Assembly (NCBI GenBank): GCA_015075305.1
Contig: JABTUS010000004.1
Location: 124,001-188,000 of the forward strand
DNA from: Opitutaceae bacterium
Lineage (GTDB): Bacteria; Verrucomicrobiota; Verrucomicrobiia; Opitutales; Opitutaceae
Length of the DNA stretch: 64,000 bases
Reading direction: 5' to 3'
Shown here piece by piece: positions 1 through 64,000 of the stretch; within the stretch, counting starts at the first letter, position 1; each line of letters starts with the position of its first letter. A program made the position numbers and the translations under genes. The notes beneath the pieces are model-generated. The model was not told the DNA's origin. It did not search any database and worked only from the letters and a program-made list of their open reading frames with translations.

Positions 1-571
1 CGGAAGCCCGCAGGTCGATCGCGTCCTTGAGCACTTGATTGACGAAGCGGATGATCGAGGCGTCCTCAGCCGCATCATCGAGATTGCCATCGCCGGCACC
101 GTCGTCGTCGACGACCTGGATCGCCGTCTCACCGTCAAGGATGCCAATGGTGTCCGCGCCTACGCCGAGGCGTTTCTTCAACTCTCGTTGAATGATCTCG
201 CCGGGCGCGAGCACCGGAATGAGGCGGAGGCCCGTGACAACCTTCAGGCCGTCGATTGCGCTGGAAAAGAACAGACGCGCCGTTGCGATTTCGATTGCAT
301 CGTCCCGGCGGCGGATGGGCAGCAGTCCATCGCGCAGGAGCAGTCGTGCCGGAAAGAGGGACAACAGGTCCTTGTCCGGGTGGGCATCGTCCAGCGTGCT
401 GAAGGTCAGCCCGTATTCCTGCGCAAGCCAGCGCAGGGCGTTTTCCTCGGACACCGATGCCGCATCAGTCGTCGCCAGATAGGCGTGCGCATCCGTTTCC
501 GTCAGTTGACGGGTCGTGATCATCCGACTGAGCAATTCCGGAAGGGTTCGCGAGACTTCGGGGGCTGGCAT
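1..571 (-). CDS. GspE/PilB-type secretion or pilus assembly ATPase, N-terminal part (cut by window edge)
   Basis: The minus strand from the ATG at 571 stays open for 190 codons to the window edge. The protein begins MPAPEVSRTLPELLSRMI. The first half resembles the MshEN/T2SSE_N domain, with PARLLLRDGLLPI and a VTGLRLIPVLAPGEII segment. The last visible residues, IIRFVNQVLKDAIDLRAS, match the start of the GspE/PilB ATPase core, where the family continues SDIHIEP. Family members are cytoplasmic hexameric ATPases that drive type II secretion or type IV pilus assembly. The Walker motifs lie outside the window, so the subfamily cannot be decided. The gene follows the secreted protein at 590-1153 by 18 bp, so the two are probably co-transcribed. 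Confidence 0.85.
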   Translation of the reverse strand, partial: MPAPEVSRTLPELLSRMITTRQLTETDAHAYLATTDAASVSEENALRWLAQEYGLTFSTLDDAHPDKDLLSLFPARLLLRDGLLPIRRRDDAIEIATARLFFSSAIDGLKVVTGLRLIPVLAPGEIIQRELKKRLGVGADTIGILDGETAIQVVDDDGAGDGNLDDAAEDASIIRFVNQVLKDAIDLRAS

Positions 572-589
572 GGTGGAAAAACTGTCCGC

Positions 590-1153
590 CTAGGGCAGGA
601 GACCCATCAGCACCGCGATGGCTTCCTGACGAACATTGAGGACGGCGCGCAATTCCTCCTGGGCGCCTGCGAGTTTTTCGGCATTCTGTTTGCGAACCTC
701 CCGAAGTCGTTCGAGCCGCGCCTTGAGATCCGCAACCGTGGCATTGTTTTGGATGGCGGTCGAAAGGGCTTCCGCCTCGGGATTGGATCCGCCACCTGAC
801 ATGCCAAAGCGGGATCGCGCACCGTCGCTGCCGCCGCCCGGCGTGCCCATGAAAACGCCGCCAAACAGGGAGTTTCGGCGCAACTCCTCCACTTTCGCGA
901 GCCGTTGACTGATCAACGACCATTCCTCGTCATTGCTGACATCAAAACGCTGCCTCAGCGCATCCAGCATGCGTTGGCGCCGCTCTTCCAGGGACGTGCT
1001 TGCGCGGCGTTCCCTTCGAAATGAACGACCATCGGCCGGAGCGCCGTCATTGGCTGCTGAATTTGGCGACTGAGCACGGATCGTGACACACAGGCAGCCG
1101 AGCATTGCGACGATCGGAATGGCCCGGCGCAACTTGTGGTGGGACAGAGTCAT
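590..1153 (-). CDS. Secreted coiled-coil protein of unknown function
   Basis: A 187-residue protein with a basic N-terminus and hydrophobic stretch (RRAIPIVAMLGCLCVTIRA, about residues 9-27) that reads as a signal peptide. The middle is rich in Arg, Glu and Ser. A Gly/Ser-rich linker lies near residues 100-125, and the C-terminal third (ADLKARLERLREVRKQ and onward) is a probable coiled coil. I do not recognise the family. It ends 18 bp before the GspE/PilB-like gene, so a periplasmic accessory role for that machine is possible, but this is only context. No Shine-Dalgarno sequence precedes the ATG, which is common in this window. Confidence 0.75.
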   Translation of the reverse strand: MTLSHHKLRRAIPIVAMLGCLCVTIRAQSPNSAANDGAPADGRSFRRERRASTSLEERRQRMLDALRQRFDVSNDEEWSLISQRLAKVEELRRNSLFGGVFMGTPGGGSDGARSRFGMSGGGSNPEAEALSTAIQNNATVADLKARLERLREVRKQNAEKLAGAQEELRAVLNVRQEAIAVLMGLLP

Positions 1154-1304
1154 GAGGATGGTTGATTGAAATGGATCAATGGCACGCGGAGGGACCTTGG
1201 GTTAGACGCCCGCGAGGGCTGGCCGGTATCATGCAAAGATCATTCATTGCTACTGCCGCTCCGGAAATTTCCATGTCCCTGCGCGACAGCGCGACAGCAA
1301 TGGG

Positions 1305-1322
1305 ATTGTCAGCCGCGACAAT
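1305..1322. promoter_or_regulatory. Inverted repeat just upstream of the esterase gene
   Basis: ATTGTC and GACAAT are perfect 6-bp arms around a 6-nt spacer, ending 10 bp before the ATG at 1333. The site could be an operator or an mRNA hairpin over the ribosome-binding region. I saw no second copy in the window. Confidence 0.3.
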
Positions 1323-1332
1323 TGAGCTGACG

Positions 1333-2583
1333 ATGTCCGTTGTGCACCGTTTCCTCCTGTTTTCGTGCCTTGCGGCGGCTGCGATGGGATCGCCGGCAAC
1401 CTGGTCGCCGGGCAACCTGCCTCCCCTCGCTGTGGACGGGCCGACGCTGTGTCCAGGGCCCTATCTCACACCCGAGCAGGGTGCGGCGACTCTGGAGGAA
1501 GGAAGGCGCTACTTTAACGACGCTTCGACATGGAAAGCCTATGCCGCCCATGTGCGGGAAAGGGTGCAGGCGGGCGCGGGGCTGCGGCCGTATCCGCGCC
1601 GGACGCCGTTGAAGCCGATTCTCGGAGCAAAGCGCATTCATAGTGGCTACACGGTTGAGAATGTCGCCTTTGAATCCGTACCGGGGTATTTTGTTTGCGG
1701 AAATCTCTATCGTCCTGTGTCCGCCGCTGGTGGCGCTGCGCCGGTCGTGCTGTCGACGCACGGACACGGAAAGCGGATTGAGTCGGACGAGGACTACGCG
1801 CGCCAGGGGCGGTTCACGCCATGGATGCAGGCCCGTTGCGCGACGCTGGCGCGACTGGGTGCGGTGGTGCTGTCGATTGAAATGGTCGGTTACGGGGAGT
1901 CCATCGACCAGGTCTCGCAGGATGCCCACAAGCGCCCGTTTTCGCTGACGCTTCAAACTTGGAATGCGATGCGCGCGCTCGATTTTCTGCTGTCTCTGGA
2001 TGGCGTGGATGCCACGCGGGTGGCGGTCAGCGGCGAGTCGGGCGGGGGCACGCAGACATTTCTTGTGACGGCACTGGACCAGCGTGTGACGCTGAGCGCC
2101 CCGGTCGTGATGGTATCGTCGTATTTCTTTGGTGGCTGCGCGTGCGAAAGCGGTCTGCCGATTCACCGCAGCGCGGATCATTATGCGGGCAATGTTTTCA
2201 TTGCGGCGCTCGCTGCTCCGCGGCCGCTGCTGCTGGTGTCGGATGGCGATGACTGGACGAAGTTCACCGCGGTCAGCGAGTATCCCTTTCTCCAGCACGT
2301 CTATGGCCTGCTGGGCGTCCGTGACAGGGTTGAGAATGTACACCTCGCGGACGAAAAGCACGACTACGGCCCTTCGAAACGCGCGGCATTCCATGACTTT
2401 GTCTGCGGTCGCTTTGGACTGAATGCACAGGGGAAATCCGGCCGGGAGCTTGTGGCGGACGAGGCGGCCATCACGATTGAGGGACACCGGCAGATGCGGG
2501 TGTTCGATCCGTCCCATCCGCGACCCGCGCATGCGTGTGCGTCGATTGCCGAGGTCGAAAAGGTCCTTCGTTCCCTGCAGTGA
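1333..2583 (+). CDS. Secreted alpha/beta-hydrolase, acetyl-xylan-esterase-like
   Basis: The 416-residue product starts with a signal peptide (MSVVHRFLLFSCLAAAAMG). An in-frame upstream ATG at 1162 would add 57 residues without a secretion signal, so 1333 is preferred. The alpha/beta-hydrolase core carries the nucleophile elbow GESGGG with Ser about 236, an acidic residue in SDGDDW (about 304) and a histidine in EKHDYG (about 343), giving a plausible catalytic triad. An STHGHGK segment lies before the elbow, as in dienelactone-hydrolase or acetyl-xylan-esterase-like families. It probably removes acyl groups from plant or algal polysaccharide outside the cytoplasm. It is divergent from 590-1153, and its substrate cannot be read from the sequence. 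Confidence 0.8.
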   Translation: MSVVHRFLLFSCLAAAAMGSPATWSPGNLPPLAVDGPTLCPGPYLTPEQGAATLEEGRRYFNDASTWKAYAAHVRERVQAGAGLRPYPRRTPLKPILGAKRIHSGYTVENVAFESVPGYFVCGNLYRPVSAAGGAAPVVLSTHGHGKRIESDEDYARQGRFTPWMQARCATLARLGAVVLSIEMVGYGESIDQVSQDAHKRPFSLTLQTWNAMRALDFLLSLDGVDATRVAVSGESGGGTQTFLVTALDQRVTLSAPVVMVSSYFFGGCACESGLPIHRSADHYAGNVFIAALAAPRPLLLVSDGDDWTKFTAVSEYPFLQHVYGLLGVRDRVENVHLADEKHDYGPSKRAAFHDFVCGRFGLNAQGKSGRELVADEAAITIEGHRQMRVFDPSHPRPAHACASIAEVEKVLRSLQ

Positions 2584-2671
2584 ATCGGGCGGGGTGCGGG
2601 CGAGCCTGAGGACACGCGCGGGGTCGTTTGCCTGGATGGGAAATCGATGCGGGTGATTTTTTCATGGCCGC

Positions 2672-2686
2672 CTGAAAGCGTTTCAG
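2672..2686. promoter_or_regulatory. Palindromic operator candidate, LacI-family-like
   Basis: CTGAAAGCGTTTCAG is a perfect 6-3-6 dyad ending 21 bp before the ATG at 2708. LacI/PurR/CcpA sites share TGAAA, a central CG and TTTCA, but usually have an even spacing, so this one is one base short. No LacI-type regulator is encoded in the window. Confidence 0.35.
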
Positions 2687-2707
2687 TTTGTCTGGAGATG
2701 AGCCCCG

Positions 2708-3682
2708 ATGTTCGCCATGCGAGCAGTCTTGAGTTCGATTCCCCGGCACCCCCGAGCGCTGATGGCGGCGGGACTGGGTCTGTGCCTGCTTCTGGCACTC
2801 GTCGTGTACTGGAAGCTGAGCGCAGTGACACCTTTGGCGGATGGCGAAGCAGATATTTCCGTCATCGCGCCGCCTGAGACCGGCCCGCGGTACAGGGTGG
2901 CCGTCTGCGACTGGATGATCCTGAAGCGGCAGAACCTGGGCGCTTTTTCGCTCGCCGGGGAAATTGGAGCGGATGGCCTGGAGCTCGACATGGGCGGTTT
3001 GGGGAACCGTTCGAATTTCGACAACAAGCTGGTCGATGCCGCGATGAGGGAAAAATTTCTGGATGCGGCGCGCAGCAGCAGGGTCGAGATTGCGTCGATG
3101 GCAATGTCGGCGTTCTACCAGCAGTCCTTTGCTGAGCGGGAGAACATTGAAGCCATGCTGCGGGGGTGTTTTGAGACGATGAAGGCCATGGACGCGCGGG
3201 TCGTTTTTCTACCGCTCGGCGTTTCCGGGGACCTGGTCAAGCGTCCGCAGATTCGTCCGGCGATTGTGGAGCGATTGAAGCTGGCCGGAAGGATGGCGCA
3301 GGAGTACGGGGTGGTGGTTGGAATCGAGACTGCGCTGGATGCCGCGGGGGAGGTCCGGCTTCTGGACGAGGTGGGGTCGCCTGCGGTGAAGAGCTACTTC
3401 AATCTGTCGAATGCGCTGCAGAACGACCGCGATGTCTCAGCCGAGATCAGGCGGCTGGGGGCGCGTCGCATTGTGCAGATTCATGCGTCCAACACGGATG
3501 GCGTGTGGCTGGAAAAGGATCCGCAGGTGGACATGAAGCGGATCAAGGCGACGCTCGATGAGATCGGCTGGCGCGGATGGCTGGTGGTGGAGCGCTCGCG
3601 CGATGCGCGGCGGGCAAAGGATGTCAGATACAACTTCTCCGCGAACGTAGGCTACTTGAAGCGGATCTTTCAGGGGCGGTGA
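2708..3682 (+). CDS. Sugar phosphate isomerase/epimerase-like TIM-barrel protein
   Basis: A 324-residue protein with an N-terminal hydrophobic segment (LMAAGLGLCLLLALVVYW, about residues 18-35) that acts as a signal anchor or uncleaved signal. The rest is a xylose-isomerase-like TIM barrel: GADGLELDMGG near the first strands, VVFLPLGVSG, a VVVGIETALDAAG segment with the usual acidic metal or substrate residue, and RIVQIHASN followed by WLVVERS. Secreted or membrane-anchored members are common beside Gfo/Idh genes in this phylum and probably act on modified sugars. The exact reaction is not known. GGAG lies about 11 bp upstream of the ATG, and a dyad at 2672-2686 may control it. Confidence 0.8.
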   Translation: MFAMRAVLSSIPRHPRALMAAGLGLCLLLALVVYWKLSAVTPLADGEADISVIAPPETGPRYRVAVCDWMILKRQNLGAFSLAGEIGADGLELDMGGLGNRSNFDNKLVDAAMREKFLDAARSSRVEIASMAMSAFYQQSFAERENIEAMLRGCFETMKAMDARVVFLPLGVSGDLVKRPQIRPAIVERLKLAGRMAQEYGVVVGIETALDAAGEVRLLDEVGSPAVKSYFNLSNALQNDRDVSAEIRRLGARRIVQIHASNTDGVWLEKDPQVDMKRIKATLDEIGWRGWLVVERSRDARRAKDVRYNFSANVGYLKRIFQGR

Positions 3683-3853
3683 GGGGCCGCGAAATGCGAT
3701 GAAGTCCACCCTCCTTTCGCTGCGGTTTTCTTGCTGCAGGTGCTTTCGCGCAAGCTGGTTTCGTTCATCGGATTCGCAGAAGTCGACGTCTGTGCCTCGG
3801 AGGGATCATGACGCATGCCAAAATGGCAATTGCAGGGACTGCACTTTCGCGCA

Positions 3854-4120
3854 ATGGTGTTCCGCATGCCGTCAACCACTTACCGCCATCTGACAAGGAT
3901 CCCCGGCATTCGTTCTGGCCGAACGATTGTTGAAGGAACTCGTATTGGCGTGCATGATGTGGTGAGCCTCTTCGTCAATGGTTCGAGCGTGGATGAAGTT
4001 TGTCGCAGCTTCCCAGGCGTCACTCGGGCGCAAGTTTACGAATGCCTCGCCTACTACGAGGATCATCGAGTTGAAATCGACGCTCTGGTTGCCCAGCAGA
4101 TGAGTGAGGGACATGCGTGA
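3854..4120 (+). CDS. DUF433 family antitoxin-like protein
   Basis: An 88-residue protein (alternative start at 3866) with the DUF433 pattern: IPGIRSGRTIVEGTRIGVHDVV, then SSVDEVCRSFPGVTRAQVYECLAYYEDHR. This is a small winged-helix DNA-binding domain that usually forms an antitoxin with a downstream DUF5615 PIN-like toxin. Here its stop codon overlaps the GTG of exactly such a reading frame (GTGA overlap at 4117), but that toxin is broken. DUF433 would then be an orphan antitoxin that may still bind its own promoter. The 171 bases before it, from 3683, show no other gene. Confidence 0.8.
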   Translation: MVFRMPSTTYRHLTRIPGIRSGRTIVEGTRIGVHDVVSLFVNGSSVDEVCRSFPGVTRAQVYECLAYYEDHRVEIDALVAQQMSEGHA

Positions 4121-4284
4121 GATTTCTTCTGGATCAGGATGTTCCGGAAGTCATTGCGCTGGTCTTGCGTCATTGGGGACACGGAATTTCGAAAGCTCAA
4201 GAGGCTCGTGTTCCGCCGCAAACGGTTTTGGACCGACGCAATTGTTTTCTGGCCAGCCGGGTGCGGATGTGTTGCAGAAGGTGA
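4117..4284 (+). pseudogene. Remnant of DUF5615 PIN-like toxin
   Basis: Starting at the GTG that overlaps the DUF433 stop, the frame reads VRFLLDQDVPEVIALVLRHWGHG and stops after 55 residues. DUF5615 toxins begin (M)(K/R)FLLDENLP, where the Asp is an active-site residue, and run to about 110 residues. A neighbouring frame from about 4255 encodes ADVLQKVTASGRLV, which resembles the DEEVL..A...GR.LVT segment further along the same family. The gene therefore looks frameshifted and truncated. The following aldo/keto reductase start (4327) lies in the region where its C-terminus would have been. Confidence 0.6.
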
Positions 4285-4326
4285 CCGCGTCCGGCAGGTT
4301 GGTGCCGGTGTCCGGAAAACCATTCC

Positions 4327-5334
4327 ATGAGCACTTATCTTCCTGATCCGTCCCGTTATTCCCGTGTTCCCTATGCGCGGTGCGGTCGGAGCGGGTTGAT
4401 GATTCCGCGGATATCCCTGGGGCTGTGGCACAATTTCGGGAACGTGGATGCGCTCGAGAATCAGCGCGCCCTTCTGCGCCGGGCTTTCGACCTCGGCATC
4501 ACTCATTTCGATCTCGCCAACAATTATGGACCGCCACCCGGCTCCGCTGAGGAAAACTGCGGGCGGTTGCTGCGTGAGGATTTTTCGAGTCATCGCGACG
4601 AGCTCGTGATTTCGACAAAGGCTGGGTATTACATGTGGCCCGGGCCCTATGGCGAATGGGGGTCGCGCAAGTATCTGCTTTCGTCTCTCGACCAGAGTCT
4701 CAGACGCCTCGGGCTGGATTATGTCGACATTTTCTATCATCACCGCCCGGACCCCAATACTCCGCTCGAGGAAAGCATGGGTGCGTTGTCACATGCCGTG
4801 AAAAGCGGCAGGGCCCTGTATGTCGGGCTGTCGAACTACAAGCCGCCTGAGGCCGAGAAGGCGATCGCGCTGCTTCGTGAAATGGGGACGCCCTGTCTCA
4901 TCCACCAACCCAAGTACAGCCTGTTCGCACGCGCGCCGGAGGCGGGGCTTTTCGGTGTGCTTCTTCGAGACGGCGTCGGGTGCATTGTCTTCAGTCCGCT
5001 GGCGCAGGGATTGCTGACGAACCGGTATCTGAACGGCATCCCGACGGATTCACGCGCGGGGAAGAGCGACTACAAGTTTCTTCAGCCCGATGCACTGACG
5101 CCGGCCGTGCTCACCTGCATTCGGGCCCTCGATGGAATCGCGCGCGAGCGCGGTCAAACGCTTGCGCAACTGGCGCTCGCCTGGGTGCTGCGGCAGCCCG
5201 CGGTGACTTCCGTGCTGATTGGCGCCAGTCGCACGGCGCAGCTCGACGACAATTTTGGCGCGCTTCAGAATCTGAAATTTTCGGATCAGGAACTCGCCAC
5301 GATCGAACGGATTCTTGCTGCCAAGGGGGGATGA
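4327..5334 (+). CDS. Aldo/keto reductase, L-glyceraldehyde 3-phosphate reductase (YghZ/Gpr-like)
   Basis: A 335-residue aldo/keto reductase of the usual length. The catalytic tetrad is visible: Asp62 and Tyr67 in THFDLANNYG, Lys98 in ISTKAGYYMWPGPYG, and His138 in DIFYHHRPD. The NNYGPPPGSAE and YMWPGPYGEWGSRK segments are typical of the AKR14/YghZ subfamily, which reduces L-glyceraldehyde 3-phosphate and methylglyoxal with NADPH. The C-terminal SVLIGASRTAQLDDN binds the cofactor 2'-phosphate region. The gene begins inside the decayed toxin remnant, so its promoter may derive from the toxin-antitoxin locus. Substrate assignment rests on family likeness only. Confidence 0.88.
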   Translation: MSTYLPDPSRYSRVPYARCGRSGLMIPRISLGLWHNFGNVDALENQRALLRRAFDLGITHFDLANNYGPPPGSAEENCGRLLREDFSSHRDELVISTKAGYYMWPGPYGEWGSRKYLLSSLDQSLRRLGLDYVDIFYHHRPDPNTPLEESMGALSHAVKSGRALYVGLSNYKPPEAEKAIALLREMGTPCLIHQPKYSLFARAPEAGLFGVLLRDGVGCIVFSPLAQGLLTNRYLNGIPTDSRAGKSDYKFLQPDALTPAVLTCIRALDGIARERGQTLAQLALAWVLRQPAVTSVLIGASRTAQLDDNFGALQNLKFSDQELATIERILAAKGG

Positions 5335-5367
5335 GGCAGCGCGCTCAAGCGTTGCAGTGACTTGGAT

Positions 5368-5381
5368 GGGGTGGCAACCCC
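5368..5381. terminator. Weak hairpin between convergent genes
   Basis: GGGGT-GGCA-ACCCC forms a 5-bp stem between the ends of the aldo/keto reductase and the unknown acidic protein. A T-containing stretch (TTGGTTATT) follows on the plus strand. It is a weak candidate for a terminator. Confidence 0.25.
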
Positions 5382-5385
5382 TTGG

Positions 5386-6078
5386 TTATTCGCTTTCCTC
5401 GTCGTCGTCGGTCGGACGCTCGAGCTCCTCGCGGCACTCGTTTATCACGCGAAACCAGATTTCACGCAGATCGAAGAGCTTTGGAAAAATCTCATCACGC
5501 ATTGCCTGCACATGCCGGCCCCCATCAAGCCTGGGGTTCGTCAGAAGGGAGAAGCATTGGTTCAACTCGCGGAGCGCACGCTTGAAAAGACTTATCGCCA
5601 TGGCGTAGTCGCCAAAGTCGAGTGCATTGACGGCCAGCATGGCCTGCTCCTCGCAACGGTACAGTGCGGAGTGGACTGACAATGCGAATGCCTGTGGAAT
5701 GCGACTGGGATCCGCAGCCTGCTTTTCCCATCCCTGCTTCAGGCTCTGACAGATGGCCTTCGTAGAGATAAAAATTGGATTCTTGTGGACGGTGTAAGGC
5801 TCGGAATCGTCGGAGTCCTCGGCCTCATTTGAGGCGGCAGTCTCGGGCGGGCCGTCATCATCATCGCTGCTCCACGACTCCTCGTCCCAGCCCATCTGGT
5901 GGGCCACCAGATCGATGCGGTCGGGCTTGGTGCGGTGCTTTTCGTACAGCTTCAAATACCTGAAAACCAAGGCATCCTGAGTGCGAAGGTAGTTTTCCCA
6001 GTCAAACTCGTTCCAAGCGAGTTCGCCGCGATCATCCCATTCGTTCTCAAAGGAGCCGTCAGATTCAGAATTACTCAT
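5386..6078 (-). CDS. Acidic protein of unknown function
   Basis: From the ATG at 6078 the product is 230 residues. An upstream in-frame start at 6135 would add 19 residues that look non-coding, so 6078 is preferred. The protein is strongly acidic, with Asp/Glu/Ser-rich stretches near residues 55-80 (WSSDDDDGPPETAASNEAED) and at the C-terminus. The C-terminal half (ALSVHSALYRCEEQAMLAVN and onward) looks helical and could be a TPR-like or helical-hairpin domain. No signal peptide or membrane segment is present, so it is probably cytoplasmic. I do not recognise a family. Confidence 0.65.
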   Translation of the reverse strand: MSNSESDGSFENEWDDRGELAWNEFDWENYLRTQDALVFRYLKLYEKHRTKPDRIDLVAHQMGWDEESWSSDDDDGPPETAASNEAEDSDDSEPYTVHKNPIFISTKAICQSLKQGWEKQAADPSRIPQAFALSVHSALYRCEEQAMLAVNALDFGDYAMAISLFKRALRELNQCFSLLTNPRLDGGRHVQAMRDEIFPKLFDLREIWFRVINECREELERPTDDDEESE

Positions 6079-6411
6079 TTCGAGGCACGACAGAAGTCGT
6101 GATGAGCAAGCTGCGTTCAAGCGGGGGAAACGCAATGAGAAAACCCTGATCGGGTCTGTGGTCGAGACTGGAAGTCACACCAGCATCGCGCATGCGCCGA
6201 CGTGGACAGGGAATGCTGAAGTCACGGGAGCGAGGCGATTTGAGGATTCCGCGACATCGAATCTGCCGCGGAAAAACGAGCCGGTTCTGGGAGCATCGAC
6301 TCGGCATGTGGTGACGAAATGTCGACGCTGGAGATACCCGTGAAGAAAATCCCAACAGAGGCAATAAATGCTATTGATTTGTTTTAATACCCTTTCAATC
6401 TAGCTGTGAAC
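6079..6411. other. Intergenic region of 333 bases
   Basis: This gap separates the divergent acidic-protein gene and acyP. It holds the inverted repeat CACGAC-AGAA-GTCGTG at 6086-6101, only 7 bases upstream of the ATG at 6078, which may be an operator or leader hairpin. The last 60 bases before acyP are AT-rich and probably contain its promoter. A 61-codon open frame at 6158-6343 has no recognisable product, and I do not call it a gene. Confidence 0.5.
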
Positions 6412-6687
6412 ATGAACCAGATTCATCGTGAAGAGGTCTTTTTCTCGGGAAGGGTGCAGGGCGTGGGGTTTCGTTACTCGACGCGCCAGGTGGCGAAAGA
6501 GTATGAAGTGACGGGAAAAGTGGCCAATCTTGCTGACGGGCGCGTGCATCTTGTGGCTGAGGGAAATCACCGTGAGGTCGATGCGTTCATTGCTTCCGTC
6601 GAAGAGCGCCTGCACTTCCACATTCGAAAGATGGAGCGGCGCGTGCTGGCAGGATCGGCGGAGTTCAAGGATTTTGTCATTGGGTAG
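6412..6687 (+). CDS. acyP: Acylphosphatase
   Basis: A 91-residue protein, the normal size for acylphosphatase. It carries the signature FFSGRVQGVGFRYSTRQVA, with the catalytic Arg in VGFRY, and the second motif GKVANLADGRVHLVAEG, with the catalytic Asn in VANL. The enzyme hydrolyses acyl phosphates such as 1,3-bisphosphoglycerate in the cytoplasm. A GTG at 6406 would add two residues, but the ATG at 6412 is preferred. The ABC transporter genes begin 5 bp downstream on the same strand and may share the transcript. Confidence 0.93.
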   Translation: MNQIHREEVFFSGRVQGVGFRYSTRQVAKEYEVTGKVANLADGRVHLVAEGNHREVDAFIASVEERLHFHIRKMERRVLAGSAEFKDFVIG

Positions 6688-6692
6688 GCGCG

Positions 6693-7499
6693 ATGACACC
6701 CGCGGTCGAAATGGTGGGTGTGAGTCATGAATATTGTGGAGGGGGACTCCACCGAACCGTCCAGGCACTGAAGGATGTCACATTCAGCATTGGAGAAGGC
6801 GAGATGGTGGGGCTGCTTGGTCCGAATGGCTCCGGCAAGAGCACGCTCATAAGAGTGGTGCTGGGGTTGTTGAGGCCGACCTCGGGTGTGGTGCGCATAT
6901 CTGGCGGCCCCCCGGATTCATTGGCCAGCAGGATGCTCGTTGGCTTCGTGCCGGATTCCCCCTGCTACCACCGGCATCTGACAGCGCGCGAGCTGCTCGA
7001 TTTCTATGCGCAACTGCACGGAATCAGCCGGCACCTGCGGCGAACACGGGTAGCGGCGGTGCTGGAGGAAACCGGCATCGGCCATGCGGCGGATCGCAGG
7101 ATTGCGGGATTCTCGAAGGGGATGCTTCAGCGGCTCGGATTTGCGCAGGCCATTCTTCATGAACCGCGCATGCTGATCCTCGACGAACCCGGCAATGGTC
7201 TGGATCAGGACGGCATCGATCTTGTGGGCGGCATGCTGGCGGGATTTCGCGCGCGCGGAATAACCGTGCTCGTGGCGTCGCATCAGATTTCCCTCATGGA
7301 ATCGGCGTGCGATCGGGTCGTGTTTCTTGTCGATGGACGGCTGGTGCACATTGAAACGCTGGCGGAAACACGGAATGGACTCGGTGGCGAGGCTGTCGGT
7401 GCGCAACGGAGCGTGGTTGAGCTGCGCGGAGAGCCTGGATTGCTGGGTGTCTATCGCGCAGTGGTGAAGTCGGCGCGCGGCGGGCGGCGCGCCGCATGA
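6693..7499 (+). CDS. ABC-2 type transporter, ATP-binding subunit
   Basis: A 268-residue ATPase with Walker A GPNGSGKST (about residues 44-52), a degenerate signature FSKGMLQRLGFAQA, Walker B MLILDEPGNGLD and the switch His in VASHQ. The order and spacing fit the ABC-2 or CcmA/YbhF-like exporter class. The C-terminal 50 residues are an accessory regulatory segment. The next gene, an ABC-2 permease, overlaps its stop codon (ATGA at 7496). Together with the anchored protein at 8334-9041 this makes a three-gene export unit, and the cargo is unknown. Confidence 0.92.
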   Translation: MTPAVEMVGVSHEYCGGGLHRTVQALKDVTFSIGEGEMVGLLGPNGSGKSTLIRVVLGLLRPTSGVVRISGGPPDSLASRMLVGFVPDSPCYHRHLTARELLDFYAQLHGISRHLRRTRVAAVLEETGIGHAADRRIAGFSKGMLQRLGFAQAILHEPRMLILDEPGNGLDQDGIDLVGGMLAGFRARGITVLVASHQISLMESACDRVVFLVDGRLVHIETLAETRNGLGGEAVGAQRSVVELRGEPGLLGVYRAVVKSARGGRRAA

Positions 7500-8332
7500 C
7501 GAAGTGCAAGGCCGTGGGTGCATTGAAATTTGGTTGCTCGGGGCGCAGGGTGGTGGCGGTCGCGAATCAGGCGGTGCGGGAGGGCATGCGCCATTGCGTG
7601 CCACTTGGTTTCGGGCTGGGGATCCTGTTTCTTGTCGCGGGTGTCGGGATCCTGCGAAGTCTGCATTTCGGGACTGATCCCGTTGAATTTGTCAGCGGGC
7701 TTGGGCTGGCGGGGATGTCCGTTTTTGGCTGGTTGTGCACGATCGTTCTTACGGTGCAGTTTTTTCATGGAGAGTTTGAGGCCCGCACTTCGCGCATGCT
7801 TTTCACGAGGCCGCTGGGTCGGTTTGAATTCGTGCTTGGCAGGTGGCTGGGAACGGTGGTGCTGATGGGCGTATTTTTCGCTTCGGCCGCAGTGGCTCTC
7901 ACTGGCCAGGTTGGCCTGATGGCGGATGCGGACGCCGGTGGTGCGGGGTGGCGGCACTGGGAAATCGTGTCGGGCGGCATGATCGCGTGGTTCAAGTGTG
8001 CGCTGCTCGCGGCCGCTGTGCAGTGCGCAGCGGCGGCGTTGTGTGGACGTCTCCTGGCAACCATGGCGGGAGTGACGATCCTTGTCATTTGCCATGCGCG
8101 TCCGGTGCTCGACGATGCGGCGCGAAGGATTGGGTCGCCGATTCTGGAGATGATCGTCCGGGGTGTGGCGAGGGCGGTTCCCGATTTTCCCAGTCTCGAC
8201 ATTGACCCTTTGCGAAGTGGAAGCGTCATGGACTTTCTCGGCGCAATTTCCCCGCCCATGCTCCATGGAGGCGTTTATCTTGTCGGACTGTTGATCGCGG
8301 GCGGGCTGATCCTGCGCGGAAGAGAGGCATGA
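7496..8332 (+). CDS. ABC-2 type transporter permease
   Basis: A 278-residue membrane protein that starts within the ATPase gene (4-bp overlap). Hydrophobic segments occur near residues 37-57, 66-88, 113-140, 165-205 and 255-275, giving about six membrane spans. The segment VQFFHGEFEARTSRMLFTRPLGRFEFVLGRW matches the cytoplasmic coupling region common in ABC-2 permeases, where TRPLSR-like motifs occur. The N-terminal 22 residues are polar and basic. It forms the channel of the exporter with 6693-7499. No substrate clue is seen. Confidence 0.88.
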   Translation: MTKCKAVGALKFGCSGRRVVAVANQAVREGMRHCVPLGFGLGILFLVAGVGILRSLHFGTDPVEFVSGLGLAGMSVFGWLCTIVLTVQFFHGEFEARTSRMLFTRPLGRFEFVLGRWLGTVVLMGVFFASAAVALTGQVGLMADADAGGAGWRHWEIVSGGMIAWFKCALLAAAVQCAAAALCGRLLATMAGVTILVICHARPVLDDAARRIGSPILEMIVRGVARAVPDFPSLDIDPLRSGSVMDFLGAISPPMLHGGVYLVGLLIAGGLILRGREA

Positions 8333-8333
8333 G

Positions 8334-9041
8334 ATGCGGGGAGGCTTGCCATGGGCATCGGCATTGCTGTCCGTCGCTGTGATTGTGGCGGCGGCATGGC
8401 TTGCCGACGCCGCGCGCGGTGGAAGTCAGCGCGCAGTGGGGCAGCTCACGGACGGACAGGCGCGGGGTGGGGACCTATCGGCGGCAACAGGCGTTGGGCG
8501 GCAATTCAAGGATGGAAAGCCCGGTGGCCCGCGTGTCGCGCTCGCGGATCTGGTCTGGATCGCGATGTCGAGTCGCTGGGAACAGTCGGAAGCTGCCGCG
8601 ACGCTGCGTGCGGTGCGGCTGGCGACGGTGTTGAATCCGCGCTCGCTTCACTTTTGGGCCAACGGTGCGCGAATCATCGCCTTCGATATCGCCGCCTGGC
8701 GGATACGCGAAGCCGAGGCGCGCGGCCATGTGCCGGGCGCGGAAAAACGGCGAATACGGGTCAGTCAGGGACTTGAGGCTTTGCGTTTTCTGGACGAGGC
8801 GTACGCTCAGTTTCCGGAAAGCTCCCTGCCCTGGATCGAGAAGGCGCAGATCGAACTGCACGCGATGGGCGACCGCCAGGCTGCAGCCAGGAGCTTTGCA
8901 GTGGCGGCGGTTTGCGATGACGCACCGGATTTCTGTGCACGCCTGGCGGCGGAACTGCAGCGTATAGAAGGGCGTGCATCGGAGTCTCGGGCTTTGCTTG
9001 AATCGCGACCGGGTTCGATCATCGTTTCGAGCCAGCCGTAG
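8334..9041 (+). CDS. Membrane-anchored protein of the ABC-2 operon, unknown function
   Basis: A 235-residue protein that starts one base after the permease stop. The N-terminus (ASALLSVAVIVAAAWLADAARG) is a signal anchor or signal peptide. The C-terminal two thirds are helical with TPR-like repeats (LEALRFLDEAYAQFPESSLP; AARSFAVAAVCDDAP). Its place at the end of the ABC operon suggests a partner of the exporter, perhaps a periplasmic scaffold. I do not recognise a named family. Confidence 0.75.
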   Translation: MRGGLPWASALLSVAVIVAAAWLADAARGGSQRAVGQLTDGQARGGDLSAATGVGRQFKDGKPGGPRVALADLVWIAMSSRWEQSEAAATLRAVRLATVLNPRSLHFWANGARIIAFDIAAWRIREAEARGHVPGAEKRRIRVSQGLEALRFLDEAYAQFPESSLPWIEKAQIELHAMGDRQAAARSFAVAAVCDDAPDFCARLAAELQRIEGRASESRALLESRPGSIIVSSQP

Positions 9042-9182
9042 AAACTGGCCCTTCTGGATGCGAATGGGACAGTTTCACTCTGTCGCCGAGGCTTTGGCAA
9101 AGTGGATCCGAAATATTCTTATTACTAACAAGTTATGGTACGAAATGGATTTGATTCTGAAAAAGATGTTGAGTGATGCTTA

Positions 9183-9217
9183 ATATTGTGTAAGTTTACT
9201 AATTAACTAAACAATAT
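9183..9217 (+). promoter_or_regulatory. AT-rich dyad over the cysC start
   Basis: ATATTGT (9183-9189) and ACAATAT (9211-9217) are perfect 7-bp arms around 21 bases. Inside them are GTTTA/TAAAC arms (9194-9198, 9208-9212) and the palindrome TAATTA. The right arm includes the first two bases of the cysC ATG. The surrounding 174-base gap is far more AT-rich than its neighbours. It could be an operator or an RNA hairpin that controls translation of the sulfate-activation operon. Confidence 0.4.
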
Positions 9218-9827
9218 GTCTGAAACCGGAACCCATCTGCATCCGATCTTTGAGCGCGTGATTTCGCGCCTTGAGAAGGAGAAGCGGCTTAAGCAGACGG
9301 CGCGAGCCATCTGGCTTTTTGGGCTGAGCGGTTCCGGAAAGTCCACGCTGGCAGTCGCGCTTGAACGCTCTCTCGCGGATCAAGGAGTGACCACCCACCT
9401 GCTCGATGGCGACAATCTCCGGACAGGGCTGAATCGCGGGTTGGGATTCAGCGACTCCGATCGTTCGGAAGGGCTTCGGCGGGCGGCGGAGGTTGCCAGG
9501 CTGTTTGTGCAGGCTGGAATCGTGACGATCTGCTCCTTCATCACTCCGCTGCGGAGCCAGCGCGAAACGGCCCGGCAGGTCCTTGGGCGGGAAGATTTCC
9601 TCCCCGTGTACGTGAAGGCCAGTTTTGAAACATGCGCAAAGCGGGATCCCAAGGGATTGTATGCCAGAGCGGCGAGAGGCGACCTGGCGCAGTTTACGGG
9701 ACGCGATTCCGCGTTTGAGGAACCGCTGGCGGAGGAGTCCGTTTTTGTCATCGATACAGATGCGTTGTCGCCTGCGGAGTCATCGACGCGACTCCTGGAG
9801 CATGTTTGCGCGCGGATTCATCGGTAG
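9216..9827 (+). CDS. cysC: Adenylylsulfate (APS) kinase
   Basis: A 203-residue kinase that phosphorylates APS to PAPS in the cytoplasm. It shows Walker A GLSGSGKST (36-44), the substrate loop LDGDNLRTGLNRGLGFSDSDR (63-83), FETCAKRDPKGLYARA and FTGRDSAFEEP. Where many CysC proteins have Ser in FISP(Y/F)R, this one reads FITPLR, with Thr110 at the position of the phospho-acceptor serine. The gene is first in the cysC-cysD-cysN operon (38 and 8 bp gaps), the set that activates sulfate. No PAPS reductase gene is in the window, so the PAPS could feed either assimilation or sulfation. Confidence 0.93.
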   Translation: MSETGTHLHPIFERVISRLEKEKRLKQTARAIWLFGLSGSGKSTLAVALERSLADQGVTTHLLDGDNLRTGLNRGLGFSDSDRSEGLRRAAEVARLFVQAGIVTICSFITPLRSQRETARQVLGREDFLPVYVKASFETCAKRDPKGLYARAARGDLAQFTGRDSAFEEPLAEESVFVIDTDALSPAESSTRLLEHVCARIHR

Positions 9828-9865
9828 GCACGCCTCTGCGCCTGACCGGCCTCTGTTCTCACCCA

Positions 9866-10771
9866 ATGAGTTCCTATCACCTTACGCACCTTTCGCAGCT
9901 TGAGCACGAAGCGATCTTTGTGATGCGCGAAGTCGCCGCGCAGTTTGAGCGTCCGGCACTGCTTTTTTCCGGAGGCAAGGACTCGATCGTCATGGTGCGG
10001 CTCGCCCAGAAGGCGTTCGCACCCGCAAAAATTCCATTCCCGCTCGTCCATGTGGACACGGGGCACAATTTCGTGGAGACGCTGGAATTCAGGGACAGGC
10101 TGGTGAAACAGACGGGGGCGCGACTCATCGTTCGCCGTGTGGAGGATTCAATCCAGGCGGGTCGCGCGCAGGAGGAGAAGGGGCCGAATCCCTCCCGCAA
10201 CAGCCTTCAGATTGTGACGCTTCTGGACGCGATTGAGGAGTTCAAGTTTGACGCCTGTCTTGGCGGCGCCCGGCGGGACGAGGAGAAGGCGCGCGCGAAG
10301 GAGCGGTTCTTTTCGCATCGGGACGAATTCGGCCAGTGGGATCCCAAGAACCAGCGTCCGGAGCTCTGGAACCTTTTCAACGGGCGCAAGCACCCGGGTG
10401 AGCATTTCCGCGTGTTTCCCCTGTCGAACTGGACGGAGATGGATGTGTGGCAGTACATCGCGCGCGAAAAGCTGGCGATACCGTCGATCTACTTTTCGCA
10501 CCGGCGGCGCACCGTCAAGCGGGGCGGCGTGCTTCTTGCGGAGACGCAGTACATCACGCTGCTCGATGGCGAGGAGTACCGCGAGCGCGTGGTCCGTTTC
10601 AGAACGGTGGGGGACGCCACCTGCACGGGTGCGGTGGAGAGCTCCGCCGCGACGCTCGAGGAGATCATTCAGGAGGTCGCGTCCGCACGGGTCACGGAGC
10701 GCGGCGCGCGTGCGGATGACAAACGCTCCGAGACCGCCATGGAGGATCGCAAGAAGGCCGGGTATTTCTGA
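9866..10771 (+). CDS. cysD: Sulfate adenylyltransferase subunit 2
   Basis: A 301-residue ATP pyrophosphatase-type subunit. The PP-loop FSGGKDSIVMVRL lies near residues 34-46, followed by HVDTGHNFVETLEFRD, GGARRDEEKARAKER and FPLSNWTEMDVWQYI, all typical of CysD. It joins ATP and sulfate to give APS, driven by GTP hydrolysis on CysN. The start at 9866 (MSSYHLTHL) was chosen over an upstream ATG at 9806 because it matches the usual family N-terminus and length. It lies between cysC and cysN on the same strand. Confidence 0.95.
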   Translation: MSSYHLTHLSQLEHEAIFVMREVAAQFERPALLFSGGKDSIVMVRLAQKAFAPAKIPFPLVHVDTGHNFVETLEFRDRLVKQTGARLIVRRVEDSIQAGRAQEEKGPNPSRNSLQIVTLLDAIEEFKFDACLGGARRDEEKARAKERFFSHRDEFGQWDPKNQRPELWNLFNGRKHPGEHFRVFPLSNWTEMDVWQYIAREKLAIPSIYFSHRRRTVKRGGVLLAETQYITLLDGEEYRERVVRFRTVGDATCTGAVESSAATLEEIIQEVASARVTERGARADDKRSETAMEDRKKAGYF

Positions 10772-10779
10772 TTCGAAGC

Positions 10780-12102
10780 ATGTCATCCGACACAAATTAT
10801 CTTTCCATGGACCTGCTCCGTTTCACCACGGCGGGCAGTGTCGACGACGGAAAATCCACGCTCATCGGGCGGCTGCTCTATGATTCCAAGGCGATCTTTG
10901 ACGACCAGCTCGAGGCGATCGAGCGCGCAACCGAGCAGCGAGGCGAGGATCATCTCAACCTTTCGCTGCTGACCGACGGACTGCGCGCCGAACGCGAGCA
11001 GGGCATCACGATCGACGTGGCCTACCGTTATTTTGCGACACCGCGGCGCAAGTTCATCATCGCGGACACTCCCGGGCACATCCAGTACACCCGCAACATG
11101 ATCACGGGGGCGTCGACGGCAAACCTGGCCATCGTGCTCGTGGATGCGCGCAAGGGCATCGTTGAGCAGACGTGCAGGCATTCCTTCGTGGCGGCTCTGC
11201 TGCGCATCCAGCATCTTGTCGTGGCGGTGAACAAGATGGACCTGGTCGACTGGTCGGAGGAACGCTTCAACGAGATCGTCCACAAGTACAAGGAGTTCGC
11301 CTCGCGGCTGGAGATTCCTGACATCCGCTTCATCCCGCTTTCGGCGCTGCACGGAGACAATGTGGTCGAGCCTTCGGCCAGAATGCCCTGGCACCAGGGC
11401 GGTTCGCTCCTTTATGCGCTGGAGACGGTTTATATCGGCAGCGACATCAATCATGTCGACGCGCGGTTTCCCGTACAGACCGTCATCCGGCCCAACACCA
11501 ACGAGCATCACGACTACCGGGGTTTCGCCGGCCGGATAGCGGGCGGCGTCTTCAAGCCCGGCGACTCAGTTGTCGCATTGCCGAGTGGAAGGACCTCACG
11601 CATTGCTTCGATTCACGGGCCGGACGGAATTGTCGGGGAGGCCTTTGCTCCGATGTCGGTGGCGATGACCCTTGAGGATGAGATCGACATCTCGCGCGGC
11701 GACATGCTGGTGAAGGCCAACAATGCGCCGCAGGGCTCGCAAGACATCGAGGCGATGATATGCTGGTTCTCGGAGAAGCCCCTTCAGCCCGGAGGAAAGT
11801 ATCTCATCCGGCACACGACGCGCGAGGCGAAGTGCGTGGTGAAGACGGTGCGCTACAAGGTTGACATCAACACGCTCCATCGCGTGCCGGAGGACACGTC
11901 AATTGGCATGAACGACATCGGCCGCATTTATCTTCGGTCCTCCCAGATCCTGATGTGCGACACCTATCGTCGCAACCGGGCGACGGGCAGTTTCATCCTC
12001 GTGGACGAGTTTTCCAACGCGACGCTGGCGGCCGGCATGATCGTCGCGACCAGCCACGCGGACCTGCCTGCGGGAGAGTTCATGGACATGGGCGGATTGT
12101 GA
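10780..12102 (+). CDS. cysN: Sulfate adenylyltransferase subunit 1 (GTPase)
   Basis: A 440-residue translation-factor-like GTPase with G1 AGSVDDGKSTLIGRLL, G2 region REQGITIDVAYRYF, G3 DTPGHIQYTRNM and G4 NKMDLVDW, then EF-Tu-like domains 2 and 3. It couples GTP hydrolysis to APS formation by CysD. No APS-kinase domain is fused at the C-terminus, consistent with the separate cysC. The gene starts 8 bp after cysD and is the last of the operon. A REP-like palindrome at 12166-12197 follows, before the convergent cardiolipin synthase. Confidence 0.95.
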   Translation: MSSDTNYLSMDLLRFTTAGSVDDGKSTLIGRLLYDSKAIFDDQLEAIERATEQRGEDHLNLSLLTDGLRAEREQGITIDVAYRYFATPRRKFIIADTPGHIQYTRNMITGASTANLAIVLVDARKGIVEQTCRHSFVAALLRIQHLVVAVNKMDLVDWSEERFNEIVHKYKEFASRLEIPDIRFIPLSALHGDNVVEPSARMPWHQGGSLLYALETVYIGSDINHVDARFPVQTVIRPNTNEHHDYRGFAGRIAGGVFKPGDSVVALPSGRTSRIASIHGPDGIVGEAFAPMSVAMTLEDEIDISRGDMLVKANNAPQGSQDIEAMICWFSEKPLQPGGKYLIRHTTREAKCVVKTVRYKVDINTLHRVPEDTSIGMNDIGRIYLRSSQILMCDTYRRNRATGSFILVDEFSNATLAAGMIVATSHADLPAGEFMDMGGL

Positions 12103-12165
12103 CCGGGGGGCGAAATGCGAAACGCGAAGGCGCGGAGCACGCGGAGAAATGCATTCCTGTCAACC

Positions 12166-12197
12166 TGGAGGGGCACGCTCCGTCGTGACCTGGGGAC
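12166..12197. repeat. REP-like palindromic repeat, copy 1
   Basis: A 32-bp element beginning TGGAGGGGCACG and ending CTGGGGAC. CACG (12174-12177) and CGTG (12184-12187) form a stem with loop CTCCGT, and flanking GG/CC pairs extend it past one mismatch. It is 29/32 identical to 16827-16858. Both copies lie between the 3' ends of convergent genes, the typical place for REP-type elements or bidirectional terminators. Confidence 0.65.
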
Positions 12198-12214
12198 GCT
12201 GCGGACCGCGGAGG

Positions 12215-13660
12215 CTACAGCAGCGGGGCGAGGAGGCGGCTGATGTCCTCGGCGAGATTGCCGAGGAGGCGCTCGCGGCGGCGGCGCTCGGGCGAGGGTG
12301 GACGGCAGTGTTCGAACAGGCCGTGCGCCCAGGCACGCATCGCTTCGACGTCGCTGTGCGTATAGAGCACCACGCCGATCTCGAAATTGACGAAGAGACT
12401 GCGCAGATCGAAATTTGCGCTGCCCAGCATGCCGACCCTGCCGTCGACGATGACGGCCTTGCTGTGCAGCATCCCGGGTGTGTAGAGCAGAATGCGGGCA
12501 CCCGCGCGCTGCAACTGGCGCAGGTAGTGGCGCCGCGCGAAATCCGTGACGCGATGATTGGATCGCGCGGGAAGCACCAGTGTGACATCGCGCCCGGCGC
12601 GGGCCTTCACGATGAGCGACCGCAGCAGGACCTCGTCGGGAATGAAGTAGGGAGTGACAATCCAGATGCTGGATTCCGCATCCTGGATCATGGCCAGCAG
12701 ACCTTCGTACAAGGTGTCGCCAGCCAGATCCGGACCGCTCGCGACCACCTGAAGAACGCTGGATCCATGTGAGGTCTCGGTGTTTGGCGGAATGTCCTTG
12801 TGCAGCAGGTGACCCGGCTGGCGGGAGGCGAAACTCCAATCCGCCAGAAAGATTTCATTGAGTTCGGCGGCGGCGGGACCGGAGATGACGGCACCGAAGT
12901 CGGCGAAGCGCTTCTTCCAGTGGGATGGGCCCATGTAGTCGCGGGCGAGGTTGTGTCCCCCCACGATGGCGGTGGCATGATCGAAAACGGCGATTTTCCT
13001 GTGGTTGCGAAGATTGGCGGTGCCGCGGGAGGCGAGGGGAAGCACGGGCAGGAAACGCACGACTTCACCTCCGGCCTCGCGAAGCGGATTGCAGAAGCCG
13101 TGAGCGGAAAACATGCATCCGACGGCATCCAGCAGCAGCCGCACCTTCACACCCTCGCGAGCGCGCCGTGCGAGCAGCTCGATCAGCGCGCGCCCCGTTT
13201 CGTCGCGGCCGAGTATGAAGGTCATGATGTGTATCGAGTGTTGTGCGGCCCGGATGTGATCCATGAACACGGTGAAGGCCTCGCTCCCCTCGGTGAGCAG
13301 GCGCACCGAGTTTCCGGTCACGGGAGGATTGCCGCCTGAGCGCGCGATCGTCAGTGCGGTGGCCGTGTGGCTCAGGGGGGAGACCGTGTGCGTGCGTTCC
13401 GCGCTCTCGGGCTGAAGCTTCAGCTTGTGCTTCATGATCCGGCGCAGCTTGCGTCCTCCCAGGAGCAGGAAAAGCGGAACGCCCAGGTACGGGATGAGCA
13501 CGATCACGAGAAGCCACGCCACGGTGTTGCTTGGCGGACGCTTTTGGCTGAGCAGGCGGGCGATGGCGAAAACGGCGAGCAGGAATCCCGCCACCGTCAG
13601 CAGGTGGGTGACAATGCTTGTCGAGACGACATCCTGCACGCTCTCATGAGGAATCTCCAT
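12215..13660 (-). CDS. Cardiolipin synthase (phospholipase D family)
   Basis: A 481-residue membrane enzyme that joins two phosphatidylglycerols into cardiolipin. Two N-terminal membrane spans are seen (about residues 18-37 and 47-68), as in ClsA. The two HKD motifs are intact: NHRKIAVFDHATAIVGGHN (His220, Lys222, Asp227) and MLHSKAVIVDGRVGMLGSAN (His399, Lys401, Asp406). The start at 13660 (MEIPHES) was chosen over an upstream start at 13792, because the added 44 residues overlap the divergent promoter and look non-coding. It converges on cysN and diverges from the oxidoreductase at 13851. Confidence 0.9.
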   Translation of the reverse strand: MEIPHESVQDVVSTSIVTHLLTVAGFLLAVFAIARLLSQKRPPSNTVAWLLVIVLIPYLGVPLFLLLGGRKLRRIMKHKLKLQPESAERTHTVSPLSHTATALTIARSGGNPPVTGNSVRLLTEGSEAFTVFMDHIRAAQHSIHIMTFILGRDETGRALIELLARRAREGVKVRLLLDAVGCMFSAHGFCNPLREAGGEVVRFLPVLPLASRGTANLRNHRKIAVFDHATAIVGGHNLARDYMGPSHWKKRFADFGAVISGPAAAELNEIFLADWSFASRQPGHLLHKDIPPNTETSHGSSVLQVVASGPDLAGDTLYEGLLAMIQDAESSIWIVTPYFIPDEVLLRSLIVKARAGRDVTLVLPARSNHRVTDFARRHYLRQLQRAGARILLYTPGMLHSKAVIVDGRVGMLGSANFDLRSLFVNFEIGVVLYTHSDVEAMRAWAHGLFEHCRPPSPERRRRERLLGNLAEDISRLLAPLL

Positions 13661-13850
13661 CGCTGAGCCCACTGCATGGAAAGAGGAAGCGAAGTGCAAC
13701 TCCGCGATCGACGCCGTGCAGAAGTCGAAAACTCTGGCACGCCCGAGGCAGATGCCGCCGGAGACGCGACTGCACCTGGTCGAGTTGGCCACCGGTTACC
13801 GGCGACCTCGACATGCCTCAGCTCATCGGGCAGATTCGGTATTCCATCCT

Positions 13851-15032
13851 ATGAAACGTCGCGATTTTCTGACCCACACCGCAGGTGCCGTGGCAGCCGG
13901 TGGGTTGCTGCCGTCATTTGCTGGCGCCCAGACGGGAAGTGGTCGCAGTGACATCCCTCCAAGCACGACCTATGTGCCGGGACCGCTGCCCAAGCCCGTG
14001 GTCAAGGCCGGGGAGTTCATTTTTGCCGCCGCCCATTTCGATCACAACCACATCACGGGCCAGTGCACTTCGTTGAAGGATGCCGGGGCGACCCTCAAAT
14101 GGATCTACGATCCGGATGCTAAAAAGGTTGAAGCGATTCGGAAGCGTTTCCCGGAGGCTAGGGTGGCTCGTGCGTTCGATGAAATCCTGGCTGATCCCGA
14201 GGTGAGGCTGGTGACGGCGGCCGCGGTTACTTCGGAGCGGGGCCCCTTGGGCTGCCGGGTCATGGAGGCTGGAAAGGACTATTTTACTGACAAGGCTCCC
14301 TTCACGACGCTCGAGCAACTCGCGCAGGCCAGGGAGGTGGCAGCGAGGACCGGAAGAAAGTACATGGTTTACTATGGTGAGAGGTTGATTTCGGAGGCTG
14401 GCATGTTTGCGACACAGCTCGTGCAGGATGGGGTGGTGGGGAGGGTGGTCCAGGTTCTGGGGCTGGGACCGCATCGACTCAGCAAGGCATCGCGCCCCGC
14501 GTGGTTTTTCCAGCGCGAGAAGTACGGGGGGATCCTATGCGACATCGGAAGTCATCAATGCGAGCAGTTTCTCACGTATGCCGGCGCCAGCGATGCCACC
14601 GTGACGCATGCGGCTGTGGGGAATTTCGCGAATCCCGACACCCCGGAACTCGAGGATTTCGGCGAGGCATCCTTCACGGCGGACAATGGGGCGACCCATA
14701 TGTTTCGCGTCGACTGGCTGACGCCGGACGGCCTTGGCACCTGGGGAGACGGCCGCACGTTCATACTCGGGACCAAGGGCTATATCGAGCTTCGCAAGTA
14801 CATCGATGTCGCGCGTGAGAGGACTCCGGACCACGTCTATCTTGTCGATCAGAAGGGAGAGCACCACATCCCTGTGGACGGAAAGGTCGGAGCTCCGTTT
14901 TTCAGGCAGTTCATCCTCGATTGTCTGAACCGCACCGAGAAAGCCATGACGCAGAAGCATGCGTTCAAGGCGGCGGAACTGTCGCTGAAGGCGCAGGCGA
15001 GGGCCCAGTGGTTGACCTCGAAGGGCTTGTGA
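13851..15032 (+). CDS. Gfo/Idh/MocA family oxidoreductase with Tat signal
   Basis: A 393-residue protein starting MKRRDFLTHTAGAVAAGGLLPSFAGA, a Tat-type signal with the RRDF motif. It is followed by an N-terminal nucleotide-binding domain and a C-terminal Gfo/Idh/MocA domain. The usual EKP signature is replaced by DYFTDKAPFTT, with the Lys kept. HRLSKASRPAWFFQREKYGGILCDIGSHQCEQFL contains the family Gly-Asp-Ile-Gly-x-His segment. Exported members bind NAD(P) before export and act on sugars or sugar acids in the periplasm. The substrate is unknown. An upstream in-frame extension to 13716 lacks the signal and was rejected. Confidence 0.87.
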   Translation: MKRRDFLTHTAGAVAAGGLLPSFAGAQTGSGRSDIPPSTTYVPGPLPKPVVKAGEFIFAAAHFDHNHITGQCTSLKDAGATLKWIYDPDAKKVEAIRKRFPEARVARAFDEILADPEVRLVTAAAVTSERGPLGCRVMEAGKDYFTDKAPFTTLEQLAQAREVAARTGRKYMVYYGERLISEAGMFATQLVQDGVVGRVVQVLGLGPHRLSKASRPAWFFQREKYGGILCDIGSHQCEQFLTYAGASDATVTHAAVGNFANPDTPELEDFGEASFTADNGATHMFRVDWLTPDGLGTWGDGRTFILGTKGYIELRKYIDVARERTPDHVYLVDQKGEHHIPVDGKVGAPFFRQFILDCLNRTEKAMTQKHAFKAAELSLKAQARAQWLTSKGL

Positions 15033-15047
15033 AGACCAAGATAGCCC

Positions 15048-15078
15048 TTGACCTTGCCGCCCTGCGGGCGCGTAATAG
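15048..15078 (+). promoter_or_regulatory. Possible rpoZ promoter
   Basis: TTGACC at 15048-15053 is followed after 17 bases by CGTAAT (15071-15076), a fair match to sigma-70 -35 and -10 boxes, about 30 bp before the rpoZ ATG. This rests on pattern only. Confidence 0.35.
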
Positions 15079-15105
15079 CGGGTTTCCCGCGAAATCCATC
15101 CGCCC

Positions 15106-15315
15106 ATGAGAGACGACTACATCAAAGAAGCACTCGGCATCATCTCCGATCCCAATGTCCTGATCAATGTGGTATCCCGCCGCGTCAAGCAGTTGAAGCG
15201 CGGCAACCGGCCGCTGGTTGAATCGCTTGAAAAGCTGTCCCCCGAGGATATCGCCCTGCGCGAGATCATCGAAGGCAAGATCAGTTTCGAACTGGCTGGG
15301 GAGTCCGCAGCCTGA
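15106..15315 (+). CDS. rpoZ: RNA polymerase omega subunit
   Basis: A 69-residue protein of the RpoZ type. The segment DPNVLINVVSRRVKQLKRGNRPLVE corresponds to the conserved omega helix region that clamps the beta-prime C-terminus (R-x-x-Q-L-x-x-G pattern), followed by EDIALREIIEGKI. The size is typical for short omegas of this phylum. A strong intrinsic terminator follows at 15360-15391, so it is probably monocistronic. smpB begins 93 bp downstream. Confidence 0.88.
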   Translation: MRDDYIKEALGIISDPNVLINVVSRRVKQLKRGNRPLVESLEKLSPEDIALREIIEGKISFELAGESAA

Positions 15316-15359
15316 GCGATTTGCGCATCGTCGCAAGGATCTGAACCCTTGAAATTCCG

Positions 15360-15391
15360 GGCGGCTCCGTATTTGCGGCGCCGCCTTTTTT
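15360..15391 (+). terminator. Intrinsic terminator after rpoZ
   Basis: GGCGGC (15360-15365) pairs with GCCGCC (15380-15385), with extra GC pairing possible in the loop, and six T residues follow directly (15386-15391). It lies 44 bp after the rpoZ stop and 17 bp before the smpB ATG. Confidence 0.8.
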
Positions 15392-15408
15392 CTGCACGAA
15401 TTCCATAG

Positions 15409-15891
15409 ATGGCTGCCGCAAAGAAAAACGCATCCGATGCGGCTCGTTTTACCGAGATCCGCAATGCCAAGGCGCTTCGCGATTATACGATCGATGAGCG
15501 TTTTGAGGCGGGGCTGCAGTTGCGTGGGACGGAGGTGAAGTCGATCCGCGCCGGGCGGGCGCAGATCAACGACGCCTTTGGGCGGTACGAGAAGGGCGAG
15601 CTCTGGATGCATGGGGCGCACATTGAGGAGTACGCGTTTGGCAACCGATTCAACCACGATGCCAGGAGGGTGCGGAAGCTGCTGCTTCACCGACACCAGA
15701 TCCGCAAGATCGGCCAGGCGCTGGAGGCGGGCGGCCAGGCGCTGATTCCGCTGCGGATGTATTTCAAGGAGGCGCTGGTCAAGGTGGAGGTGGCGCTCTG
15801 CACGGGCAAAAAACTCTTCGACAAGCGCCAGGATCTCAAGAAGAAGGCTGAGACGCTCGAAATGAAGAAAGCCTTCAAGTACCGCCGCTGA
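15409..15891 (+). CDS. smpB: SsrA-binding protein SmpB
   Basis: A 160-residue protein with the SmpB core: NAKALRDYTIDERFEAGLQL, the GTEVKSIRAGRAQINDAFGR motif, ELWMHGAHIEEY, and the basic C-terminal tail KKLFDKRQDLKKKAETLEMKK that enters the ribosomal mRNA channel. It carries tmRNA to stalled ribosomes in trans-translation. The gene lies just after the rpoZ terminator and its stop overlaps the ATG of thrB by one base (TGATG), so smpB and thrB are likely translationally coupled. The tmRNA gene itself is not seen in the window. Confidence 0.96.
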   Translation: MAAAKKNASDAARFTEIRNAKALRDYTIDERFEAGLQLRGTEVKSIRAGRAQINDAFGRYEKGELWMHGAHIEEYAFGNRFNHDARRVRKLLLHRHQIRKIGQALEAGGQALIPLRMYFKEALVKVEVALCTGKKLFDKRQDLKKKAETLEMKKAFKYRR

Positions 15892-16793
15892 TGAGTCTCA
15901 CTTCCGTCACGGTGCGGGTTCCCGCCAGCACCTCCAACTGTGGGGCGGGTTTCGACACCCTGGGCCTCGCGCTGAACATCCACAATCACGTGACGCTGAC
16001 CCGGATCCCGGGAGCGCTGCCGCGCGCGGAGCGTCCGTCCGATGAGCAGGCGCTTGCGATGGTTACCGAGGCGGCCGGGGCGTTCCATTCCGCGGTGGGG
16101 AGGGAGCCGGCTGGTTTTTCCTATCGCATCGAGGGCGACGTGCCCTCGGCCCGGGGACTTGGTTCGAGCATCACCGTCATTGCGGGCGTGCTTGCAGGGC
16201 TTGATGCGCTGCTGGCGGCGAAACAGTCGCGACATCGCCTGGTGGAGATCGCGACGGATCTGGAGGGACATCCCGACAACGCCAGCGCGGGAATCCTCGG
16301 CGGCTTCTGTGTTTCACGCTGCGATCCGGACTCCGGAAAGTACCGGGGCACGATCCGCTTTGAGCTGCCGGATGACTTGAAGTTTGTCACCGCCTCCCCG
16401 GCGCAGGAGCTGCTGACGAAGGCATCCCGAGGCGTGCTGCCCGCGACGCTTCCGTATTTTGATGCGGTAAAGAGCATCAACAGCGCCACCTATCTGGTGG
16501 CGGCGATCGCATCGGGGCGGTACGATGAACTGAGGCATGCCGTGTCGGACTTCATGCATGAACCGTATCGCCTTCCGGGAATACGCGGTGGAGGCGAGGC
16601 GATTGCCGCAGGCATTCGAGCGGGCGCGTACACCGGCTGGCTGAGCGGCAGCGGCTCGAGCGTGCTGTGCGTGGCGCGGGCCACGGCGGCCACCGCCGTG
16701 GCCGCCGCGATGAAGGCGGCATTTGCCGACAAGGGAGTCAGCGCCCAGTCCCGCGTGCTGACCTGCGACAACACCGGCCTGCGCGTGCTGTAG
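15891..16793 (+). CDS. thrB: Homoserine kinase
   Basis: A 300-residue GHMP kinase that phosphorylates homoserine for threonine synthesis. It begins with VRVPASTSNCGAGFDTLGLALNIHN, the typical ThrB N-terminus, and has the ATP-binding loop SARGLGSSITVIAG near residues 85-98. The C-terminal TGWLSGSGSSVLCVA is the third GHMP motif. Length is normal. It overlaps smpB by one base. The gene ends in front of a REP-like palindrome shared with the cysN end. Confidence 0.93.
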   Translation: MSLTSVTVRVPASTSNCGAGFDTLGLALNIHNHVTLTRIPGALPRAERPSDEQALAMVTEAAGAFHSAVGREPAGFSYRIEGDVPSARGLGSSITVIAGVLAGLDALLAAKQSRHRLVEIATDLEGHPDNASAGILGGFCVSRCDPDSGKYRGTIRFELPDDLKFVTASPAQELLTKASRGVLPATLPYFDAVKSINSATYLVAAIASGRYDELRHAVSDFMHEPYRLPGIRGGGEAIAAGIRAGAYTGWLSGSGSSVLCVARATAATAVAAAMKAAFADKGVSAQSRVLTCDNTGLRVL

Positions 16794-16826
16794 TCGGTCG
16801 CGCGGCGCTTGGGGAGATTGATCGAA

Positions 16827-16858
16827 TGGAGGGGCGCGCTTCGTCGTGCCCTGGGGAC
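16827..16858. repeat. REP-like palindromic repeat, copy 2
   Basis: A 32-bp element starting TGGAGGGGCGCG and ending CTGGGGAC, 29/32 identical to 12166-12197. The stem is better here: GGGCGCG (16832-16838) pairs with CGTGCCC (16845-16851) with one G-T pair. It lies between the convergent 3' ends of thrB and the MamK-like gene. Confidence 0.65.
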
Positions 16859-16869
16859 CGGCGCTGGTG

Positions 16870-18033
16870 TTATCGCAGCAGGACCTGCCATTGGTTCTCG
16901 CGGGCGGATCGCGCGGCCTTGAGCGAGCCGAGGGCAACGTACCGCTTGTAGTCCTGGCCGGCGAGTTTGACCCGGGGCGATTCGTATCCGTCGTCGGCGA
17001 GTCTCTGCTGAAGGACCGTGTCGATTCCCTTCAACTGCGATCCACCACCCGTGATCACGATGTTCTGAAGCAGGGTCACCACGCTGTCCGAGGACGCGCG
17101 AGATATGAGCGTCACGAGGGCGGGGTAAATTCGATCGACAAGGCTGTTTGCGGAGCGTCCGAGAACGTCGCCGAGTTCCAGCACATGGGCCTTGCCGGCG
17201 AGAATGACGCGCACATCGATGGGTTTGCGAATCGGTCCGACATACGAGTGGGCTTCTTTGATTTCGCGAATCTTTGTGCGCGACAGCCCGTTGTTGGGAT
17301 AGGTGCGATTGAGCTCCGTCTCGATTATTGAGTCGATCGCATCGCCTGCGAAGCGAATTGAGATTTGGTCGTCCGCGTTGGGAAAGTACCCCTGCACCAG
17401 ACACAGGTCGCTTGTGCCGCCGCCGATGTCGACAAACAGGGAGTTGGTCACCGGATCGACATAGCCGGGCTGACCGACCCGGGACTCATCTCGGTAGCCG
17501 AGCGCTGAAAGGAACGGTTCGGGGATGAGAATGATTCGGTCGAACGCGCCCATGGCGGCCTGCCGGATGTTTTCGCGGGAGGACTCATCCGCGTTGGCCG
17601 GAACACCAATGACCGCTCGGATTTCCGCGAGTCCCGAGGGATCCGCGAGGCTGCGGATGTGACGCAGGAAATCACGCGCGGCGGCCATGTGTGCAACGAC
17701 GCCTTCAGCAAGGGGAGGAATGACGGTCGCGTGGAGTGCGCTCTGGATGGCCTGGTCTCCGAAAAGAATGCGCGAGTTTCCGGAGATGATGCCATCGACA
17801 ATGCCGTCCTTCACGTATCCGACGACACTCGGGACCACCTTGCTGACGGCGATGTCGCCGGAGCCCGCCGCGCAGGCGAGGACGCAGGACTTGTTGGTTC
17901 CCAGGTCGAAGCCAACCAGGATCACCTTTCGATCGGCGATTTTCGCGGCAACGGGCTGGGAGGGACTGGGCGTTGATGGCGCGCCCGTGTTTGCGGGCGA
18001 TGCGACTGGACGTTCGGATGTGATGGTTGGCAT
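16870..18033 (-). CDS. MamK-like bacterial actin
   Basis: A 387-residue actin-superfamily ATPase. The phosphate-1 loop is ILVGFDLGTNKSCVL (38-52), phosphate-2 is SLFVDIGGGTSDLCLV (about 200-215), and the adenosine motif is IVITGGGSQLKGI. The first 35 residues are Pro/Ser/Ala-rich and probably disordered. The sequence is closer to MamK, the filament that aligns magnetosomes, than to MreB: no MreC/MreD genes are near and the VIGVPANADESSRENIRQAA segment is MamK-like. The upstream gene at 18080-18577 is a short unknown protein that may be its partner. No magnetosome genes are visible, so the role is probably filament formation for another purpose. Confidence 0.82.
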   Translation of the reverse strand: MPTITSERPVASPANTGAPSTPSPSQPVAAKIADRKVILVGFDLGTNKSCVLACAAGSGDIAVSKVVPSVVGYVKDGIVDGIISGNSRILFGDQAIQSALHATVIPPLAEGVVAHMAAARDFLRHIRSLADPSGLAEIRAVIGVPANADESSRENIRQAAMGAFDRIILIPEPFLSALGYRDESRVGQPGYVDPVTNSLFVDIGGGTSDLCLVQGYFPNADDQISIRFAGDAIDSIIETELNRTYPNNGLSRTKIREIKEAHSYVGPIRKPIDVRVILAGKAHVLELGDVLGRSANSLVDRIYPALVTLISRASSDSVVTLLQNIVITGGGSQLKGIDTVLQQRLADDGYESPRVKLAGQDYKRYVALGSLKAARSARENQWQVLLR

Positions 18034-18079
18034 AGAAAGAGCGTGGTTGATGGATGAAAGAAGCGGCGGGTGCCGAGTG

Positions 18080-18577
18080 TCAGTTGACCCTTGCGGTGCG
18101 AGAGTAGGGGGATTCCTGAGTCAGCATTTCATCCAGCAGATCGGCGATCGCGGGCGCGCTCCGGCTGCGCGGACGCTGGCAGTTGGCGGGCGCTTCGGCA
18201 TCGGAGTTCGCCCCGCGGGGCCCCGGCTTGTGTAGTGGATTATTGGATGCGCGTGGCGTGGACCCGGCGTGGGAAGCGCCATGAGGCCGGTCCGCGAGAA
18301 AGCCCGCGGGAGATGACAGGTCTGTGAGAAGCCCGGCGAGAACGACCGCGTCGGCGACGCGTTCGCGCTCGCGCGTGAAAAGGCCGGACACGCCGGCCTC
18401 CGGCAGAAAGCCGGGACCGAATTGAATTCGGATTCGTTCGATGGCCTTTGAGAATTCGCCAGCCTGAATTGCCGATGCCTCGGTGGAGCAGCCCCGGGCT
18501 TCAAGCAGGCAGATCCTCCTGCAGAGCGAGGCAAGCGCCGCAACGGCGGATTCCCTATCCATTTCAAGTTGAGTCAT
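18080..18577 (-). CDS. Short protein encoded upstream of the MamK-like actin
   Basis: A 165-residue protein of unknown family. The first 80 residues look helical (RESAVAALASLCRRICLLEA; EFSKAIERIRIQFG; RERERVADAVVLAGLLTDL). The next 55 are rich in Pro, Ser, Ala and Arg and probably disordered. A final predicted helix APAIADLLDEMLTQE ends the chain. It is on the same strand and 46 bp upstream of the actin gene, which suggests one operon. A filament adaptor or anchor is a reasonable guess from position only. Confidence 0.6.
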   Translation of the reverse strand: MTQLEMDRESAVAALASLCRRICLLEARGCSTEASAIQAGEFSKAIERIRIQFGPGFLPEAGVSGLFTRERERVADAVVLAGLLTDLSSPAGFLADRPHGASHAGSTPRASNNPLHKPGPRGANSDAEAPANCQRPRSRSAPAIADLLDEMLTQESPYSRTARVN

Positions 18578-18664
18578 GCGACGGCGTTCAAGGCGGAGAT
18601 GCCGGCGCGGTAGACCCGGGATCTTCGGATCAGTTCACGCGAAGAGCACGAATCCCGTCGGGCT

Positions 18665-18697
18665 CATCGCGATGTCCGGCCGGCCCGATGCGCGATG
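18665..18697. repeat. Inverted repeat upstream of the actin operon
   Basis: CATCGCG (18665-18671) and CGCGATG (18691-18697) flank 19 bases containing the palindrome CCGGCCGG. It lies 88-120 bp upstream of the ATG at 18577 and could be a regulatory site. No other copy was noticed. Confidence 0.3.
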
Positions 18698-18750
18698 GCT
18701 GTGCATGACACCCGCAATCCTCCGGCAGCAAGTGATCGCTGCAACGGCAC

Positions 18751-18781
18751 AAAAAAAAGCGCAACCCTCAACGGGTTGCGC
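18751..18781 (-). terminator. Intrinsic terminator after rpmA
   Basis: Read on the minus strand, GCGCAACCC and GGGTTGCGC form a perfect 9-bp stem with a 5-base loop, followed by eight U residues. It lies 29 bp after the rpmA stop and ends the rplU-rpmA transcript. Confidence 0.92.
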
Positions 18782-18809
18782 TGAAAAGAGGCATGGAGCC
18801 TGGTAGCGC

Positions 18810-19049
18810 CTAGATGACGTTGACGAGGCGGTGTGCCTTGTCGAAGGAGACTGTGCCGTCCTTGAGGGCGAAGAGCGTCCAGTCGCGGCCTATGCCGACG
18901 TTCTTGCCGGCATGGAGTTTGGATCCGCACTGGCGAACGATGATGTTGCCTGCGAGAACGGACTGACCGCCAAATTTCTTCACACCGAGGCGCTGGGAGT
19001 GACTGTCACGCCCGTTGCTTGATGTTCCCTGACCTTTCTTGTGTGCCAT
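18810..19049 (-). CDS. rpmA: Ribosomal protein bL27
   Basis: A 79-residue protein starting [19 protein letters not shown], the conserved L27 N-terminus that reaches the peptidyl-transferase centre. It continues with [24 protein letters not shown] and [12 protein letters not shown]. There is no N-terminal cleavable extension of the Firmicutes type. The start at 19049 is fixed by this motif; an upstream in-frame start at 19220 would run into rplU. The gene lies 19 bp after rplU and before a strong terminator. The common third gene, obgE, is not next to it. Confidence 0.96.
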
Positions 19050-19068
19050 GACGTTGGATCCTTTTTGA

Positions 19069-19383
19069 TTAGAGGGAGATGGAATCGATCTTGATGACCG
19101 AGAGTTCCTGGCGGTGGCCCTGCTTGCGCTCGTAGCCCTTCCGCTTGTTCTTCTTGAAAACAACGATCTTCCTGCCGCGCTTGTTTTCCAAGATGGTGGC
19201 GGTGACGGATGCACCGGCAAGCGTCGGCGTGCCGACCCTGAAAGATTCGCCTTCGCCGGTGGCCAGCACGTCCTTGATCGTGACCGTGTTGCCTTTTTCC
19301 GTATTCGGAAAGCGGTGCACGGTCAGGATATCGCCTTCTGTGACGACGTACTGCTGGCCTTGGGTTTTGATCGTGGCTTTCAT
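19069..19383 (-). CDS. rplU: Ribosomal protein bL21
   Basis: A 104-residue protein with the L21 pattern: [20 protein letters not shown] at the start, a central [15 protein letters not shown], and the C-terminal [20 protein letters not shown], matching the family signature KRRKGYRRRQGHRQ. It binds 23S rRNA. The start at 19383 was chosen over 19422 because it matches the family N-terminus. It is first in the rplU-rpmA operon. The 121-bp gap before it must hold the promoter. Confidence 0.96.
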
Positions 19384-19504
19384 AAAATAAACCGCGGAAT
19401 AAGTGGCTTTTGACGACGGCAAGCAAGGAGATATTTGCCGAAGTCAGCCCGCCCGGCGAAATGCCCGGTGCGAGGCGGCCTGTAACTCGCCGCTTTCCAG
19501 TGGA

Positions 19505-20209
19505 TCAGGGTTTTCCGGGTGCAACAGGCGGTCGGCTGGCTGCTTCATTTTTGGCTTTGATTACCGCATTTTCAGCCAAGATGTCCATATTTTGCATTTC
19601 TATGTCCTGATAGTAGTGCTGGCGACGCTTGTAATCGGAGGGCAGGATATCGCGAACCAGCAGAGCCTTTTGGGCTTCGAGCTCGATTGCCTGTTGCTTG
19701 CGAAGATTGGCGAGGCGGGCGGCTTCGCGTTCGGCGGCCTCGCGGCTCTTGCGTTCGGCTTCCTGCAGCCTTGCGAGGGCCGCGGTCCTTTCCCGCTCAG
19801 CAATCTCCGCTTCCCTTTCGCGCTGTTCAGCCAACCGCCGGGCCTCTCCGGTGGCTGCTTCGCGCTCCCGAGCGAGGCGTTCGCGCATTGCCGCTGCTTC
19901 GCGGGCGGCTTCTTCAGCGGCGGTGCGCGCGGCGGCGGTGGCGGCCTGTGCGGCTTGGAGGCGGGCGAGTTCCTTTTCGGCGGCCTCGGCATCCTGTTGC
20001 GCCTTGAGGGCGGCCAGTCGGTGCGCCTCGGCCTCCGCACGGGTCCTGCGGGCGGCGTCCGCAGCAAGATCCGCGGCGGCTGTCTTCCTTGCGGCCGCGG
20101 CTCGCGCATCCCTGTCCCGTTGGACGCCCTCCCGGTACCACTTGTATCCGAAAAATGCGGCGACCAGGGCCAATGCGGCGATGATGGAGAGTGCGACGGA
20201 TTTGCTCAT
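19505..20209 (-). CDS. Membrane-anchored coiled-coil protein, TolA-like
   Basis: A 234-residue protein with an N-terminal membrane anchor (VALSIIAALALVAAFFGYKWY, residues 4-24), then a region of about 150 residues made almost only of Ala, Glu, Arg, Lys and Leu, with heptad spacing and repeated AEREREA-like units. It resembles the rod domain of TolA or other periplasmic coiled coils, but no TolA C-terminal domain is present. The C-terminal 50 residues (KALLVRDILPSDYKRRQHYY and onward) are different and more conserved in character. Low complexity makes homology claims unsafe. It may span the periplasm. Confidence 0.7.
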   Translation of the reverse strand: MSKSVALSIIAALALVAAFFGYKWYREGVQRDRDARAAAARKTAAADLAADAARRTRAEAEAHRLAALKAQQDAEAAEKELARLQAAQAATAAARTAAEEAAREAAAMRERLAREREAATGEARRLAEQREREAEIAERERTAALARLQEAERKSREAAEREAARLANLRKQQAIELEAQKALLVRDILPSDYKRRQHYYQDIEMQNMDILAENAVIKAKNEAASRPPVAPGKP

Positions 20210-20360
20210 GGTGACAAGGGGAGCGATGATTTCCCTGCCGGATGGCCGGAATGGATATCCGTTGGCCAGGGATTGAATGCAAACCCCGGGTCAAGGCAAT
20301 CCCGCGGCGGGGAATGCCATCGAATTTTCAAGCTACCGTGTCGGTCCGGCTTTGGAAGGG

Positions 20361-21764
20361 TCAGTGCTGGCGCTTGGGCTGGGGGCGATAAAACACGTAG
20401 TTCGTCAGGAAGCTCAGCCCGAAAATGCCGCTCAGCGTGCGGATGTTCCGCATGGCGCCGACGACGCTTGGCAGTGAACTTGCGGACGGTTCCCTGACCC
20501 TCAGAAGAAATATTGCGCCCGCCAGTGCAACCACCGGCTGCACGACGAAGCAGAGGTGATAGACGAGCAGCGGGTCGTTGAGCGTCCTCAAGCCATGTCC
20601 CAGGATCTGCCCGCCAAGGATGGGTGCGATGGCAGCGACGAGGGATGTGACCGCGAGGTTGACTCCGATCGCGAGCGATTTTGCGGGAATGGGCAGGAGT
20701 TTGAGGAGCATGGTGAACTGCCCGAGGATGAATCCCGCGCTGGTCATGCCGCCCCACGTCCAGAGCGGGTAGAGAATGTTGCGGTTGCTGACATCGAGGA
20801 AACACCAGGTGATGTTTGCCAACTGCCACAGTATCAGGGAAAGGGTCATCACCGCCTTGTTGCCATGGCGGTCGAGCATCTGTCCCCAGGCTCGCAGCGA
20901 AAGTGCACCCCCGAGAGCCGAGAGGGTGGAAAGCATGCCGACCTCGAACGCGGACATTTCTAGCTGTTCGAACATGAAGACGTGGTAAAACGGGCCGAAG
21001 GAGTTGGCGGCAAAGGACCAGATGGCTCCGAATCCGATGAAGGCCAGAAGGGACTTCGAGCGCATGATAAGCGCGAGCTGTTCCTTGAACGAGAGCGTCC
21101 CCTTTGGACGGGGGGCCTCCAGATTTGAGGATGGGGTGTCCCAGATCCACTTGAGGGAAAAGATTCGGAGGAAGACGGCCCCGACGATGATGGCTTGAAA
21201 GACGCGGATCGAGTAGGCCCAGTGGTCGAGAGCCCAGCCGGTGACCAGAAGGAACACGAGGGTCGACACGGACAGCAGACGGTTGCGCTGGCCAAAGTAT
21301 TTGCCACGGAGACGAGACGGCACCCATTCCTGGATCCATGAGTTCCAGGCAACTCCCGCGAGGGATGCGGCGAAACTTGAGGCAAAGTACCAGATCGCGA
21401 GCCATTGCCCCGACGTCACCGGATCGTTCACCGGCATATAGCCGAGAAGGACAACCAGTGCGCCCCACGCCAGCATGTGAAAGCAGGCGGGAAGAAATGC
21501 CTGAACCTTCGTGGAAAGTCTTCGCGCAAGAAAGGGAGTCACGAAAACCTGCAGGAAGTTGCAGATGAACGGGAGGGCTGTGATGATACCAATGGTCGAC
21601 TTCGGCAGGTGCAGCACCTTGGTGTACAGCGCCGCGAGAAAGACATTCACCGGCAGGGACATGGTCACGATCGGCATTGCGACCAGTCCGTCGGCTGTGC
21701 ATAGAAGCAGCGCCCTCCTGAAGAGTTTCTTGTGCTGTGCTGTGGATTCTCGCCTGGAAGTCAC
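20361..21764 (-). CDS. MFS transporter
   Basis: A 467-residue polytopic membrane protein with about twelve hydrophobic spans in two groups of six. The loop between spans 2 and 3 and the segment VPSRLRGKYFGQRNRLLS fit major-facilitator patterns, as does RAWGQMLDRHGNKAVM in the second half. The reading frame begins with GTG at 21764; no ATG gives a full first span. The substrate is unknown, although similar transporters are often near sugar genes in this phylum. The 3-methyladenine glycosylase gene begins 29 bp away on the other strand, so both promoters share a very short region. Confidence 0.85.
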   Translation of the reverse strand: MTSRRESTAQHKKLFRRALLLCTADGLVAMPIVTMSLPVNVFLAALYTKVLHLPKSTIGIITALPFICNFLQVFVTPFLARRLSTKVQAFLPACFHMLAWGALVVLLGYMPVNDPVTSGQWLAIWYFASSFAASLAGVAWNSWIQEWVPSRLRGKYFGQRNRLLSVSTLVFLLVTGWALDHWAYSIRVFQAIIVGAVFLRIFSLKWIWDTPSSNLEAPRPKGTLSFKEQLALIMRSKSLLAFIGFGAIWSFAANSFGPFYHVFMFEQLEMSAFEVGMLSTLSALGGALSLRAWGQMLDRHGNKAVMTLSLILWQLANITWCFLDVSNRNILYPLWTWGGMTSAGFILGQFTMLLKLLPIPAKSLAIGVNLAVTSLVAAIAPILGGQILGHGLRTLNDPLLVYHLCFVVQPVVALAGAIFLLRVREPSASSLPSVVGAMRNIRTLSGIFGLSFLTNYVFYRPQPKRQH

Positions 21765-21793
21765 GTTGTGGTGATAGAGTCGAAGTTGAACAC

Positions 21794-22411
21794 ATGTCGC
21801 GAATCATTGAAGCAAAAGAAATCAGATCGAAAAAAACGGTTGATTTGGCCCGATGGCTTGTTGGCAAACAACTGGTCCGGAGGTCGGGCGACTGGGATCC
21901 TGAGTTGCGCCTGAGAATCACCGAAACGGAAGCCTATGATGGCGAACGCGATCTAGCGTGCCATGCCTCGAAGGGGCGCACGCCGCGCAGCGAGGTGCTG
22001 TATTTGCCTGGCGGTGTGTGGTACGTTTACCTCTGCTACGGAATCCATGAGATGCTCAACCTTGTGGCAGGTCCCGCCGACTGGCCCGCGGCTGTCCTCA
22101 TCCGGGGTGTGGAAGGAATCTCCGGGCCGGGCCGGATCACCCGCGCCCTGAATGTTGACCGCGGGCTCAATCGCGCCCCGGCGGAACCCTCGACCGGGCT
22201 TTGGCTTGAGGACGATGGGTTTGTGGCATCCCCCGCGAGGATCACGCGCACACCCCGGATTGGAGTCGACTACGCGGGACCGGTTTGGGCGGCGAAACCC
22301 TGGCGATTCGTCCTCACTCCCTATGCTGAATCCGTCAATCCCATCGAACGTGCTGCAACACGCGATCGATCGAAACATTCTCCAGCGCATCGCCGTCACG
22401 AAGGACGGTGA
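21794..22411 (+). CDS. 3-methyladenine DNA glycosylase (AAG/MPG family)
   Basis: A 205-residue base-excision repair enzyme that removes alkylated purines. It shows the catalytic ITETEAYDGERDLACHA segment, with Glu46 as likely general base, and the intercalating region GGVWYVYLCYGIHEMLNLV, with the Tyr residues typical of the family. PAAVLIRGVEG and GPGRITRALNVDRGLN follow. The start at 21794 (MSRIIEAKEI) gives the normal family length. The last 25 residues are basic and unlike the family, and they are encoded antisense to the end of the glycosyltransferase gene (77-bp overlap). This suggests loss of an earlier stop codon. Confidence 0.92.
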   Translation: MSRIIEAKEIRSKKTVDLARWLVGKQLVRRSGDWDPELRLRITETEAYDGERDLACHASKGRTPRSEVLYLPGGVWYVYLCYGIHEMLNLVAGPADWPAAVLIRGVEGISGPGRITRALNVDRGLNRAPAEPSTGLWLEDDGFVASPARITRTPRIGVDYAGPVWAAKPWRFVLTPYAESVNPIERAATRDRSKHSPAHRRHEGR

Positions 22412-23237
22412 CATCCGGCGCGAACGGAGCCCAGACGGCGGGATCCGTCGGGCCGAAAAGCAGCACGCAGGGAGTGCCGCACGCGGCGGCAAGATGGGCG
22501 ATGCCCGTGTCGTGCCCGACAAAAAGCCGGCATGCGGCGATGGCGCAGGCGAGCAGTGGCAGCGGCCAGGTATCGGCAATCTGAATACGATCCGAGCCCA
22601 GCGTGGTCATCTCCGCGCGGACCGCATCCTCGGCTTCGCCCAGGATGACCAGGATGGGATCGGGGGCGAGGCGCTCAATCAGTTCAAGCCAGCGTGACGG
22701 AGGCCAGTTCTTCCTGGCGGATCCGCTTCCTGGGTGCACGGCGACCCTTCGCGCGTCCGGCATGAGCCGGCTGGCCGCTTCCCTGGCAAATCTGGCCGGG
22801 AGTGTCAGCCGGGCGTGCCGGGGAGGAGGCAGGTGAAGGGCCTCAAGCGGGGTGAAAAAGTGGGCGCATGCCGGACGGCTGATCACCTTGGAGCTGGATG
22901 CATGATAGCGCTGGCCGCCTCTCAAGGGAAAGCGCCGGGCGATTTCTCCATTGGGGTCCGGCCAGAAGTTGAGAACGATGTCGAACGATTCGAGCCATGA
23001 GCGAAACGCGGTCGAAAGCGGCCCGTCGGAGTAGAGCTCGGCCCACCGCAATTCGGACTGGTCATGGACTGCGCTTAATGTTCCGTCGAGCGCGGCCAGT
23101 TCGGCGGCCCGGGAGTTTCCAGCCAGATCGATGCGGGCGCCCGGCCAGCGTTTGCGCAGTGCCTTCAGCAGCGGCAGCGTGATGAGGAAATCCCCGAGCG
23201 CGCCTCCGCGCAGAACGAGAATCGACGAGACATTCAA
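22335..23237 (-). CDS. Glycosyltransferase family 9 (heptosyltransferase-like)
   Basis: A 300-residue GT-B enzyme. The N-terminus ILVLRGGALGDFLITLPLLKALRKRWPGA is the GT9 signature, and the C-terminal domain has HPGSGSARKNWPPSRW and VGHDTGIAHLAAACGTPCVLLFGPTDP. Family members add heptose or related sugars to lipopolysaccharide core. The only in-frame start is a TTG at 23237, whose bases overlap the stop codon of the upstream DUF3108 gene (TTGA), so translation is probably coupled. Its 3' end overlaps the convergent glycosylase gene. Confidence 0.9.
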   Translation of the reverse strand: MNVSSILVLRGGALGDFLITLPLLKALRKRWPGARIDLAGNSRAAELAALDGTLSAVHDQSELRWAELYSDGPLSTAFRSWLESFDIVLNFWPDPNGEIARRFPLRGGQRYHASSSKVISRPACAHFFTPLEALHLPPPRHARLTLPARFAREAASRLMPDARRVAVHPGSGSARKNWPPSRWLELIERLAPDPILVILGEAEDAVRAEMTTLGSDRIQIADTWPLPLLACAIAACRLFVGHDTGIAHLAAACGTPCVLLFGPTDPAVWAPFAPDVTVLRDGDALENVSIDRVLQHVRWD

Positions 23238-24031
23238 CGGTGGGCTTCCCGGACGGCCTCGGATACCGGGACTTCGTGTTCGGCGAGAACGAGGCGTGCG
23301 GAGCCGAAGCTCAGCTTGAGCTGCATCTGCACGGGCTGGGGGTGATCCGACTGTGACACCCAGACCCTGATTTCCCCACCGCGCTTGAAAACACCGCGCG
23401 GCGGCTCCGTTTCCATGCGGGGGGTCAGCCTCATGGTGTTGAAGACTCCCAGGGGGGATTTCACCTGCTCGAGCAGATCCGCTCGAATGACGACGGGATA
23501 GATGTCGCGACTGAAGTAGACGTCGACACTGCGGTGGTCGCCAAGTTTCGGATTCCAGTCACGCGTCTGGATGAGGGCGGTGATCAGGTCGACGGGGTCC
23601 GTTGCACCCAGCGCGAATTCCCGGTTGCGGTCCGGGTGAAGGAAGTCGGTGTGGGTGGCGATTCGACGATCGTAGTCGAAGAGCGTTTGAGTCCGCGTGT
23701 CCTTCGATCCGGATCCCTCCTCGCTGGCGGAGATGAGCCGTCCGGTCGCCATGTCGATCACGAGTTCGGACTGGTTGTCGAATCGATAGAAACCGCGAAT
23801 GATTCCGCGCGACGAGATGCGCGTCGTCACGTGCATGCGATCCGCACCGGCCGTCGTCTCCCGGCGGGCCTGGAGGACGATTTCGCCGGCGTTGGAAAAA
23901 ATTCCCCAGGTGATTTGAAAACGAAAGCGTTCTCCGTCCTTCAGGGCGGTGAATGGTCCGTTCGCCCGCAGCGCCGTGCTGCTGAAAAGCAGGGTCAGGC
24001 AGGCGAAGGCGACGTTTGGCATGCGGTGCAT
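23234..24031 (-). CDS. DUF3108 domain exported protein
   Basis: A 265-residue protein with a signal peptide (MHRMPNVAFACLTLLFSSTALRANG). The body fits DUF3108: GERFRFQITWGIFSNAGEIVLQA, a SRGIIRGFYRFDNQSEL segment, and a FDYDRRIATHTDF repeat of the beta-barrel-like fold. Such proteins are periplasmic and of unknown function, often beside lipopolysaccharide genes, as here with the GT9 gene coupled through a TTGA overlap. A start at 24022 is also possible. A 73-nt nested inverted repeat (24033-24105) ends one base before the ATG at 24031 and would fold in its mRNA leader. Confidence 0.82.
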   Translation of the reverse strand: MHRMPNVAFACLTLLFSSTALRANGPFTALKDGERFRFQITWGIFSNAGEIVLQARRETTAGADRMHVTTRISSRGIIRGFYRFDNQSELVIDMATGRLISASEEGSGSKDTRTQTLFDYDRRIATHTDFLHPDRNREFALGATDPVDLITALIQTRDWNPKLGDHRSVDVYFSRDIYPVVIRADLLEQVKSPLGVFNTMRLTPRMETEPPRGVFKRGGEIRVWVSQSDHPQPVQMQLKLSFGSARLVLAEHEVPVSEAVREAHR

Positions 24032-24032
24032 T

Positions 24033-24105
24033 GGGAACAAGGGGGAGGGAGCCGCGGATTCGAGCAAACTGAAAGTTTGAACCGCATGCGCCCTGCCTTG
24101 TTCCC
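24033..24105 (-). promoter_or_regulatory. Nested inverted repeat in the leader of the DUF3108-GT9 operon
   Basis: Outer arms GGGAACAAGG (24033-24042) and CCTTGTTCCC (24096-24105) are a perfect 10-bp match. Inside, GGG/CCC (24047-24049, 24091-24093), GCGG/CCGC (24054-24057, 24082-24085) and CAAACT/AGTTTG (24065-24070, 24074-24079) continue the pairing in register. As RNA of the minus strand it makes one long interrupted hairpin that stops one base before the start codon. I do not recognise it as a known riboswitch. Confidence 0.6.
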
Positions 24106-24208
24106 CGGCGCTTGCCTCCTGCGGGATGCCGCCATGAGTGGTGGAAACGGTTCAATGGGTCGCCGTTGACATGATCGCCCCGCCCGGGTGTGGTGGGCTT
24201 TTGTGTCC

Positions 24209-25471
24209 ATGACTGACAAGAAGCTCCCGTTCACCAAGGAAGTGCTTGAATCGATCGCCGCGAAGGTGCCGACACCGTTTCACATCTATGATGAGGACGC
24301 GATACGGGCGAACGCGCGTGTGTTCTATGAGGCGTTCAAGTGGGTGCCGGGTGGCTTCAGGAATTTTTATGCGGTCAAGGCGCTTCCGAATCCGCACATC
24401 CTTTCCCTGCTGAAGGAGGAGGGGCTGGGAGGCGATTGCTCGTCGCTGGCTGAACTCAGGCTGTGTGAGGCGGTGGGCATCACCGGCGAACAGATCGTAT
24501 TCACGTCCAACGACACGCCGGCCGACGAGTACAGGGAGGCCGCGAGGCTGGGAGCGATCATCAATCTGGATGACATTTCGCACATCGATTTTCTGGAGCG
24601 CGCGCTGGGCGGAAAGCTCCCGGAGATGCTTTGTTTCCGCTACAATCCGGGTCGCCTGAAGGAGGGCAATGTCATCATCGGCAAACCCGAGGATGCGAAA
24701 TACGGGTTCACTCGGGAGCAGTTGTTTGAGGGATACCGGATGCTGGTGAAGCGCGGGGTCAGGCGATTCGGCCTGCACACGATGGTTGCGTCGAACGAGT
24801 TGAATCCGGCCTACTTTGTCGAGACGGCGCAGATGCTGTTCGATCTCGTCGTGGAACTGAACCGCGAGCCGGGGATCCGGATTGAATTTCTCAATCTAGG
24901 CGGCGGCATCGGCATCCCGTACCGCCCCGGGCAGCGTGCGGTGGATCTCCATCTGGTGGGGACAAGAATCGAAGAGGCCTACCGGAAGACCATTGCCGCC
25001 TCGGGGCTTGATCCGATCCGCATCACGATGGAGTGCGGCCGCATGATCACGGGACCCTACGGCTATCTTGTCTCACGGGTGCTCCACAAGAAATTCACCT
25101 ACAAGAATTATCTCGGGCTGGACGCCTGCATGGCGAATCTCATGCGCCCCGGCATGTACGGAGCCTATCATCACATCACGGTTCCCGGACGGGAGAGCGC
25201 CCTGCGGAAAATGTATGATGTCACCGGCTCGCTCTGCGAGAACAACGACAAGTTCGCGATCGACCGGGAGATTCCGGATCCCGCGATCGGGGACCTGGTG
25301 GTGATCCATGACACCGGGGCGCACGGCCATGCGATGGGATTCAACTACAATGGAAAGCTCCGTTCCGCGGAGGTGCTTTGGAGAAGAAGCGGCGGTTGGA
25401 AAGTGATCCGCCGGGCCGAGACGCTGGCGGATCATTTCGCGACGCTGGATTATCCGGGATTGCGAGGCTAG
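24209..25471 (+). CDS. lysA: Diaminopimelate decarboxylase
   Basis: A 420-residue PLP enzyme of the alanine-racemase/ornithine-decarboxylase fold type, catalysing the last step of lysine synthesis. The PLP lysine is Lys57 in FYAVKALPNPHIL. The glycine loop FLNLGGGIGIPYRPGQ binds the phosphate. ITMECGRMITGPYG is the ECGR-like segment that in LysA reads EPGR. VTGSLCENNDKFAIDRE holds the active-site Cys-Glu of the second domain. The start at 24209 (MTDKKLP) was chosen over one at 24188. The ECGR variant and lysA-like decarboxylases of other substrates leave some doubt, but length and order fit LysA. Confidence 0.85.
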   Translation: MTDKKLPFTKEVLESIAAKVPTPFHIYDEDAIRANARVFYEAFKWVPGGFRNFYAVKALPNPHILSLLKEEGLGGDCSSLAELRLCEAVGITGEQIVFTSNDTPADEYREAARLGAIINLDDISHIDFLERALGGKLPEMLCFRYNPGRLKEGNVIIGKPEDAKYGFTREQLFEGYRMLVKRGVRRFGLHTMVASNELNPAYFVETAQMLFDLVVELNREPGIRIEFLNLGGGIGIPYRPGQRAVDLHLVGTRIEEAYRKTIAASGLDPIRITMECGRMITGPYGYLVSRVLHKKFTYKNYLGLDACMANLMRPGMYGAYHHITVPGRESALRKMYDVTGSLCENNDKFAIDREIPDPAIGDLVVIHDTGAHGHAMGFNYNGKLRSAEVLWRRSGGWKVIRRAETLADHFATLDYPGLRG

Positions 25472-25506
25472 CTTCCTGAAAGGACTGCCTGGTGGAGCCC
25501 CTGTTT

Positions 25507-25528
25507 CGGCCGCCCTGCTGGGCGGCCG
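25507..25528. terminator. GC-rich hairpin after lysA
   Basis: CGGCCGCCC and GGGCGGCCG form a perfect 9-bp stem around TGCT, 35 bp after the lysA stop. No T-run follows, so it may terminate inefficiently or act as a 3' stabiliser. Confidence 0.45.
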
Positions 25529-25640
25529 GGTTGCAGGCATGGACCCCTCCCGTGCACCAGCGTGCCTGCCTCATCGGGGCTGGCGCCTGAGCGGCTTCAG
25601 GGAAGGAAACGGCTGCGATGGCTCTCCTACGAAGACAGCA

Positions 25641-25658
25641 TGTTTATGTGAATAAACA
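25641..25658. promoter_or_regulatory. Putative SorC-type operator, site 1 (first receptor operon)
   Basis: TGTTTATGTGAATAAACA is a palindrome with arms TGTTTAT and ATAAACA around GTGA, 47 bp before the ATG at 25706. The same arms in the form TTTAT-TCAC-ATAAA occur at 33584-33597 before the second receptor. The downstream bases are also alike (ATTTGAGTTGA here, ATTCGAATCGA there), so a whole promoter-operator unit looks conserved. Confidence 0.65.
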
Positions 25659-25705
25659 TTTGAGTTGAACTTTACCCGAAAAAATTTTGCCTCCGGTTTT
25701 TCCCC

Positions 25706-28700
25706 ATGAATATCCATCGAATTTGCGCGATCCTGCTTGTGCCTTTCCTTCCACTTGCCTCCCACGCACAGGCAACCGCGGGTGGCTCCCAGGCGCGGGA
25801 GGATGTCATCCAGCTTGAGTCGTTTACCGTGACGGGTTCCAATATCCGGCGTGTTGACGCGGAGACGGCGGTGCCGGTCACCGTCGTGGATGCGGCCGAG
25901 CTCGAATCCCGGGGTGTATCAACCATGGCGGAATTCATCGAGACGCTGGGGATTGCGGAAATTTCCGGGGTGACCGAGATCGCAGCGGGCGCCCAGTCGG
26001 CGAAGGGAGATGCTTCGTTGGTCGATCTGCGGGGGTTGGGCACGGGCAGCACGCTTGTGCTTCTGAATGGGCGGCGCCTGGCCCCGCATGCCATTTCGAT
26101 GGCTGAAAACGGGGTCCCTTCACTTGCTCCCAACATCAACGCCATTCCGCGCTCCCTGATCAGCAGGATTGAAGTGCTTCGTGATGGGGCCTCCGCAATC
26201 TACGGGGCGGATGCCGCGGCTGGTGTCATCAACAACATCGTATCCCGCACCGCGATCGGCCGCGGGGTGACGATTCGCCTTTCCGACACGCAGCATGGAG
26301 GGGCGGGAGAGGTGAACCTGAGCGCCTACGACAGCTTCAAACGTAACAATACGCACATATCCGTGTCGCTTGACCATTTCCGCCGCGATGGCCTGGCGGC
26401 GCGCGACAGAAAGTTTTCAAGAGAAGACGACATGCGTTTGAATCGCTCCCTGCCGGCTCCTTGGAACGGGCTTCCCCTTGCAGTCACGAATCCGGATGGA
26501 ACGAGCACGACGGTAAGGGACAATGATTTTGCCAACACGAATGCGATCAACCAGTGGGGACAGTGGCAGCGTGGGTTCATCCAATCCGACTACCTCACAT
26601 TCGCAGGCTCGAGACCGACCGGCAATATCGGCATCTCGACAAGCGCCAGTCCTCCTGAAGGGGTTGCAACGATGACGGCGGCAGGGGTCTTCTATCTGGT
26701 ACCCACTCCGGAGGGTGGCGTGAAGTTCAAGCAAACAGCTGCGTCCAAGAATATTGATAGCCCTGAAAATATCACTTACGCGAACGGCAACAACTGGCGC
26801 ATGTTGATTCCGAATACACAGCGCACTCAGCTCGCCGCATTCGTGGATCATGACCTGCGCAACAAGATGTCCTTGTTTGGCGACGTTCTATTTTATCATG
26901 CGCACAGCACGGGACGACGCCCCGGCGTAGATTACAAACATCCGGCAGACCCAGGCTTGTATGTGCCGGCTGCAAGTGTATATAATCCATTCGGCGTCCG
27001 GTTTTACCATCCGACCGGAGCCCCCAACAGTGATGGCAGCCCCCGCTTGGTGGGTACGCCAGCGGATGTCCTTATTCTGGGTGGTGTATCGAACGGAGCA
27101 AACACGGATCCCTACCTGGGGATGCGTCCCCGCACATTTGATGTCAACAGCTATTCCTGGCGCATGCTGGGCGGCATTCGCGGCAGAATTGGACACAATT
27201 GGGAATGGGAATCCGCGATCATGGCGGCCGGATCCTATACCAAGGAGCTTGAGCACAACATGGTTCGTGAATCACTCCTGCGCAAGGCGTTGCTGCGTAC
27301 GGATGCCACCGCGCTCAATCCGTTTCCAGTGACATTCAAGATTGCGAACAATCAGATTGTCGTCGACAAACCCTACAATAATCCCGCCTCGGTGCTGGAT
27401 CCTCTTTTCATGGATGAAGACAGGTTGGGAAGGGCTGGAGTGTTTGTTTGGGATGCCAAGGCCAACGGGCGGCTCTGGCGTCTGTTTGGAGGCGGAGAGA
27501 TCGGCCTCGCGGGTGGCGCGGAGGTCCGCTACGAGACGTATTCAGACAAGCGCAGCGCCTATGTGGGGATGAATCCCCCCGGTTCTGGAAGTCAATATCC
27601 GTTTCTGCGTGATGATGACAATGACGTCGTAAATTTGAGTCCCAACGTGCCGATTGATGCGAAGCAGTGGGTTTACGCGGCATATGCGGAGGTTGCGATG
27701 CCGTTTGTCGTTCGTGAAAACAGGGTTCCGCTGGTTCAGAGCCTCGAGCTAACCATGGCAGGGCGTTTTGAGTCATTTTCAATATTTGGAAACACTGCCA
27801 AACCAAAGGTAAGTCTGCTCTGGACGCCATTGGACTGGCTGAAAGTGCGCAGCTCATATGCGGAGTCATTTCGTGCACCAAATCTCGTACAGACAAATAC
27901 AGCCGCCTTGTCACGTCGGATTGATGCCGATGATCCTTATCGCCTTGAAGTCACGCAATCGCCGTTTGACAATACACAGCGCCGTCTGAGCTTTCGGCGC
28001 GGCAATGACGCATTGGATCCGGAAGAGGCGCGATCGTGGGTCAACGGCGTCGTGGTTGATGTTCCGAAGGTCAAGGGGCTCTCCTTCACATTCGACTATT
28101 TCAAGATCGATCAGGACAATGTGATCGAAAATATCGGAACTCAGAATGTGCTGGACCTGGATGAAATGATGCTTCTCTTGGCGACGAAGAAGATGCTGGA
28201 TGCGGGCACGCCCATCAATCAAATAGACCTCGGTTCAGGCACGGCAAGCTATCAGGGAAACGCCAAGGTGACACGCATGCCACTGACCGCGGAAGATCGC
28301 GCCGCATTTGCAGCATACAATGCAAATCCTGCGAACACGGTTAAACGGGCGCCTGTTGGGCAGTTTGTAAGTTTGGTTGATGACTACATAAATCTGAGTG
28401 GACGACGTGTGCAGGGATACGATATTGGCCTGCAGTATCGACTTCCCTCCACATCCCTGGGCAAGTTCAATTTCCGCGCGGACTCTACACACTATGTAAT
28501 ACGGACATCACAAAGTGAAACCGGAGCACCCTGGCTGAACGAACTTGGAGTGAATGGCAGGGCCCGATGGAGGGCATCTGCGAGTCTTAGCTGGAGCCGC
28601 GGACAACTGTCAGCCGGGTGGTTTACCAGCTATTTCGGCGGATTCGTTGATTCCTCCGCCGCGACTACTGCAGCTGTCTATAATACCTTGGGTCAACCAG

Positions 28701-28960
28701 GATATATCAAGCCATATGACAACAATGGCGTTCTGCAGTATCTCTACAATGTAAAGGCTTACGTTCAACATAATGCGTGGATTGGTTACAACATGAAGAA
28801 TTCTCGAAGCAAATGGCTGACCAACATGAGCGTGCGGATTGGTGTCAATAATGTGTTTGATGCATGGCCGCCCCTTGCCGATGAAACTTTCGGCTATTTC
28901 ACCGGCTCCGCCAATCCGCGAGGCCGGCAGTTCACGCTGGAACTTTCCAGAAAGTTCTGA
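25706..28960 (+). CDS. TonB-dependent receptor (glycerol-phosphate/sulfatase island, module 1)
   Basis: A 1084-residue outer-membrane receptor. A signal peptide (to about residue 22, ending SHA) is followed by LESFTVTGSNIRRVDAETAVPVTVV, a TonB-box-like stretch and plug start, then the plug with LNGRRLAPH and SRIEVLRDGASAIYGADAAAGVINNI, and a large beta-barrel ending RGRQFTLELSRKF with the terminal Phe needed for BAM insertion. It is a clear paralog of the receptor at 33651-36908 over the whole length. It probably imports a large ligand across the outer membrane. glpD and a sulfatase follow on the same strand. Third codon positions are less GC-rich than in its paralog. Confidence 0.93.
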   Translation: MNIHRICAILLVPFLPLASHAQATAGGSQAREDVIQLESFTVTGSNIRRVDAETAVPVTVVDAAELESRGVSTMAEFIETLGIAEISGVTEIAAGAQSAKGDASLVDLRGLGTGSTLVLLNGRRLAPHAISMAENGVPSLAPNINAIPRSLISRIEVLRDGASAIYGADAAAGVINNIVSRTAIGRGVTIRLSDTQHGGAGEVNLSAYDSFKRNNTHISVSLDHFRRDGLAARDRKFSREDDMRLNRSLPAPWNGLPLAVTNPDGTSTTVRDNDFANTNAINQWGQWQRGFIQSDYLTFAGSRPTGNIGISTSASPPEGVATMTAAGVFYLVPTPEGGVKFKQTAASKNIDSPENITYANGNNWRMLIPNTQRTQLAAFVDHDLRNKMSLFGDVLFYHAHSTGRRPGVDYKHPADPGLYVPAASVYNPFGVRFYHPTGAPNSDGSPRLVGTPADVLILGGVSNGANTDPYLGMRPRTFDVNSYSWRMLGGIRGRIGHNWEWESAIMAAGSYTKELEHNMVRESLLRKALLRTDATALNPFPVTFKIANNQIVVDKPYNNPASVLDPLFMDEDRLGRAGVFVWDAKANGRLWRLFGGGEIGLAGGAEVRYETYSDKRSAYVGMNPPGSGSQYPFLRDDDNDVVNLSPNVPIDAKQWVYAAYAEVAMPFVVRENRVPLVQSLELTMAGRFESFSIFGNTAKPKVSLLWTPLDWLKVRSSYAESFRAPNLVQTNTAALSRRIDADDPYRLEVTQSPFDNTQRRLSFRRGNDALDPEEARSWVNGVVVDVPKVKGLSFTFDYFKIDQDNVIENIGTQNVLDLDEMMLLLATKKMLDAGTPINQIDLGSGTASYQGNAKVTRMPLTAEDRAAFAAYNANPANTVKRAPVGQFVSLVDDYINLSGRRVQGYDIGLQYRLPSTSLGKFNFRADSTHYVIRTSQSETGAPWLNELGVNGRARWRASASLSWSRGQLSAGWFTSYFGGFVDSSAATTAAVYNTLGQPGYIKPYDNNGVLQYLYNVKAYVQHNAWIGYNMKNSRSKWLTNMSVRIGVNNVFDAWPPLADETFGYFTGSANPRGRQFTLELSRKF

Positions 28961-29057
28961 CGCAGGGCGATTTTGTCGCGAGGAAAGCAATCAGCTGATC
29001 TGAATTGACTGTCTTGCAAGTCCTCCGGCGACCTGGGCCCGTCAGCAGGGTTTTATA

Positions 29058-30641
29058 ATGACTCGAGAAAATGCGATTGAGCGGCTCCGCGACTCTTCTG
29101 AGGAGTTTGATTTTCTGATAATTGGCGGAGGGGCGACAGGCTTGGGCGCCGCTGTTGACGCGTCGAGCCGGGGATACCGGGTTGCGTTGATTGAGCAGGC
29201 GGACTTTGCGTCGGGCACTTCAAGTTGCTCGACAAAGCTTGTTCACGGAGGAGTGCGATATTTGCGGCAAGGGGAACTGGGACTGGTTCGCTCGGCGCTT
29301 CGTGAGCGGGCGTTGCTCCTGAAGAACGCGCCTCATTTGGCATGGAAGGTGCCATTTGTAATTCCGAACTATGCCTGGTGGGAGGGGCCGTATTACCGCC
29401 TTGGTCTTGGGGTGTATGATCGTCTTGCCGGAGGCCTGTCAATCGGCCGCTCTCGATGGCTGTCGCGGGCGGAGACCGTGGAACATCTCCCCACGATCGA
29501 GACTGGCGGGTTGAGCAGTGGAGTACTCTACTATGACGGTCAGTTTGATGATGCCCGACTTGCTGTCACACTTGCGAGAACCGCCGTTGGAGAGGGTGCG
29601 GCTCTCGCCAACTATTGCCGGTGCGTCGGACTTCTGAAAGAGCAGGGATGCATTCGGGGAGCACGGGTTCGAGATGAGGAAAGTGGCCACGAGTTCGAGG
29701 TGCGCGCAAAGGTTCTCTTGAATGCAACCGGCGTGTTTGTTGATGTCCTGCGACGATTTGACGAGCCGGCATCCAAGTCCTTGGTGGCGGCGAGCCAGGG
29801 AATACACATCGTTCTCCCGCGCCGGTTTCTTCCGGGGAACTCAGGAATGATGATACCCAGAACCGATGATGGGCGGGTTCTTTTTGCGATTCCATGGAGG
29901 GATCGTGTGGTTGTTGGAACAACGGATACCGGGGGAGTGGAGCCATCGATGACGCCGGTACCCTTGGATCACGAGATTGAGTTTGTACTAGCGCACGCGC
30001 GAAAGTACCTGACGCATGATCCCAGTGAGTCCGACGTATTGAGCCTATTTGCCGGGCTGCGACCACTCGTGGCGGATCAAGGTGAGCAAACTGCATCGCT
30101 GTCCAGGGCTCACACCATACTTGTTTCCAAGGGGAATTTGGTTACGGTAACCGGGGGCAAGTGGACCACCTATCGCAAGATGGCGCAGGAATCCATCGAC
30201 TGCCTCGAAACCGTGGGTGGGATGCAGCACCGCTTGTGCAAGACGGAGGACATGAAATTATACGGCGCTGTACAGGCGGATGCATTGGACACAGCAGGCT
30301 TGGAACCCTATGGCTCAGATGCGCACCAAGTCCGGGCGCTGGCAAGAATGATTCCCGGAGCGGATGCGAAACTCCATCCGGATCTACCCTATATTGAAGC
30401 GGAAGTGATCTGGCATGCGCGCAACGAGATGGCAAGAACCGTGGAGGATGTGCTGGCTCGTCGCACCCGTGCACTCGTCTTGGATGCGGCAGCCGCGGTC
30501 GCCGCCGCGCCTAGAGTGGCCTCGATTCTGGCGAAGGAGATGGGGAGGGATCCTGGGTGGGTCGTACGGCAGTTGAATGAGTTTGGTATTTATGCATCAA
30601 GATGGCTTATAGGGGAAAGGGCTGCCGTCCTGCAGGCTTGA
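29058..30641 (+). CDS. glpD: Aerobic glycerol-3-phosphate dehydrogenase
   Basis: A 527-residue FAD enzyme that oxidises glycerol 3-phosphate to dihydroxyacetone phosphate at the inner membrane and passes electrons to quinone. It has the FAD motif FLIIGGGATGLGAAVDASSRG (19-39), the GlpD signature SGTSSCSTKLVHGGVRYL, IPRTDDGRVLFAIPWRDRVVVGTTDT, and a C-terminal helical domain (EVIWHARNEMARTVEDVLARR). An AGCAGGG lies 7 bp before the ATG. It follows the first receptor by 97 bp and precedes a sulfatase. No glpK or glpF is nearby, so it is probably fed by imported glycerol 3-phosphate rather than glycerol. Confidence 0.95.
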   Translation: MTRENAIERLRDSSEEFDFLIIGGGATGLGAAVDASSRGYRVALIEQADFASGTSSCSTKLVHGGVRYLRQGELGLVRSALRERALLLKNAPHLAWKVPFVIPNYAWWEGPYYRLGLGVYDRLAGGLSIGRSRWLSRAETVEHLPTIETGGLSSGVLYYDGQFDDARLAVTLARTAVGEGAALANYCRCVGLLKEQGCIRGARVRDEESGHEFEVRAKVLLNATGVFVDVLRRFDEPASKSLVAASQGIHIVLPRRFLPGNSGMMIPRTDDGRVLFAIPWRDRVVVGTTDTGGVEPSMTPVPLDHEIEFVLAHARKYLTHDPSESDVLSLFAGLRPLVADQGEQTASLSRAHTILVSKGNLVTVTGGKWTTYRKMAQESIDCLETVGGMQHRLCKTEDMKLYGAVQADALDTAGLEPYGSDAHQVRALARMIPGADAKLHPDLPYIEAEVIWHARNEMARTVEDVLARRTRALVLDAAAAVAAAPRVASILAKEMGRDPGWVVRQLNEFGIYASRWLIGERAAVLQA

Positions 30642-30827
30642 TATGCTTCGGAAGCTTCTTGAGCAGTCGCGTCTGAATTCCGCCTTCTGGCAAGGAATGC
30701 TTCTCCAATTGATCCAAGTCCACGATATTTTGATCAACGATCTTACACAATCAGCAAGTAGAGTCCGCCACCATGGCCTCCTGGTGTTCCGCATGGAGGT
30801 CTTATTCACATGCATGCAAGGTATCCC

Positions 30828-32519
30828 ATGAAAACCACAATAATTGTCAGGTTGGCCAGTCTGTCACTGTTTCTGATCCTCCCATTGTCAGGCGTGCTTC
30901 ACGCGAGTGCGCCAAAACCTAATATTATTGTGATACTCGCGGATGATATGGGCTGGGGCAACATCGGATGCTTTGGGGGGCCCATTGATACACCGAATCT
31001 GGACCGCATGGCCTCATCCGGCACGCGATTCACGCAATTCTACACCTATCCTCGGTGCTGTCCGACCAGGGCCATGTTGATGACCGGGCTGCACCCGCAT
31101 GAAGTCGGGATTGGGCACATGACATTTCGCAGGCGTGGAAAGAATCCTTCGATACTAGAGGATCGGATGAAGGTTCCCGCGGCCTATCGAGGCTGGATAC
31201 GAGAGACGATTCCCACTCTCCCGGAAATGCTCCGCGCCGCCGGATACGGCACGTACATGGCGGGCAAGTGGCACGTGGGAAACAGTGATCCGGCGACCTG
31301 GCCAAGCAATCGGGGCTTTGATAAATTTTATGGATTCATCGACGGAACTTCAGAGTACTACAAGCCGGCAGACATGCGCAGGGGCGTTGAAAAAATCCAG
31401 GTAAAGGGGGATCGCTACTATACGACCGATGCGTTCACTGACGAGGCGATAGGCTTCATCCAAGGGCATTCCAAACACAAGCCCGGCAGTCCGTTTTTTC
31501 TTTATCTCGCCTACAATGCCCCGCACTTCCCAATGGAGGCCATGCCGGAGGATTTTAAGAAATACCGTGGTCGATTCAAGGAAGGCTGGGATGCGCTGCG
31601 CGTACGAACAATGGCACGGCAGAAGGAGCTTGATTTGCTGCCAGGCAACACGGTTTTGTCCGCCCGATCAGGGGACATGCATCGTCTGGGCACGCAGCCA
31701 GGTCCAGTCCCCGCTTGGGATGACCTTACAACAAAGCAGAAGGACGATATGGATGCGATCATGGCGACCTATGCCGCGATGGTTGACAGGATGGATCAGA
31801 ATATCGGTCGCCTGACCAGATTTCTCCAGGAATCAGGGCAGTTGGACAATACCATGATTGTATTTTTTTCTGACAACGGTGCGGAGGCCGAAAGCCCTCC
31901 CTTGGGCGAGTTTGAGGCGGCCAACCTTGGGAAGTATGGCAATGAAGACCATCACTACTACTATGGGAGAGCATGGGCGAATGCGTCGAACGCTCCCTTC
32001 AGGGAGTTCAAGCACTTCACGTACCAGGGAGGGGTCATGTCTCCGCTGATTGTAAGCTGGCCGCAGGGCATGCCCAATGCCATGCGTGGCGCGCTGGTGA
32101 GGGAATTCAGCTTCTTGCCGGACGTAGTTGAGACCTGTCTTGACGTTGGCGGCGCGAAGCATCCGGCAGTGATCGAGGGGAGGACGGATCGGAAGTATGA
32201 TGGTCGGAGCCTGCGACCCTTGCTGGAGAAGGGCCGGACAGGCAGCAGGGGGCCGGTATGCGTGGAGCATGAAGGCAACCGACTCGTGAGAGAGGGGCGA
32301 TGGAAGCTCGTGAGCTATTTCGAGGAGCCCTGGGAGCTTTACGACATTGATGCAGATCCGACGGAACAAGTGGACGTTGCCCGCGGACATGCGGATGTCG
32401 TGACACGTCTGAGTGCGGCGTATGATGAATGGGCCGCGCGAGTCGGAGCCCGTCCCTGGCGTGAAGCCCAAGATTATTCCGTCTATCCGCCTGACTCAAG
32501 GCACGGTGCCCGTCGATAG
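30828..32519 (+). CDS. Secreted sulfatase, formylglycine type (CCPTR)
   Basis: A 563-residue sulfatase with a signal peptide (MKTTIIVRLASLSLFLILPLSGVLHAS). Metal ligands Asp39-Asp40 lie in VILADDMGWGN. The formylglycine motif is C77-C-P79-T-R81 in YPRCCPTRAMLMTG, and the third metal site is FFSDNG. The C-terminal subdomain ends with GRWKLVSYFEEPWELYDIDADPTEQ. It hydrolyses sulfate esters, probably in the periplasm. It is paralogous to 39377-41074 along its length. The start at 30828 follows from the signal peptide. A partial operator-like match, TTATTCACAT, lies at 30802-30811. Confidence 0.92.
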   Translation: MKTTIIVRLASLSLFLILPLSGVLHASAPKPNIIVILADDMGWGNIGCFGGPIDTPNLDRMASSGTRFTQFYTYPRCCPTRAMLMTGLHPHEVGIGHMTFRRRGKNPSILEDRMKVPAAYRGWIRETIPTLPEMLRAAGYGTYMAGKWHVGNSDPATWPSNRGFDKFYGFIDGTSEYYKPADMRRGVEKIQVKGDRYYTTDAFTDEAIGFIQGHSKHKPGSPFFLYLAYNAPHFPMEAMPEDFKKYRGRFKEGWDALRVRTMARQKELDLLPGNTVLSARSGDMHRLGTQPGPVPAWDDLTTKQKDDMDAIMATYAAMVDRMDQNIGRLTRFLQESGQLDNTMIVFFSDNGAEAESPPLGEFEAANLGKYGNEDHHYYYGRAWANASNAPFREFKHFTYQGGVMSPLIVSWPQGMPNAMRGALVREFSFLPDVVETCLDVGGAKHPAVIEGRTDRKYDGRSLRPLLEKGRTGSRGPVCVEHEGNRLVREGRWKLVSYFEEPWELYDIDADPTEQVDVARGHADVVTRLSAAYDEWAARVGARPWREAQDYSVYPPDSRHGARR

Positions 32520-32556
32520 GCTCGGCGGGGCCGATGCAGCGCAGCCCGGTTTCGGC

Positions 32557-33510
32557 TCAGGCCAGCCCGAGCAAAGCCTCTGCGGCAGTCTCGTTGACAA
32601 GCAGTGCGTTCAGCAAGCCACCTCGAAGCGCGGCCGCGATTGCGGCTGCGCGTTCGGGCTCGGCACCCACGCCGACAACACACCGGATCCTGTGCAATTC
32701 CTGAAGTTCCACGCTGATGATGCGGTTCCGAAGTGGCGACTGGCATTCGCGACCCTTCGCATCGAAGAACCGGCCACAGATCTCTCCCACGGCGCCGGCG
32801 TCCCGTAGCCGGGCAAAGGCATCTTCCTGCAGCACGCGGCGCTCGAGGTAGGTGGAGTTTTCAATCGGACCGACTCCGACGATCGCTGCGTCCGCGCGAT
32901 GGAGGCGCTGCCAGACGGCCTTGATTTGATCCGATGCCAGGAATGAGTCGCGCGTGCGTTTGTCGGGCACCAGTGCGGGCGTGTTCAAACGAAGGAACTC
33001 GCCCCCCCAGAGGCTCACGATGAATCGCCCGAGTTCAATGGCGTCGTCCGGTGAGATGTTCGCATCGATGCTCCCCATGGCCTGAACCCATGTCAGGCGC
33101 TTCAGATCGCCCCTTCGAAAACGCCGCACGACGCTGGCCACGCTGCGTCCTCCCCCGAGCGCCACCACGCCGCCGCTGGGGAGCAGTGAGGCGACAAAGG
33201 GTGCGCCGAAATGCCCCATGTACTGGCGGGCGATCTGCCTTTCAACTCCAGCCGGGACCTTGATCACCGCGGCATCCTTAAGGGCGAACGTAGTGCGGAG
33301 CTTCTCTTCCATCCTCTCGTTGCGCGCGGCGTACTGTTCAACGGAAATGCGGACTATTCCCCGCTCGCGTGCGATTGCGAGGAGTCGGGAAATCTTGGTC
33401 TGTGACACCTGAACGAAATCGGCCACTTCAGCCTGCCCCAGATTGTCGACATGGTAGAGTGTTGCAGCCATGCGCAGCACATCATCAGAATAAATCGCCT
33501 TTTTTGGCAT
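32557..33510 (-). CDS. SorC/DeoR-type sugar-binding transcriptional regulator
   Basis: A 317-residue regulator with an N-terminal helix-turn-helix (DNLGQAEVADFVQVSQTKISRLLAIARERGIVRI, residues 22-54) and a C-terminal SorC effector-binding domain related to sugar-phosphate isomerases (LPSGGVVALGGGRSVASVVRRF; IVGVGPIENSTYLE; GRFFDAKGREC; CVVGVGAEPERAAAI). Family members sense sugar phosphates. The gene is divergent from the second receptor gene and sits between the two receptor modules. The shared palindrome at 25641 and 33584 is its likely operator. Glycerol 3-phosphate or dihydroxyacetone phosphate are reasonable effectors from context. Confidence 0.9.
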   Translation of the reverse strand: MPKKAIYSDDVLRMAATLYHVDNLGQAEVADFVQVSQTKISRLLAIARERGIVRISVEQYAARNERMEEKLRTTFALKDAAVIKVPAGVERQIARQYMGHFGAPFVASLLPSGGVVALGGGRSVASVVRRFRRGDLKRLTWVQAMGSIDANISPDDAIELGRFIVSLWGGEFLRLNTPALVPDKRTRDSFLASDQIKAVWQRLHRADAAIVGVGPIENSTYLERRVLQEDAFARLRDAGAVGEICGRFFDAKGRECQSPLRNRIISVELQELHRIRCVVGVGAEPERAAAIAAALRGGLLNALLVNETAAEALLGLA

Positions 33511-33530
33511 TGGTGGAAGGGGAGGATGAA

Positions 33531-33550
33531 GGTCAGTCGAAGTTCTGACC
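33531..33550. promoter_or_regulatory. Inverted repeat in the leader of the SorC-type gene
   Basis: GGTCAG and CTGACC flank 8 bases, 20-40 bp upstream of the regulator ATG at 33510. It is different from the TTTAT-N4-ATAAA sites and may be a leader hairpin or a second operator. Confidence 0.35.
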
Positions 33551-33583
33551 GTAGTGCGAAGCTGTCGTAAAATAGGCTGTTGG

Positions 33584-33597
33584 TTTATTCACATAAA
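33584..33597. promoter_or_regulatory. Putative SorC-type operator, site 2 (divergent promoter)
   Basis: TTTATTCACATAAA is the reverse complement of the core of site 1 (TTTATGTGAATAAA): 14 of 14 bases match. It lies 53 bp before the second receptor ATG at 33651 and 73 bp before the regulator ATG on the other strand, so it could control both. Confidence 0.7.
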
Positions 33598-33650
33598 AAT
33601 TCGAATCGACAAGACACTTTTCTCTAGTCGTCTTCGTGCCCACGTTTCCC

Positions 33651-36600
33651 ATGCCAAATCACCATCCCCTGCTTGTCGTAATGGCCTCGGTTGTCGCGAC
33701 GGCTGTTTCCGCCCAGACAATCCAGCCCCGGCAGGCATCCGCCAATGCCGATTCCGAGTCCATCACGATGGATGCCTTCACCGTAACCGGCTCCAATATC
33801 CGGCGCATCGACGCCGAGACGGCCCTGCCGATCACCGTGATGGAGAAGAGTGACCTCGACGCACGCGGGGCCTCGACCATGGCGGATCTGATGGAGACGA
33901 TCAACATGGCGGAGCTCTCAGCCATCACCGAGATGAACAACGGGCCGCAGCTTGCCCGCGGTGACGTCGCATCCGTGGACCTTCGCGGCATCGGATCGGG
34001 CAGCACGCTCACCCTGCTCAACGGGCGGCGGATGGCGCCCCATCCCATTTCGATGGCGGAGAACGGCGTGCCGTCGCTGGCGGTGAACATCAACACGATC
34101 CCCCGCGCGCTGGTGGATCGTGTTGAGATCCTGCGCGACGGAGCGTCGGCCATCTATGGCGCCGATGCGGCGGCGGGCGTCATCAACAACATTGTTTCGA
34201 GGACCTATGTTGGAAGGGGCGTCACGTTCAAGGGGTCCATGACCCAGCATGGCGGCGCGAACGAGGCGGGTGTGACGCTCTTCGAGGGCTTCAAGAAGGG
34301 GAATGCGCACATCTCTGTTTCGTTCGACTATTTCCATCGCGACGCGCTTGCGGCCCACGACCGGTCCTGGTCGAAAAGTTCCGACATGCGTCAGACCCGC
34401 GATCTTCCCGCTCCATGGAACGGGCTGCCGCTGACGGATCCGGCAACGGGTGCGGCGATCGCCAGGGACAATGACTTCAAGAACTCGAATAGCGTGAACC
34501 AATGGGGCCAGTGGCAGCGCGGATTCATTCAGCCCGACTACCTGACTTTCATCGGTTCGAGGCCGGCCGGCAACGTTGGCATTGTCGCCAGCGGCACGGT
34601 GCCCCCCGGGGTCGCCACGATGGCCACGAACGGCATGTTCTACCTGATTCCCACGGCTTCCGGTGTAACCTTCAAGACAAGCGCGCCCTCTGCAAACATC
34701 GACAGCCCCGAGGTGGCGACATTCTCAAACTGGAACCGGTGGAAGATCCTGGTTCCCGCCACGGACCGCATTCAATTCGCGACGTTCCTGGACAAGCCGC
34801 TCAATGAGAATGTGGATCTTTTCGGAGACCTTCTGTTCTATCGCGCCTACAGCCGGAACGGGCGCGAGCCGACCAACTTCAAGAATACGGATGACTGGGG
34901 GATCTACATGCCGGCGGCCAATCCCTACAATCCGTTTGGCGTGCGTTTCTATCATCCCACTGGGGTGCCCAATTCGGATGGTACACCGCGGCTGACGGGG
35001 ACACCGGCAGACGTTTCCTTGTGGACGGGGATCTCGCCAGGCCAGAATACGGAGGCTCCGAGCGGTTTCAAGCCGCGCGTGACCGAGGTTTACAGCTATG
35101 CTTGGCGGGTGCTCGGCGGATTGCGGGGCAGGCTCGGTTCTTCCTGGGAATGGGAGTCCGCGATCATGGCATCGGGCGCGCAGTCGCATGAATACGAGCA
35201 CTTTCAAGTCCGCGAATCTCGTTTGCGGACTGCGTTGAATCGCACGGATTCCACGGCCTTCAATCCGTTTCCGGTCACGTTCCGGATCGTGAACAATCAG
35301 ATCACGGTGGACAAGCCCTACGAGAACCCCGATTCCGTTCTCGATCCTCTTTATGACGACGAAGATCGCTTTGGCCGCACCAATCTTTTCATCTGGGACG
35401 CGAAGGTCACGGGACGCGTTGGACGATTTCTGACCGGAGGGCCCATCGGTATCGCGACCGGCCTCGAAGCGCGCTATGAAACGTATTCGGACAAGCGGGC
35501 GATATACTCGGGCCAGAATCCGCCCGGCTCCGGGGACAAGTTTCCTTTGTTCCGCGAAGGCGACAACGATTTCCTGGCTCTGAACTCGAATATTCCGGTC
35601 AGCGCGGATCAATTCATCTATGCGGCTTATCTCGAAGCCGCACTGCCGTTTGTGACGCGGGAAAACCGCGTTCCCATGGTCGATGGGCTTGAGCTCAATC
35701 TGGCGGGGCGATTCGAGCATTTCTCGATCCATGGCCAGACCACCAAGCCAAAGGCCAGTCTCATTTGGAAACCGGTTCCCTGGCTGAAATTCCGGGGATC
35801 CGCTGCGGAATCCTTTCGAGCGCCGAACCTCGTGCAGACCAACATCACGCCCCTGCGCCGGCAGGTTGGGGCCGATGACCCCTATCGATACACGGTCACC
35901 CAGCTTGCGTCTGACGGCACCGCGCAGCGGCTAACCCTGCGCCAGGGTAATCAGAACCTGCGCCCGGAGGAGGCTGCGACCTGGCTGGCTGGAATGGTCG
36001 TTGAGGTTCCCAAGATCAAGGGCCTGTCCTTCACCTTTGACTATTTCAGCATCAACCAGAACGAGGTCATGCAGAACCTGGGAGCCGCCAATGTCATCGA
36101 CTATGATGAGGTGTTGCTGGATCTTGCCATGAAGGCGGAGCTGGCCAAGGGGACGCCGGTCAATCAGATCGATCTTGGGTCCGGCACGGCCGCCTACAAG
36201 GGATTCGGGAATGTCCTGCGCAAGCCCGTCACCCAGGCGGATCGTGACGCCTTTGCCGCCTACAATGCCTCCCCGGCGGGCAAGTCGCTTCCACGTGCCC
36301 CGGTTGGAGAGATTGTTCAGGTGATCGATGACTACCTCAATCTGAGCGGGCGCGACATCGAAGGGTATGAGTTTGGGGTGCAGTATCGCACTCCAGCGAC
36401 CCGTATCGGCAGGTTCACCTTCAATGGCGAGGCCACGCACTACGTGAAGCGCGTGTCCAAGGCCGACAACGACGCACCGATTTTGGACGAGCTCAACCGC
36501 AATGGGCGCGCTGCATGGCGTGCGAATGCGTCAATTTCCTGGCGACAGGGCCCTTACTCAGCCGGCTGGTTCACGAGCTGTTTCGGATCCTTTGTCGACA

Positions 36601-36908
36601 CTTCGGCTGCCACGACGGAGCAGGTGTATCAGGTGTTGGGAAAGCCCGGCTATATAAGGGTTTTCAACGACAATGGAGTGACCCGGTACCTGCTGAGGGT
36701 GAAGCCGCAGATCAATCACAATGCATGGGTGTCGTACCGGTTTGACCGCTCGGCCAACGACTGGCTCCGAGGCGTGACCGTGCGCGGTGGCATCAACAAT
36801 GTGTTTGATGCGGATCCGGCTCTGGCTGATGAGCAGTACGGTTACCAGGCTGGAACATTCAACGTGCGCGGCCGGCAGTTTACAGTGGACATCTCCAAGC
36901 GCTTCTAA
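33651..36908 (+). CDS. TonB-dependent receptor (glycerol-phosphate/sulfatase island, module 2)
   Basis: A 1085-residue receptor and close paralog of 25706-28960: same MDAFTVTGSNIRRIDAETALPITVM start, same plug features (LNGRRMAPHPISMAENG; VEILRDGASAIYGADAAAG), same barrel landmarks and the C-terminus RGRQFTVDISKRF. A signal peptide ends near VSA at residue 21. The GTG at 33636 gives a longer form without clear benefit, so the ATG at 33651 was chosen. It precedes glpT and glpQ on the same strand, which points to import of a glycerophosphate-containing ligand. Codon use is GC-rich at third positions, unlike module 1. Confidence 0.93.
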   Translation: MPNHHPLLVVMASVVATAVSAQTIQPRQASANADSESITMDAFTVTGSNIRRIDAETALPITVMEKSDLDARGASTMADLMETINMAELSAITEMNNGPQLARGDVASVDLRGIGSGSTLTLLNGRRMAPHPISMAENGVPSLAVNINTIPRALVDRVEILRDGASAIYGADAAAGVINNIVSRTYVGRGVTFKGSMTQHGGANEAGVTLFEGFKKGNAHISVSFDYFHRDALAAHDRSWSKSSDMRQTRDLPAPWNGLPLTDPATGAAIARDNDFKNSNSVNQWGQWQRGFIQPDYLTFIGSRPAGNVGIVASGTVPPGVATMATNGMFYLIPTASGVTFKTSAPSANIDSPEVATFSNWNRWKILVPATDRIQFATFLDKPLNENVDLFGDLLFYRAYSRNGREPTNFKNTDDWGIYMPAANPYNPFGVRFYHPTGVPNSDGTPRLTGTPADVSLWTGISPGQNTEAPSGFKPRVTEVYSYAWRVLGGLRGRLGSSWEWESAIMASGAQSHEYEHFQVRESRLRTALNRTDSTAFNPFPVTFRIVNNQITVDKPYENPDSVLDPLYDDEDRFGRTNLFIWDAKVTGRVGRFLTGGPIGIATGLEARYETYSDKRAIYSGQNPPGSGDKFPLFREGDNDFLALNSNIPVSADQFIYAAYLEAALPFVTRENRVPMVDGLELNLAGRFEHFSIHGQTTKPKASLIWKPVPWLKFRGSAAESFRAPNLVQTNITPLRRQVGADDPYRYTVTQLASDGTAQRLTLRQGNQNLRPEEAATWLAGMVVEVPKIKGLSFTFDYFSINQNEVMQNLGAANVIDYDEVLLDLAMKAELAKGTPVNQIDLGSGTAAYKGFGNVLRKPVTQADRDAFAAYNASPAGKSLPRAPVGEIVQVIDDYLNLSGRDIEGYEFGVQYRTPATRIGRFTFNGEATHYVKRVSKADNDAPILDELNRNGRAAWRANASISWRQGPYSAGWFTSCFGSFVDTSAATTEQVYQVLGKPGYIRVFNDNGVTRYLLRVKPQINHNAWVSYRFDRSANDWLRGVTVRGGINNVFDADPALADEQYGYQAGTFNVRGRQFTVDISKRF

Positions 36909-36927
36909 GCTTCGCCGGGCAGACGGC

Positions 36928-36952
36928 CGATGGAAATCCATCGCCGGTTTTT
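36928..36952 (+). terminator. Possible attenuating terminator after the second receptor gene
   Basis: CGATGG-AAAT-CCATCG is a 6-bp hairpin, and TTTTT follows after CCGG. It lies 19 bp after the receptor stop and 24 bp before glpT. A partial terminator here would give more receptor than transporter mRNA. Confidence 0.4.
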
Positions 36953-36976
36953 CAGCCGCCCAGGCGCAATGATCCC

Positions 36977-38326
36977 ATGAATAATCCGCTGAAACCCGCC
37001 CCAGCCAAACCGCAGCTTCCTGCCGGCAGGATTGACTCCGAGTACCGCCGGCTCCGCTGGCAGGTGTTTACCGGAATTTTTGTCGGATACGCGGCATTCT
37101 ATCTCGTTCGAAACAATCTCTCGCTGGCCATGCCGGCGATTCTGAAGGCGCATCCGGAATACACAAAGACGGAGCTCGGCTGGGCGGTGACGGGGCTGCT
37201 GACGGCTTACGGTGTCTCCAAGTTTGTGATGGGATCGGTGTCGGATCGGAGCAATCCGCGCTGGTTCATGACTCTCGGGCTCGTCCTTTCCGCCGCGGTC
37301 ACCGCGGTGTTTGGCCTGGCACCGGGGATCTACAGCTCGCTTTTTCTCATCGTTCTGCTGCAGACCGCGAATGGCTGGTTCAACGGCATGGGCTGGCCTC
37401 CGTGCGGAAAGACCATGGTGCACTGGTGGAGCACGCGGGAGCGCGGGAAAATCGTCGCGTACTGGAACGTCGCGCACAATGTGGGAGGCGCGCTGGTTGC
37501 CTATGTCGCGGTGAATGCGGTGGCCTATTTCCAGGACTGGGGCGCCACGTTCTACGCCAACGCGGCCATCGCGTTCGTCATCGCGATCTTCGTGGGCGTG
37601 GTGCTCAGGGACACTCCCCAAAGCTGCGGACTGATGTCGATCGAGGCTTACAAGAACGATTATCCGCCGGACTACTCGGACGACCACGAGCGCACGTTCG
37701 CCTTCAGGGAGATTTTTTTCCGATACGTGCTGAACAACCGGTATCTCTGGGCCATCGCGATCGCGAATGCCTTCGTGTATTTTGTGCGCTACGGTGTCGT
37801 GAACTGGATTCCCACCTATTTGCAGACGGCAAAGGGATTCGACTTCAAGGCATCCGGGATGGCATGGACCGCATTTGAACTCGCCGGAATACCCGGCACG
37901 ATCCTGTGCGGGTATCTCTCGGACCGCCTGTTCAATGCGCGGCGCGCGCCGGCCACGATCCTGTTCATGGCGCTCACGCTTGCGGGGCTGGTGGTCTATG
38001 GCATGAACACGCACGGCCCGCTCTGGGTGGACGTTGCCTCGCTGATCGCGATCGGGTTCTTCGTCTACGGCCCGATCATGATGATCGGTTTGCATGCCCT
38101 TGACCTGGTGCCCAAGAAGGCGGCGGGCACCGCGGCGGGCTTTACCGGACTTTTCGGATACTTTCTCGGCTCGGCGCCATCCGGGGCGGGGGTGGGGTGG
38201 ATTGCGGACAAGTGGGGATGGAGCGGGGTGTTTGGCACCATGATCGCATGCTGTGTGCTGGCGATGGTGTTCTCCGCAATGACGTGGAGTCATCAGACCG
38301 CGGGTTCCGCAAAGCAGGGGGAATGA
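36977..38326 (+). CDS. glpT: Glycerol-3-phosphate transporter, MFS organophosphate:phosphate antiporter family
   Basis: A 449-residue inner-membrane transporter with about twelve spans. GlpT-like features are YAAFYLVRNNLSLAMP in the first span, with the conserved substrate Arg, GWFNGMGWPPCGKTMVHWWSTRERG, RYGVVNWIPTYLQTAKGF and KKAAGTAAGFTGLFGYFLGS. The family exchanges organic phosphates for inorganic phosphate. A hexose-phosphate substrate cannot be excluded from sequence alone, but the directly overlapping glpQ gene (ATGA at 38323) strongly supports glycerol 3-phosphate. It is 68 bp downstream of the receptor gene. Confidence 0.92.
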   Translation: MNNPLKPAPAKPQLPAGRIDSEYRRLRWQVFTGIFVGYAAFYLVRNNLSLAMPAILKAHPEYTKTELGWAVTGLLTAYGVSKFVMGSVSDRSNPRWFMTLGLVLSAAVTAVFGLAPGIYSSLFLIVLLQTANGWFNGMGWPPCGKTMVHWWSTRERGKIVAYWNVAHNVGGALVAYVAVNAVAYFQDWGATFYANAAIAFVIAIFVGVVLRDTPQSCGLMSIEAYKNDYPPDYSDDHERTFAFREIFFRYVLNNRYLWAIAIANAFVYFVRYGVVNWIPTYLQTAKGFDFKASGMAWTAFELAGIPGTILCGYLSDRLFNARRAPATILFMALTLAGLVVYGMNTHGPLWVDVASLIAIGFFVYGPIMMIGLHALDLVPKKAAGTAAGFTGLFGYFLGSAPSGAGVGWIADKWGWSGVFGTMIACCVLAMVFSAMTWSHQTAGSAKQGE

Positions 38327-39375
38327 ATCTCATGACGATCAAAGGCTTGATAAACGCGTGGTGTGCGACATGGACTTTTCTGATGGCGTGCGCGGCATGC
38401 ATCGCTACGGAGACTCGACCGCTGGTCATCGCCCATCGCGGCGCGAGCGGCTATCTTCCCGAGCACACGCTCGAGGCGAAGGCGTACGCGCACGCGCTCG
38501 GGGCGGACTATCTCGAGCAGGACGTTGTTCTCTCCAGGGATGGCGTGCCGGTGGTCATGCACGACATTCACATCGACACCATTTCCGATGTCGCCGTGCG
38601 CTTCCCGGATCGGAGGCGCGCGGACGGGCGCTACTATGCCATCGACTTCACCCTCGCGGAGCTCAAGCAGCTTCGGGTGCACGAACGGGTGAACGCGAAG
38701 ACGGGTGAACAGGTTTTCCCGCTCCGCTATGATTCCAAGGCGACGCCTTCGGTCTTCCGGATCAGCACGCTCGAGGAAGAGCTGCAGTTGATTCAGGGCC
38801 TCAACAGGAGCTCCGGAAGGCACGTCGGGATCTATCCCGAGCTGAAGCAACCGCACTGGCATCGCGAACAGGGAGTTGACTTGAGTGCCGTGGTGCTCCC
38901 GATTTTGAGGCGCTACGGTTATTCCACAAAGGCGGATCGGTGCTTCCTGCAGTGTTTTGATTTGGGCGAGGTCCGCCGCCTGCGTGGCGAACTCGGATGG
39001 AAGGGAAACCTCATCATGCTGATCAGCGCAAAATCCAGGGAGGCCGATGGAGTCGATCATGACGTCCTGTGCACGCCGGCGGGCATCAAGGAGCTGGCCG
39101 GTCTGGTCGATGGAATCGGACCGCCCATCCAGCGCATTGTGACCTGGCCGCCGGCGGGTGGCGCGCCGGTCTTTTCAAGGCTGGTGACGCTCGCCCATGC
39201 CTCGAAACTTCTCGTGCACCCGTACACGATTCGGCGGGACGAACTGCCCAAGAACTGTCCGTCGATCGATGCTCTGCATGCGGCCCTGTTTGACAGGGAG
39301 CGGATCGACGGCGTGTTTACGGACTTCAGCGACGTCACCCTGTCCTGGTTGAAAAACTCCTTCAAGGCGAAGTGA
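38323..39375 (+). CDS. glpQ: Periplasmic glycerophosphodiester phosphodiesterase
   Basis: A 350-residue enzyme of the GDPD TIM-barrel family. It hydrolyses glycerophosphodiesters to glycerol 3-phosphate and an alcohol. A signal peptide is present (LINAWCATWTFLMACAACIA). Catalytic residues are visible: His38-Arg39 in VIAHRGASGYLPEHT, Glu65 and Asp67 in YLEQDVVLSRDG, and His80 in VVMHD. IYPELKQPHWH holds the later Glu and Lys. The length matches periplasmic GlpQ rather than the short cytoplasmic UgpQ. The ATG overlaps the glpT stop by 4 bp, and a sulfatase begins one base after its own stop. Confidence 0.95.
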   Translation: MNLMTIKGLINAWCATWTFLMACAACIATETRPLVIAHRGASGYLPEHTLEAKAYAHALGADYLEQDVVLSRDGVPVVMHDIHIDTISDVAVRFPDRRRADGRYYAIDFTLAELKQLRVHERVNAKTGEQVFPLRYDSKATPSVFRISTLEEELQLIQGLNRSSGRHVGIYPELKQPHWHREQGVDLSAVVLPILRRYGYSTKADRCFLQCFDLGEVRRLRGELGWKGNLIMLISAKSREADGVDHDVLCTPAGIKELAGLVDGIGPPIQRIVTWPPAGGAPVFSRLVTLAHASKLLVHPYTIRRDELPKNCPSIDALHAALFDRERIDGVFTDFSDVTLSWLKNSFKAK

Positions 39376-39376
39376 T

Positions 39377-41074
39377 ATGAAATCCAGATGCCGGCTTGTT
39401 TCTATCGGATTCCTTTCCCTGCTGCTTGCACCGGTGTGTCTGGCGGCGTCACGGCCAAACATCGTGCTGATCATGTCGGACGACATGGGGTATTCCGATC
39501 TCGGCTGCTATGGCGGCGAGATTGCGACACCCCGCCTGGATGCGCTTGCGGCGAATGGATTGAGGTTCACGCAGTTCTACAATGGGGCGCGCTGCTGTCC
39601 GAGCAGGGCGTCACTGCTGACGGGACTGTACCCACATCAGGCGGGGATGGGCTTCATGGTGAGGGATGCGAAGGCGGGGCCTGGTTACGCCGGCGACCTG
39701 AGCCGGCAGGCCGTGACAATCGCGGAGGTGCTCAAGGGGGCGGGTTATCGAACGGGGATGGTGGGAAAGTGGCATGTGGCACGCTCGCACACCATGGAGG
39801 ACAGAAGCAACTGGCCGGTTCAGCGCGGCTTCGATTCCTTCTACGGCACCATCCGTGGGTTCGGAAGTTTCTATGATCCTGAAACGCTGACTCGTCAGAG
39901 CACCTTCATTTCACCGGAGAACGATCCGGAGTACCGTCCGGATTCGTACTACTATACTGATGCGATCAGCGACAATGCGGTTGCCTTCCTGCGGGCGGGT
40001 GCGAAAAGCGGCGATCCTTTTTTTCTCTATGTCGCCTATACAGCGGCCCACTGGCCCCTGCAGGCGCCTGATGCTGAGATCCGGAAATACAAGGGAGTGT
40101 ACGACCAGGGGTACGACGTTATCCGCCGCGCGCGGGTGGAACGCCTCAGAAAGCTTGGGTTGATGGATCCGCGCTGGGATGCCGCGCCGACGATTGGAAA
40201 CTGGGAGAGCCAGCCGAATCATGCTTGGGAGGCGCGAAACATGGAGACGTATGCCGCGATGATCGATCGCATGGATCAGGGCATCGGGCGGATTGTTGAT
40301 CAGCTCAAGGCGGATGGGCGCCTCGAGAACACGCTCATCCTTTTTCTTCAGGACAATGGCGCCTGCGCGGAGCCCAGTTGGAGAAAGCCAATCCAAAAGG
40401 AGCCACCCGCGGACCTTGCCCCGATGTCCCCGGATGCGCTGCAGCCCCGTTCGACGCCGCCCATGCAGACGCGCGATGGACGCTGGGTGAGAAGCGGTCC
40501 GGGAGCCATGGCCGGCCCGGCGGATACCTACGTGGGCTATGGAGAGCTGTGGGCGAACGTTGCGAACACTCCCTTTCGCGAATACAAGCATTGGGTGCAT
40601 GAGGGCGGGATCTCCACGCCGCTCATTGCGCACTGGCCTGCCGGGATTGATTCCGGACGGCGGGGTGGAATGGAAGGGCAGGTCGGTCACCTGATCGACA
40701 TCATGGCGACTTGCGTGGATGTTTCGCGAGCCGAGTACCCGTCGGAATTCCATGGTAACAAGATCAAGCCCATGGAGGGAGTCTCGCTCGTCCCCGTATT
40801 TTCCGGTCGCGGATTGAAACGCAGGCAGCCGTTGTTCTGGGAGCATGAAAGCAACCGTGCCGTGCGCGATGGCCGCTGGAAACTTGTGGCGGTCGAAGAC
40901 GGACCGTGGGAGCTCTATGACATGGAAGCCGATCGGACAGAGATGCACGATCTCGCCGCGAAGCAGCCCGACAAGGTGGTGGCAATGGCTGCCGCTTGGG
41001 ACGCCTGGGCCGGGCGATGTGACGTCTATCCGCTGGGTGCTTGGAAGCCCGTTTGGGCAACTCCGGGAAAGTGA
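39377..41074 (+). CDS. Secreted sulfatase, formylglycine type (CCPSR)
   Basis: A 565-residue sulfatase with a signal peptide (LVSIGFLSLLLAPVCLAAS). Asp35-Asp36 in LIMSDDMGYSD bind calcium. The formylglycine motif is C73-C-P75-S-R77 in GARCCPSRASLLTG. A later LFLQDNG carries the remaining metal ligand, and the C-terminus has GRWKLVAVEDGPWELYDMEADRTE. It is paralogous to the module 1 sulfatase (30828). It begins one base after glpQ, so it is in the same operon as glpT and glpQ and probably removes sulfate from the same imported compound. Confidence 0.93.
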   Translation: MKSRCRLVSIGFLSLLLAPVCLAASRPNIVLIMSDDMGYSDLGCYGGEIATPRLDALAANGLRFTQFYNGARCCPSRASLLTGLYPHQAGMGFMVRDAKAGPGYAGDLSRQAVTIAEVLKGAGYRTGMVGKWHVARSHTMEDRSNWPVQRGFDSFYGTIRGFGSFYDPETLTRQSTFISPENDPEYRPDSYYYTDAISDNAVAFLRAGAKSGDPFFLYVAYTAAHWPLQAPDAEIRKYKGVYDQGYDVIRRARVERLRKLGLMDPRWDAAPTIGNWESQPNHAWEARNMETYAAMIDRMDQGIGRIVDQLKADGRLENTLILFLQDNGACAEPSWRKPIQKEPPADLAPMSPDALQPRSTPPMQTRDGRWVRSGPGAMAGPADTYVGYGELWANVANTPFREYKHWVHEGGISTPLIAHWPAGIDSGRRGGMEGQVGHLIDIMATCVDVSRAEYPSEFHGNKIKPMEGVSLVPVFSGRGLKRRQPLFWEHESNRAVRDGRWKLVAVEDGPWELYDMEADRTEMHDLAAKQPDKVVAMAAAWDAWAGRCDVYPLGAWKPVWATPGK

Positions 41075-41132
41075 TTCGTCATCCGTCATTGCGGTGTTTT
41101 TTCTGCCCTGTTCCTGAAGGGCTCGATCGACG

Positions 41133-42536
41133 ATGAACATGGAGCGATCGTTCAACATCCTGCTGATTCTCGTGCTCGCACTGTCCGGGCGGGCGGTGAG
41201 TCTGGCTGTGGCGGCCGCCGAAGTGCGCAAACCGAACATCGTCTATTTCCTGGTCGATGATCTTGGCTGGGGCGATGTGGGTTATCACGGTTCCGATATT
41301 CGCACCCCGTCGATCGACCGGCTTGCGGCCTCGGGAGTGAAGCTGGATTCATTTTACGCACAGCCTGTCTGTTCACCCACGCGTGCGGCGATCATGACCG
41401 GACGCTATCCGATCCGGTATGGTTTGCAGACAGGAGTGATCAGACCCTGGGCGACCTATGGGTTGGCGCTGAGCGAGCGTCTGATGCCGGAGATTCTTCG
41501 CGCATCCGGCTATCGCACCGTGCTGCTTGGCAAATGGCACCTGGGGCAGGAGTCGCGCGAGTACCTGCCGCTGCAGCGGGGTTTTGATTGTCATTACGGA
41601 CATTACAACGGAGCCATAGACTATTTCACCCACGAGCGTGATGGCGGACTCGACTGGCATCGAAACGGTGTGACGGTGAGGGAGCAGGGATACACGACGG
41701 AACTGATCGCCCGTGAGGCTCTCGGCCTCATTGAGAAGCACGACAAGAATCGTCCGCTGTTTCTCTTCGTGGCATTCAACGCTCCTCACGCGCCCTTCGA
41801 GGTTCCGGAAAAATACACAGCGCCCTATCGCAATCGCAAATCCAACGCGCGCCTGTATGCGGGGATGGTGGCGGCCGTCGACGAGGCGATTGGAAAAATC
41901 ATGGCGGCGCTCAGGAAACACGGCATGGCGGACGACACGCTTTTTGTGTTCTCCAGCGACAACGGCGGACCGTCGCCGGGCAAGATCACAGACAATGGTC
42001 CGTTCCAGGGCGCCAAGGGATCGCTCCATGAAGGTGGTGTGCGCGTGGCTGCCTGTGCGTCGTGGAACGGGCGCATTCCTGCGGGCTCGGTTGTGAACGA
42101 GCCCCTGCATGTGGTTGACTGGCTGCCCACATTTGCCGCGGCCGCCGGTGCGTCATTGGACGGCCTGCCTGTACTCGACGGACGCAATGCCCTGACGACG
42201 CTGATGGATGGAAAGCCGTCACCCCACGATGTGATTCTCCTCAATGCCGCACCCTCCCGGCGCAATTCACCGGGACATGGAGCGGTGCGATCCGGCCGCT
42301 GGAAGCTGCTTCTCGACGGCGATCCAAGCGGATCGGGAATGGGAGCGCAGTTGTTCGATCTGAGTGCGGACCGGGGCGAATCCAAGGATCTGGCGGCCAG
42401 TCAGCCCGAGATTGTCTCGAAGCTGCTCGCATCGCTGCGGGGATTCGCGGACTCGGCGATGGAACCGCTGTCATCCGGCAATCGTCCGCCAAAGGATTTC
42501 AAGGCGCCCAAGGTCTGGGGGGATTTTCCCCCGTGA
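41133..42536 (+). CDS. Secreted sulfatase, formylglycine type (CSPTR)
   Basis: A 467-residue sulfatase, shorter than the two CCP-type ones. The signal peptide covers about residues 5-30. Asp42-Asp43 are in FLVDDLGWGDVG, and the formylglycine motif is C80-S-P82-T-R84 in QPVCSPTRAAIMTGRYP. VFSSDNGGPSPGK holds the C-terminal metal site, and HEGGVRVAACASWNG follows as in arylsulfatase A and N-acetylgalactosamine-sulfatase-like groups. It is 58 bp after the previous sulfatase and may be the last gene of the operon. Its substrate may be a different sulfate position on the same molecule. Confidence 0.92.
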   Translation: MNMERSFNILLILVLALSGRAVSLAVAAAEVRKPNIVYFLVDDLGWGDVGYHGSDIRTPSIDRLAASGVKLDSFYAQPVCSPTRAAIMTGRYPIRYGLQTGVIRPWATYGLALSERLMPEILRASGYRTVLLGKWHLGQESREYLPLQRGFDCHYGHYNGAIDYFTHERDGGLDWHRNGVTVREQGYTTELIAREALGLIEKHDKNRPLFLFVAFNAPHAPFEVPEKYTAPYRNRKSNARLYAGMVAAVDEAIGKIMAALRKHGMADDTLFVFSSDNGGPSPGKITDNGPFQGAKGSLHEGGVRVAACASWNGRIPAGSVVNEPLHVVDWLPTFAAAAGASLDGLPVLDGRNALTTLMDGKPSPHDVILLNAAPSRRNSPGHGAVRSGRWKLLLDGDPSGSGMGAQLFDLSADRGESKDLAASQPEIVSKLLASLRGFADSAMEPLSSGNRPPKDFKAPKVWGDFPP

Positions 42537-42578
42537 TGCGCAGGCGTGTTGATTGGTGCGTCGCGCGGACGGGTGCCG

Positions 42579-44051
42579 TCAGATTCCGTCGGCCTGCCAG
42601 CGCAGCATCGTTTCGATGTTCTTGTTGATCGTGGACGCGGCGGCGTCGTTGCCGCGGTGCCGCTGGGTGCGGACATTTCCCTCATAGACGGCCTGGGATT
42701 CAGGCTCCCGGCCGTGATCGTTCGTCTCCACGATCCAACGGTCAAGCCGTGCGCGAAGTTCCGCCAGCACCGGCCAGCGCGAGGGCTCGCCCGCGAGATT
42801 GTTGATCTCCCAGCGATCATTGACCCATTCGTAGAGCTCCTCTGGCGCGCGCGTGGGAGCGAAGAGCAGGCGCTCGGACAGCATGTCCAGGGTTCCTGCG
42901 GCATGGAGCTCGCGCAGGCGGATCAGTATGGGTTTTGTGTCCTTGTAGGCGTTCGGCTGCAGGTGAGGGCGCAGCGGATGATAGTTCCGAATGTAGAGCC
43001 AGCGATCGGTGCGCACGGAGCGAATCCGATCGACCGTCTCGTCACAGCGATCGCGTGCGGCGAAGACGGCGTCGCGCTTGACGTAGTCGGGGGCCAGAAC
43101 ATCGCGCGCCTGCATTGTCGCGGGAATGGGGATGCCCGCCGCCGCAAGCGAAATCGCCGCCATGTCGATCTGTTCGATCAGGTCATTCCGGACCTTTCCG
43201 GTGCCTACTCCCGGACCCGCCACGATGAATGGGATTCGCGTCCCTTCCGTGTAGAGAAACTGCTTTCCGCGGGCGTGGCTGACACCATGATCGCCGATGA
43301 GGATGATCAGGGTGTTGTCGAGCAGTCCTTCGGATCGCAGGCGGTCGATGACGCGTCCAACCTCAATGTCCGTCATGCGCATGGAGTCGAGGTAGTGCGC
43401 CCAGTCGGCCAGAATCACCGGATCGCGGGGATAATAGGGAGGGAGGCTGGCGACGGAATCGGGAGCCGTGGCGTCCGCACCGAAATAGGCGTCGAGTTCC
43501 TTCCAGCGTCCGAGATCGCGGTGTTTTCCCCCGAGCAGCTGGACCTGCATGAAGAAGGGCTGGCCCGGTTTGCGTCCGGACCAGTCCGGTCCGTTGTAGA
43601 CGGAGCGGTCCCATTCAAAGTTGTAATCGGTCTTTCCCAGCGTGCGCGCATCGGGTTTGCCGTCGCTGATGCAGGTGTAGTAGCCGGCTTTCTGGAAAAG
43701 GGCGGGCACGAGTTCGACACCTTCTGGCAGCCTGACCTTGTTTGCGCCGCGGCCTGAACGGTGGTTCTGCGCTCCGATCGTGGTCTGGTACATTCCGGTG
43801 ATCAGGGCGGACCGGCTGGCTGAGCAGACGGGCGCGGTTGTATGGGCCTGCTCGAAAAGGATGCCGGACTTCGCAATCGCATCGACGTTTGGCGTGCGGA
43901 TGTCCGTTTCGCCGTAGCAGCCGAAGTTGGGTGAGATGTCGTCGACGATGATCCAGAGGATGTTTGGGCGCGCGGTGGCGGCGTGCAGCCCGCCGGCGGT
44001 CTGCGCCAGAGCACCGGCGAACAGGAGTGTGAGTCGGAGGAGTCGTGACAT
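42579..44051 (-). CDS. Secreted sulfatase, formylglycine type (CSASR)
   Basis: A 490-residue sulfatase with signal peptide (LTLLFAGALAQTAGGLHA). The metal site is VDDISPN (Asp37-Asp38). The modification motif is C76-S-A78-S-R80, with Ala in place of the usual Pro, as in some heparan N-sulfatase-like enzymes. GDHGVSHARGKQFLYTEGTRIPF carries the third metal ligand and substrate residues. It is convergent with the previous sulfatase and is the last gene of the minus-strand run 48336-42579. The CxAxR form is still a substrate for formylglycine-generating enzymes in known cases. Confidence 0.9.
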   Translation of the reverse strand: MSRLLRLTLLFAGALAQTAGGLHAATARPNILWIIVDDISPNFGCYGETDIRTPNVDAIAKSGILFEQAHTTAPVCSASRSALITGMYQTTIGAQNHRSGRGANKVRLPEGVELVPALFQKAGYYTCISDGKPDARTLGKTDYNFEWDRSVYNGPDWSGRKPGQPFFMQVQLLGGKHRDLGRWKELDAYFGADATAPDSVASLPPYYPRDPVILADWAHYLDSMRMTDIEVGRVIDRLRSEGLLDNTLIILIGDHGVSHARGKQFLYTEGTRIPFIVAGPGVGTGKVRNDLIEQIDMAAISLAAAGIPIPATMQARDVLAPDYVKRDAVFAARDRCDETVDRIRSVRTDRWLYIRNYHPLRPHLQPNAYKDTKPILIRLRELHAAGTLDMLSERLLFAPTRAPEELYEWVNDRWEINNLAGEPSRWPVLAELRARLDRWIVETNDHGREPESQAVYEGNVRTQRHRGNDAAASTINKNIETMLRWQADGI

Positions 44052-44081
44052 GGTTGTGCGATGGAAAATCCGGTGGTGAAC

Positions 44082-44966
44082 TCAGGGTTGCAGCAGGGCC
44101 TCTATTTCGCGGACTACCCGATCGTGCGCGGCGGCGTCGGGCACGGGCATTTCGATGAAGCCGACCCGGAATTCCAGATCGGCGCCGTGCAGCAGCGGGC
44201 GCGGAGCCCGGCCAAAGCCGAACACCGCCATGCCATCCGGTGCACCAATACCGGCTTCATCGGTGCCTAGGTAGCGGAAGCTGTCACCGATCGAATCCTC
44301 CGTCATCTGCGCAAGGACAAGCACGCGTGGCGATGTGTTGTCGCCGAAATAGGCCCAGCGCCACAGTCCCGTGGCGCCTCCGGTTGTGGGTGTGTCGCGG
44401 CGCGGTCCGCCTTCGGAGGTGCCCCAGTACTGCTCGCGCGGCGCGTACCGCCCCGCTGGGGGGCCTTCATAGAGAAACCACCAGGGGTGTCCGGGATCGG
44501 CCTTCTCCATTTTGAAGATGGCCTGGGTCGGCGTGAACCGCCACGTCCAGGCCCAGGCGCCGGATTTGCTGACCGTGCGGATCACATCGGGTCCCTCGCG
44601 TGTGCTGATGCAACGATCCTTGCCCGGATGCCCGACACCTGCGTCGGGATTGTCCTTGCCGAAGACCGCATTGGGAATGCCGCGGTAGGCGGCGGCAGCA
44701 GCACCAGGACCGCGCGATGGGTTTCTGTGAAACGAAATCCAGTCGCGCCCGTCGCGATCGATGAGACGGGAAAATCCGCCGCCGGCCTTGTCATAGTACC
44801 AGGTTCCACCGGCTGTCTCGATGCGGAAGTGCGGGAGTCCTTCGTAGTCGCTGTCGGTGATCGCAATCAGGGGCCCTGCGGCGTCTACCGGGAGCGCCGG
44901 CGTGGTTGCGGCCAGGAGGATGAGCGGGACAAGGGTGCAACAAAAGAGGGGGAGGGAGTGGGGCAT
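44082..44966 (-). CDS. Secreted protein of unknown function, beta-sandwich-like
   Basis: From the ATG at 44966 the product has 294 residues and a signal peptide (MPHSLPLFCCTLVPLILLAATTPALP). Upstream in-frame codons up to 45212 overlap the next gene and look non-coding. The body is rich in Trp, Tyr and Gly (GTWYYDKAGGGFSRLIDRDG; AWTWRFTPTQAIFKMEK; HPWWFLYEGPP), which suggests a beta-sandwich sugar-binding or hydrolase-like fold. I do not recognise a named family. It lies between the beta-helix protein and a sulfatase in one operon, so a role in sulfated polysaccharide or glycoside breakdown is likely. Confidence 0.75.
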   Translation of the reverse strand: MPHSLPLFCCTLVPLILLAATTPALPVDAAGPLIAITDSDYEGLPHFRIETAGGTWYYDKAGGGFSRLIDRDGRDWISFHRNPSRGPGAAAAAYRGIPNAVFGKDNPDAGVGHPGKDRCISTREGPDVIRTVSKSGAWAWTWRFTPTQAIFKMEKADPGHPWWFLYEGPPAGRYAPREQYWGTSEGGPRRDTPTTGGATGLWRWAYFGDNTSPRVLVLAQMTEDSIGDSFRYLGTDEAGIGAPDGMAVFGFGRAPRPLLHGADLEFRVGFIEMPVPDAAAHDRVVREIEALLQP

Positions 44967-45078
44967 CAGGAATGGTTGAGTGGCGAGGGAGGTTAACACG
45001 ACGGCAATGTCCGGTCTTTGGCCACCGCGGAAAATGGCGTCGCGAGGACGGAAGGAGGGATTTGTGTGCGATGCGTGA

Positions 45079-48000
45079 CTACGGATTTCCCCGCTTGTAG
45101 AGCAGGACCTGATCGCTGTCACCGACAACGACGTCGTCATCATGGACAATGTCCTGATCACCGGGCTTGTTCTTGCCGCGGAGCGGATAGAGGTTTGAGA
45201 GAAGAAAATCACGGCTCTTTTCCACGACTATCAGGGCCTTGGGTGCGCCGCCTCCGCTCTCACCGAAGAGGCGGATGTGGTTTGAATTGCGGATTGTGAC
45301 GACGGGTCTCGAGCCCTCGTACTTGAGTCCGAAGGCATCCACATGGCTTGCATTGCGGATCTCGGCGCCGCTGTACCCCTTGTTGGCACCCTGCGGCTGG
45401 AAGTGGTAGATCGAGAGCGGCTCATGTGTGCCGTCGATGAGGCAGTTGGTGTAGTTGGCGGTCATCGACTTGAAGTCAGCGGTTGTGGTGACCTTGAAGC
45501 CGTAAACGCGTCCACCCCCGTTTCCGCGAAAGATGAAGAAGGGTGAATTCACGGGCGCCTCGGTGGCCACGCGAGCGGCGGCGTGAACATAGCGCACACT
45601 GCTGATGACGGAGTTGCTTCCGGCACGCCAGAGCACCGCGTAGGCGGGATAGAATTTGGTCGAAAGTCCCTCCGGCATGGCCATCGGGAAACGCAGTCCG
45701 ATATAGCCCAGGCGCGTGGTGGCGGAGGCGTCGTCGTCTGTTCGGATCAATGGCTGGGGGTTGTTCCCGTTCAGGAAATCCCCCCTGGGGAAACGTGTCG
45801 GATCAATGATCGGCGCCAGCGTTGTCGAGATGTGCGAGGCGCCGACAAGCGTCGTGTTGGCGTGGAGGTTGAGGGTCCGGGAGATGCGGTACACACCGCG
45901 GGGAACAAAGAGAGGCTGGTTGCGTTTGCCGGCTTCATCGATTGCGCGCTGCAGCGCCGCGTATTGGTCGGTGAAATCCTCCTGGTCACCGTCGCCGGTG
46001 GCACCGAAATCGCGGGCGTTGAGCATGCCCGGCAAACCCACCCCGGGAAACACGCCCTTCCACGCATGCCTGCTCTGGAGATCGGAAGGGATCTGCGAAT
46101 CCTCGACCGGGATCCACGGGGCATTCGTGGGCAGGGTTGTGCGACGCTGGCCATCGATGTAGATGGCATCGCTGCGGGGAGGCGCGCCGGCGCCTGTTTG
46201 CAGGGAGTTGTGGTACAGGGTGGCCGCGACTGCCAGGTCGGCGACCTGGCACCAGCCATCGGGACGGCCAGGGACCGTGGCGAGTATTCCCGCGCCATCG
46301 AGCTTCAGCAGGGTTGCTGCATTTCGGACGTAAACCTGATTGAGGTAGGCCGAGCGATTGCCGCTGATCGCGGGAACCGTGGCGCCTGCAGGCAATTCGA
46401 TCCGGGAGTCGACCAGGCAGAGGGAGGCATTCCATGGCTCTCCCGTTTCCGAGCCCGCAAGCACAATGGCGGACGCTCCGATGGCCGGCTTGAGCACAGC
46501 GCCAGGCATGACAAGCGGACCACGGGAGCGGTTGTAGATGCAGGCTGTCGTCTGATTGACGAAGGTTGCGTGTGAGAGGGAGCAGGTGGGCTGGGTTGAG
46601 GAAAGGTATGCTCCGTAGCGCCCGCCGTTCACCGAGATGTCGTGCATGCCGCCGCCGGAGCCCAGCCCGTCCTTGATTCCCGCGAATGCGTCGGTTGCCT
46701 CTACGTTCACGCATTGAAGGGAGGAGTCCTCACAGGCCAGAAACTCGACGCCGATCGCGCCTGCATTTCGGCCAAGATCGATGGAGAGGTTTCGAATCTG
46801 CTGGCTGAAGTGGGCGTTGCTCTGCTCGTACGTGTTGGGGGGCACGCCATTGACGGCCCAGAAGTGGATGACGGATTTGGGGTGGTCGGGATCGCCGAAT
46901 CCGGCGGCGTTCGCGACGAGTCGGATGACCGGACGCTGGAGAGGATCTGGTGATCCCTGTAGCACGCATCCGATTTCACCTCGACGCAGGGGAAGGCCCG
47001 GGAAGCCGCCTCCGGAATAGTTCGGGCTGATGCCCTCCAGGGTGTCGCTGACAAGATACGTGCCATGCGGCAGGTAGGTGACGCAGCGGGCGTCGCGGCC
47101 ATCATTGAGCGCGCGCTGGATGGCAAGCGTGGAGTCCGTTCTCCCGGTGGGGTCCGCGCAATAGGGAGGAAGCGTGACGTCGAGTATGCCGTCGTGCGCG
47201 AGCTCTTGATCGCCAAAACGGGACAGGATCCGCCGTGCCGAGGCGAGGACGTCGGTCACGCGCTTGTTCAGACCGGCCTGGTGGACGACAACGAGCTCCG
47301 GTTCATCGCGCCCGGACTCGCGTGAGTTGAGGATGATCTCACTGGATGCATCGGTTCGAAGGACAAATGAGTAGCGTCCGGTGCCTGTGACAGCGTGTGT
47401 GACATCACATTCGATCCATCCCGGTTTTCCGGGCAGGCGGACTTCGGCAATGGGGGTGGCGGGGAGAGTTGCGGGCCGTCGGTCCCAGTCGAGACTGGCT
47501 TCATTCCATCCATTGCCGACCGTGTAGATTTTGACCACACCCGAAGCGCCGACACCGTCATGCAAGCGGAGCCTGGCTGAGTTGACGTCGCCATTCACGC
47601 CGTGGAGATCAAAGGCGAGGAAGGCTTCCCGGCCTGCGGATCCACCGAGGCGGAGTCTCGTGTCGGTCGGGCCGGTGGAGCGGCCATCCAGCCAGAGATC
47701 ATCCGTTGGCTGAATGCGTTCCGTGCGATGCACAAGTGGTTTCGCAGCGGCGGAAGTCGGAGCCGGGGGGTCAGCCGGTCCGTAGGAGATCCTGAGTTCG
47801 GGGTGTTCGCTGGCGTCCCGAGCCTCGCGCGATGGAATCACCAGCTTGTAGCGTTCCCTACCGGCGAGGCGAAAGGAGTAGGTGCCGGGACCCTTGATGA
47901 TGCTGGTCACATCGGCTTCCATCCACTGCCCGATTGCCGGGGCGCCTTCAAAGGTGGCAATCCGTGCGCCGACTTTCGGGCGTGTGCGGTAGGTGACGGA

Positions 48001-48336
48001 CGACTCGGACCATTCCGGAGCAGTCGCCCAAACCTCGACTGGCGTTGTGGGATTCCCCTTGGCGAGCTTTCCCGCAAAGAGCCGCAGCGTGGCGCGGGAG
48101 ATGTCGGTTCGTTTGGACGTGACGTCGAACTTGAGGAGAGATTCCCAGTCGCGCCCGCCGCCCTTCTGTATGATGAGTGACGTCTGCGTGCCATAGGCCA
48201 GCTCCGCGCCTTCATTGCTGAGGATGGAGGCGTCAGCGACAGGGTGCAGCGTGACAGTGAGTGGTGGTTCCGCGGCGGGGGTGACGGAGGCGAGGGTGAG
48301 CAGAGCGATTGCGAGCGGAAGACGGATCTGATGCAT
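45079..48336 (-). CDS. Large secreted DNRLRE and double beta-helix (pectate-lyase-superfamily, GH55-like) protein
   Basis: A 1085-residue exported protein (signal MHQIRLPLAIALLTLASVTPAA). Two N-terminal DNRLRE-type (CBM96-like) modules follow, about residues 25-190 (DASILSNEGAELAYGTQTSLI) and 200-370 (DDLWLDGRSTGPTDTRLRL). Two right-handed beta-helix domains of the Pectate_lyase_3 type then occur: one from about 390 (ADPTGRTDSTLAIQRALNDG) and one from about 770 (ARDFGATGDGDQEDFTDQYAA). Two tandem helices of this sort are the architecture of GH55 beta-1,3-glucanases, but I cannot confirm catalytic residues. The gene is first in an operon with an unknown secreted protein and a sulfatase. Confidence 0.8.
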   Translation of the reverse strand: MHQIRLPLAIALLTLASVTPAAEPPLTVTLHPVADASILSNEGAELAYGTQTSLIIQKGGGRDWESLLKFDVTSKRTDISRATLRLFAGKLAKGNPTTPVEVWATAPEWSESSVTYRTRPKVGARIATFEGAPAIGQWMEADVTSIIKGPGTYSFRLAGRERYKLVIPSREARDASEHPELRISYGPADPPAPTSAAAKPLVHRTERIQPTDDLWLDGRSTGPTDTRLRLGGSAGREAFLAFDLHGVNGDVNSARLRLHDGVGASGVVKIYTVGNGWNEASLDWDRRPATLPATPIAEVRLPGKPGWIECDVTHAVTGTGRYSFVLRTDASSEIILNSRESGRDEPELVVVHQAGLNKRVTDVLASARRILSRFGDQELAHDGILDVTLPPYCADPTGRTDSTLAIQRALNDGRDARCVTYLPHGTYLVSDTLEGISPNYSGGGFPGLPLRRGEIGCVLQGSPDPLQRPVIRLVANAAGFGDPDHPKSVIHFWAVNGVPPNTYEQSNAHFSQQIRNLSIDLGRNAGAIGVEFLACEDSSLQCVNVEATDAFAGIKDGLGSGGGMHDISVNGGRYGAYLSSTQPTCSLSHATFVNQTTACIYNRSRGPLVMPGAVLKPAIGASAIVLAGSETGEPWNASLCLVDSRIELPAGATVPAISGNRSAYLNQVYVRNAATLLKLDGAGILATVPGRPDGWCQVADLAVAATLYHNSLQTGAGAPPRSDAIYIDGQRRTTLPTNAPWIPVEDSQIPSDLQSRHAWKGVFPGVGLPGMLNARDFGATGDGDQEDFTDQYAALQRAIDEAGKRNQPLFVPRGVYRISRTLNLHANTTLVGASHISTTLAPIIDPTRFPRGDFLNGNNPQPLIRTDDDASATTRLGYIGLRFPMAMPEGLSTKFYPAYAVLWRAGSNSVISSVRYVHAAARVATEAPVNSPFFIFRGNGGGRVYGFKVTTTADFKSMTANYTNCLIDGTHEPLSIYHFQPQGANKGYSGAEIRNASHVDAFGLKYEGSRPVVTIRNSNHIRLFGESGGGAPKALIVVEKSRDFLLSNLYPLRGKNKPGDQDIVHDDDVVVGDSDQVLLYKRGNP

Positions 48337-48360
48337 GATTCGGCGTGAGAGTGCCATGAT

Positions 48361-48597
48361 ATGCGGCAAGACGTGTTGGGGTCATTGCAGGTTGCGGAAA
48401 AACGCTTGGTCGAAGTGGAAACGAGTGAGGCGTCGCTTGCCTCTGATCTCATCCCGCGTCTGTTCGACATGCTGGAGGCGACGGGCGGAGGTGACGTTCC
48501 GGTGCGGAGGAATCTGGGAGAGCAGCTTCCGAAGAGGCGCCGGGACAGGAGTCCTGTTGCGTCCTTTCCGAATGCCTGGCTGGATGTTGCGCCATGA
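48361..48597 (+). CDS. Candidate small protein upstream of the DUF4380-like gene
   Basis: A 78-codon frame starting MRQDVLGSLQVAEKRL and ending exactly in a 4-bp ATGA overlap with the ATG at 48594. Third codon positions are mostly G or C, as in real genes here. I do not recognise the product. It could be a small protein, a decayed gene or a translational leader. It would leave only 24 bp between itself and the divergent beta-helix gene. Confidence 0.35.
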   Translation: MRQDVLGSLQVAEKRLVEVETSEASLASDLIPRLFDMLEATGGGDVPVRRNLGEQLPKRRRDRSPVASFPNAWLDVAP

Positions 48598-49568
48598 GAT
48601 TCATGATGCTGAGAGGAAGCCTGATAGTCATCCTGATGCCGTGTGTGGCGGCAGTTGCGGCGGAGGGAGTGCGGTGGATTGAGATCAACGGGAGGGAAGG
48701 ATGCCTTGAGCTGAGCAACGCGAGCACCCGCGTGGTGCTCGGGCCTCATCAAGGCGGACGCGTGCTCAGCTATCGCCTGAATGAACGCGAGGCGCTGCAG
48801 CAGGCTGCGCACGCCGTCGGGCGGCCTTCGATGCTTCCGGGCGGGCGCTTTGATGTCGGACCGGAGAATCTGGTGCCGCCGCATCCGGTGCTCTGGAGCG
48901 GACCATGGACCGCGGAGATCACGGGCGATCGCGCCGGGCGGCTGACCAGCGCGTTTGATTCAGCGACGGGGCTGCAGCTGGTGAGGGACTTTGTGCTGTC
49001 GGCCGAGGGATCGCGACTGCGCTGCACGCAGACGATGATCAACCGTGGGACGGTCGAGCGTGCGTACTGCCATTGGAGCCGCACCTTTGCCGCCCCAGGC
49101 GGAACGTGCATTGTGCCGCTGAATCCCGAGAGCCGTTATCCACTGGGCTACCTGGTCTTTTCAGGAAGAAGCACGATCGACTTCCGTCCGGAGCCGGATC
49201 CGGCGGTTCGAGTGCGGGACGGCCTGCTGCTGATCCGGGGGCAGCCTCGGTTCAACAAGTTCGCGGTCGACGCCAGCGAGGGATGGCTGGCCTATCTTCA
49301 GCCGGGAGGTCTCCTGTTTGCGAAGCGGTTTCCCATTCATGCGGATCGCGCATACGGCGAGATCGCGGGGAATTCGGTTTCGGTCTGGTGCGATGCCGCA
49401 CGCGCCGTCGAACTCGAGCCTATTGGGCCGATGGAGCGCCTGACACCGGGCGGGCGCGCGAGTTTCACCGAGGAATGGTCATTGCACCAACTGCCGGAAG
49501 CATCCGGCGAAGATGCTGATTGGAATTCCGTGCGGGATCTGGTGTCATTGCTCCCGTCTGTCCCATGA
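48594..49568 (+). CDS. Secreted DUF4380-like (galactose-mutarotase-fold) protein
   Basis: A 324-residue protein with a signal peptide (MLRGSLIVILMPCVAAVAAEG). The segment NASTRVVLGPHQGGRVLSYRLN is typical of DUF4380 and aldose-1-epimerase-like folds, followed by PGGRFDVGPENLVPPHPVLWSGPW and RCTQTMINRGTVERAYCHWSRTF. It probably binds or converts a sugar outside the cytoplasm. Its stop overlaps the start of the Tat oxidoreductase (ATGA at 49565), so the two are translationally coupled. The exact reaction is unknown. Confidence 0.75.
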   Translation: MRFMMLRGSLIVILMPCVAAVAAEGVRWIEINGREGCLELSNASTRVVLGPHQGGRVLSYRLNEREALQQAAHAVGRPSMLPGGRFDVGPENLVPPHPVLWSGPWTAEITGDRAGRLTSAFDSATGLQLVRDFVLSAEGSRLRCTQTMINRGTVERAYCHWSRTFAAPGGTCIVPLNPESRYPLGYLVFSGRSTIDFRPEPDPAVRVRDGLLLIRGQPRFNKFAVDASEGWLAYLQPGGLLFAKRFPIHADRAYGEIAGNSVSVWCDAARAVELEPIGPMERLTPGGRASFTEEWSLHQLPEASGEDADWNSVRDLVSLLPSVP

Positions 49569-50974
49569 AAATCACCCCATCAACCCGGCGACATTTTCTC
49601 AAGAGCTCGGGCGCCGCCGCCATTGCGGCCGGAGTTCAGATCCTGCCACGGCACCTGCTCGGTGGACCTGGACAAGTGCCGCCGAGCGAAGTCCTGAACA
49701 TCGCGCTGATTGGCGCGGGTGGGCGAGGAATTCAGAATGCCGGTTTCCTACTGGCTGAGAAGGAAGCCAGGATTGTCGCGGTCGCGGATCCTGCGGAGCA
49801 CTTCAGTCTCGAGGACAGGTATTACAAGGGGTTCGGTGGCCGCCGTGTGGCAAAGGCTCTCGTTGAAAAGCATGAGGCGGAGGCAGGCAGGAAGGCGCAT
49901 TGCTCCGAGTACGTCGATTTTCGAGTGCTGCTCGAGCGCGAGCGCGGCATCGACGCCGTTGTGTGCTCGACCCCGGATCACCTGCATGCGCTGGTTTCAG
50001 TTCTGGCGATGCGCCTGGGCAAGCATGTCTATTGCGAGAAACCGCTGACGCACAATATCCGCGAGGCGAGGCTTGTGGCGCAGGTTGCCCGTGAAACGAA
50101 GGTGGCCACGCAGATGGGGAACCACGGCCACTCGACGGTGGGTATCCGGGAGACCGTCGAGCATCTGCGTGCGGGCACCATCGGCGCCGTGCGTGACGTG
50201 CAGGTGTGGTCGCCCGGAAGGCGGATCAATCCCGGTCTGGTTGCCGTGCCGACGGACTCACCATCCGTTCCCAGGGGACTCGATTGGGACCTGTGGCTGG
50301 GTCCGCGGGAGAAACGTCCGTACCATCCCGCCTATCACCCGATGGGATGGCGGGATTTCTGGGATTTTGGCGGTGCGGGGCTGGGTGACATGGGCTGCCA
50401 TGACATGGACGCCCCCGCGTGGGGACTTGATCTCTATGAGCCAGTGGCGATCGAGGGCTTTGGGGCGGGGATCACGCAGGATGATGTTGTTCCCATGGCG
50501 TCGATGGTCTACTTCAGTTTTCCGGAGCGCCAGGGAAGACCGCCGGTGACGATGACCTGGCGGGACAACGGCCTGCGGCCGCCAGCCCAGTCTGGAGTCG
50601 ACGGGTTTGTGCTGCCCCCGCGCGGCGTGCTGTTTCAGGGGGAGAAGGGCGTGATCGAATGTGATGGAGGAGGGGGGCCGCCCCGCATTTTTCCCCGCGA
50701 GCTCCGGATAAGCACACCGACTCCACCGCAGTTGATTCCGCGCGTTGAAGGCCATCACCGGGATTGGATCAATGCGTGCAAGGGAGGGGCTCCAGCGAGC
50801 AGTGCCTTCGAGCACGGTGCGCGCCTGACGGAACTGGTCCTCCTTGGAGTGCTCGCGGTGCGCTCGCGCAGGCGCGTCCTGTGGAACTCGGCGGAGATGA
50901 AGGCCCAGCCGGGCCTGGCCGGAGCGGATGAGATCATCAACGGCAGCTACCGCCGTGGATGGGAGGTTGTATGA
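49565..50974 (+). CDS. Gfo/Idh/MocA family oxidoreductase with Tat signal
   Basis: A 469-residue protein starting with a Tat signal (STRRHFLKSSGAAAIAAGVQ, residues 6-25). The Rossmann motif is IALIGAGGRGIQNAGFLL, the signature EKP is present in GKHVYCEKPLTHNIREA, and WLGPREKRPYHPAYHPMGWRDFWDFGGAGLGDMGCHDMDAP holds the C-terminal domain His and Asp. This long form with a Trp-rich loop is the common secreted type in Verrucomicrobiota and Planctomycetota. It acts on an unknown sugar or polyol in the periplasm. It starts in the 4-bp overlap with the DUF4380-like gene. Confidence 0.88.
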   Translation: MKITPSTRRHFLKSSGAAAIAAGVQILPRHLLGGPGQVPPSEVLNIALIGAGGRGIQNAGFLLAEKEARIVAVADPAEHFSLEDRYYKGFGGRRVAKALVEKHEAEAGRKAHCSEYVDFRVLLERERGIDAVVCSTPDHLHALVSVLAMRLGKHVYCEKPLTHNIREARLVAQVARETKVATQMGNHGHSTVGIRETVEHLRAGTIGAVRDVQVWSPGRRINPGLVAVPTDSPSVPRGLDWDLWLGPREKRPYHPAYHPMGWRDFWDFGGAGLGDMGCHDMDAPAWGLDLYEPVAIEGFGAGITQDDVVPMASMVYFSFPERQGRPPVTMTWRDNGLRPPAQSGVDGFVLPPRGVLFQGEKGVIECDGGGGPPRIFPRELRISTPTPPQLIPRVEGHHRDWINACKGGAPASSAFEHGARLTELVLLGVLAVRSRRRVLWNSAEMKAQPGLAGADEIINGSYRRGWEVV

Positions 50975-50998
50975 CTTGCAGAGTGGCTTGGGTGCTCT

Positions 50999-53776
50999 TC
51001 AGAACATGTAGTTTGCTGAAAGCGTCCACTCGCGCGGATCCATGAGTTTATAGCGGCGGACGTTGGTTCCCTGGTAGCGGAGGATCAGTGGATCGGTTTC
51101 GTCCAGAAGATTGCGCACATTCAGTTGCAGGCGAATCCTGTGATCTTTTCCAAAGCCCTTCATCTCGTAGCCCAGCATGGCGTCCGCGCGCCAGAAGGAA
51201 TTGCCATAGATGAGCGAGGTGCCTTCCACACCGACGACATTTCGGCTTTGGTAGCGATAGCCCAGTCCGACGGACAATCCCTTGAGTGAGCCTTCACTGA
51301 AGCCGTACCGTGCGAAGATGCTTCCCTTGTACTTTCGGTTGCCGAATGCCGTCAGGCCTTCAAGTGCGGTGCTTTCGGAAAGCGTGTCCGTGATGTTCTC
51401 GATTTCGTTGGCGATGGTGACGTTCTCCCCGGTCAGGATGGACTGATCATACTTCTTCCAGAACGGCATGTTATTTTCAATGAAAGCCTTTAGTTCCGGA
51501 CTGACGTTCTGCTCGGAGATGTCGGTGATGGAGAAGTTGGCAAGGAGACGCAGGTTCTTGGTGATGTTTCCCGTTACCTGGAATTCGTACCCGTCGGATA
51601 CCATGTCGTAAACGGTGCTTGTCGCTCCATTTGTTGTGCGCCCAGGAGCGGACGCCTCCGCTTGGGTGATGTTTCCTGTGGAGACGAGAGCCTCCAGAAT
51701 GCGGTCAACCGCGGTTCCGATGGCTTGGGTTCTCCGGGCTCCGTTCTGATTCTTTCCAGACGTTTCATAGTAGACCAGGCGAGAATAGATGCGGCCGCCC
51801 AGCAGGGAGAGTGCGAGACCGATGTCCTTGCCTTCGCCCTCCCGGTTTGGAGCCTTGAATCCTCCGAGGATTGTGGCACGCGGCGGTGGAAGTCCGATGT
51901 TGGTGGAGTAGTTGCCGAGGATTGAAATGGCCCGGGTGGCGTGAACAACTGCGCCCAGCGTCTTGGTGTTGCCGCGAAAATCGATCTTCTCGCCGTTATC
52001 ATAGTCGGCAAACGGAAGTCCGGTGACCGGATCAGTGGTCTCCAGGGGATCGATTGTCTTGATGCGATCGGTCCGGTAGCCAGCATTGAGAACGAGACGG
52101 CGGTCAAAATACTTTGCCTGCACACCAGCCATGGCCGACTCCCGAGTTGTTCCGACGTCAGCGGGAGTCTGCCTTGTAAGCCAGGTTGAGGTAAGGCTGC
52201 GTTTGCTGATGGGATCGGTCCTGCCGACAATCGGGCCGTCGGAAAGATCGCTGTTGACGTAGTAGGTGTCCCAATCGCCCTCAGCGACGTAGTTGCGGCG
52301 GTAGACCAGATTCGCTCCGCTAATGGGGTTGGCATTGAATGGCGCTCCCTCCCAGAACTCGCCCAACTGATCGACCTTGTCATGGGTATCCTGGTATTCA
52401 CCGAGGACGGCGGCACGATAATCTCCCCATTTTCCGGCGTCGAATCCCGTGGTGAAAGTTGCGCGTGCCGTGTCACTGCGTTGCTCGCTGATGGTGCGGA
52501 ACCAGCCGGCCTCCAGGTAGAGTTTGCCGGCGTAGGGATTGCGGCTGCCGTCGGGAAGGAAGTTGTTGGGATCGCCCACGAGATTGCTGGAGCTCACGGT
52601 TGCATCGCGAGAGTCATTCTTGAGGTATTGGTGATTGTAGCCGAATTCCAGGGCGGTTCGCTTGCTGAAGCGGTGTTCGAGGAATGCGGAGTAGGTCTTG
52701 AAGTCGACGCTGCGCGTAGTGATGGGGCCGACAACGTTGATCGAGCGATCCGTCATCGCGGGGTCCTGCAGGATGGTGCTGCTGCCGGTGGTCGTCATGC
52801 GACCAGCCATGTTCATGAACTGATCCGTGTTGGAGATGTAGGTCACGCGGGCTGTATTGGGCAGACGCGATGTGCCGGTTGGAGCCTGCGCGTTCGCCAC
52901 GGGTTTGTCTATGGTGGGGCGACCCGCCGCGATCCAGTTGTTCGATGCGTCGGTGAGGTTGAACGGTCGCGCCAGATTGGCCTTGATGGTGCCGATTTCA
53001 CCCTCCGCCCGGAAGGATGTGTTTGGGCTGATATTCCACTTCAAGGCAAGGTGCGCCCGACGATCCAGGTCGAACATGAAGTTGCGATAGCTGTTCGTGC
53101 GGTCGTAGAGGGCGTTGAGGCGGAAGGACAGCTTGTTTCGGATGAGCGAGCGATTGATGTCGATTGTGCCGCGATAGGACTCATGCGAACCAACGCGCGG
53201 ATTGATCACGGTGAAGTCCTTGTTGAGCATCGCCTGCTTCGTGTAGGTGTTGATCAGACCGCCCGACTGAGCGATTCCGAAGAGAATCGCGTTGGGGCCG
53301 CGCGCGTCCTCGATGCGGCCGACGTTGTAGGTGTCGGTTGGAAGATCGTACTCGAAGAAATTTCGGGCGCGCGTGGCGGGCAGGCCGCGCACTCGGTATT
53401 CCTGGAAGCCGGTGACAAGGACGTTGTTGTTCGGTGCCGCGGCGCTGGTCGCGTCATTGAGCTCGAGCACGGTGTTGTTGGCGTAGTCGAGCACGTCGGT
53501 GAGATTCGATGCGCCGAGGTCGGAAATGAACTCCTCGGTGAACACCGAAATGGAGGCGGCAATGTCCCCGAGGCTGGTGTTGAGGCGGCTGCCCGCGAGG
53601 GAGTTCGGCGCGAGGTAACCGACATCGCGATCCTCTTCGACGGTGAAGGGGCTGAGGCGGATCGCTTCCGCGTTTTCATCCTGAGCCGTTCGAGGGGTCT
53701 GAGAACGAACCAGCGTGGCGGTTGAGAGCAGCGCCGCGAAGGCACAGAGGAATGAATTCAGGGAGCGGTACGACAT
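50999..53776 (-). CDS. TonB-dependent receptor, Opitutaceae LSPFTVEEDRDVGY type
   Basis: A 925-residue outer-membrane receptor of a different class from the two in the glp island. The signal peptide ends near VRSQ. IRLSPFTVEEDRDVGYLAPNSLAGSRLNT is the linker and plug start, and FEYDLPTDTYNVGRIEDARGPNAILFGIAQSGGLINTYTK is the plug end, as in FhuE-like or sugar receptors of this family. The barrel ends DPREWTLSANYMF with terminal Phe. It is the last gene of the minus-strand run that starts with the transketolase genes. No Shine-Dalgarno sequence is visible. Confidence 0.92.
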   Translation of the reverse strand: MSYRSLNSFLCAFAALLSTATLVRSQTPRTAQDENAEAIRLSPFTVEEDRDVGYLAPNSLAGSRLNTSLGDIAASISVFTEEFISDLGASNLTDVLDYANNTVLELNDATSAAAPNNNVLVTGFQEYRVRGLPATRARNFFEYDLPTDTYNVGRIEDARGPNAILFGIAQSGGLINTYTKQAMLNKDFTVINPRVGSHESYRGTIDINRSLIRNKLSFRLNALYDRTNSYRNFMFDLDRRAHLALKWNISPNTSFRAEGEIGTIKANLARPFNLTDASNNWIAAGRPTIDKPVANAQAPTGTSRLPNTARVTYISNTDQFMNMAGRMTTTGSSTILQDPAMTDRSINVVGPITTRSVDFKTYSAFLEHRFSKRTALEFGYNHQYLKNDSRDATVSSSNLVGDPNNFLPDGSRNPYAGKLYLEAGWFRTISEQRSDTARATFTTGFDAGKWGDYRAAVLGEYQDTHDKVDQLGEFWEGAPFNANPISGANLVYRRNYVAEGDWDTYYVNSDLSDGPIVGRTDPISKRSLTSTWLTRQTPADVGTTRESAMAGVQAKYFDRRLVLNAGYRTDRIKTIDPLETTDPVTGLPFADYDNGEKIDFRGNTKTLGAVVHATRAISILGNYSTNIGLPPPRATILGGFKAPNREGEGKDIGLALSLLGGRIYSRLVYYETSGKNQNGARRTQAIGTAVDRILEALVSTGNITQAEASAPGRTTNGATSTVYDMVSDGYEFQVTGNITKNLRLLANFSITDISEQNVSPELKAFIENNMPFWKKYDQSILTGENVTIANEIENITDTLSESTALEGLTAFGNRKYKGSIFARYGFSEGSLKGLSVGLGYRYQSRNVVGVEGTSLIYGNSFWRADAMLGYEMKGFGKDHRIRLQLNVRNLLDETDPLILRYQGTNVRRYKLMDPREWTLSANYMF

Positions 53777-53858
53777 GAGGAGGGGGAATTGTTCGTCAGG
53801 GTGAGTCGTGCGGAGAGGCGGTCCGCTGGTGGAGCGCGCCCATACTATGCGCTGGGAA

Positions 53859-53896
53859 GGGAAATGTCTTTTCCCCTGATGGAAATTGACGTTTCC
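53859..53896. promoter_or_regulatory. Tandem inverted repeats upstream of the third receptor gene
   Basis: GGGAAA-TGTCT-TTTCCC (53859-53875) and GGAAA-TTGACG-TTTCC (53881-53896) are two like dyads 22 bp apart, about two helical turns, and 83-120 bp before the receptor ATG at 53776. Tandem operators or an activator site are possible. Confidence 0.4.
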
Positions 53897-53917
53897 GCAA
53901 TGGAACCGAACTGGGGC

Positions 53918-55201
53918 TCAGAGGTCGCCCTGCGGAGTCCTGGGCTCAGCAAAGCGGGCAAGCACGACGAAGCCTGGCCATTGCACCTCGATGCCATGAT
54001 CCTTCGTCCTGCTTGTTACGACGAATTCGTTTTCGCCCGGGCGCACGGCTCCGACAGGCACGGTGAGTTCGTCGTAGCTCAGGTCGTGATTGCGGCCGAT
54101 GTCAGCCACCATCACCGTTTCATTGATGCCGATCGTGTCGGCACCGTGGCCGTTCCAGGAGCAGAGAATGACGCGGACCTCGCGCAGAGTGGAAAGGTCG
54201 TCAGGGAAGCGCACCTTGCAGGACATCTTTCGTCCCGCACGCACATGCCACCGGGGTGGAATCGCGTAGGGTTCGAGCAGCAGGACGCGCTGGCCTTCGG
54301 GTGGATTCAGACTGTCGATTCTGATCGGAGCGGTGAGGTGGAGAAGACTGGTGGAGTCGGATATCCTCGCCATCACTTCGACTGGCGCTGGTTGAACAGG
54401 CAGCCAGCTTGTGTCCCAATGCACGGTCCATGGCGCGCGATCGGATCCTCCGAGATGACGGGCGAGCCCGCCGCGACGGAAATTGTAGTGCCAGTTCGAA
54501 TACACTCCTTCCCCGCGCCAGTCGACTCCGCGATAGTGTCCGATGAAATCCACCCGGGCGACGGGCGGAGAGTCCTTTGCCGCCGTGAAGTTCAGTTGGA
54601 CTCCAGCGGTGGAAGGATCCTGCGGCGCGCCGACTGAGATGCCTCCTGACGCATGAGGTTTCACGGCGTCATAGTAGATGCGGAGGATGGCTCCGTTGAC
54701 CAGCGACTGTGGCCAGTTCGCGCCGAGTCCGAAGCCGGGCTTGCAGGTGAATTCCAGGGTGTTGTCGCCTTCGTGCAGGATGCTGATGGGCACCGCCACC
54801 GCGGGATAGCGCATGCTTTGCCATTGCTGGGGCGGACCCTCTGGGGCGCCGAGTTTTCCGGGGATGTTCGGAGATGGCGAAATCTCAATCCATTCACCGC
54901 CATTGATGCGGAAGGCGTGTCCGATCGTGCCCACATGGCACTGAAGCAACTCCAACTGGAGTTCGGCGCGCTCTGACCGGGCGAGGTCGCTCACCTCGAG
55001 GTGGTTGACCGGATTGGGCAGGAAGCGCATCGCCCGCTCGTTTTTTGTCTCGGGGCCGGTGATGCGCTGCCATCGGTTGCGCGCGCCCTTGCCCGTGGGC
55101 ACCCAAGTAAACTCACGATAGGTATCGCCTGGCCCGGGATCGGCCAGCGCGATGGAGGCCAGTGCCAGGAGGGTGCAGGTCAGCTTTTTTGGGAGGGGCA
55201 T
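53918..55201 (-). CDS. Secreted protein of unknown function
   Basis: A 427-residue exported protein (MPLPKKLTCTLLALASIALA). Several beta-rich stretches (EWIEISPSPNIPGKLGAP; AVAVPISILHEGDNTLEFTCKPG; NEFVVTSRTKDHGIEVQWPG) suggest jelly-roll or Ig-like domains. No catalytic motif is recognised. The phrase GDTYREFTW after the signal and its place between an FG-GAP protein and a TonB receptor fit a glycan-binding or lyase-like partner of that system. It lies 141 bp upstream of the receptor gene on the same strand. Confidence 0.75.
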   Translation of the reverse strand: MPLPKKLTCTLLALASIALADPGPGDTYREFTWVPTGKGARNRWQRITGPETKNERAMRFLPNPVNHLEVSDLARSERAELQLELLQCHVGTIGHAFRINGGEWIEISPSPNIPGKLGAPEGPPQQWQSMRYPAVAVPISILHEGDNTLEFTCKPGFGLGANWPQSLVNGAILRIYYDAVKPHASGGISVGAPQDPSTAGVQLNFTAAKDSPPVARVDFIGHYRGVDWRGEGVYSNWHYNFRRGGLARHLGGSDRAPWTVHWDTSWLPVQPAPVEVMARISDSTSLLHLTAPIRIDSLNPPEGQRVLLLEPYAIPPRWHVRAGRKMSCKVRFPDDLSTLREVRVILCSWNGHGADTIGINETVMVADIGRNHDLSYDELTVPVGAVRPGENEFVVTSRTKDHGIEVQWPGFVVLARFAEPRTPQGDL

Positions 55202-55227
55202 GATCGTGTTATCGGGGAGGTGAATGC

Positions 55228-57546
55228 TCAGTGCGGGGCGATGGCGAGGTTCTCCAGCACCCAGACCGCGGAGTTGTTCCAGCCGATGCTGGCGATATCA
55301 AGGTCGCCATCGCCATCGAGATCGACGGCCAGTGTGCCGTCGTGGTGATCGATCTCATTCGCAGGTCCCCGATCAATGATGTGTTCCTTCCAGGTTCCGC
55401 CATTTCCGTCGGTATTCTCGAAGAGGATCACACGATTGACGTTGTCAGGGTTGCGATGCTCGCCGACCACGATGTCCAGATCGCCATCGGCATCGAAGTC
55501 CGCCACGTCCAGGCTGAAGCCTTGACCGGCGACGTTGCCGACCAGATGACGCGCCCAGGGCTTTGATGGATCTTCGGCAGGCTGTTCGAACCAGAAGATG
55601 CCCGTGCCATTTTCGAGGCCGACAACAGCGTCGAGCCGTCCGTCCCGATTGATGTCGGCGAGGCGGCTGCGGTCCGCTTTCACGTTCGGTCCGAAATCAC
55701 CCACGGTGCCAAGTCGGTGCTGCGACCAGCTGTCATTGTCGTTTCTGAGCCACTGGGTGCCCAGCAGGATGTCCAGATCGGCATCGCCATCGATGTCGCC
55801 GACGGTGAGCTGCTCATTGAGCGATTCCTCCGACAGCTTGGACAGTTTCCATGCCGAGTCGGGCTCCGTGGTTGGAAAGGAAAATGCGTCGATCTGTTTT
55901 CCACGGTGCCAGGAAAGGACGGCGGATGTCTGGCGGCTGGTAAGACGCGCGGCGACTGCGCCCTGGAGGAAATCCCCGCTGCCAGCCGGAAGATCGGTGC
56001 GCAGCGTGAAGCGGCCGGTGCCATCATTGATGGCCAGGACAAGTTGCGCGCCCTTGAAGAAACCTGTTGTGCCGAGAAGATCGATGTCGCCGTCCCCGTC
56101 GAAATCATAGGCGACGGCGAAGTTGCCGAATCCCTTGCCAATGTCATGCCGTTGCCACTCCGCATTGAGCCGGCCGGGATTGCGGTGCCAGGCCGGGCCG
56201 GTGATGAGGTCGGGATGGCCGTCTCCATCGAGGTCGGCCGAATCGAGGAGAATACGCCGGGCCCGCTGTGCGGGAGGCAGCGGGCTGTCGAACGGAGTGA
56301 GCGGTCCGTCAATGAGATGCCGGCGCCAGCGATCCAGAGGGAGTGGTGTGGTTTGGGTCCCCTGATTGAGCCAGATTGTGAGCCGGGGCACGTGGTGGCG
56401 GAACGGCTTGCCGAGGATGTCCAGCCTGCCGTCGCCATTCAGATCCGCGAGCCGGCCTTCATGAACGCCCTGGCCGACGGAGACCGTTTGTTTGGTGAAA
56501 TTTCCCTTTCCGTCGCCATAGAACACCAGCACGCGGGAATGTTCGTTGTTTCCGCGGTCAAGCGTCCATTGGCCCATTTCACCCGTCATGATGTCGAGAT
56601 GGCCGTCGCCATTGATGTCTCCCGCCTCGAGCGTGTGGCTGTGGATCATGTGCGGTTCGAGGAGATGGGGCTTCCAGCGTCCGCTCTCCCATTGGTACCA
56701 CTTGAGCGGGCCATCATCATCGCCGGGTCCAAAGACGAGTTCGGGTCTCCCGCCTTCGACGAACTGCCCGGCGACGGCGCGTGTGAAGGTCATCGATTCA
56801 TCGACAACCTCCTCCGTGAAGCGGCCGGCGCCCGCATGGCGGAACCAGCGTCCGGCACCGACGATGTCCATTATGCCGTCACCATCGACATCGATGGCCG
56901 CGAGGCCCTCGTGCTGGGCGGAACCTTTCCATTGATAGATTGAAGTGACGGGCCAGGGCGAAGTCGTCCTGGGATTGACGGGCATCACGAAACGAAGCAA
57001 CTGGTGTCCGTTCTGGTTCCATGCGACGAGTTCGGCGCGTCCGTCGCCGTCAAAATCTCCAAAAATCATGTCATGGTGCTTGGTCGGTTTTTCGGACTTG
57101 ATTGTGTGGCGTGTCCATCGGCCGGTGCCCGGGTGCGGATTCTCCCACCACCAGATGTTGCCATTGGAATTGTCGCCTCCAAAAACGATGTCGGGATCGC
57201 CGTCGCCATCGATGTCGTGAACGGCTCCGCCGGCCTCGATCCGCAGTGAGTCGGGCTCGATGACCTCGGGAGTCCAGCGGCCCGCCTGGTAGCGCCAGAG
57301 TGTGATGGCGGGTGGGCCCTTTCTGCCCGCGATGACGAAGTCGTTGTCGCCATCCCCATCCACGTCGAGGACAAGGGCGGCGGTCGGCTCCGCCAGCGTG
57401 GCCGCGGGTGCGGGGAGAATGCCGGACGACGAACTGTCGATGCGGCGCCAGAGGGCGGGGCTTGTTGCCGCGGAGGCCATCGGCAGTGCAGCCAAAACAA
57501 GCGTCGTGAGGAGAACGTCCAAGCAGATGTATTTTCGGGTAGCCAT
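55228..57546 (-). CDS. Secreted FG-GAP/VCBS repeat beta-propeller protein
   Basis: A 772-residue exported protein (CLDVLLTTLVLAALPMASA signal). It carries about a dozen FG-GAP-type repeats with the calcium-binding DxDxDG core, for example DVDGDGDNDFVIAG, DIDGDGDPDIVFGG, DFDGDGRAELVAW, DINGDGHLDIMTG, DLDGDGHPDLITG and DFDADGDLDIVVGEH. These fold as one or two seven-bladed propellers. In this phylum such proteins often accompany polysaccharide utilisation genes and may be lyases or binding proteins (rhamnogalacturonan-lyase-like propellers have a similar look). The start at 57546 follows from the signal peptide. Confidence 0.88.
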   Translation of the reverse strand: MATRKYICLDVLLTTLVLAALPMASAATSPALWRRIDSSSSGILPAPAATLAEPTAALVLDVDGDGDNDFVIAGRKGPPAITLWRYQAGRWTPEVIEPDSLRIEAGGAVHDIDGDGDPDIVFGGDNSNGNIWWWENPHPGTGRWTRHTIKSEKPTKHHDMIFGDFDGDGRAELVAWNQNGHQLLRFVMPVNPRTTSPWPVTSIYQWKGSAQHEGLAAIDVDGDGIMDIVGAGRWFRHAGAGRFTEEVVDESMTFTRAVAGQFVEGGRPELVFGPGDDDGPLKWYQWESGRWKPHLLEPHMIHSHTLEAGDINGDGHLDIMTGEMGQWTLDRGNNEHSRVLVFYGDGKGNFTKQTVSVGQGVHEGRLADLNGDGRLDILGKPFRHHVPRLTIWLNQGTQTTPLPLDRWRRHLIDGPLTPFDSPLPPAQRARRILLDSADLDGDGHPDLITGPAWHRNPGRLNAEWQRHDIGKGFGNFAVAYDFDGDGDIDLLGTTGFFKGAQLVLAINDGTGRFTLRTDLPAGSGDFLQGAVAARLTSRQTSAVLSWHRGKQIDAFSFPTTEPDSAWKLSKLSEESLNEQLTVGDIDGDADLDILLGTQWLRNDNDSWSQHRLGTVGDFGPNVKADRSRLADINRDGRLDAVVGLENGTGIFWFEQPAEDPSKPWARHLVGNVAGQGFSLDVADFDADGDLDIVVGEHRNPDNVNRVILFENTDGNGGTWKEHIIDRGPANEIDHHDGTLAVDLDGDGDLDIASIGWNNSAVWVLENLAIAPH

Positions 57547-57577
57547 GTCTGGGAGCAGCAAAAGGGAATCGGGCGGA

Positions 57578-58684
57578 TCAGTTTTCCTGGGAAAGCGGAA
57601 GGATGGTGACGTCTCCGAAGGTGACATCGAGCTTGTGGGCGAGCAGGGCGACGCCTCCCTTGCGCAGAGCGGTCGCGCTGGTCTGGATCTGCTCCCACGT
57701 CCAGGCATCAGGCTCGGGAGTTGCCGCCGGCCAGACCTTGAAGCGATAGCGGGTGACGCCGCGGGCGTTGGCGTCGTCGGGGAGGGTCTGGCATGTCATG
57801 CGCACCGCGTGGAGTGTGCCCGGAGAAAATGCCACATGACCAAGGTCGATCCGGCGACCTTCGCTTCCGGGAAAGAACTGGGCCTGTGGCACGAGCGGTG
57901 AGGATCTTGATTCCCATCGAAGCCATCCAATGGCGCCGAACGGCAGATAACCCCATTTGGGTTGACCGGACGGAAAATGCCTTGGACCCCCGACAATATG
58001 CCCGGTGAATCGTGGAATCAGCCCCACCCCGGGACTCAGGGAGACGTCCGGGGATCCATGCACCCGGATCGAAGTGCGGACATCATAATCGCGCCAGCTT
58101 GTTTCACCGATGAGAAAGATGCGATCATAGCCGATGATGGTGGTGCGCAGGCCATCCGGCGTCAGGTGCCATCGTCCGTCGACGCATTGACCAACGTCCT
58201 GGAGATTGGAGACGGTGGACCAGCGGATCGTGCAGGGCAGTGTGCTGCGGCCGGATTCCCGGACGATCGTGATTGTGCGGGAGGCGGTGTGGCCGTCGCG
58301 CCAGCGCGCGTTCAGCTTCACGCTGTTTTCGCCCATGCGGAGGCGTCCGATGGGAATATCGGCATTGAAATCACCGTCAGCGGCCAGCCTTCTGTAGGCG
58401 CGGAAGCTCAGCGGCACTTCAGGCTGTTCATTGAGGGACCAGCCCAGGGTGTCCAATTCGCTCCAGGATTCGATATGCCCGAGCAGGTTGAAGTCATCCT
58501 GCGCGATTCCGAGATGTCCGATGCGCTGCCGATCCCCGTACCAGACGTCTATCGGGCCGGCGGATTCCGCAGGGGACCCCGGCGCGAAGGGCGCGGACAA
58601 GGTCAGAACCGCCAGCATCGCCAGCCATTGAGCGGACGAACCGTTCCGATGAAGGCCGCTGATGCCTGGCGGGATCCGGTTCAT
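57578..58684 (-). CDS. Secreted two-domain protein of unknown function
   Basis: A 368-residue exported protein with a long n-region and hydrophobic core (WLAMLAVLTLSAPFAPGSPA). Residues 45-145 look Ig-like (GPIDVWYGDRQRIGHLGIAQ; GENSVKLNARWRDG). The rest resembles a concanavalin/LamG-like fold (RWHLTPDGLRTTIIGYDRI; SWRDYDVRTSIRVHG; THDVTFGDVTIL-like end). It could bind or cleave a carbohydrate. Its start codon overlaps with the stop codon of the transketolase C-subunit gene (ATGA), so they are translated together. I cannot name a family. Confidence 0.72.
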   Translation of the reverse strand: MNRIPPGISGLHRNGSSAQWLAMLAVLTLSAPFAPGSPAESAGPIDVWYGDRQRIGHLGIAQDDFNLLGHIESWSELDTLGWSLNEQPEVPLSFRAYRRLAADGDFNADIPIGRLRMGENSVKLNARWRDGHTASRTITIVRESGRSTLPCTIRWSTVSNLQDVGQCVDGRWHLTPDGLRTTIIGYDRIFLIGETSWRDYDVRTSIRVHGSPDVSLSPGVGLIPRFTGHIVGGPRHFPSGQPKWGYLPFGAIGWLRWESRSSPLVPQAQFFPGSEGRRIDLGHVAFSPGTLHAVRMTCQTLPDDANARGVTRYRFKVWPAATPEPDAWTWEQIQTSATALRKGGVALLAHKLDVTFGDVTILPLSQEN

Positions 58685-59628
58685 GCGACGGCGCGAGATT
58701 GAAACAGAGCCAGCGACTCGGTGACGACGTTGCGCGCGCGGAGTCCGTAGAGGTCGAGCAATTCATTGCCATGGCCCGACTGTCCGAAAACATCACGCAC
58801 GCCGACGCGCCTCAGTGGCGATGGGTGGGTTTCGGCGAGGAATCCGGCGACGGCCTCGCCGAGACCGCCGATGATGGAATGTTCCTCGACTGTGACAAAT
58901 CCGCGGGTTTCATGTGCCGCGCCCAGGAGCGCTTCGGTGTCGAGCGGCTTGACGGTCGGAAAATGGAGCACGCGCGCGTGGCAGCCGTAACCTTCGAGTT
59001 CGCGCGCGGCGACCAGGCATTCGTGCGCCATGATGCCGGTGGAGCAGAGCGTGATATCGCCGCCCTCGCGAAGAACCTTTGCGCGTCCAATGGCAAATTC
59101 TCCGTGCAATTCGGGAACGATCGGGTAGGAGTCGCGTCCGAGCCGCAGGTAGATCGGACCGGTGTGCCGTGCGGCGGCGAGCGTGGCCTGCCGCGCCTCC
59201 TCGTAGTCGCCGGGAACAAGCACCGTCATGTTGGGAAGCGCGCGGGCCATGGCGATGTCCTCGCAGGCCTGGTGGGAGGCGCCGTCCCCGCCGGTGCTGA
59301 TGCCGCCGTGCGTGCCGACGACCCTGACATTGAGATTCGGGTAGGCGATCGCGTTGCGGAACTGGTCCGCCGCGCGGGTTGTCGCGAATATCGCGAAGGT
59401 CGTGGCGAAGGGAAGAAAGCCTTCGAGGGCAAGACCGGCGGCGACACAGAGGAGATTCTGCTCCTGCGTGCCGCAATTGAAGAAGCGGTCCGGGTACCGC
59501 TGTTCGAAATCGCAGGTCCTCGTGGCCTTTGCGACATCGGCATCGAGGACAACGATCTCGGGGCGGGAGGCGCCGAGTTCAATCAGTGCGTCTGCGTATC
59601 CCTGGCGGGTTTGCTGGCGTGACGGCAT
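58681..59628 (-). CDS. Transketolase, C-terminal subunit
   Basis: A 315-residue protein with the pyrimidine-binding and C-terminal domains of transketolase. FFNCGTQEQNLLCVAAGLALEGFLPFATTFAIF holds the catalytic Glu that activates thiamine diphosphate, and VVGTHGGISTGGDGASHQACEDIAMAR is a conserved family region. Split transketolases of this kind pair with an N-terminal subunit, here at 59650-60489. They serve special sugar pathways (for example apiose or sulfosugar pathways) as well as unknown ones. The substrate is not readable here. The gene overlaps the downstream secreted protein gene by 4 bp. Confidence 0.9.
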   Translation of the reverse strand: MPSRQQTRQGYADALIELGASRPEIVVLDADVAKATRTCDFEQRYPDRFFNCGTQEQNLLCVAAGLALEGFLPFATTFAIFATTRAADQFRNAIAYPNLNVRVVGTHGGISTGGDGASHQACEDIAMARALPNMTVLVPGDYEEARQATLAAARHTGPIYLRLGRDSYPIVPELHGEFAIGRAKVLREGGDITLCSTGIMAHECLVAARELEGYGCHARVLHFPTVKPLDTEALLGAAHETRGFVTVEEHSIIGGLGEAVAGFLAETHPSPLRRVGVRDVFGQSGHGNELLDLYGLRARNVVTESLALFQSRAVA

Positions 59629-59649
59629 GGCGGAGGCGAAATGGATTGT

Positions 59650-60489
59650 TCAGGCTTCGGATTCCGCGCGTTCGAGTTCAGCCGAGGCTTGGGCGAACTG
59701 ATCGGCGTTCGGCGGGTTGCCGTGCCATTCGGCGACGTTCTCCATGAAGGAGACGCCGCGCCCCTTGATGGTGTTGGCGATGATCATGGTCGGCCGCCCG
59801 TTGGTGGACCGAGCCTGGGCAACCGCATTGTCGATCTGGTCGAAGTCGTGGCCGTTGATGACCTTGACGTTCCAGCCGAAGGCGCGCCACTTGTCAGGCA
59901 GGGGGTCCAGCGGCATGACCGATTCGGTCGAACCGTCGGTCTGAAGGCGGTTGCGATCGATGAAGGCGATGAGCCGTGAAAGGCGGTACTTGTGCGCAAA
60001 GAGCGCGGCCTCCCAGATCTGCCCCTCCTGCTGTTCACCGTCACCGCACAGCACGAAAATGTTGTGCGGCGAGTCTCTCAGTTTTCCGGCCAGTGCCAGG
60101 CCGCAGGCGGTGGAAAGGCCGAGTCCGAGCGTGCCTGTCGATGCATCCACACCGGGTGTCTTCGGCTGGTAGGGATGCCCCTGCAGGTGCGATCCCGGGC
60201 GGCGGAAGGCTGCCAGGTCGCTGCGCGGAAAATAGCCGCACCCGGCGAGGGTGGCGTAGAGTACGGGCGTGCAATGGCCCTTGGACAGGACAAAGCGGTC
60301 GCGCCCGGCCCAATGCGGATCACTGGGATTGTGCCGCATGAGATGATGGTAGAGGGCAACGACGATCTCGGTTGCGCTCAGGCTGCCACCAATGTGACCG
60401 GAACGGGCTTGATAGACCATATTGACGACGTCCCGGCGGACCTCGCGCGCGCAGGCCTGCAACTGTCTGCGCTGGGATGCCTCAACCAT
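59650..60489 (-). CDS. Transketolase, N-terminal (thiamine diphosphate-binding) subunit
   Basis: A 279-residue protein with the transketolase N-domain: SGHIGGSLSATEIVVALYHH, RDRFVLSKGHCTPVLYATLA, the GTLGLGLSTACGLALAGKL region, and the thiamine-diphosphate magnesium motif GDGEQQEGQIWEAALFAHKY to NRLQTDG. It ends 21 bp before the C-terminal subunit gene. Together the two form a split transketolase that moves two-carbon units. It is the first structural gene after the AraC regulator and is probably controlled by it. The 170-bp gap at 60490-60659 should hold the operon promoter. Confidence 0.92.
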   Translation of the reverse strand: MVEASQRRQLQACAREVRRDVVNMVYQARSGHIGGSLSATEIVVALYHHLMRHNPSDPHWAGRDRFVLSKGHCTPVLYATLAGCGYFPRSDLAAFRRPGSHLQGHPYQPKTPGVDASTGTLGLGLSTACGLALAGKLRDSPHNIFVLCGDGEQQEGQIWEAALFAHKYRLSRLIAFIDRNRLQTDGSTESVMPLDPLPDKWRAFGWNVKVINGHDFDQIDNAVAQARSTNGRPTMIIANTIKGRGVSFMENVAEWHGNPPNADQFAQASAELERAESEA

Positions 60490-60659
60490 GGTGCAGCCTC
60501 CTCAGGAAACCGGGAATGCGCAGCCTGTGTGGTCGTTTTCTGGAAGGGATGAACGGTTCGAGGACAGGCCGACAGACTTCAACTCGGCGCGGGATGGCGG
60601 TCATGCGTCTGAGAGTGTCGGAATCGCGTGGATGCGTCTTTAGGCGGCGCGGAAAAACC

Positions 60660-61481
60660 TCAGGCCTTTATGGAACGGCTGAAGGGATTCATCCGCCAGA
60701 CGGAAGGGGCCACGCCGGCGTAGCGGTGGAACATGCGGTTGAAGTTGTGCTGCTCGACGTAACCCACGCGGATCGCGATCTCCTTGATGCTCAGCGAGGA
60801 TTCGAGCAGGAGCGTTTTTGCGTGCTCCATGCGCAGGCGCTGCAGCATTTCGCGGGGGGAATGGCCGAATGTCTTGCGGAAGGCGTGGCGGACGGAGTCG
60901 TAGTTTGGAGTTGAATACAGATCCTTCAGTTCGTCGTTGGGCTTGCTGACGGCTTCATTCACGCGATGCCAGAGGCGGATGACCTCCGGACGCGTCTGTG
61001 AGGGAAGCACGGTCGTGGTGTCGGCAAGGCGTCCCGCCCACCGGGCCACCGAGATGAGCAGCAGCTGCAGCCAGGCCGATATCGAAGCGTGGCGGTGGAC
61101 GCGCTCCGCGGACTGCTCGTTGAGCATCTGGAGAAAGAACCACTGGAAGGTTTCGCGCTGTTCCGCAGTCAGCGTCCAGACGCGCCGCGCGGGATCAGGC
61201 GCATTGAGCGGGGCGAGTGCCGGGTACACATCGGCGTCCGCCTTGAAGTGCAGCACCCAGAAACGCGGGTGCTGCTGCGGGGAAACCCAGGCGCCGTGGC
61301 GCTCGCCCGCATGGTAGTGCAGGAGCGTGCCGTTGCCGGCGTGCAGCCAGCCGGGCGGATACCCGATCAGGCAGGAGTCGTCGGTCACGAGCGTGAACTC
61401 CTCGAAGGCGTGGGAATGCCAGTCGTAGGTGGAGCTCGTCGAGGCTGACAGCGTGCGAAGGGAGATCAGTTGAGGAAGCAT
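60660..61481 (-). CDS. AraC family transcriptional regulator
   Basis: A 273-residue regulator. The N-terminal half is a cupin-like sensing domain (TYDWHSHAFEEFTLVTDDSCLIGYPPGWLH), and the C-terminal 100 residues hold the two helix-turn-helices (LLESSLSIKEIAIRVGYVEQHNFNRMFHRYAGVAPSVWR). The start at 61481 (MLPQLISLR) gives the normal family length; upstream in-frame codons to 61676 overlap the divergent sulfatase promoter. It probably senses a sugar and controls the transketolase-to-receptor run downstream. An inverted repeat TCCCGT-N12-ACGGGA lies at 61500-61523, just upstream of it. Confidence 0.9.
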   Translation of the reverse strand: MLPQLISLRTLSASTSSTYDWHSHAFEEFTLVTDDSCLIGYPPGWLHAGNGTLLHYHAGERHGAWVSPQQHPRFWVLHFKADADVYPALAPLNAPDPARRVWTLTAEQRETFQWFFLQMLNEQSAERVHRHASISAWLQLLLISVARWAGRLADTTTVLPSQTRPEVIRLWHRVNEAVSKPNDELKDLYSTPNYDSVRHAFRKTFGHSPREMLQRLRMEHAKTLLLESSLSIKEIAIRVGYVEQHNFNRMFHRYAGVAPSVWRMNPFSRSIKA

Positions 61482-61499
61482 GGGGCCTTTCGTGTGTGC

Positions 61500-61523
61500 T
61501 CCCGTCCTGGAATTGAAACGGGA
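61500..61523. promoter_or_regulatory. Inverted repeat upstream of the AraC-type regulator
   Basis: TCCCGT and ACGGGA flank 12 bases, 19 bp before the regulator ATG at 61481. The rest of the 231-base divergent gap (61482-61712) towards the sulfatase shows no other clear structure. Confidence 0.3.
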
Positions 61524-61712
61524 TCGGCGTATCGTGCGGGAGGATTTGGGTCGAAGGCCTCCCGGCTGCGAACGGGCGGTGGAGGCGGCTGAAGTGAATG
61601 ACATGTCAGGCGTCGGCGGTAAAGCATGCGGGTGCTTCGTTTCCACTGGCGCATGGGCATTTTCCGCGTTCGCCAAAGACGATGGGGGTTTGGAAAGACT
61701 AGATTGAGTCGC

Positions 61713-63110
61713 ATGAGATGCGATGAGGTACCCTTGAAATGCCGTGGCGTTCTATTGAATCGGAGCGTGGTGTGGCGAACCGGATGCCATGCGATCCTTG
61801 CCATGCTGCTGGTGAGCGTCGGTTTTGCGGATGCCGCGCTTCGGGGGAATCGTCCGCCAAACCTGCTGATCCTGCTGGCTGACGACATGGGCTACGGTGA
61901 CGTTGGCTATCAGGGCTGCCGAGACTTTCCCACCCCGAACATCGACGCCCTTGCGGCACGCGGCGTGCGGTTCACCGACGCCTATGCGACGGCGCCCGTG
62001 TGCTCGCCGAGCCGGGCCGGCCTGCTGACCGGGCGCTATCAGGAGCGGTTCGGACACGAGTTCAATCCCAGGCGCGAGCAAGGGCTTCCGCTTGGGGAAA
62101 AGTTGATCTCGGACCGCCTGCGCGCGGCGGGATACGCCACGGGCCTGATCGGAAAATGGCATCTGGGCTCCATGCCTGAACAGAGGCCGCTGGCACGCGG
62201 CTTCGATGAGTTCTTTGGATTTCTTGAAGGTCACAGCGTGTATTTTGACGCCACGGTGCTGCGCGGGAATGAACCCGTGAAGGAGTCGGAGTACCTGACG
62301 GATGCGTTTGCGCGGGAGGCATGCTCCTTCATCGAGCGCCAAAGTGGGATGCCCTGGTTTCTTCTGGTCTCCTTCAATGCCGTGCACGATCCGATGCAGG
62401 GCACGAAGGAGCGCATGGCGCGATTTCCGAACATTGAGGATCGCGACAGGCGCACCTATGCTGCGATGGTGGTCGCGATGGACGAAGCGGTCGGAGCCGT
62501 CCTGAAGACGCTGGAAAAATCGGGACAGGCGGCGGACACCTTTGTGGTTTTCGCCAACGACAATGGAGGGCCGACGCTTCCCGGTACGACGCGGAATGCC
62601 TCGAGCAACGCTCCCTTGCGCGGATCCAAACGCACGCTGTTGGAAGGCGGGATCCGGGTGCCGCTGATTCTGGCGTGGCCCGGACGCCTGACCGCGGCAA
62701 CGTATTCGTTTCCCGTGATGCTTGCGGATGTCACGGCTTCGCTTCTGAAACTGGCGCAAGTCCCGTCGCCCGGACCCGCGCTGGCCGACGGTGTTGATCT
62801 GCTTCCCTACATCAACGGAAAGCGGAGGGATGCGCCGCACCAAGTCCTTTACTGGCGCTATGGAAAGCAGGGGGCGATCCGGAAGGGCGACTACAAGCTG
62901 GTTCGTTACGACAGCAACGCGGATACGAGGCTGGGGCCGATTCAACCGCCCACGGAGTTCAAGCTATACAACCTGAAGGCCGACATCGGCGAGACGCGGG
63001 ATTTGATCAAAGAGCAACCCGAGCGCGCGGCGGCGCTGAAGGCCGAATGGGATGCGTGGGATGGAACCCTGGCGCAGCCACTCTGGCGAAACGCGCGGGA
63101 TAGGAATTGA
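61713..63110 (+). CDS. Secreted sulfatase, formylglycine type (CSPSR)
   Basis: A 465-residue sulfatase. The signal core is HAILAMLLVSVGFADA, with a rather long N-terminal region, so the true start may be later than the ATG at 61713. Asp57-Asp58 are in LLADDMGYGDVGY, and the formylglycine motif is C97-S-P99-S-R101 in APVCSPSRAGLLTGRY. VFANDNGGPTLPG holds the third metal site, and SFPVMLADVTASLL is typical of the arylsulfatase A group. It is divergent from the AraC gene. It is probably secreted to the periplasm or surface and works on a polysaccharide of the neighbouring locus. Confidence 0.9.
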   Translation: MRCDEVPLKCRGVLLNRSVVWRTGCHAILAMLLVSVGFADAALRGNRPPNLLILLADDMGYGDVGYQGCRDFPTPNIDALAARGVRFTDAYATAPVCSPSRAGLLTGRYQERFGHEFNPRREQGLPLGEKLISDRLRAAGYATGLIGKWHLGSMPEQRPLARGFDEFFGFLEGHSVYFDATVLRGNEPVKESEYLTDAFAREACSFIERQSGMPWFLLVSFNAVHDPMQGTKERMARFPNIEDRDRRTYAAMVVAMDEAVGAVLKTLEKSGQAADTFVVFANDNGGPTLPGTTRNASSNAPLRGSKRTLLEGGIRVPLILAWPGRLTAATYSFPVMLADVTASLLKLAQVPSPGPALADGVDLLPYINGKRRDAPHQVLYWRYGKQGAIRKGDYKLVRYDSNADTRLGPIQPPTEFKLYNLKADIGETRDLIKEQPERAAALKAEWDAWDGTLAQPLWRNARDRN

Positions 63111-63124
63111 CCCGGTCGAAGGGC

Positions 63125-63147
63125 GGCTGCCGGGATCCCGGCCAGCC
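63125..63147. terminator. Hairpin between convergent genes
   Basis: GCCGGGATCCCGGC (63129-63142) is a perfect 14-bp palindrome, extended by GGCT/AGCC with one bulge. It lies between the ends of the sulfatase and the oxidoreductase. No T-run is present on either side. Confidence 0.4.
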
Positions 63148-63165
63148 GGCGCGAATCGCGTGAAA

Positions 63166-64000
63166 TCAGTTCGGGGGCGGAGGAAGATCCATCCATGCGG
63201 CGCCCGCGTTGGAGGAGCTCACCGCCGTTTCAATGAACTCCATTCCACGAAGGCCGTCGTGAACATTGGGAAACGCGTAGTCGGACATCCTCAGCGGTTT
63301 TCCCGCAGCATGGGCGCGCACGGCCTGGGCGAAGCCTGAATAGATCGTGGCAAACGCCTCCAGGTATCCCTCAGGATGTCCGGGGGGAACGCGGGTGACT
63401 TTTTTGGCTGCGTTGGACAAATACCCGCTGCCGCGTGTGAGCGTGCGTCTTTCGCGCCCGTATTCGAGGACCTCGAGCGAGTTGGGATTCTCCTGCGACC
63501 ACTTGATGGCGCCGCGTTCCGCATAGACGCGGAGGGTCAGCGCGTTTTCCTCACCGGTTGCCACCTGGCTGATGGTGAGCACTCCTTTGCCCCCGTCGCG
63601 CAGGCGAAGAAGAATGTTTGCGTCCTCGTCGAGCGTGCGACCCGGCATGAACGTGCTCTTGTCGGCGCAGATCGCGCGGACCTCGGGTCCGATGACAAAC
63701 TCGAGCAGGTTGAAGGCGTGGCAGCCGACGTCGGCGAGTGTGCCGCCCAGTCCCGATTGCGCGGGGTCGACGCGCCAGGAGGCCTGCTTGTGTCCCTCCT
63801 TCTCGTGCGCGTGCACGAGGAAATCCTGCAGGTACTCGACGATGACCTTGCGCACCTGCCCCATGGAGCCGTTGCGGAAAAGTTCGCGCGCGTGCCGGAT
63901 GAGCGCGTGGCCGGTGTAGTTGTGCGTGAGAGCGAACACCAGGCCGCTGCGCTCGACAGCCGCGACGAGCTCCCGGGCTTCGCGGATATCGAGTGTCATC
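63166..64000 (-). CDS. Gfo/Idh/MocA family oxidoreductase (N-terminus beyond window)
   Basis: The minus strand is open from the stop at 63166 to the window end, giving 277 visible residues that start at TLDIREARELVAAVERSG. This matches the region directly after the EKP signature (usually EKPMTL), so the N-terminal Rossmann domain and start lie outside. The C-terminal domain has GGTLADVGCHAFNLLEFV, with the catalytic Asp-x-x-x-His motif, and VPPGHPEGYLEAFATIYSGFAQAVRA, as in myo-inositol or glucose-fructose oxidoreductase-like enzymes. No stop or frameshift is seen, so it is cut only by the window. Confidence 0.9.
   Translation of the reverse strand, partial: MTLDIREARELVAAVERSGLVFALTHNYTGHALIRHARELFRNGSMGQVRKVIVEYLQDFLVHAHEKEGHKQASWRVDPAQSGLGGTLADVGCHAFNLLEFVIGPEVRAICADKSTFMPGRTLDEDANILLRLRDGGKGVLTISQVATGEENALTLRVYAERGAIKWSQENPNSLEVLEYGRERRTLTRGSGYLSNAAKKVTRVPPGHPEGYLEAFATIYSGFAQAVRAHAAGKPLRMSDYAFPNVHDGLRGMEFIETAVSSSNAGAAWMDLPPPPN

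Follow-up and report, generated by a model that had tools for sequence, protein, structure and literature searches.

A conserved small protein encoded directly upstream of the actin BeeR in Opitutales: a putative filament adaptor

The filament of the bacterial actin MamK is served by small, partly disordered adaptors: MamJ and others. In the ParM/ParR system, an actin and a small adaptor are encoded in one unit, and the tail of ParR binds the end of the filament. BeeR is a further bacterial actin, whose function is reported as unknown (PMC11929497). It polymerizes in an ATP-dependent manner, forming in vitro a three-stranded tube ~80 Å wide; its hallmark is a disordered N-terminal extension that prevents the bundling of filaments, and it is called highly conserved in Verrucomicrobiota (PMC11929497). 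The main text of that paper makes no mention of a partner or neighboring gene of BeeR.

We describe a BeeR actin and a small protein encoded directly upstream of it, hereafter the partner, in a 64,000-nucleotide stretch of an Opitutaceae genome (the window). By model scores and in our tree, the nearest other actin group to BeeR is MamK. A small adaptor on an actin filament is the same general idea as MamK with MamJ. ParM/ParR is likewise an actin with a small adaptor in one unit. Here, in contrast, the partner gene lies upstream of the actin gene, housekeeping genes surround the two, and family-model scans found no DNA-binding family in the partner. The features of the locus are listed below with the basis for each.

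16870..18033, minus strand: BeeR family actin, 387 aa (NCBIfam NF053558, 8r2n match, tree)
17926..18033, minus strand: extension at the N-terminus of BeeR, residues 1-36 (the family-model match begins at residue 38)
18034..18079, minus strand: gap of 46 bases from partner stop to BeeR start (coordinates of both frames)
18080..18577, minus strand: partner protein, 165 aa (homologues directly upstream of BeeR in 60/69 distinct loci)
18116..18148, minus strand: C-terminal motif helix of the partner, IADLLDEMLTQ, residues 144-154 (AlphaFold2 helix; motif in 58/60 partners)
18149..18313, minus strand: variable linker of the partner, probably disordered, residues 89-143 (pLDDT ~60; poor conservation)
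18314..18571, minus strand: N-terminal three-helix domain of the partner, residues 3-88 (AlphaFold2, pLDDT 97-98 over most of it; profile matches between types)
18758..18782, minus strand: terminator-like hairpin in the interval between rpmA and the partner gene (10-pair stem plus T run)

The window actin and its surroundings

The window actin is a member of the BeeR family described in PMC11929497, which stands as a named group next to MamK; in this sense it is a protein of known kind. The BeeR model NF053558 scores 574.8 bits on it over residues 38-386, above the curated cut-off of 530, and the nearest solved chain is 8r2n, the BeeR of Opitutus terrae (E 6.9e-181). Membership in three other families was rejected: the NCBIfam MamK model gives 194.1 bits against a cut-off of 400, TIGR00904 (MreB) gives 55.2 against 365.75, and TIGR02350 (DnaK/Hsp70) gives 23.6 against 822.55. 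The Pfam HSP70 model matches part of the protein at 21.6 bits, just over its low cut-off of 20.6, which is what actin-fold proteins can give. In a tree of 60 actins (30 of 67 BeeR rows, 17 of 18 MamK-like rows, and 13 MreB rows), the protein falls among the BeeR rows, apart from the MamK-like and MreB proteins. Each group occupies one side of a branch, with a modest support of 71 for BeeR, 98 for the MamK-like group, and 100 for MreB; the tree tool warns of long branches between the MamK-like and MreB rows. The genome has its own MreB on another contig (C1:172641-173363). As a side observation, eight actins of the MamK-like group lie on contigs titled Poseidonia or Euryarchaeota archaeon (L068, L069, L072, L073, L074, L081, L083, and L084).

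A first-pass annotation of this DNA had placed a 387-residue actin with intact nucleotide motifs at 16870-18033; the frame is there, on the minus strand, and FDLGTN, IPEPF, DIGGGTSD, and TGGGS are all complete. It had also called the protein MamK-like rather than MreB-like. The protein is indeed nearer to MamK (194 versus 55-60 bits), but the cut-off that it passes is that of BeeR. A position within MreB or DnaK-like proteins, named beforehand as fatal to that annotation, is contradicted by the tree for MreB and by the cut-offs for both.

The window protein and the O. terrae BeeR are about 69% identical and have both the N-terminal extension and the nucleotide motifs in common. An extension of 30-50 residues is expected for BeeR, and the start of the family model places the window extension in this range. 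Of 12 numbered lateral-contact positions, the window residue is equal at 8; positions 252 and 380 are possibly misnumbered, as the O. terrae letter in the numbering used here differs there from the letter printed in PMC11929497.

The family scan of the surroundings took in nine proteins encoded nearby: SmpB, a GHMP kinase, L27, L21, an MFS transporter, an MPG glycosylase, a Gfo/Idh protein, a PLD protein, and one without a family. No magnetosome or shape gene is among them, as had been noted at first pass. The number of terminator-like hairpins is at chance level, with 2 sites in the scan and 2.2 in shuffled sequence. The BeeR tree has three subgroups, A, B, and C, of which A contains the proteins of the window and of O. 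terrae. The pair rplU-rpmA is common to the window locus and 8 further loci of type A. Many type B loci have response-regulator and pseudopilin-like genes, and many type C loci have rluA-like and HDOD-like genes, both named from reading the sequences. Deriving a function from shared neighbors was rejected, because the neighbor sets differ by BeeR type. Within the type B loci of the neighbor listing (L041, L043, L169, L171, L179-L181, L184-L186, and L211), a response-regulator-like gene lies a few hundred bases downstream of BeeR in 11 loci, and divergent pseudopilin-like genes lie upstream in 10. Upstream of rplU, at 19505-20209, the window encodes a 234-residue coiled-coil-like protein without a Pfam family, which was found in 13 loci.

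The partner protein

A 165-residue protein had been reported to precede the actin, and its frame lies at 18080-18577 on the minus strand, 46 bases away. An iterated profile search, seeded with the window partner and seven upstream genes, finds, in 61 of 70 loci, a homologue directly upstream of BeeR and in the same orientation. When L065, which repeats the genome of L175, is dropped, the count is 60 of 69 distinct loci; the lack of a conserved small neighbor, the other outcome named in advance as fatal, was thus not what we found. These loci span all three BeeR subgroups. The gap between the partner and the BeeR start codon measures -4 to 107 bases in 55 of the 61 loci and 227 in one, and five are without a determined value. 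Among the nine loci without a partner there, six have room for it (L033, L034, L035, L040, L044, and L045) and three end at a contig edge (L195, L208, and L209). The genome of L045 (G035) has a partner elsewhere; in those of L195 and L209, one lies at the edge of another contig.

The partner profile was built from 46 of the upstream proteins, so these members match it by construction. Since profile iteration can drift, we checked the family in three ways: against other frames, by matches from type to type, and in whole genomes. No other frame reached E<0.01 among 10,965 frames of the BeeR loci, and none of 13,211 control frames from MreB and MamK-like loci fell below E 0.4. The three partner types, aligned separately, match one another over the N-terminal domain with E 1.8e-10, 1.1e-16, and 2.6e-9; an unrelated helical neighbor, used as a control, gave E 0.55. 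The search of genomes across the phylum returned one match outside the order, in G389: at E 8e-6, it covers no more than model positions 89-161 and lies in a frame of 546 residues. We take this match as chance; BeeR was not found in that part of the phylum sample. The partner gene is a real gene and no chance frame. It stands directly upstream of BeeR also in G012 (L039), whose BeeR is identical to 8r2n over 386 residues.

Comparison with described families gave no assignment. On the window partner, DUF7706 (PF24806) reached 19.6 bits against a gathering value of 27, and it matched 1 of the 46 family members. A single member each was matched by NatB_MDM20 and by two NCBIfam models, and none of these names was accepted. 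Among the matches listed, no Pfam or NCBIfam model exceeds its curated cut-off. We found no publication on the partner in a literature search that took in only a minority of subscription journals and did not extend to preprints as a class. The protein is apparently undescribed, and it is the new part of this locus.

The partner had been described at first pass as having helical ends and a disordered middle, and the AlphaFold2 model, made from 46 sequences, agrees: helices are predicted at residues 3-27, 31-53, 60-88, and 144-154, with pLDDT near 60 between the two ends. Across the family, the linker differs greatly in both length and content. The C-terminal helix holds a motif, I/L/V-x-x-hydrophobic-I/L/V-D/E/N-x-hydrophobic. 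Of 60 partners, 58 carry it within their final 75 residues (shuffled mean 2.6, maximum 7), and 38 carry a stricter form (shuffled mean 0.8, maximum 4); the pattern was written after the sequences had been seen. L171 misses the exact pattern narrowly, and L210 has unread bases. Residue D149 is one of three columns conserved to at least 90% over 46 rows.

Fold searches were made with two models. Foldseek returned nothing at E<=0.001 for the window partner, and a fold search with a type B partner model (pLDDT 73) returned nothing at that threshold. In the VIA comparison, the best Z for the window partner was 7.4 (5zx1, an ENT domain), with rows for FliT, RomX, and ribosomal S20 close behind; this level is usual for helical bundles, and no fold was assigned. 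We make no claim that the predicted fold is new.

Distribution, co-inheritance, and matched types

BeeR is patchy in our samples. It is present in 17 of 387 genomes sampled across the phylum, all of them in the order of the window and 16 in its family, and in 59 of 276 genomes of the order, a number that includes G595, whose BeeR has lost its middle. BeeR was not found in G003, G004, and G006, three species of the genus to which the window belongs; they gave no more than an MreB-level match. Among the listed family f1 genomes from the sample of the order, the 31 that bear BeeR are larger (mean 4.9 Mb) than the 20 that do not (mean 3.7 Mb).

The partner follows this patchy distribution. The 276 genomes of the order comprise 56 with both genes, 3 with BeeR only, 4 with the partner only, and 213 with neither (Fisher p 9e-50, a statistic that ignores kinship). 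The BeeR-only genomes are G021, a one-contig genome, G036, and G488, where BeeR lies at a contig edge; the partner-only genomes are G341, G455, where the partner lies at a contig edge, G478, and G487. In nine genera whose listed genomes vary in BeeR, the partner follows BeeR in 31 of 32 genomes listed by name (197 and 196 without a match were left out). The exception is G341, in which BeeR was not detected and the partner gene has four stops. In another genome of that genus, G595, the partner is intact beside the BeeR that has lost its middle. The pattern in this genus looks as if the loss of BeeR comes first and the decay of the partner follows.

The types of the two proteins also match. In a partner tree of 57 rows (L065, L167, L177, and L191 were left out), B and C each fall on one side of a branch, with support 85 and 94; the labels together need 4 changes where the minimum is 3, in a tree with long branches and weak supports. 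One genome, G018, has two BeeR paralogues, of subgroups A and B, and beside each stands a partner of its own subgroup's type.

Genomes in which the two genes are separated bear on the parts of the partner. BeeR was not found in G478 and G487 at E<=1e-20; their partner, of 131 residues, has lost the motif and keeps the helical domain (E 1.6e-17 and 7.3e-19). Another genome of their family, G616, carries BeeR, and the partner directly upstream of it bears the motif. In G035, where BeeR and partner lie on different contigs, the partner motif is kept. To judge from these sequences, the motif appears to go with BeeR, and the partner domain can live without BeeR. G478 and G487 are of one genus, so the loss of the motif may be a single event.

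The reverse case is that of BeeR without a partner. The BeeRs closest to that of the window (G005, G007, and G008, 82-83% identity) are in genomes in which the partner was not found at E<=1, and some 370 bases separate rpmA from BeeR in them. These BeeRs are under purifying selection (dN/dS about 0.05-0.09), so the partner is dispensable for whatever keeps BeeR in these genomes. Eleven positions differ alike in the three proteins, and we considered them as a possible binding site for the partner; they are scattered, and no site is claimed.

The first-pass suggestion of a two-part cytoskeletal system, with a conserved small partner and outside a magnetosome cluster, is well supported. We consider it highly probable that BeeR and the partner are a functional pair.

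Possible roles of the partner

Within such a pair, the partner most likely works as a filament adaptor, and we give about even odds to an arrangement in which it docks on BeeR by its C-terminal helix and holds another object with its three-helix domain. We propose the tail as the docking end because the motif accompanies BeeR, whereas the domain can persist alone. In this mechanism, BeeR would polymerize with ATP into a stiff three-stranded tube, as others reported for the O. terrae protein and as we infer for that of the window. The amphipathic helix at residues 144-154 would dock on BeeR, the flexible linker would span the gap, and the N-terminal domain would hold a cargo, an anchor, or another copy of itself. 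The physical binding, the end that binds BeeR, and the object held are what we infer here. The broadest statement of the proposal commands slightly less of our confidence and falls a little below an even chance: the partner would found a new family of BeeR adaptors, with the helix docked on the tube, the domain tethering a cargo or anchor, BeeR acting as a positioning scaffold, and the domain having outlived filament and helix in some genomes.

The main rival to an adaptor is a regulator of assembly: the partner would nucleate, cap, sever, or sequester BeeR through the same C-terminal helix, and the N-terminal domain would dimerize or act as a steric cap. The upstream position, the co-inheritance, and the matched types speak for this reading as much as for an adaptor, a small protein with a short amphipathic tail would suit it equally, and BeeR persists without the partner, as it could without a tuning factor. 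However, the variation of the linker in length and content fits a tether better than a cap, and the helical domain kept without BeeR in G478 and G487 suggests a role apart from BeeR, and we regard a regulator as rather unlikely. An adaptor could also be oriented in reverse, with the N-terminal domain on BeeR and the C-terminal helix on a cargo or on an anchor such as the membrane. The N-terminal domain is the better conserved fold, and terminal amphipathic helices can also bind membranes or other proteins; yet the two BeeR-less genomes keep the domain and lose the motif, albeit in one genus only, and we think this orientation improbable.

The remaining reading denies a common function: the two genes would be neighbors by descent, and their co-occurrence would be kinship. 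Other genes are indeed common within subgroups (rplU-rpmA in A, other sets in B and C), and the counts over 276 genomes take no account of kinship. But the other neighbors change between types while the partner stays, and presence and absence agree inside nine genera. The unlinked partner of G035, the two matched pairs of G018, and the decayed partner of the BeeR-less G341 argue in the same direction, and this reading is already disfavored, with very little probability left to it.

With the partner docked as an adaptor or otherwise, BeeR, an actin with a structure but no function, gains a first handle on its role. A co-inherited, subtype-matched partner with a discrete conserved helix makes the function of BeeR testable: it indicates where to look for a cargo, and offers a marker of filaments in the cell and a peptide for structural work. 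The partner gene adjoins the very gene whose protein was solved, that of O. terrae, so existing constructs could serve, and genomes that have only BeeR, or only the partner domain, provide natural controls. If the adaptor proposal is true, the cargo of the BeeR scaffold can be found by pulling on the three-helix domain.

The types of BeeR differ at one lateral contact of the published tube. The C-terminal Leu385, a lateral contact according to PMC11929497, is conserved as Leu in 22 of 26 BeeRs of type A and in all 15 of type B. It is present in 0 of 26 of type C (L044-L046, L066, L188-L199, and L201-L210), 23 of which end before this position. On these alignments, the tube of type C BeeR may be built differently.
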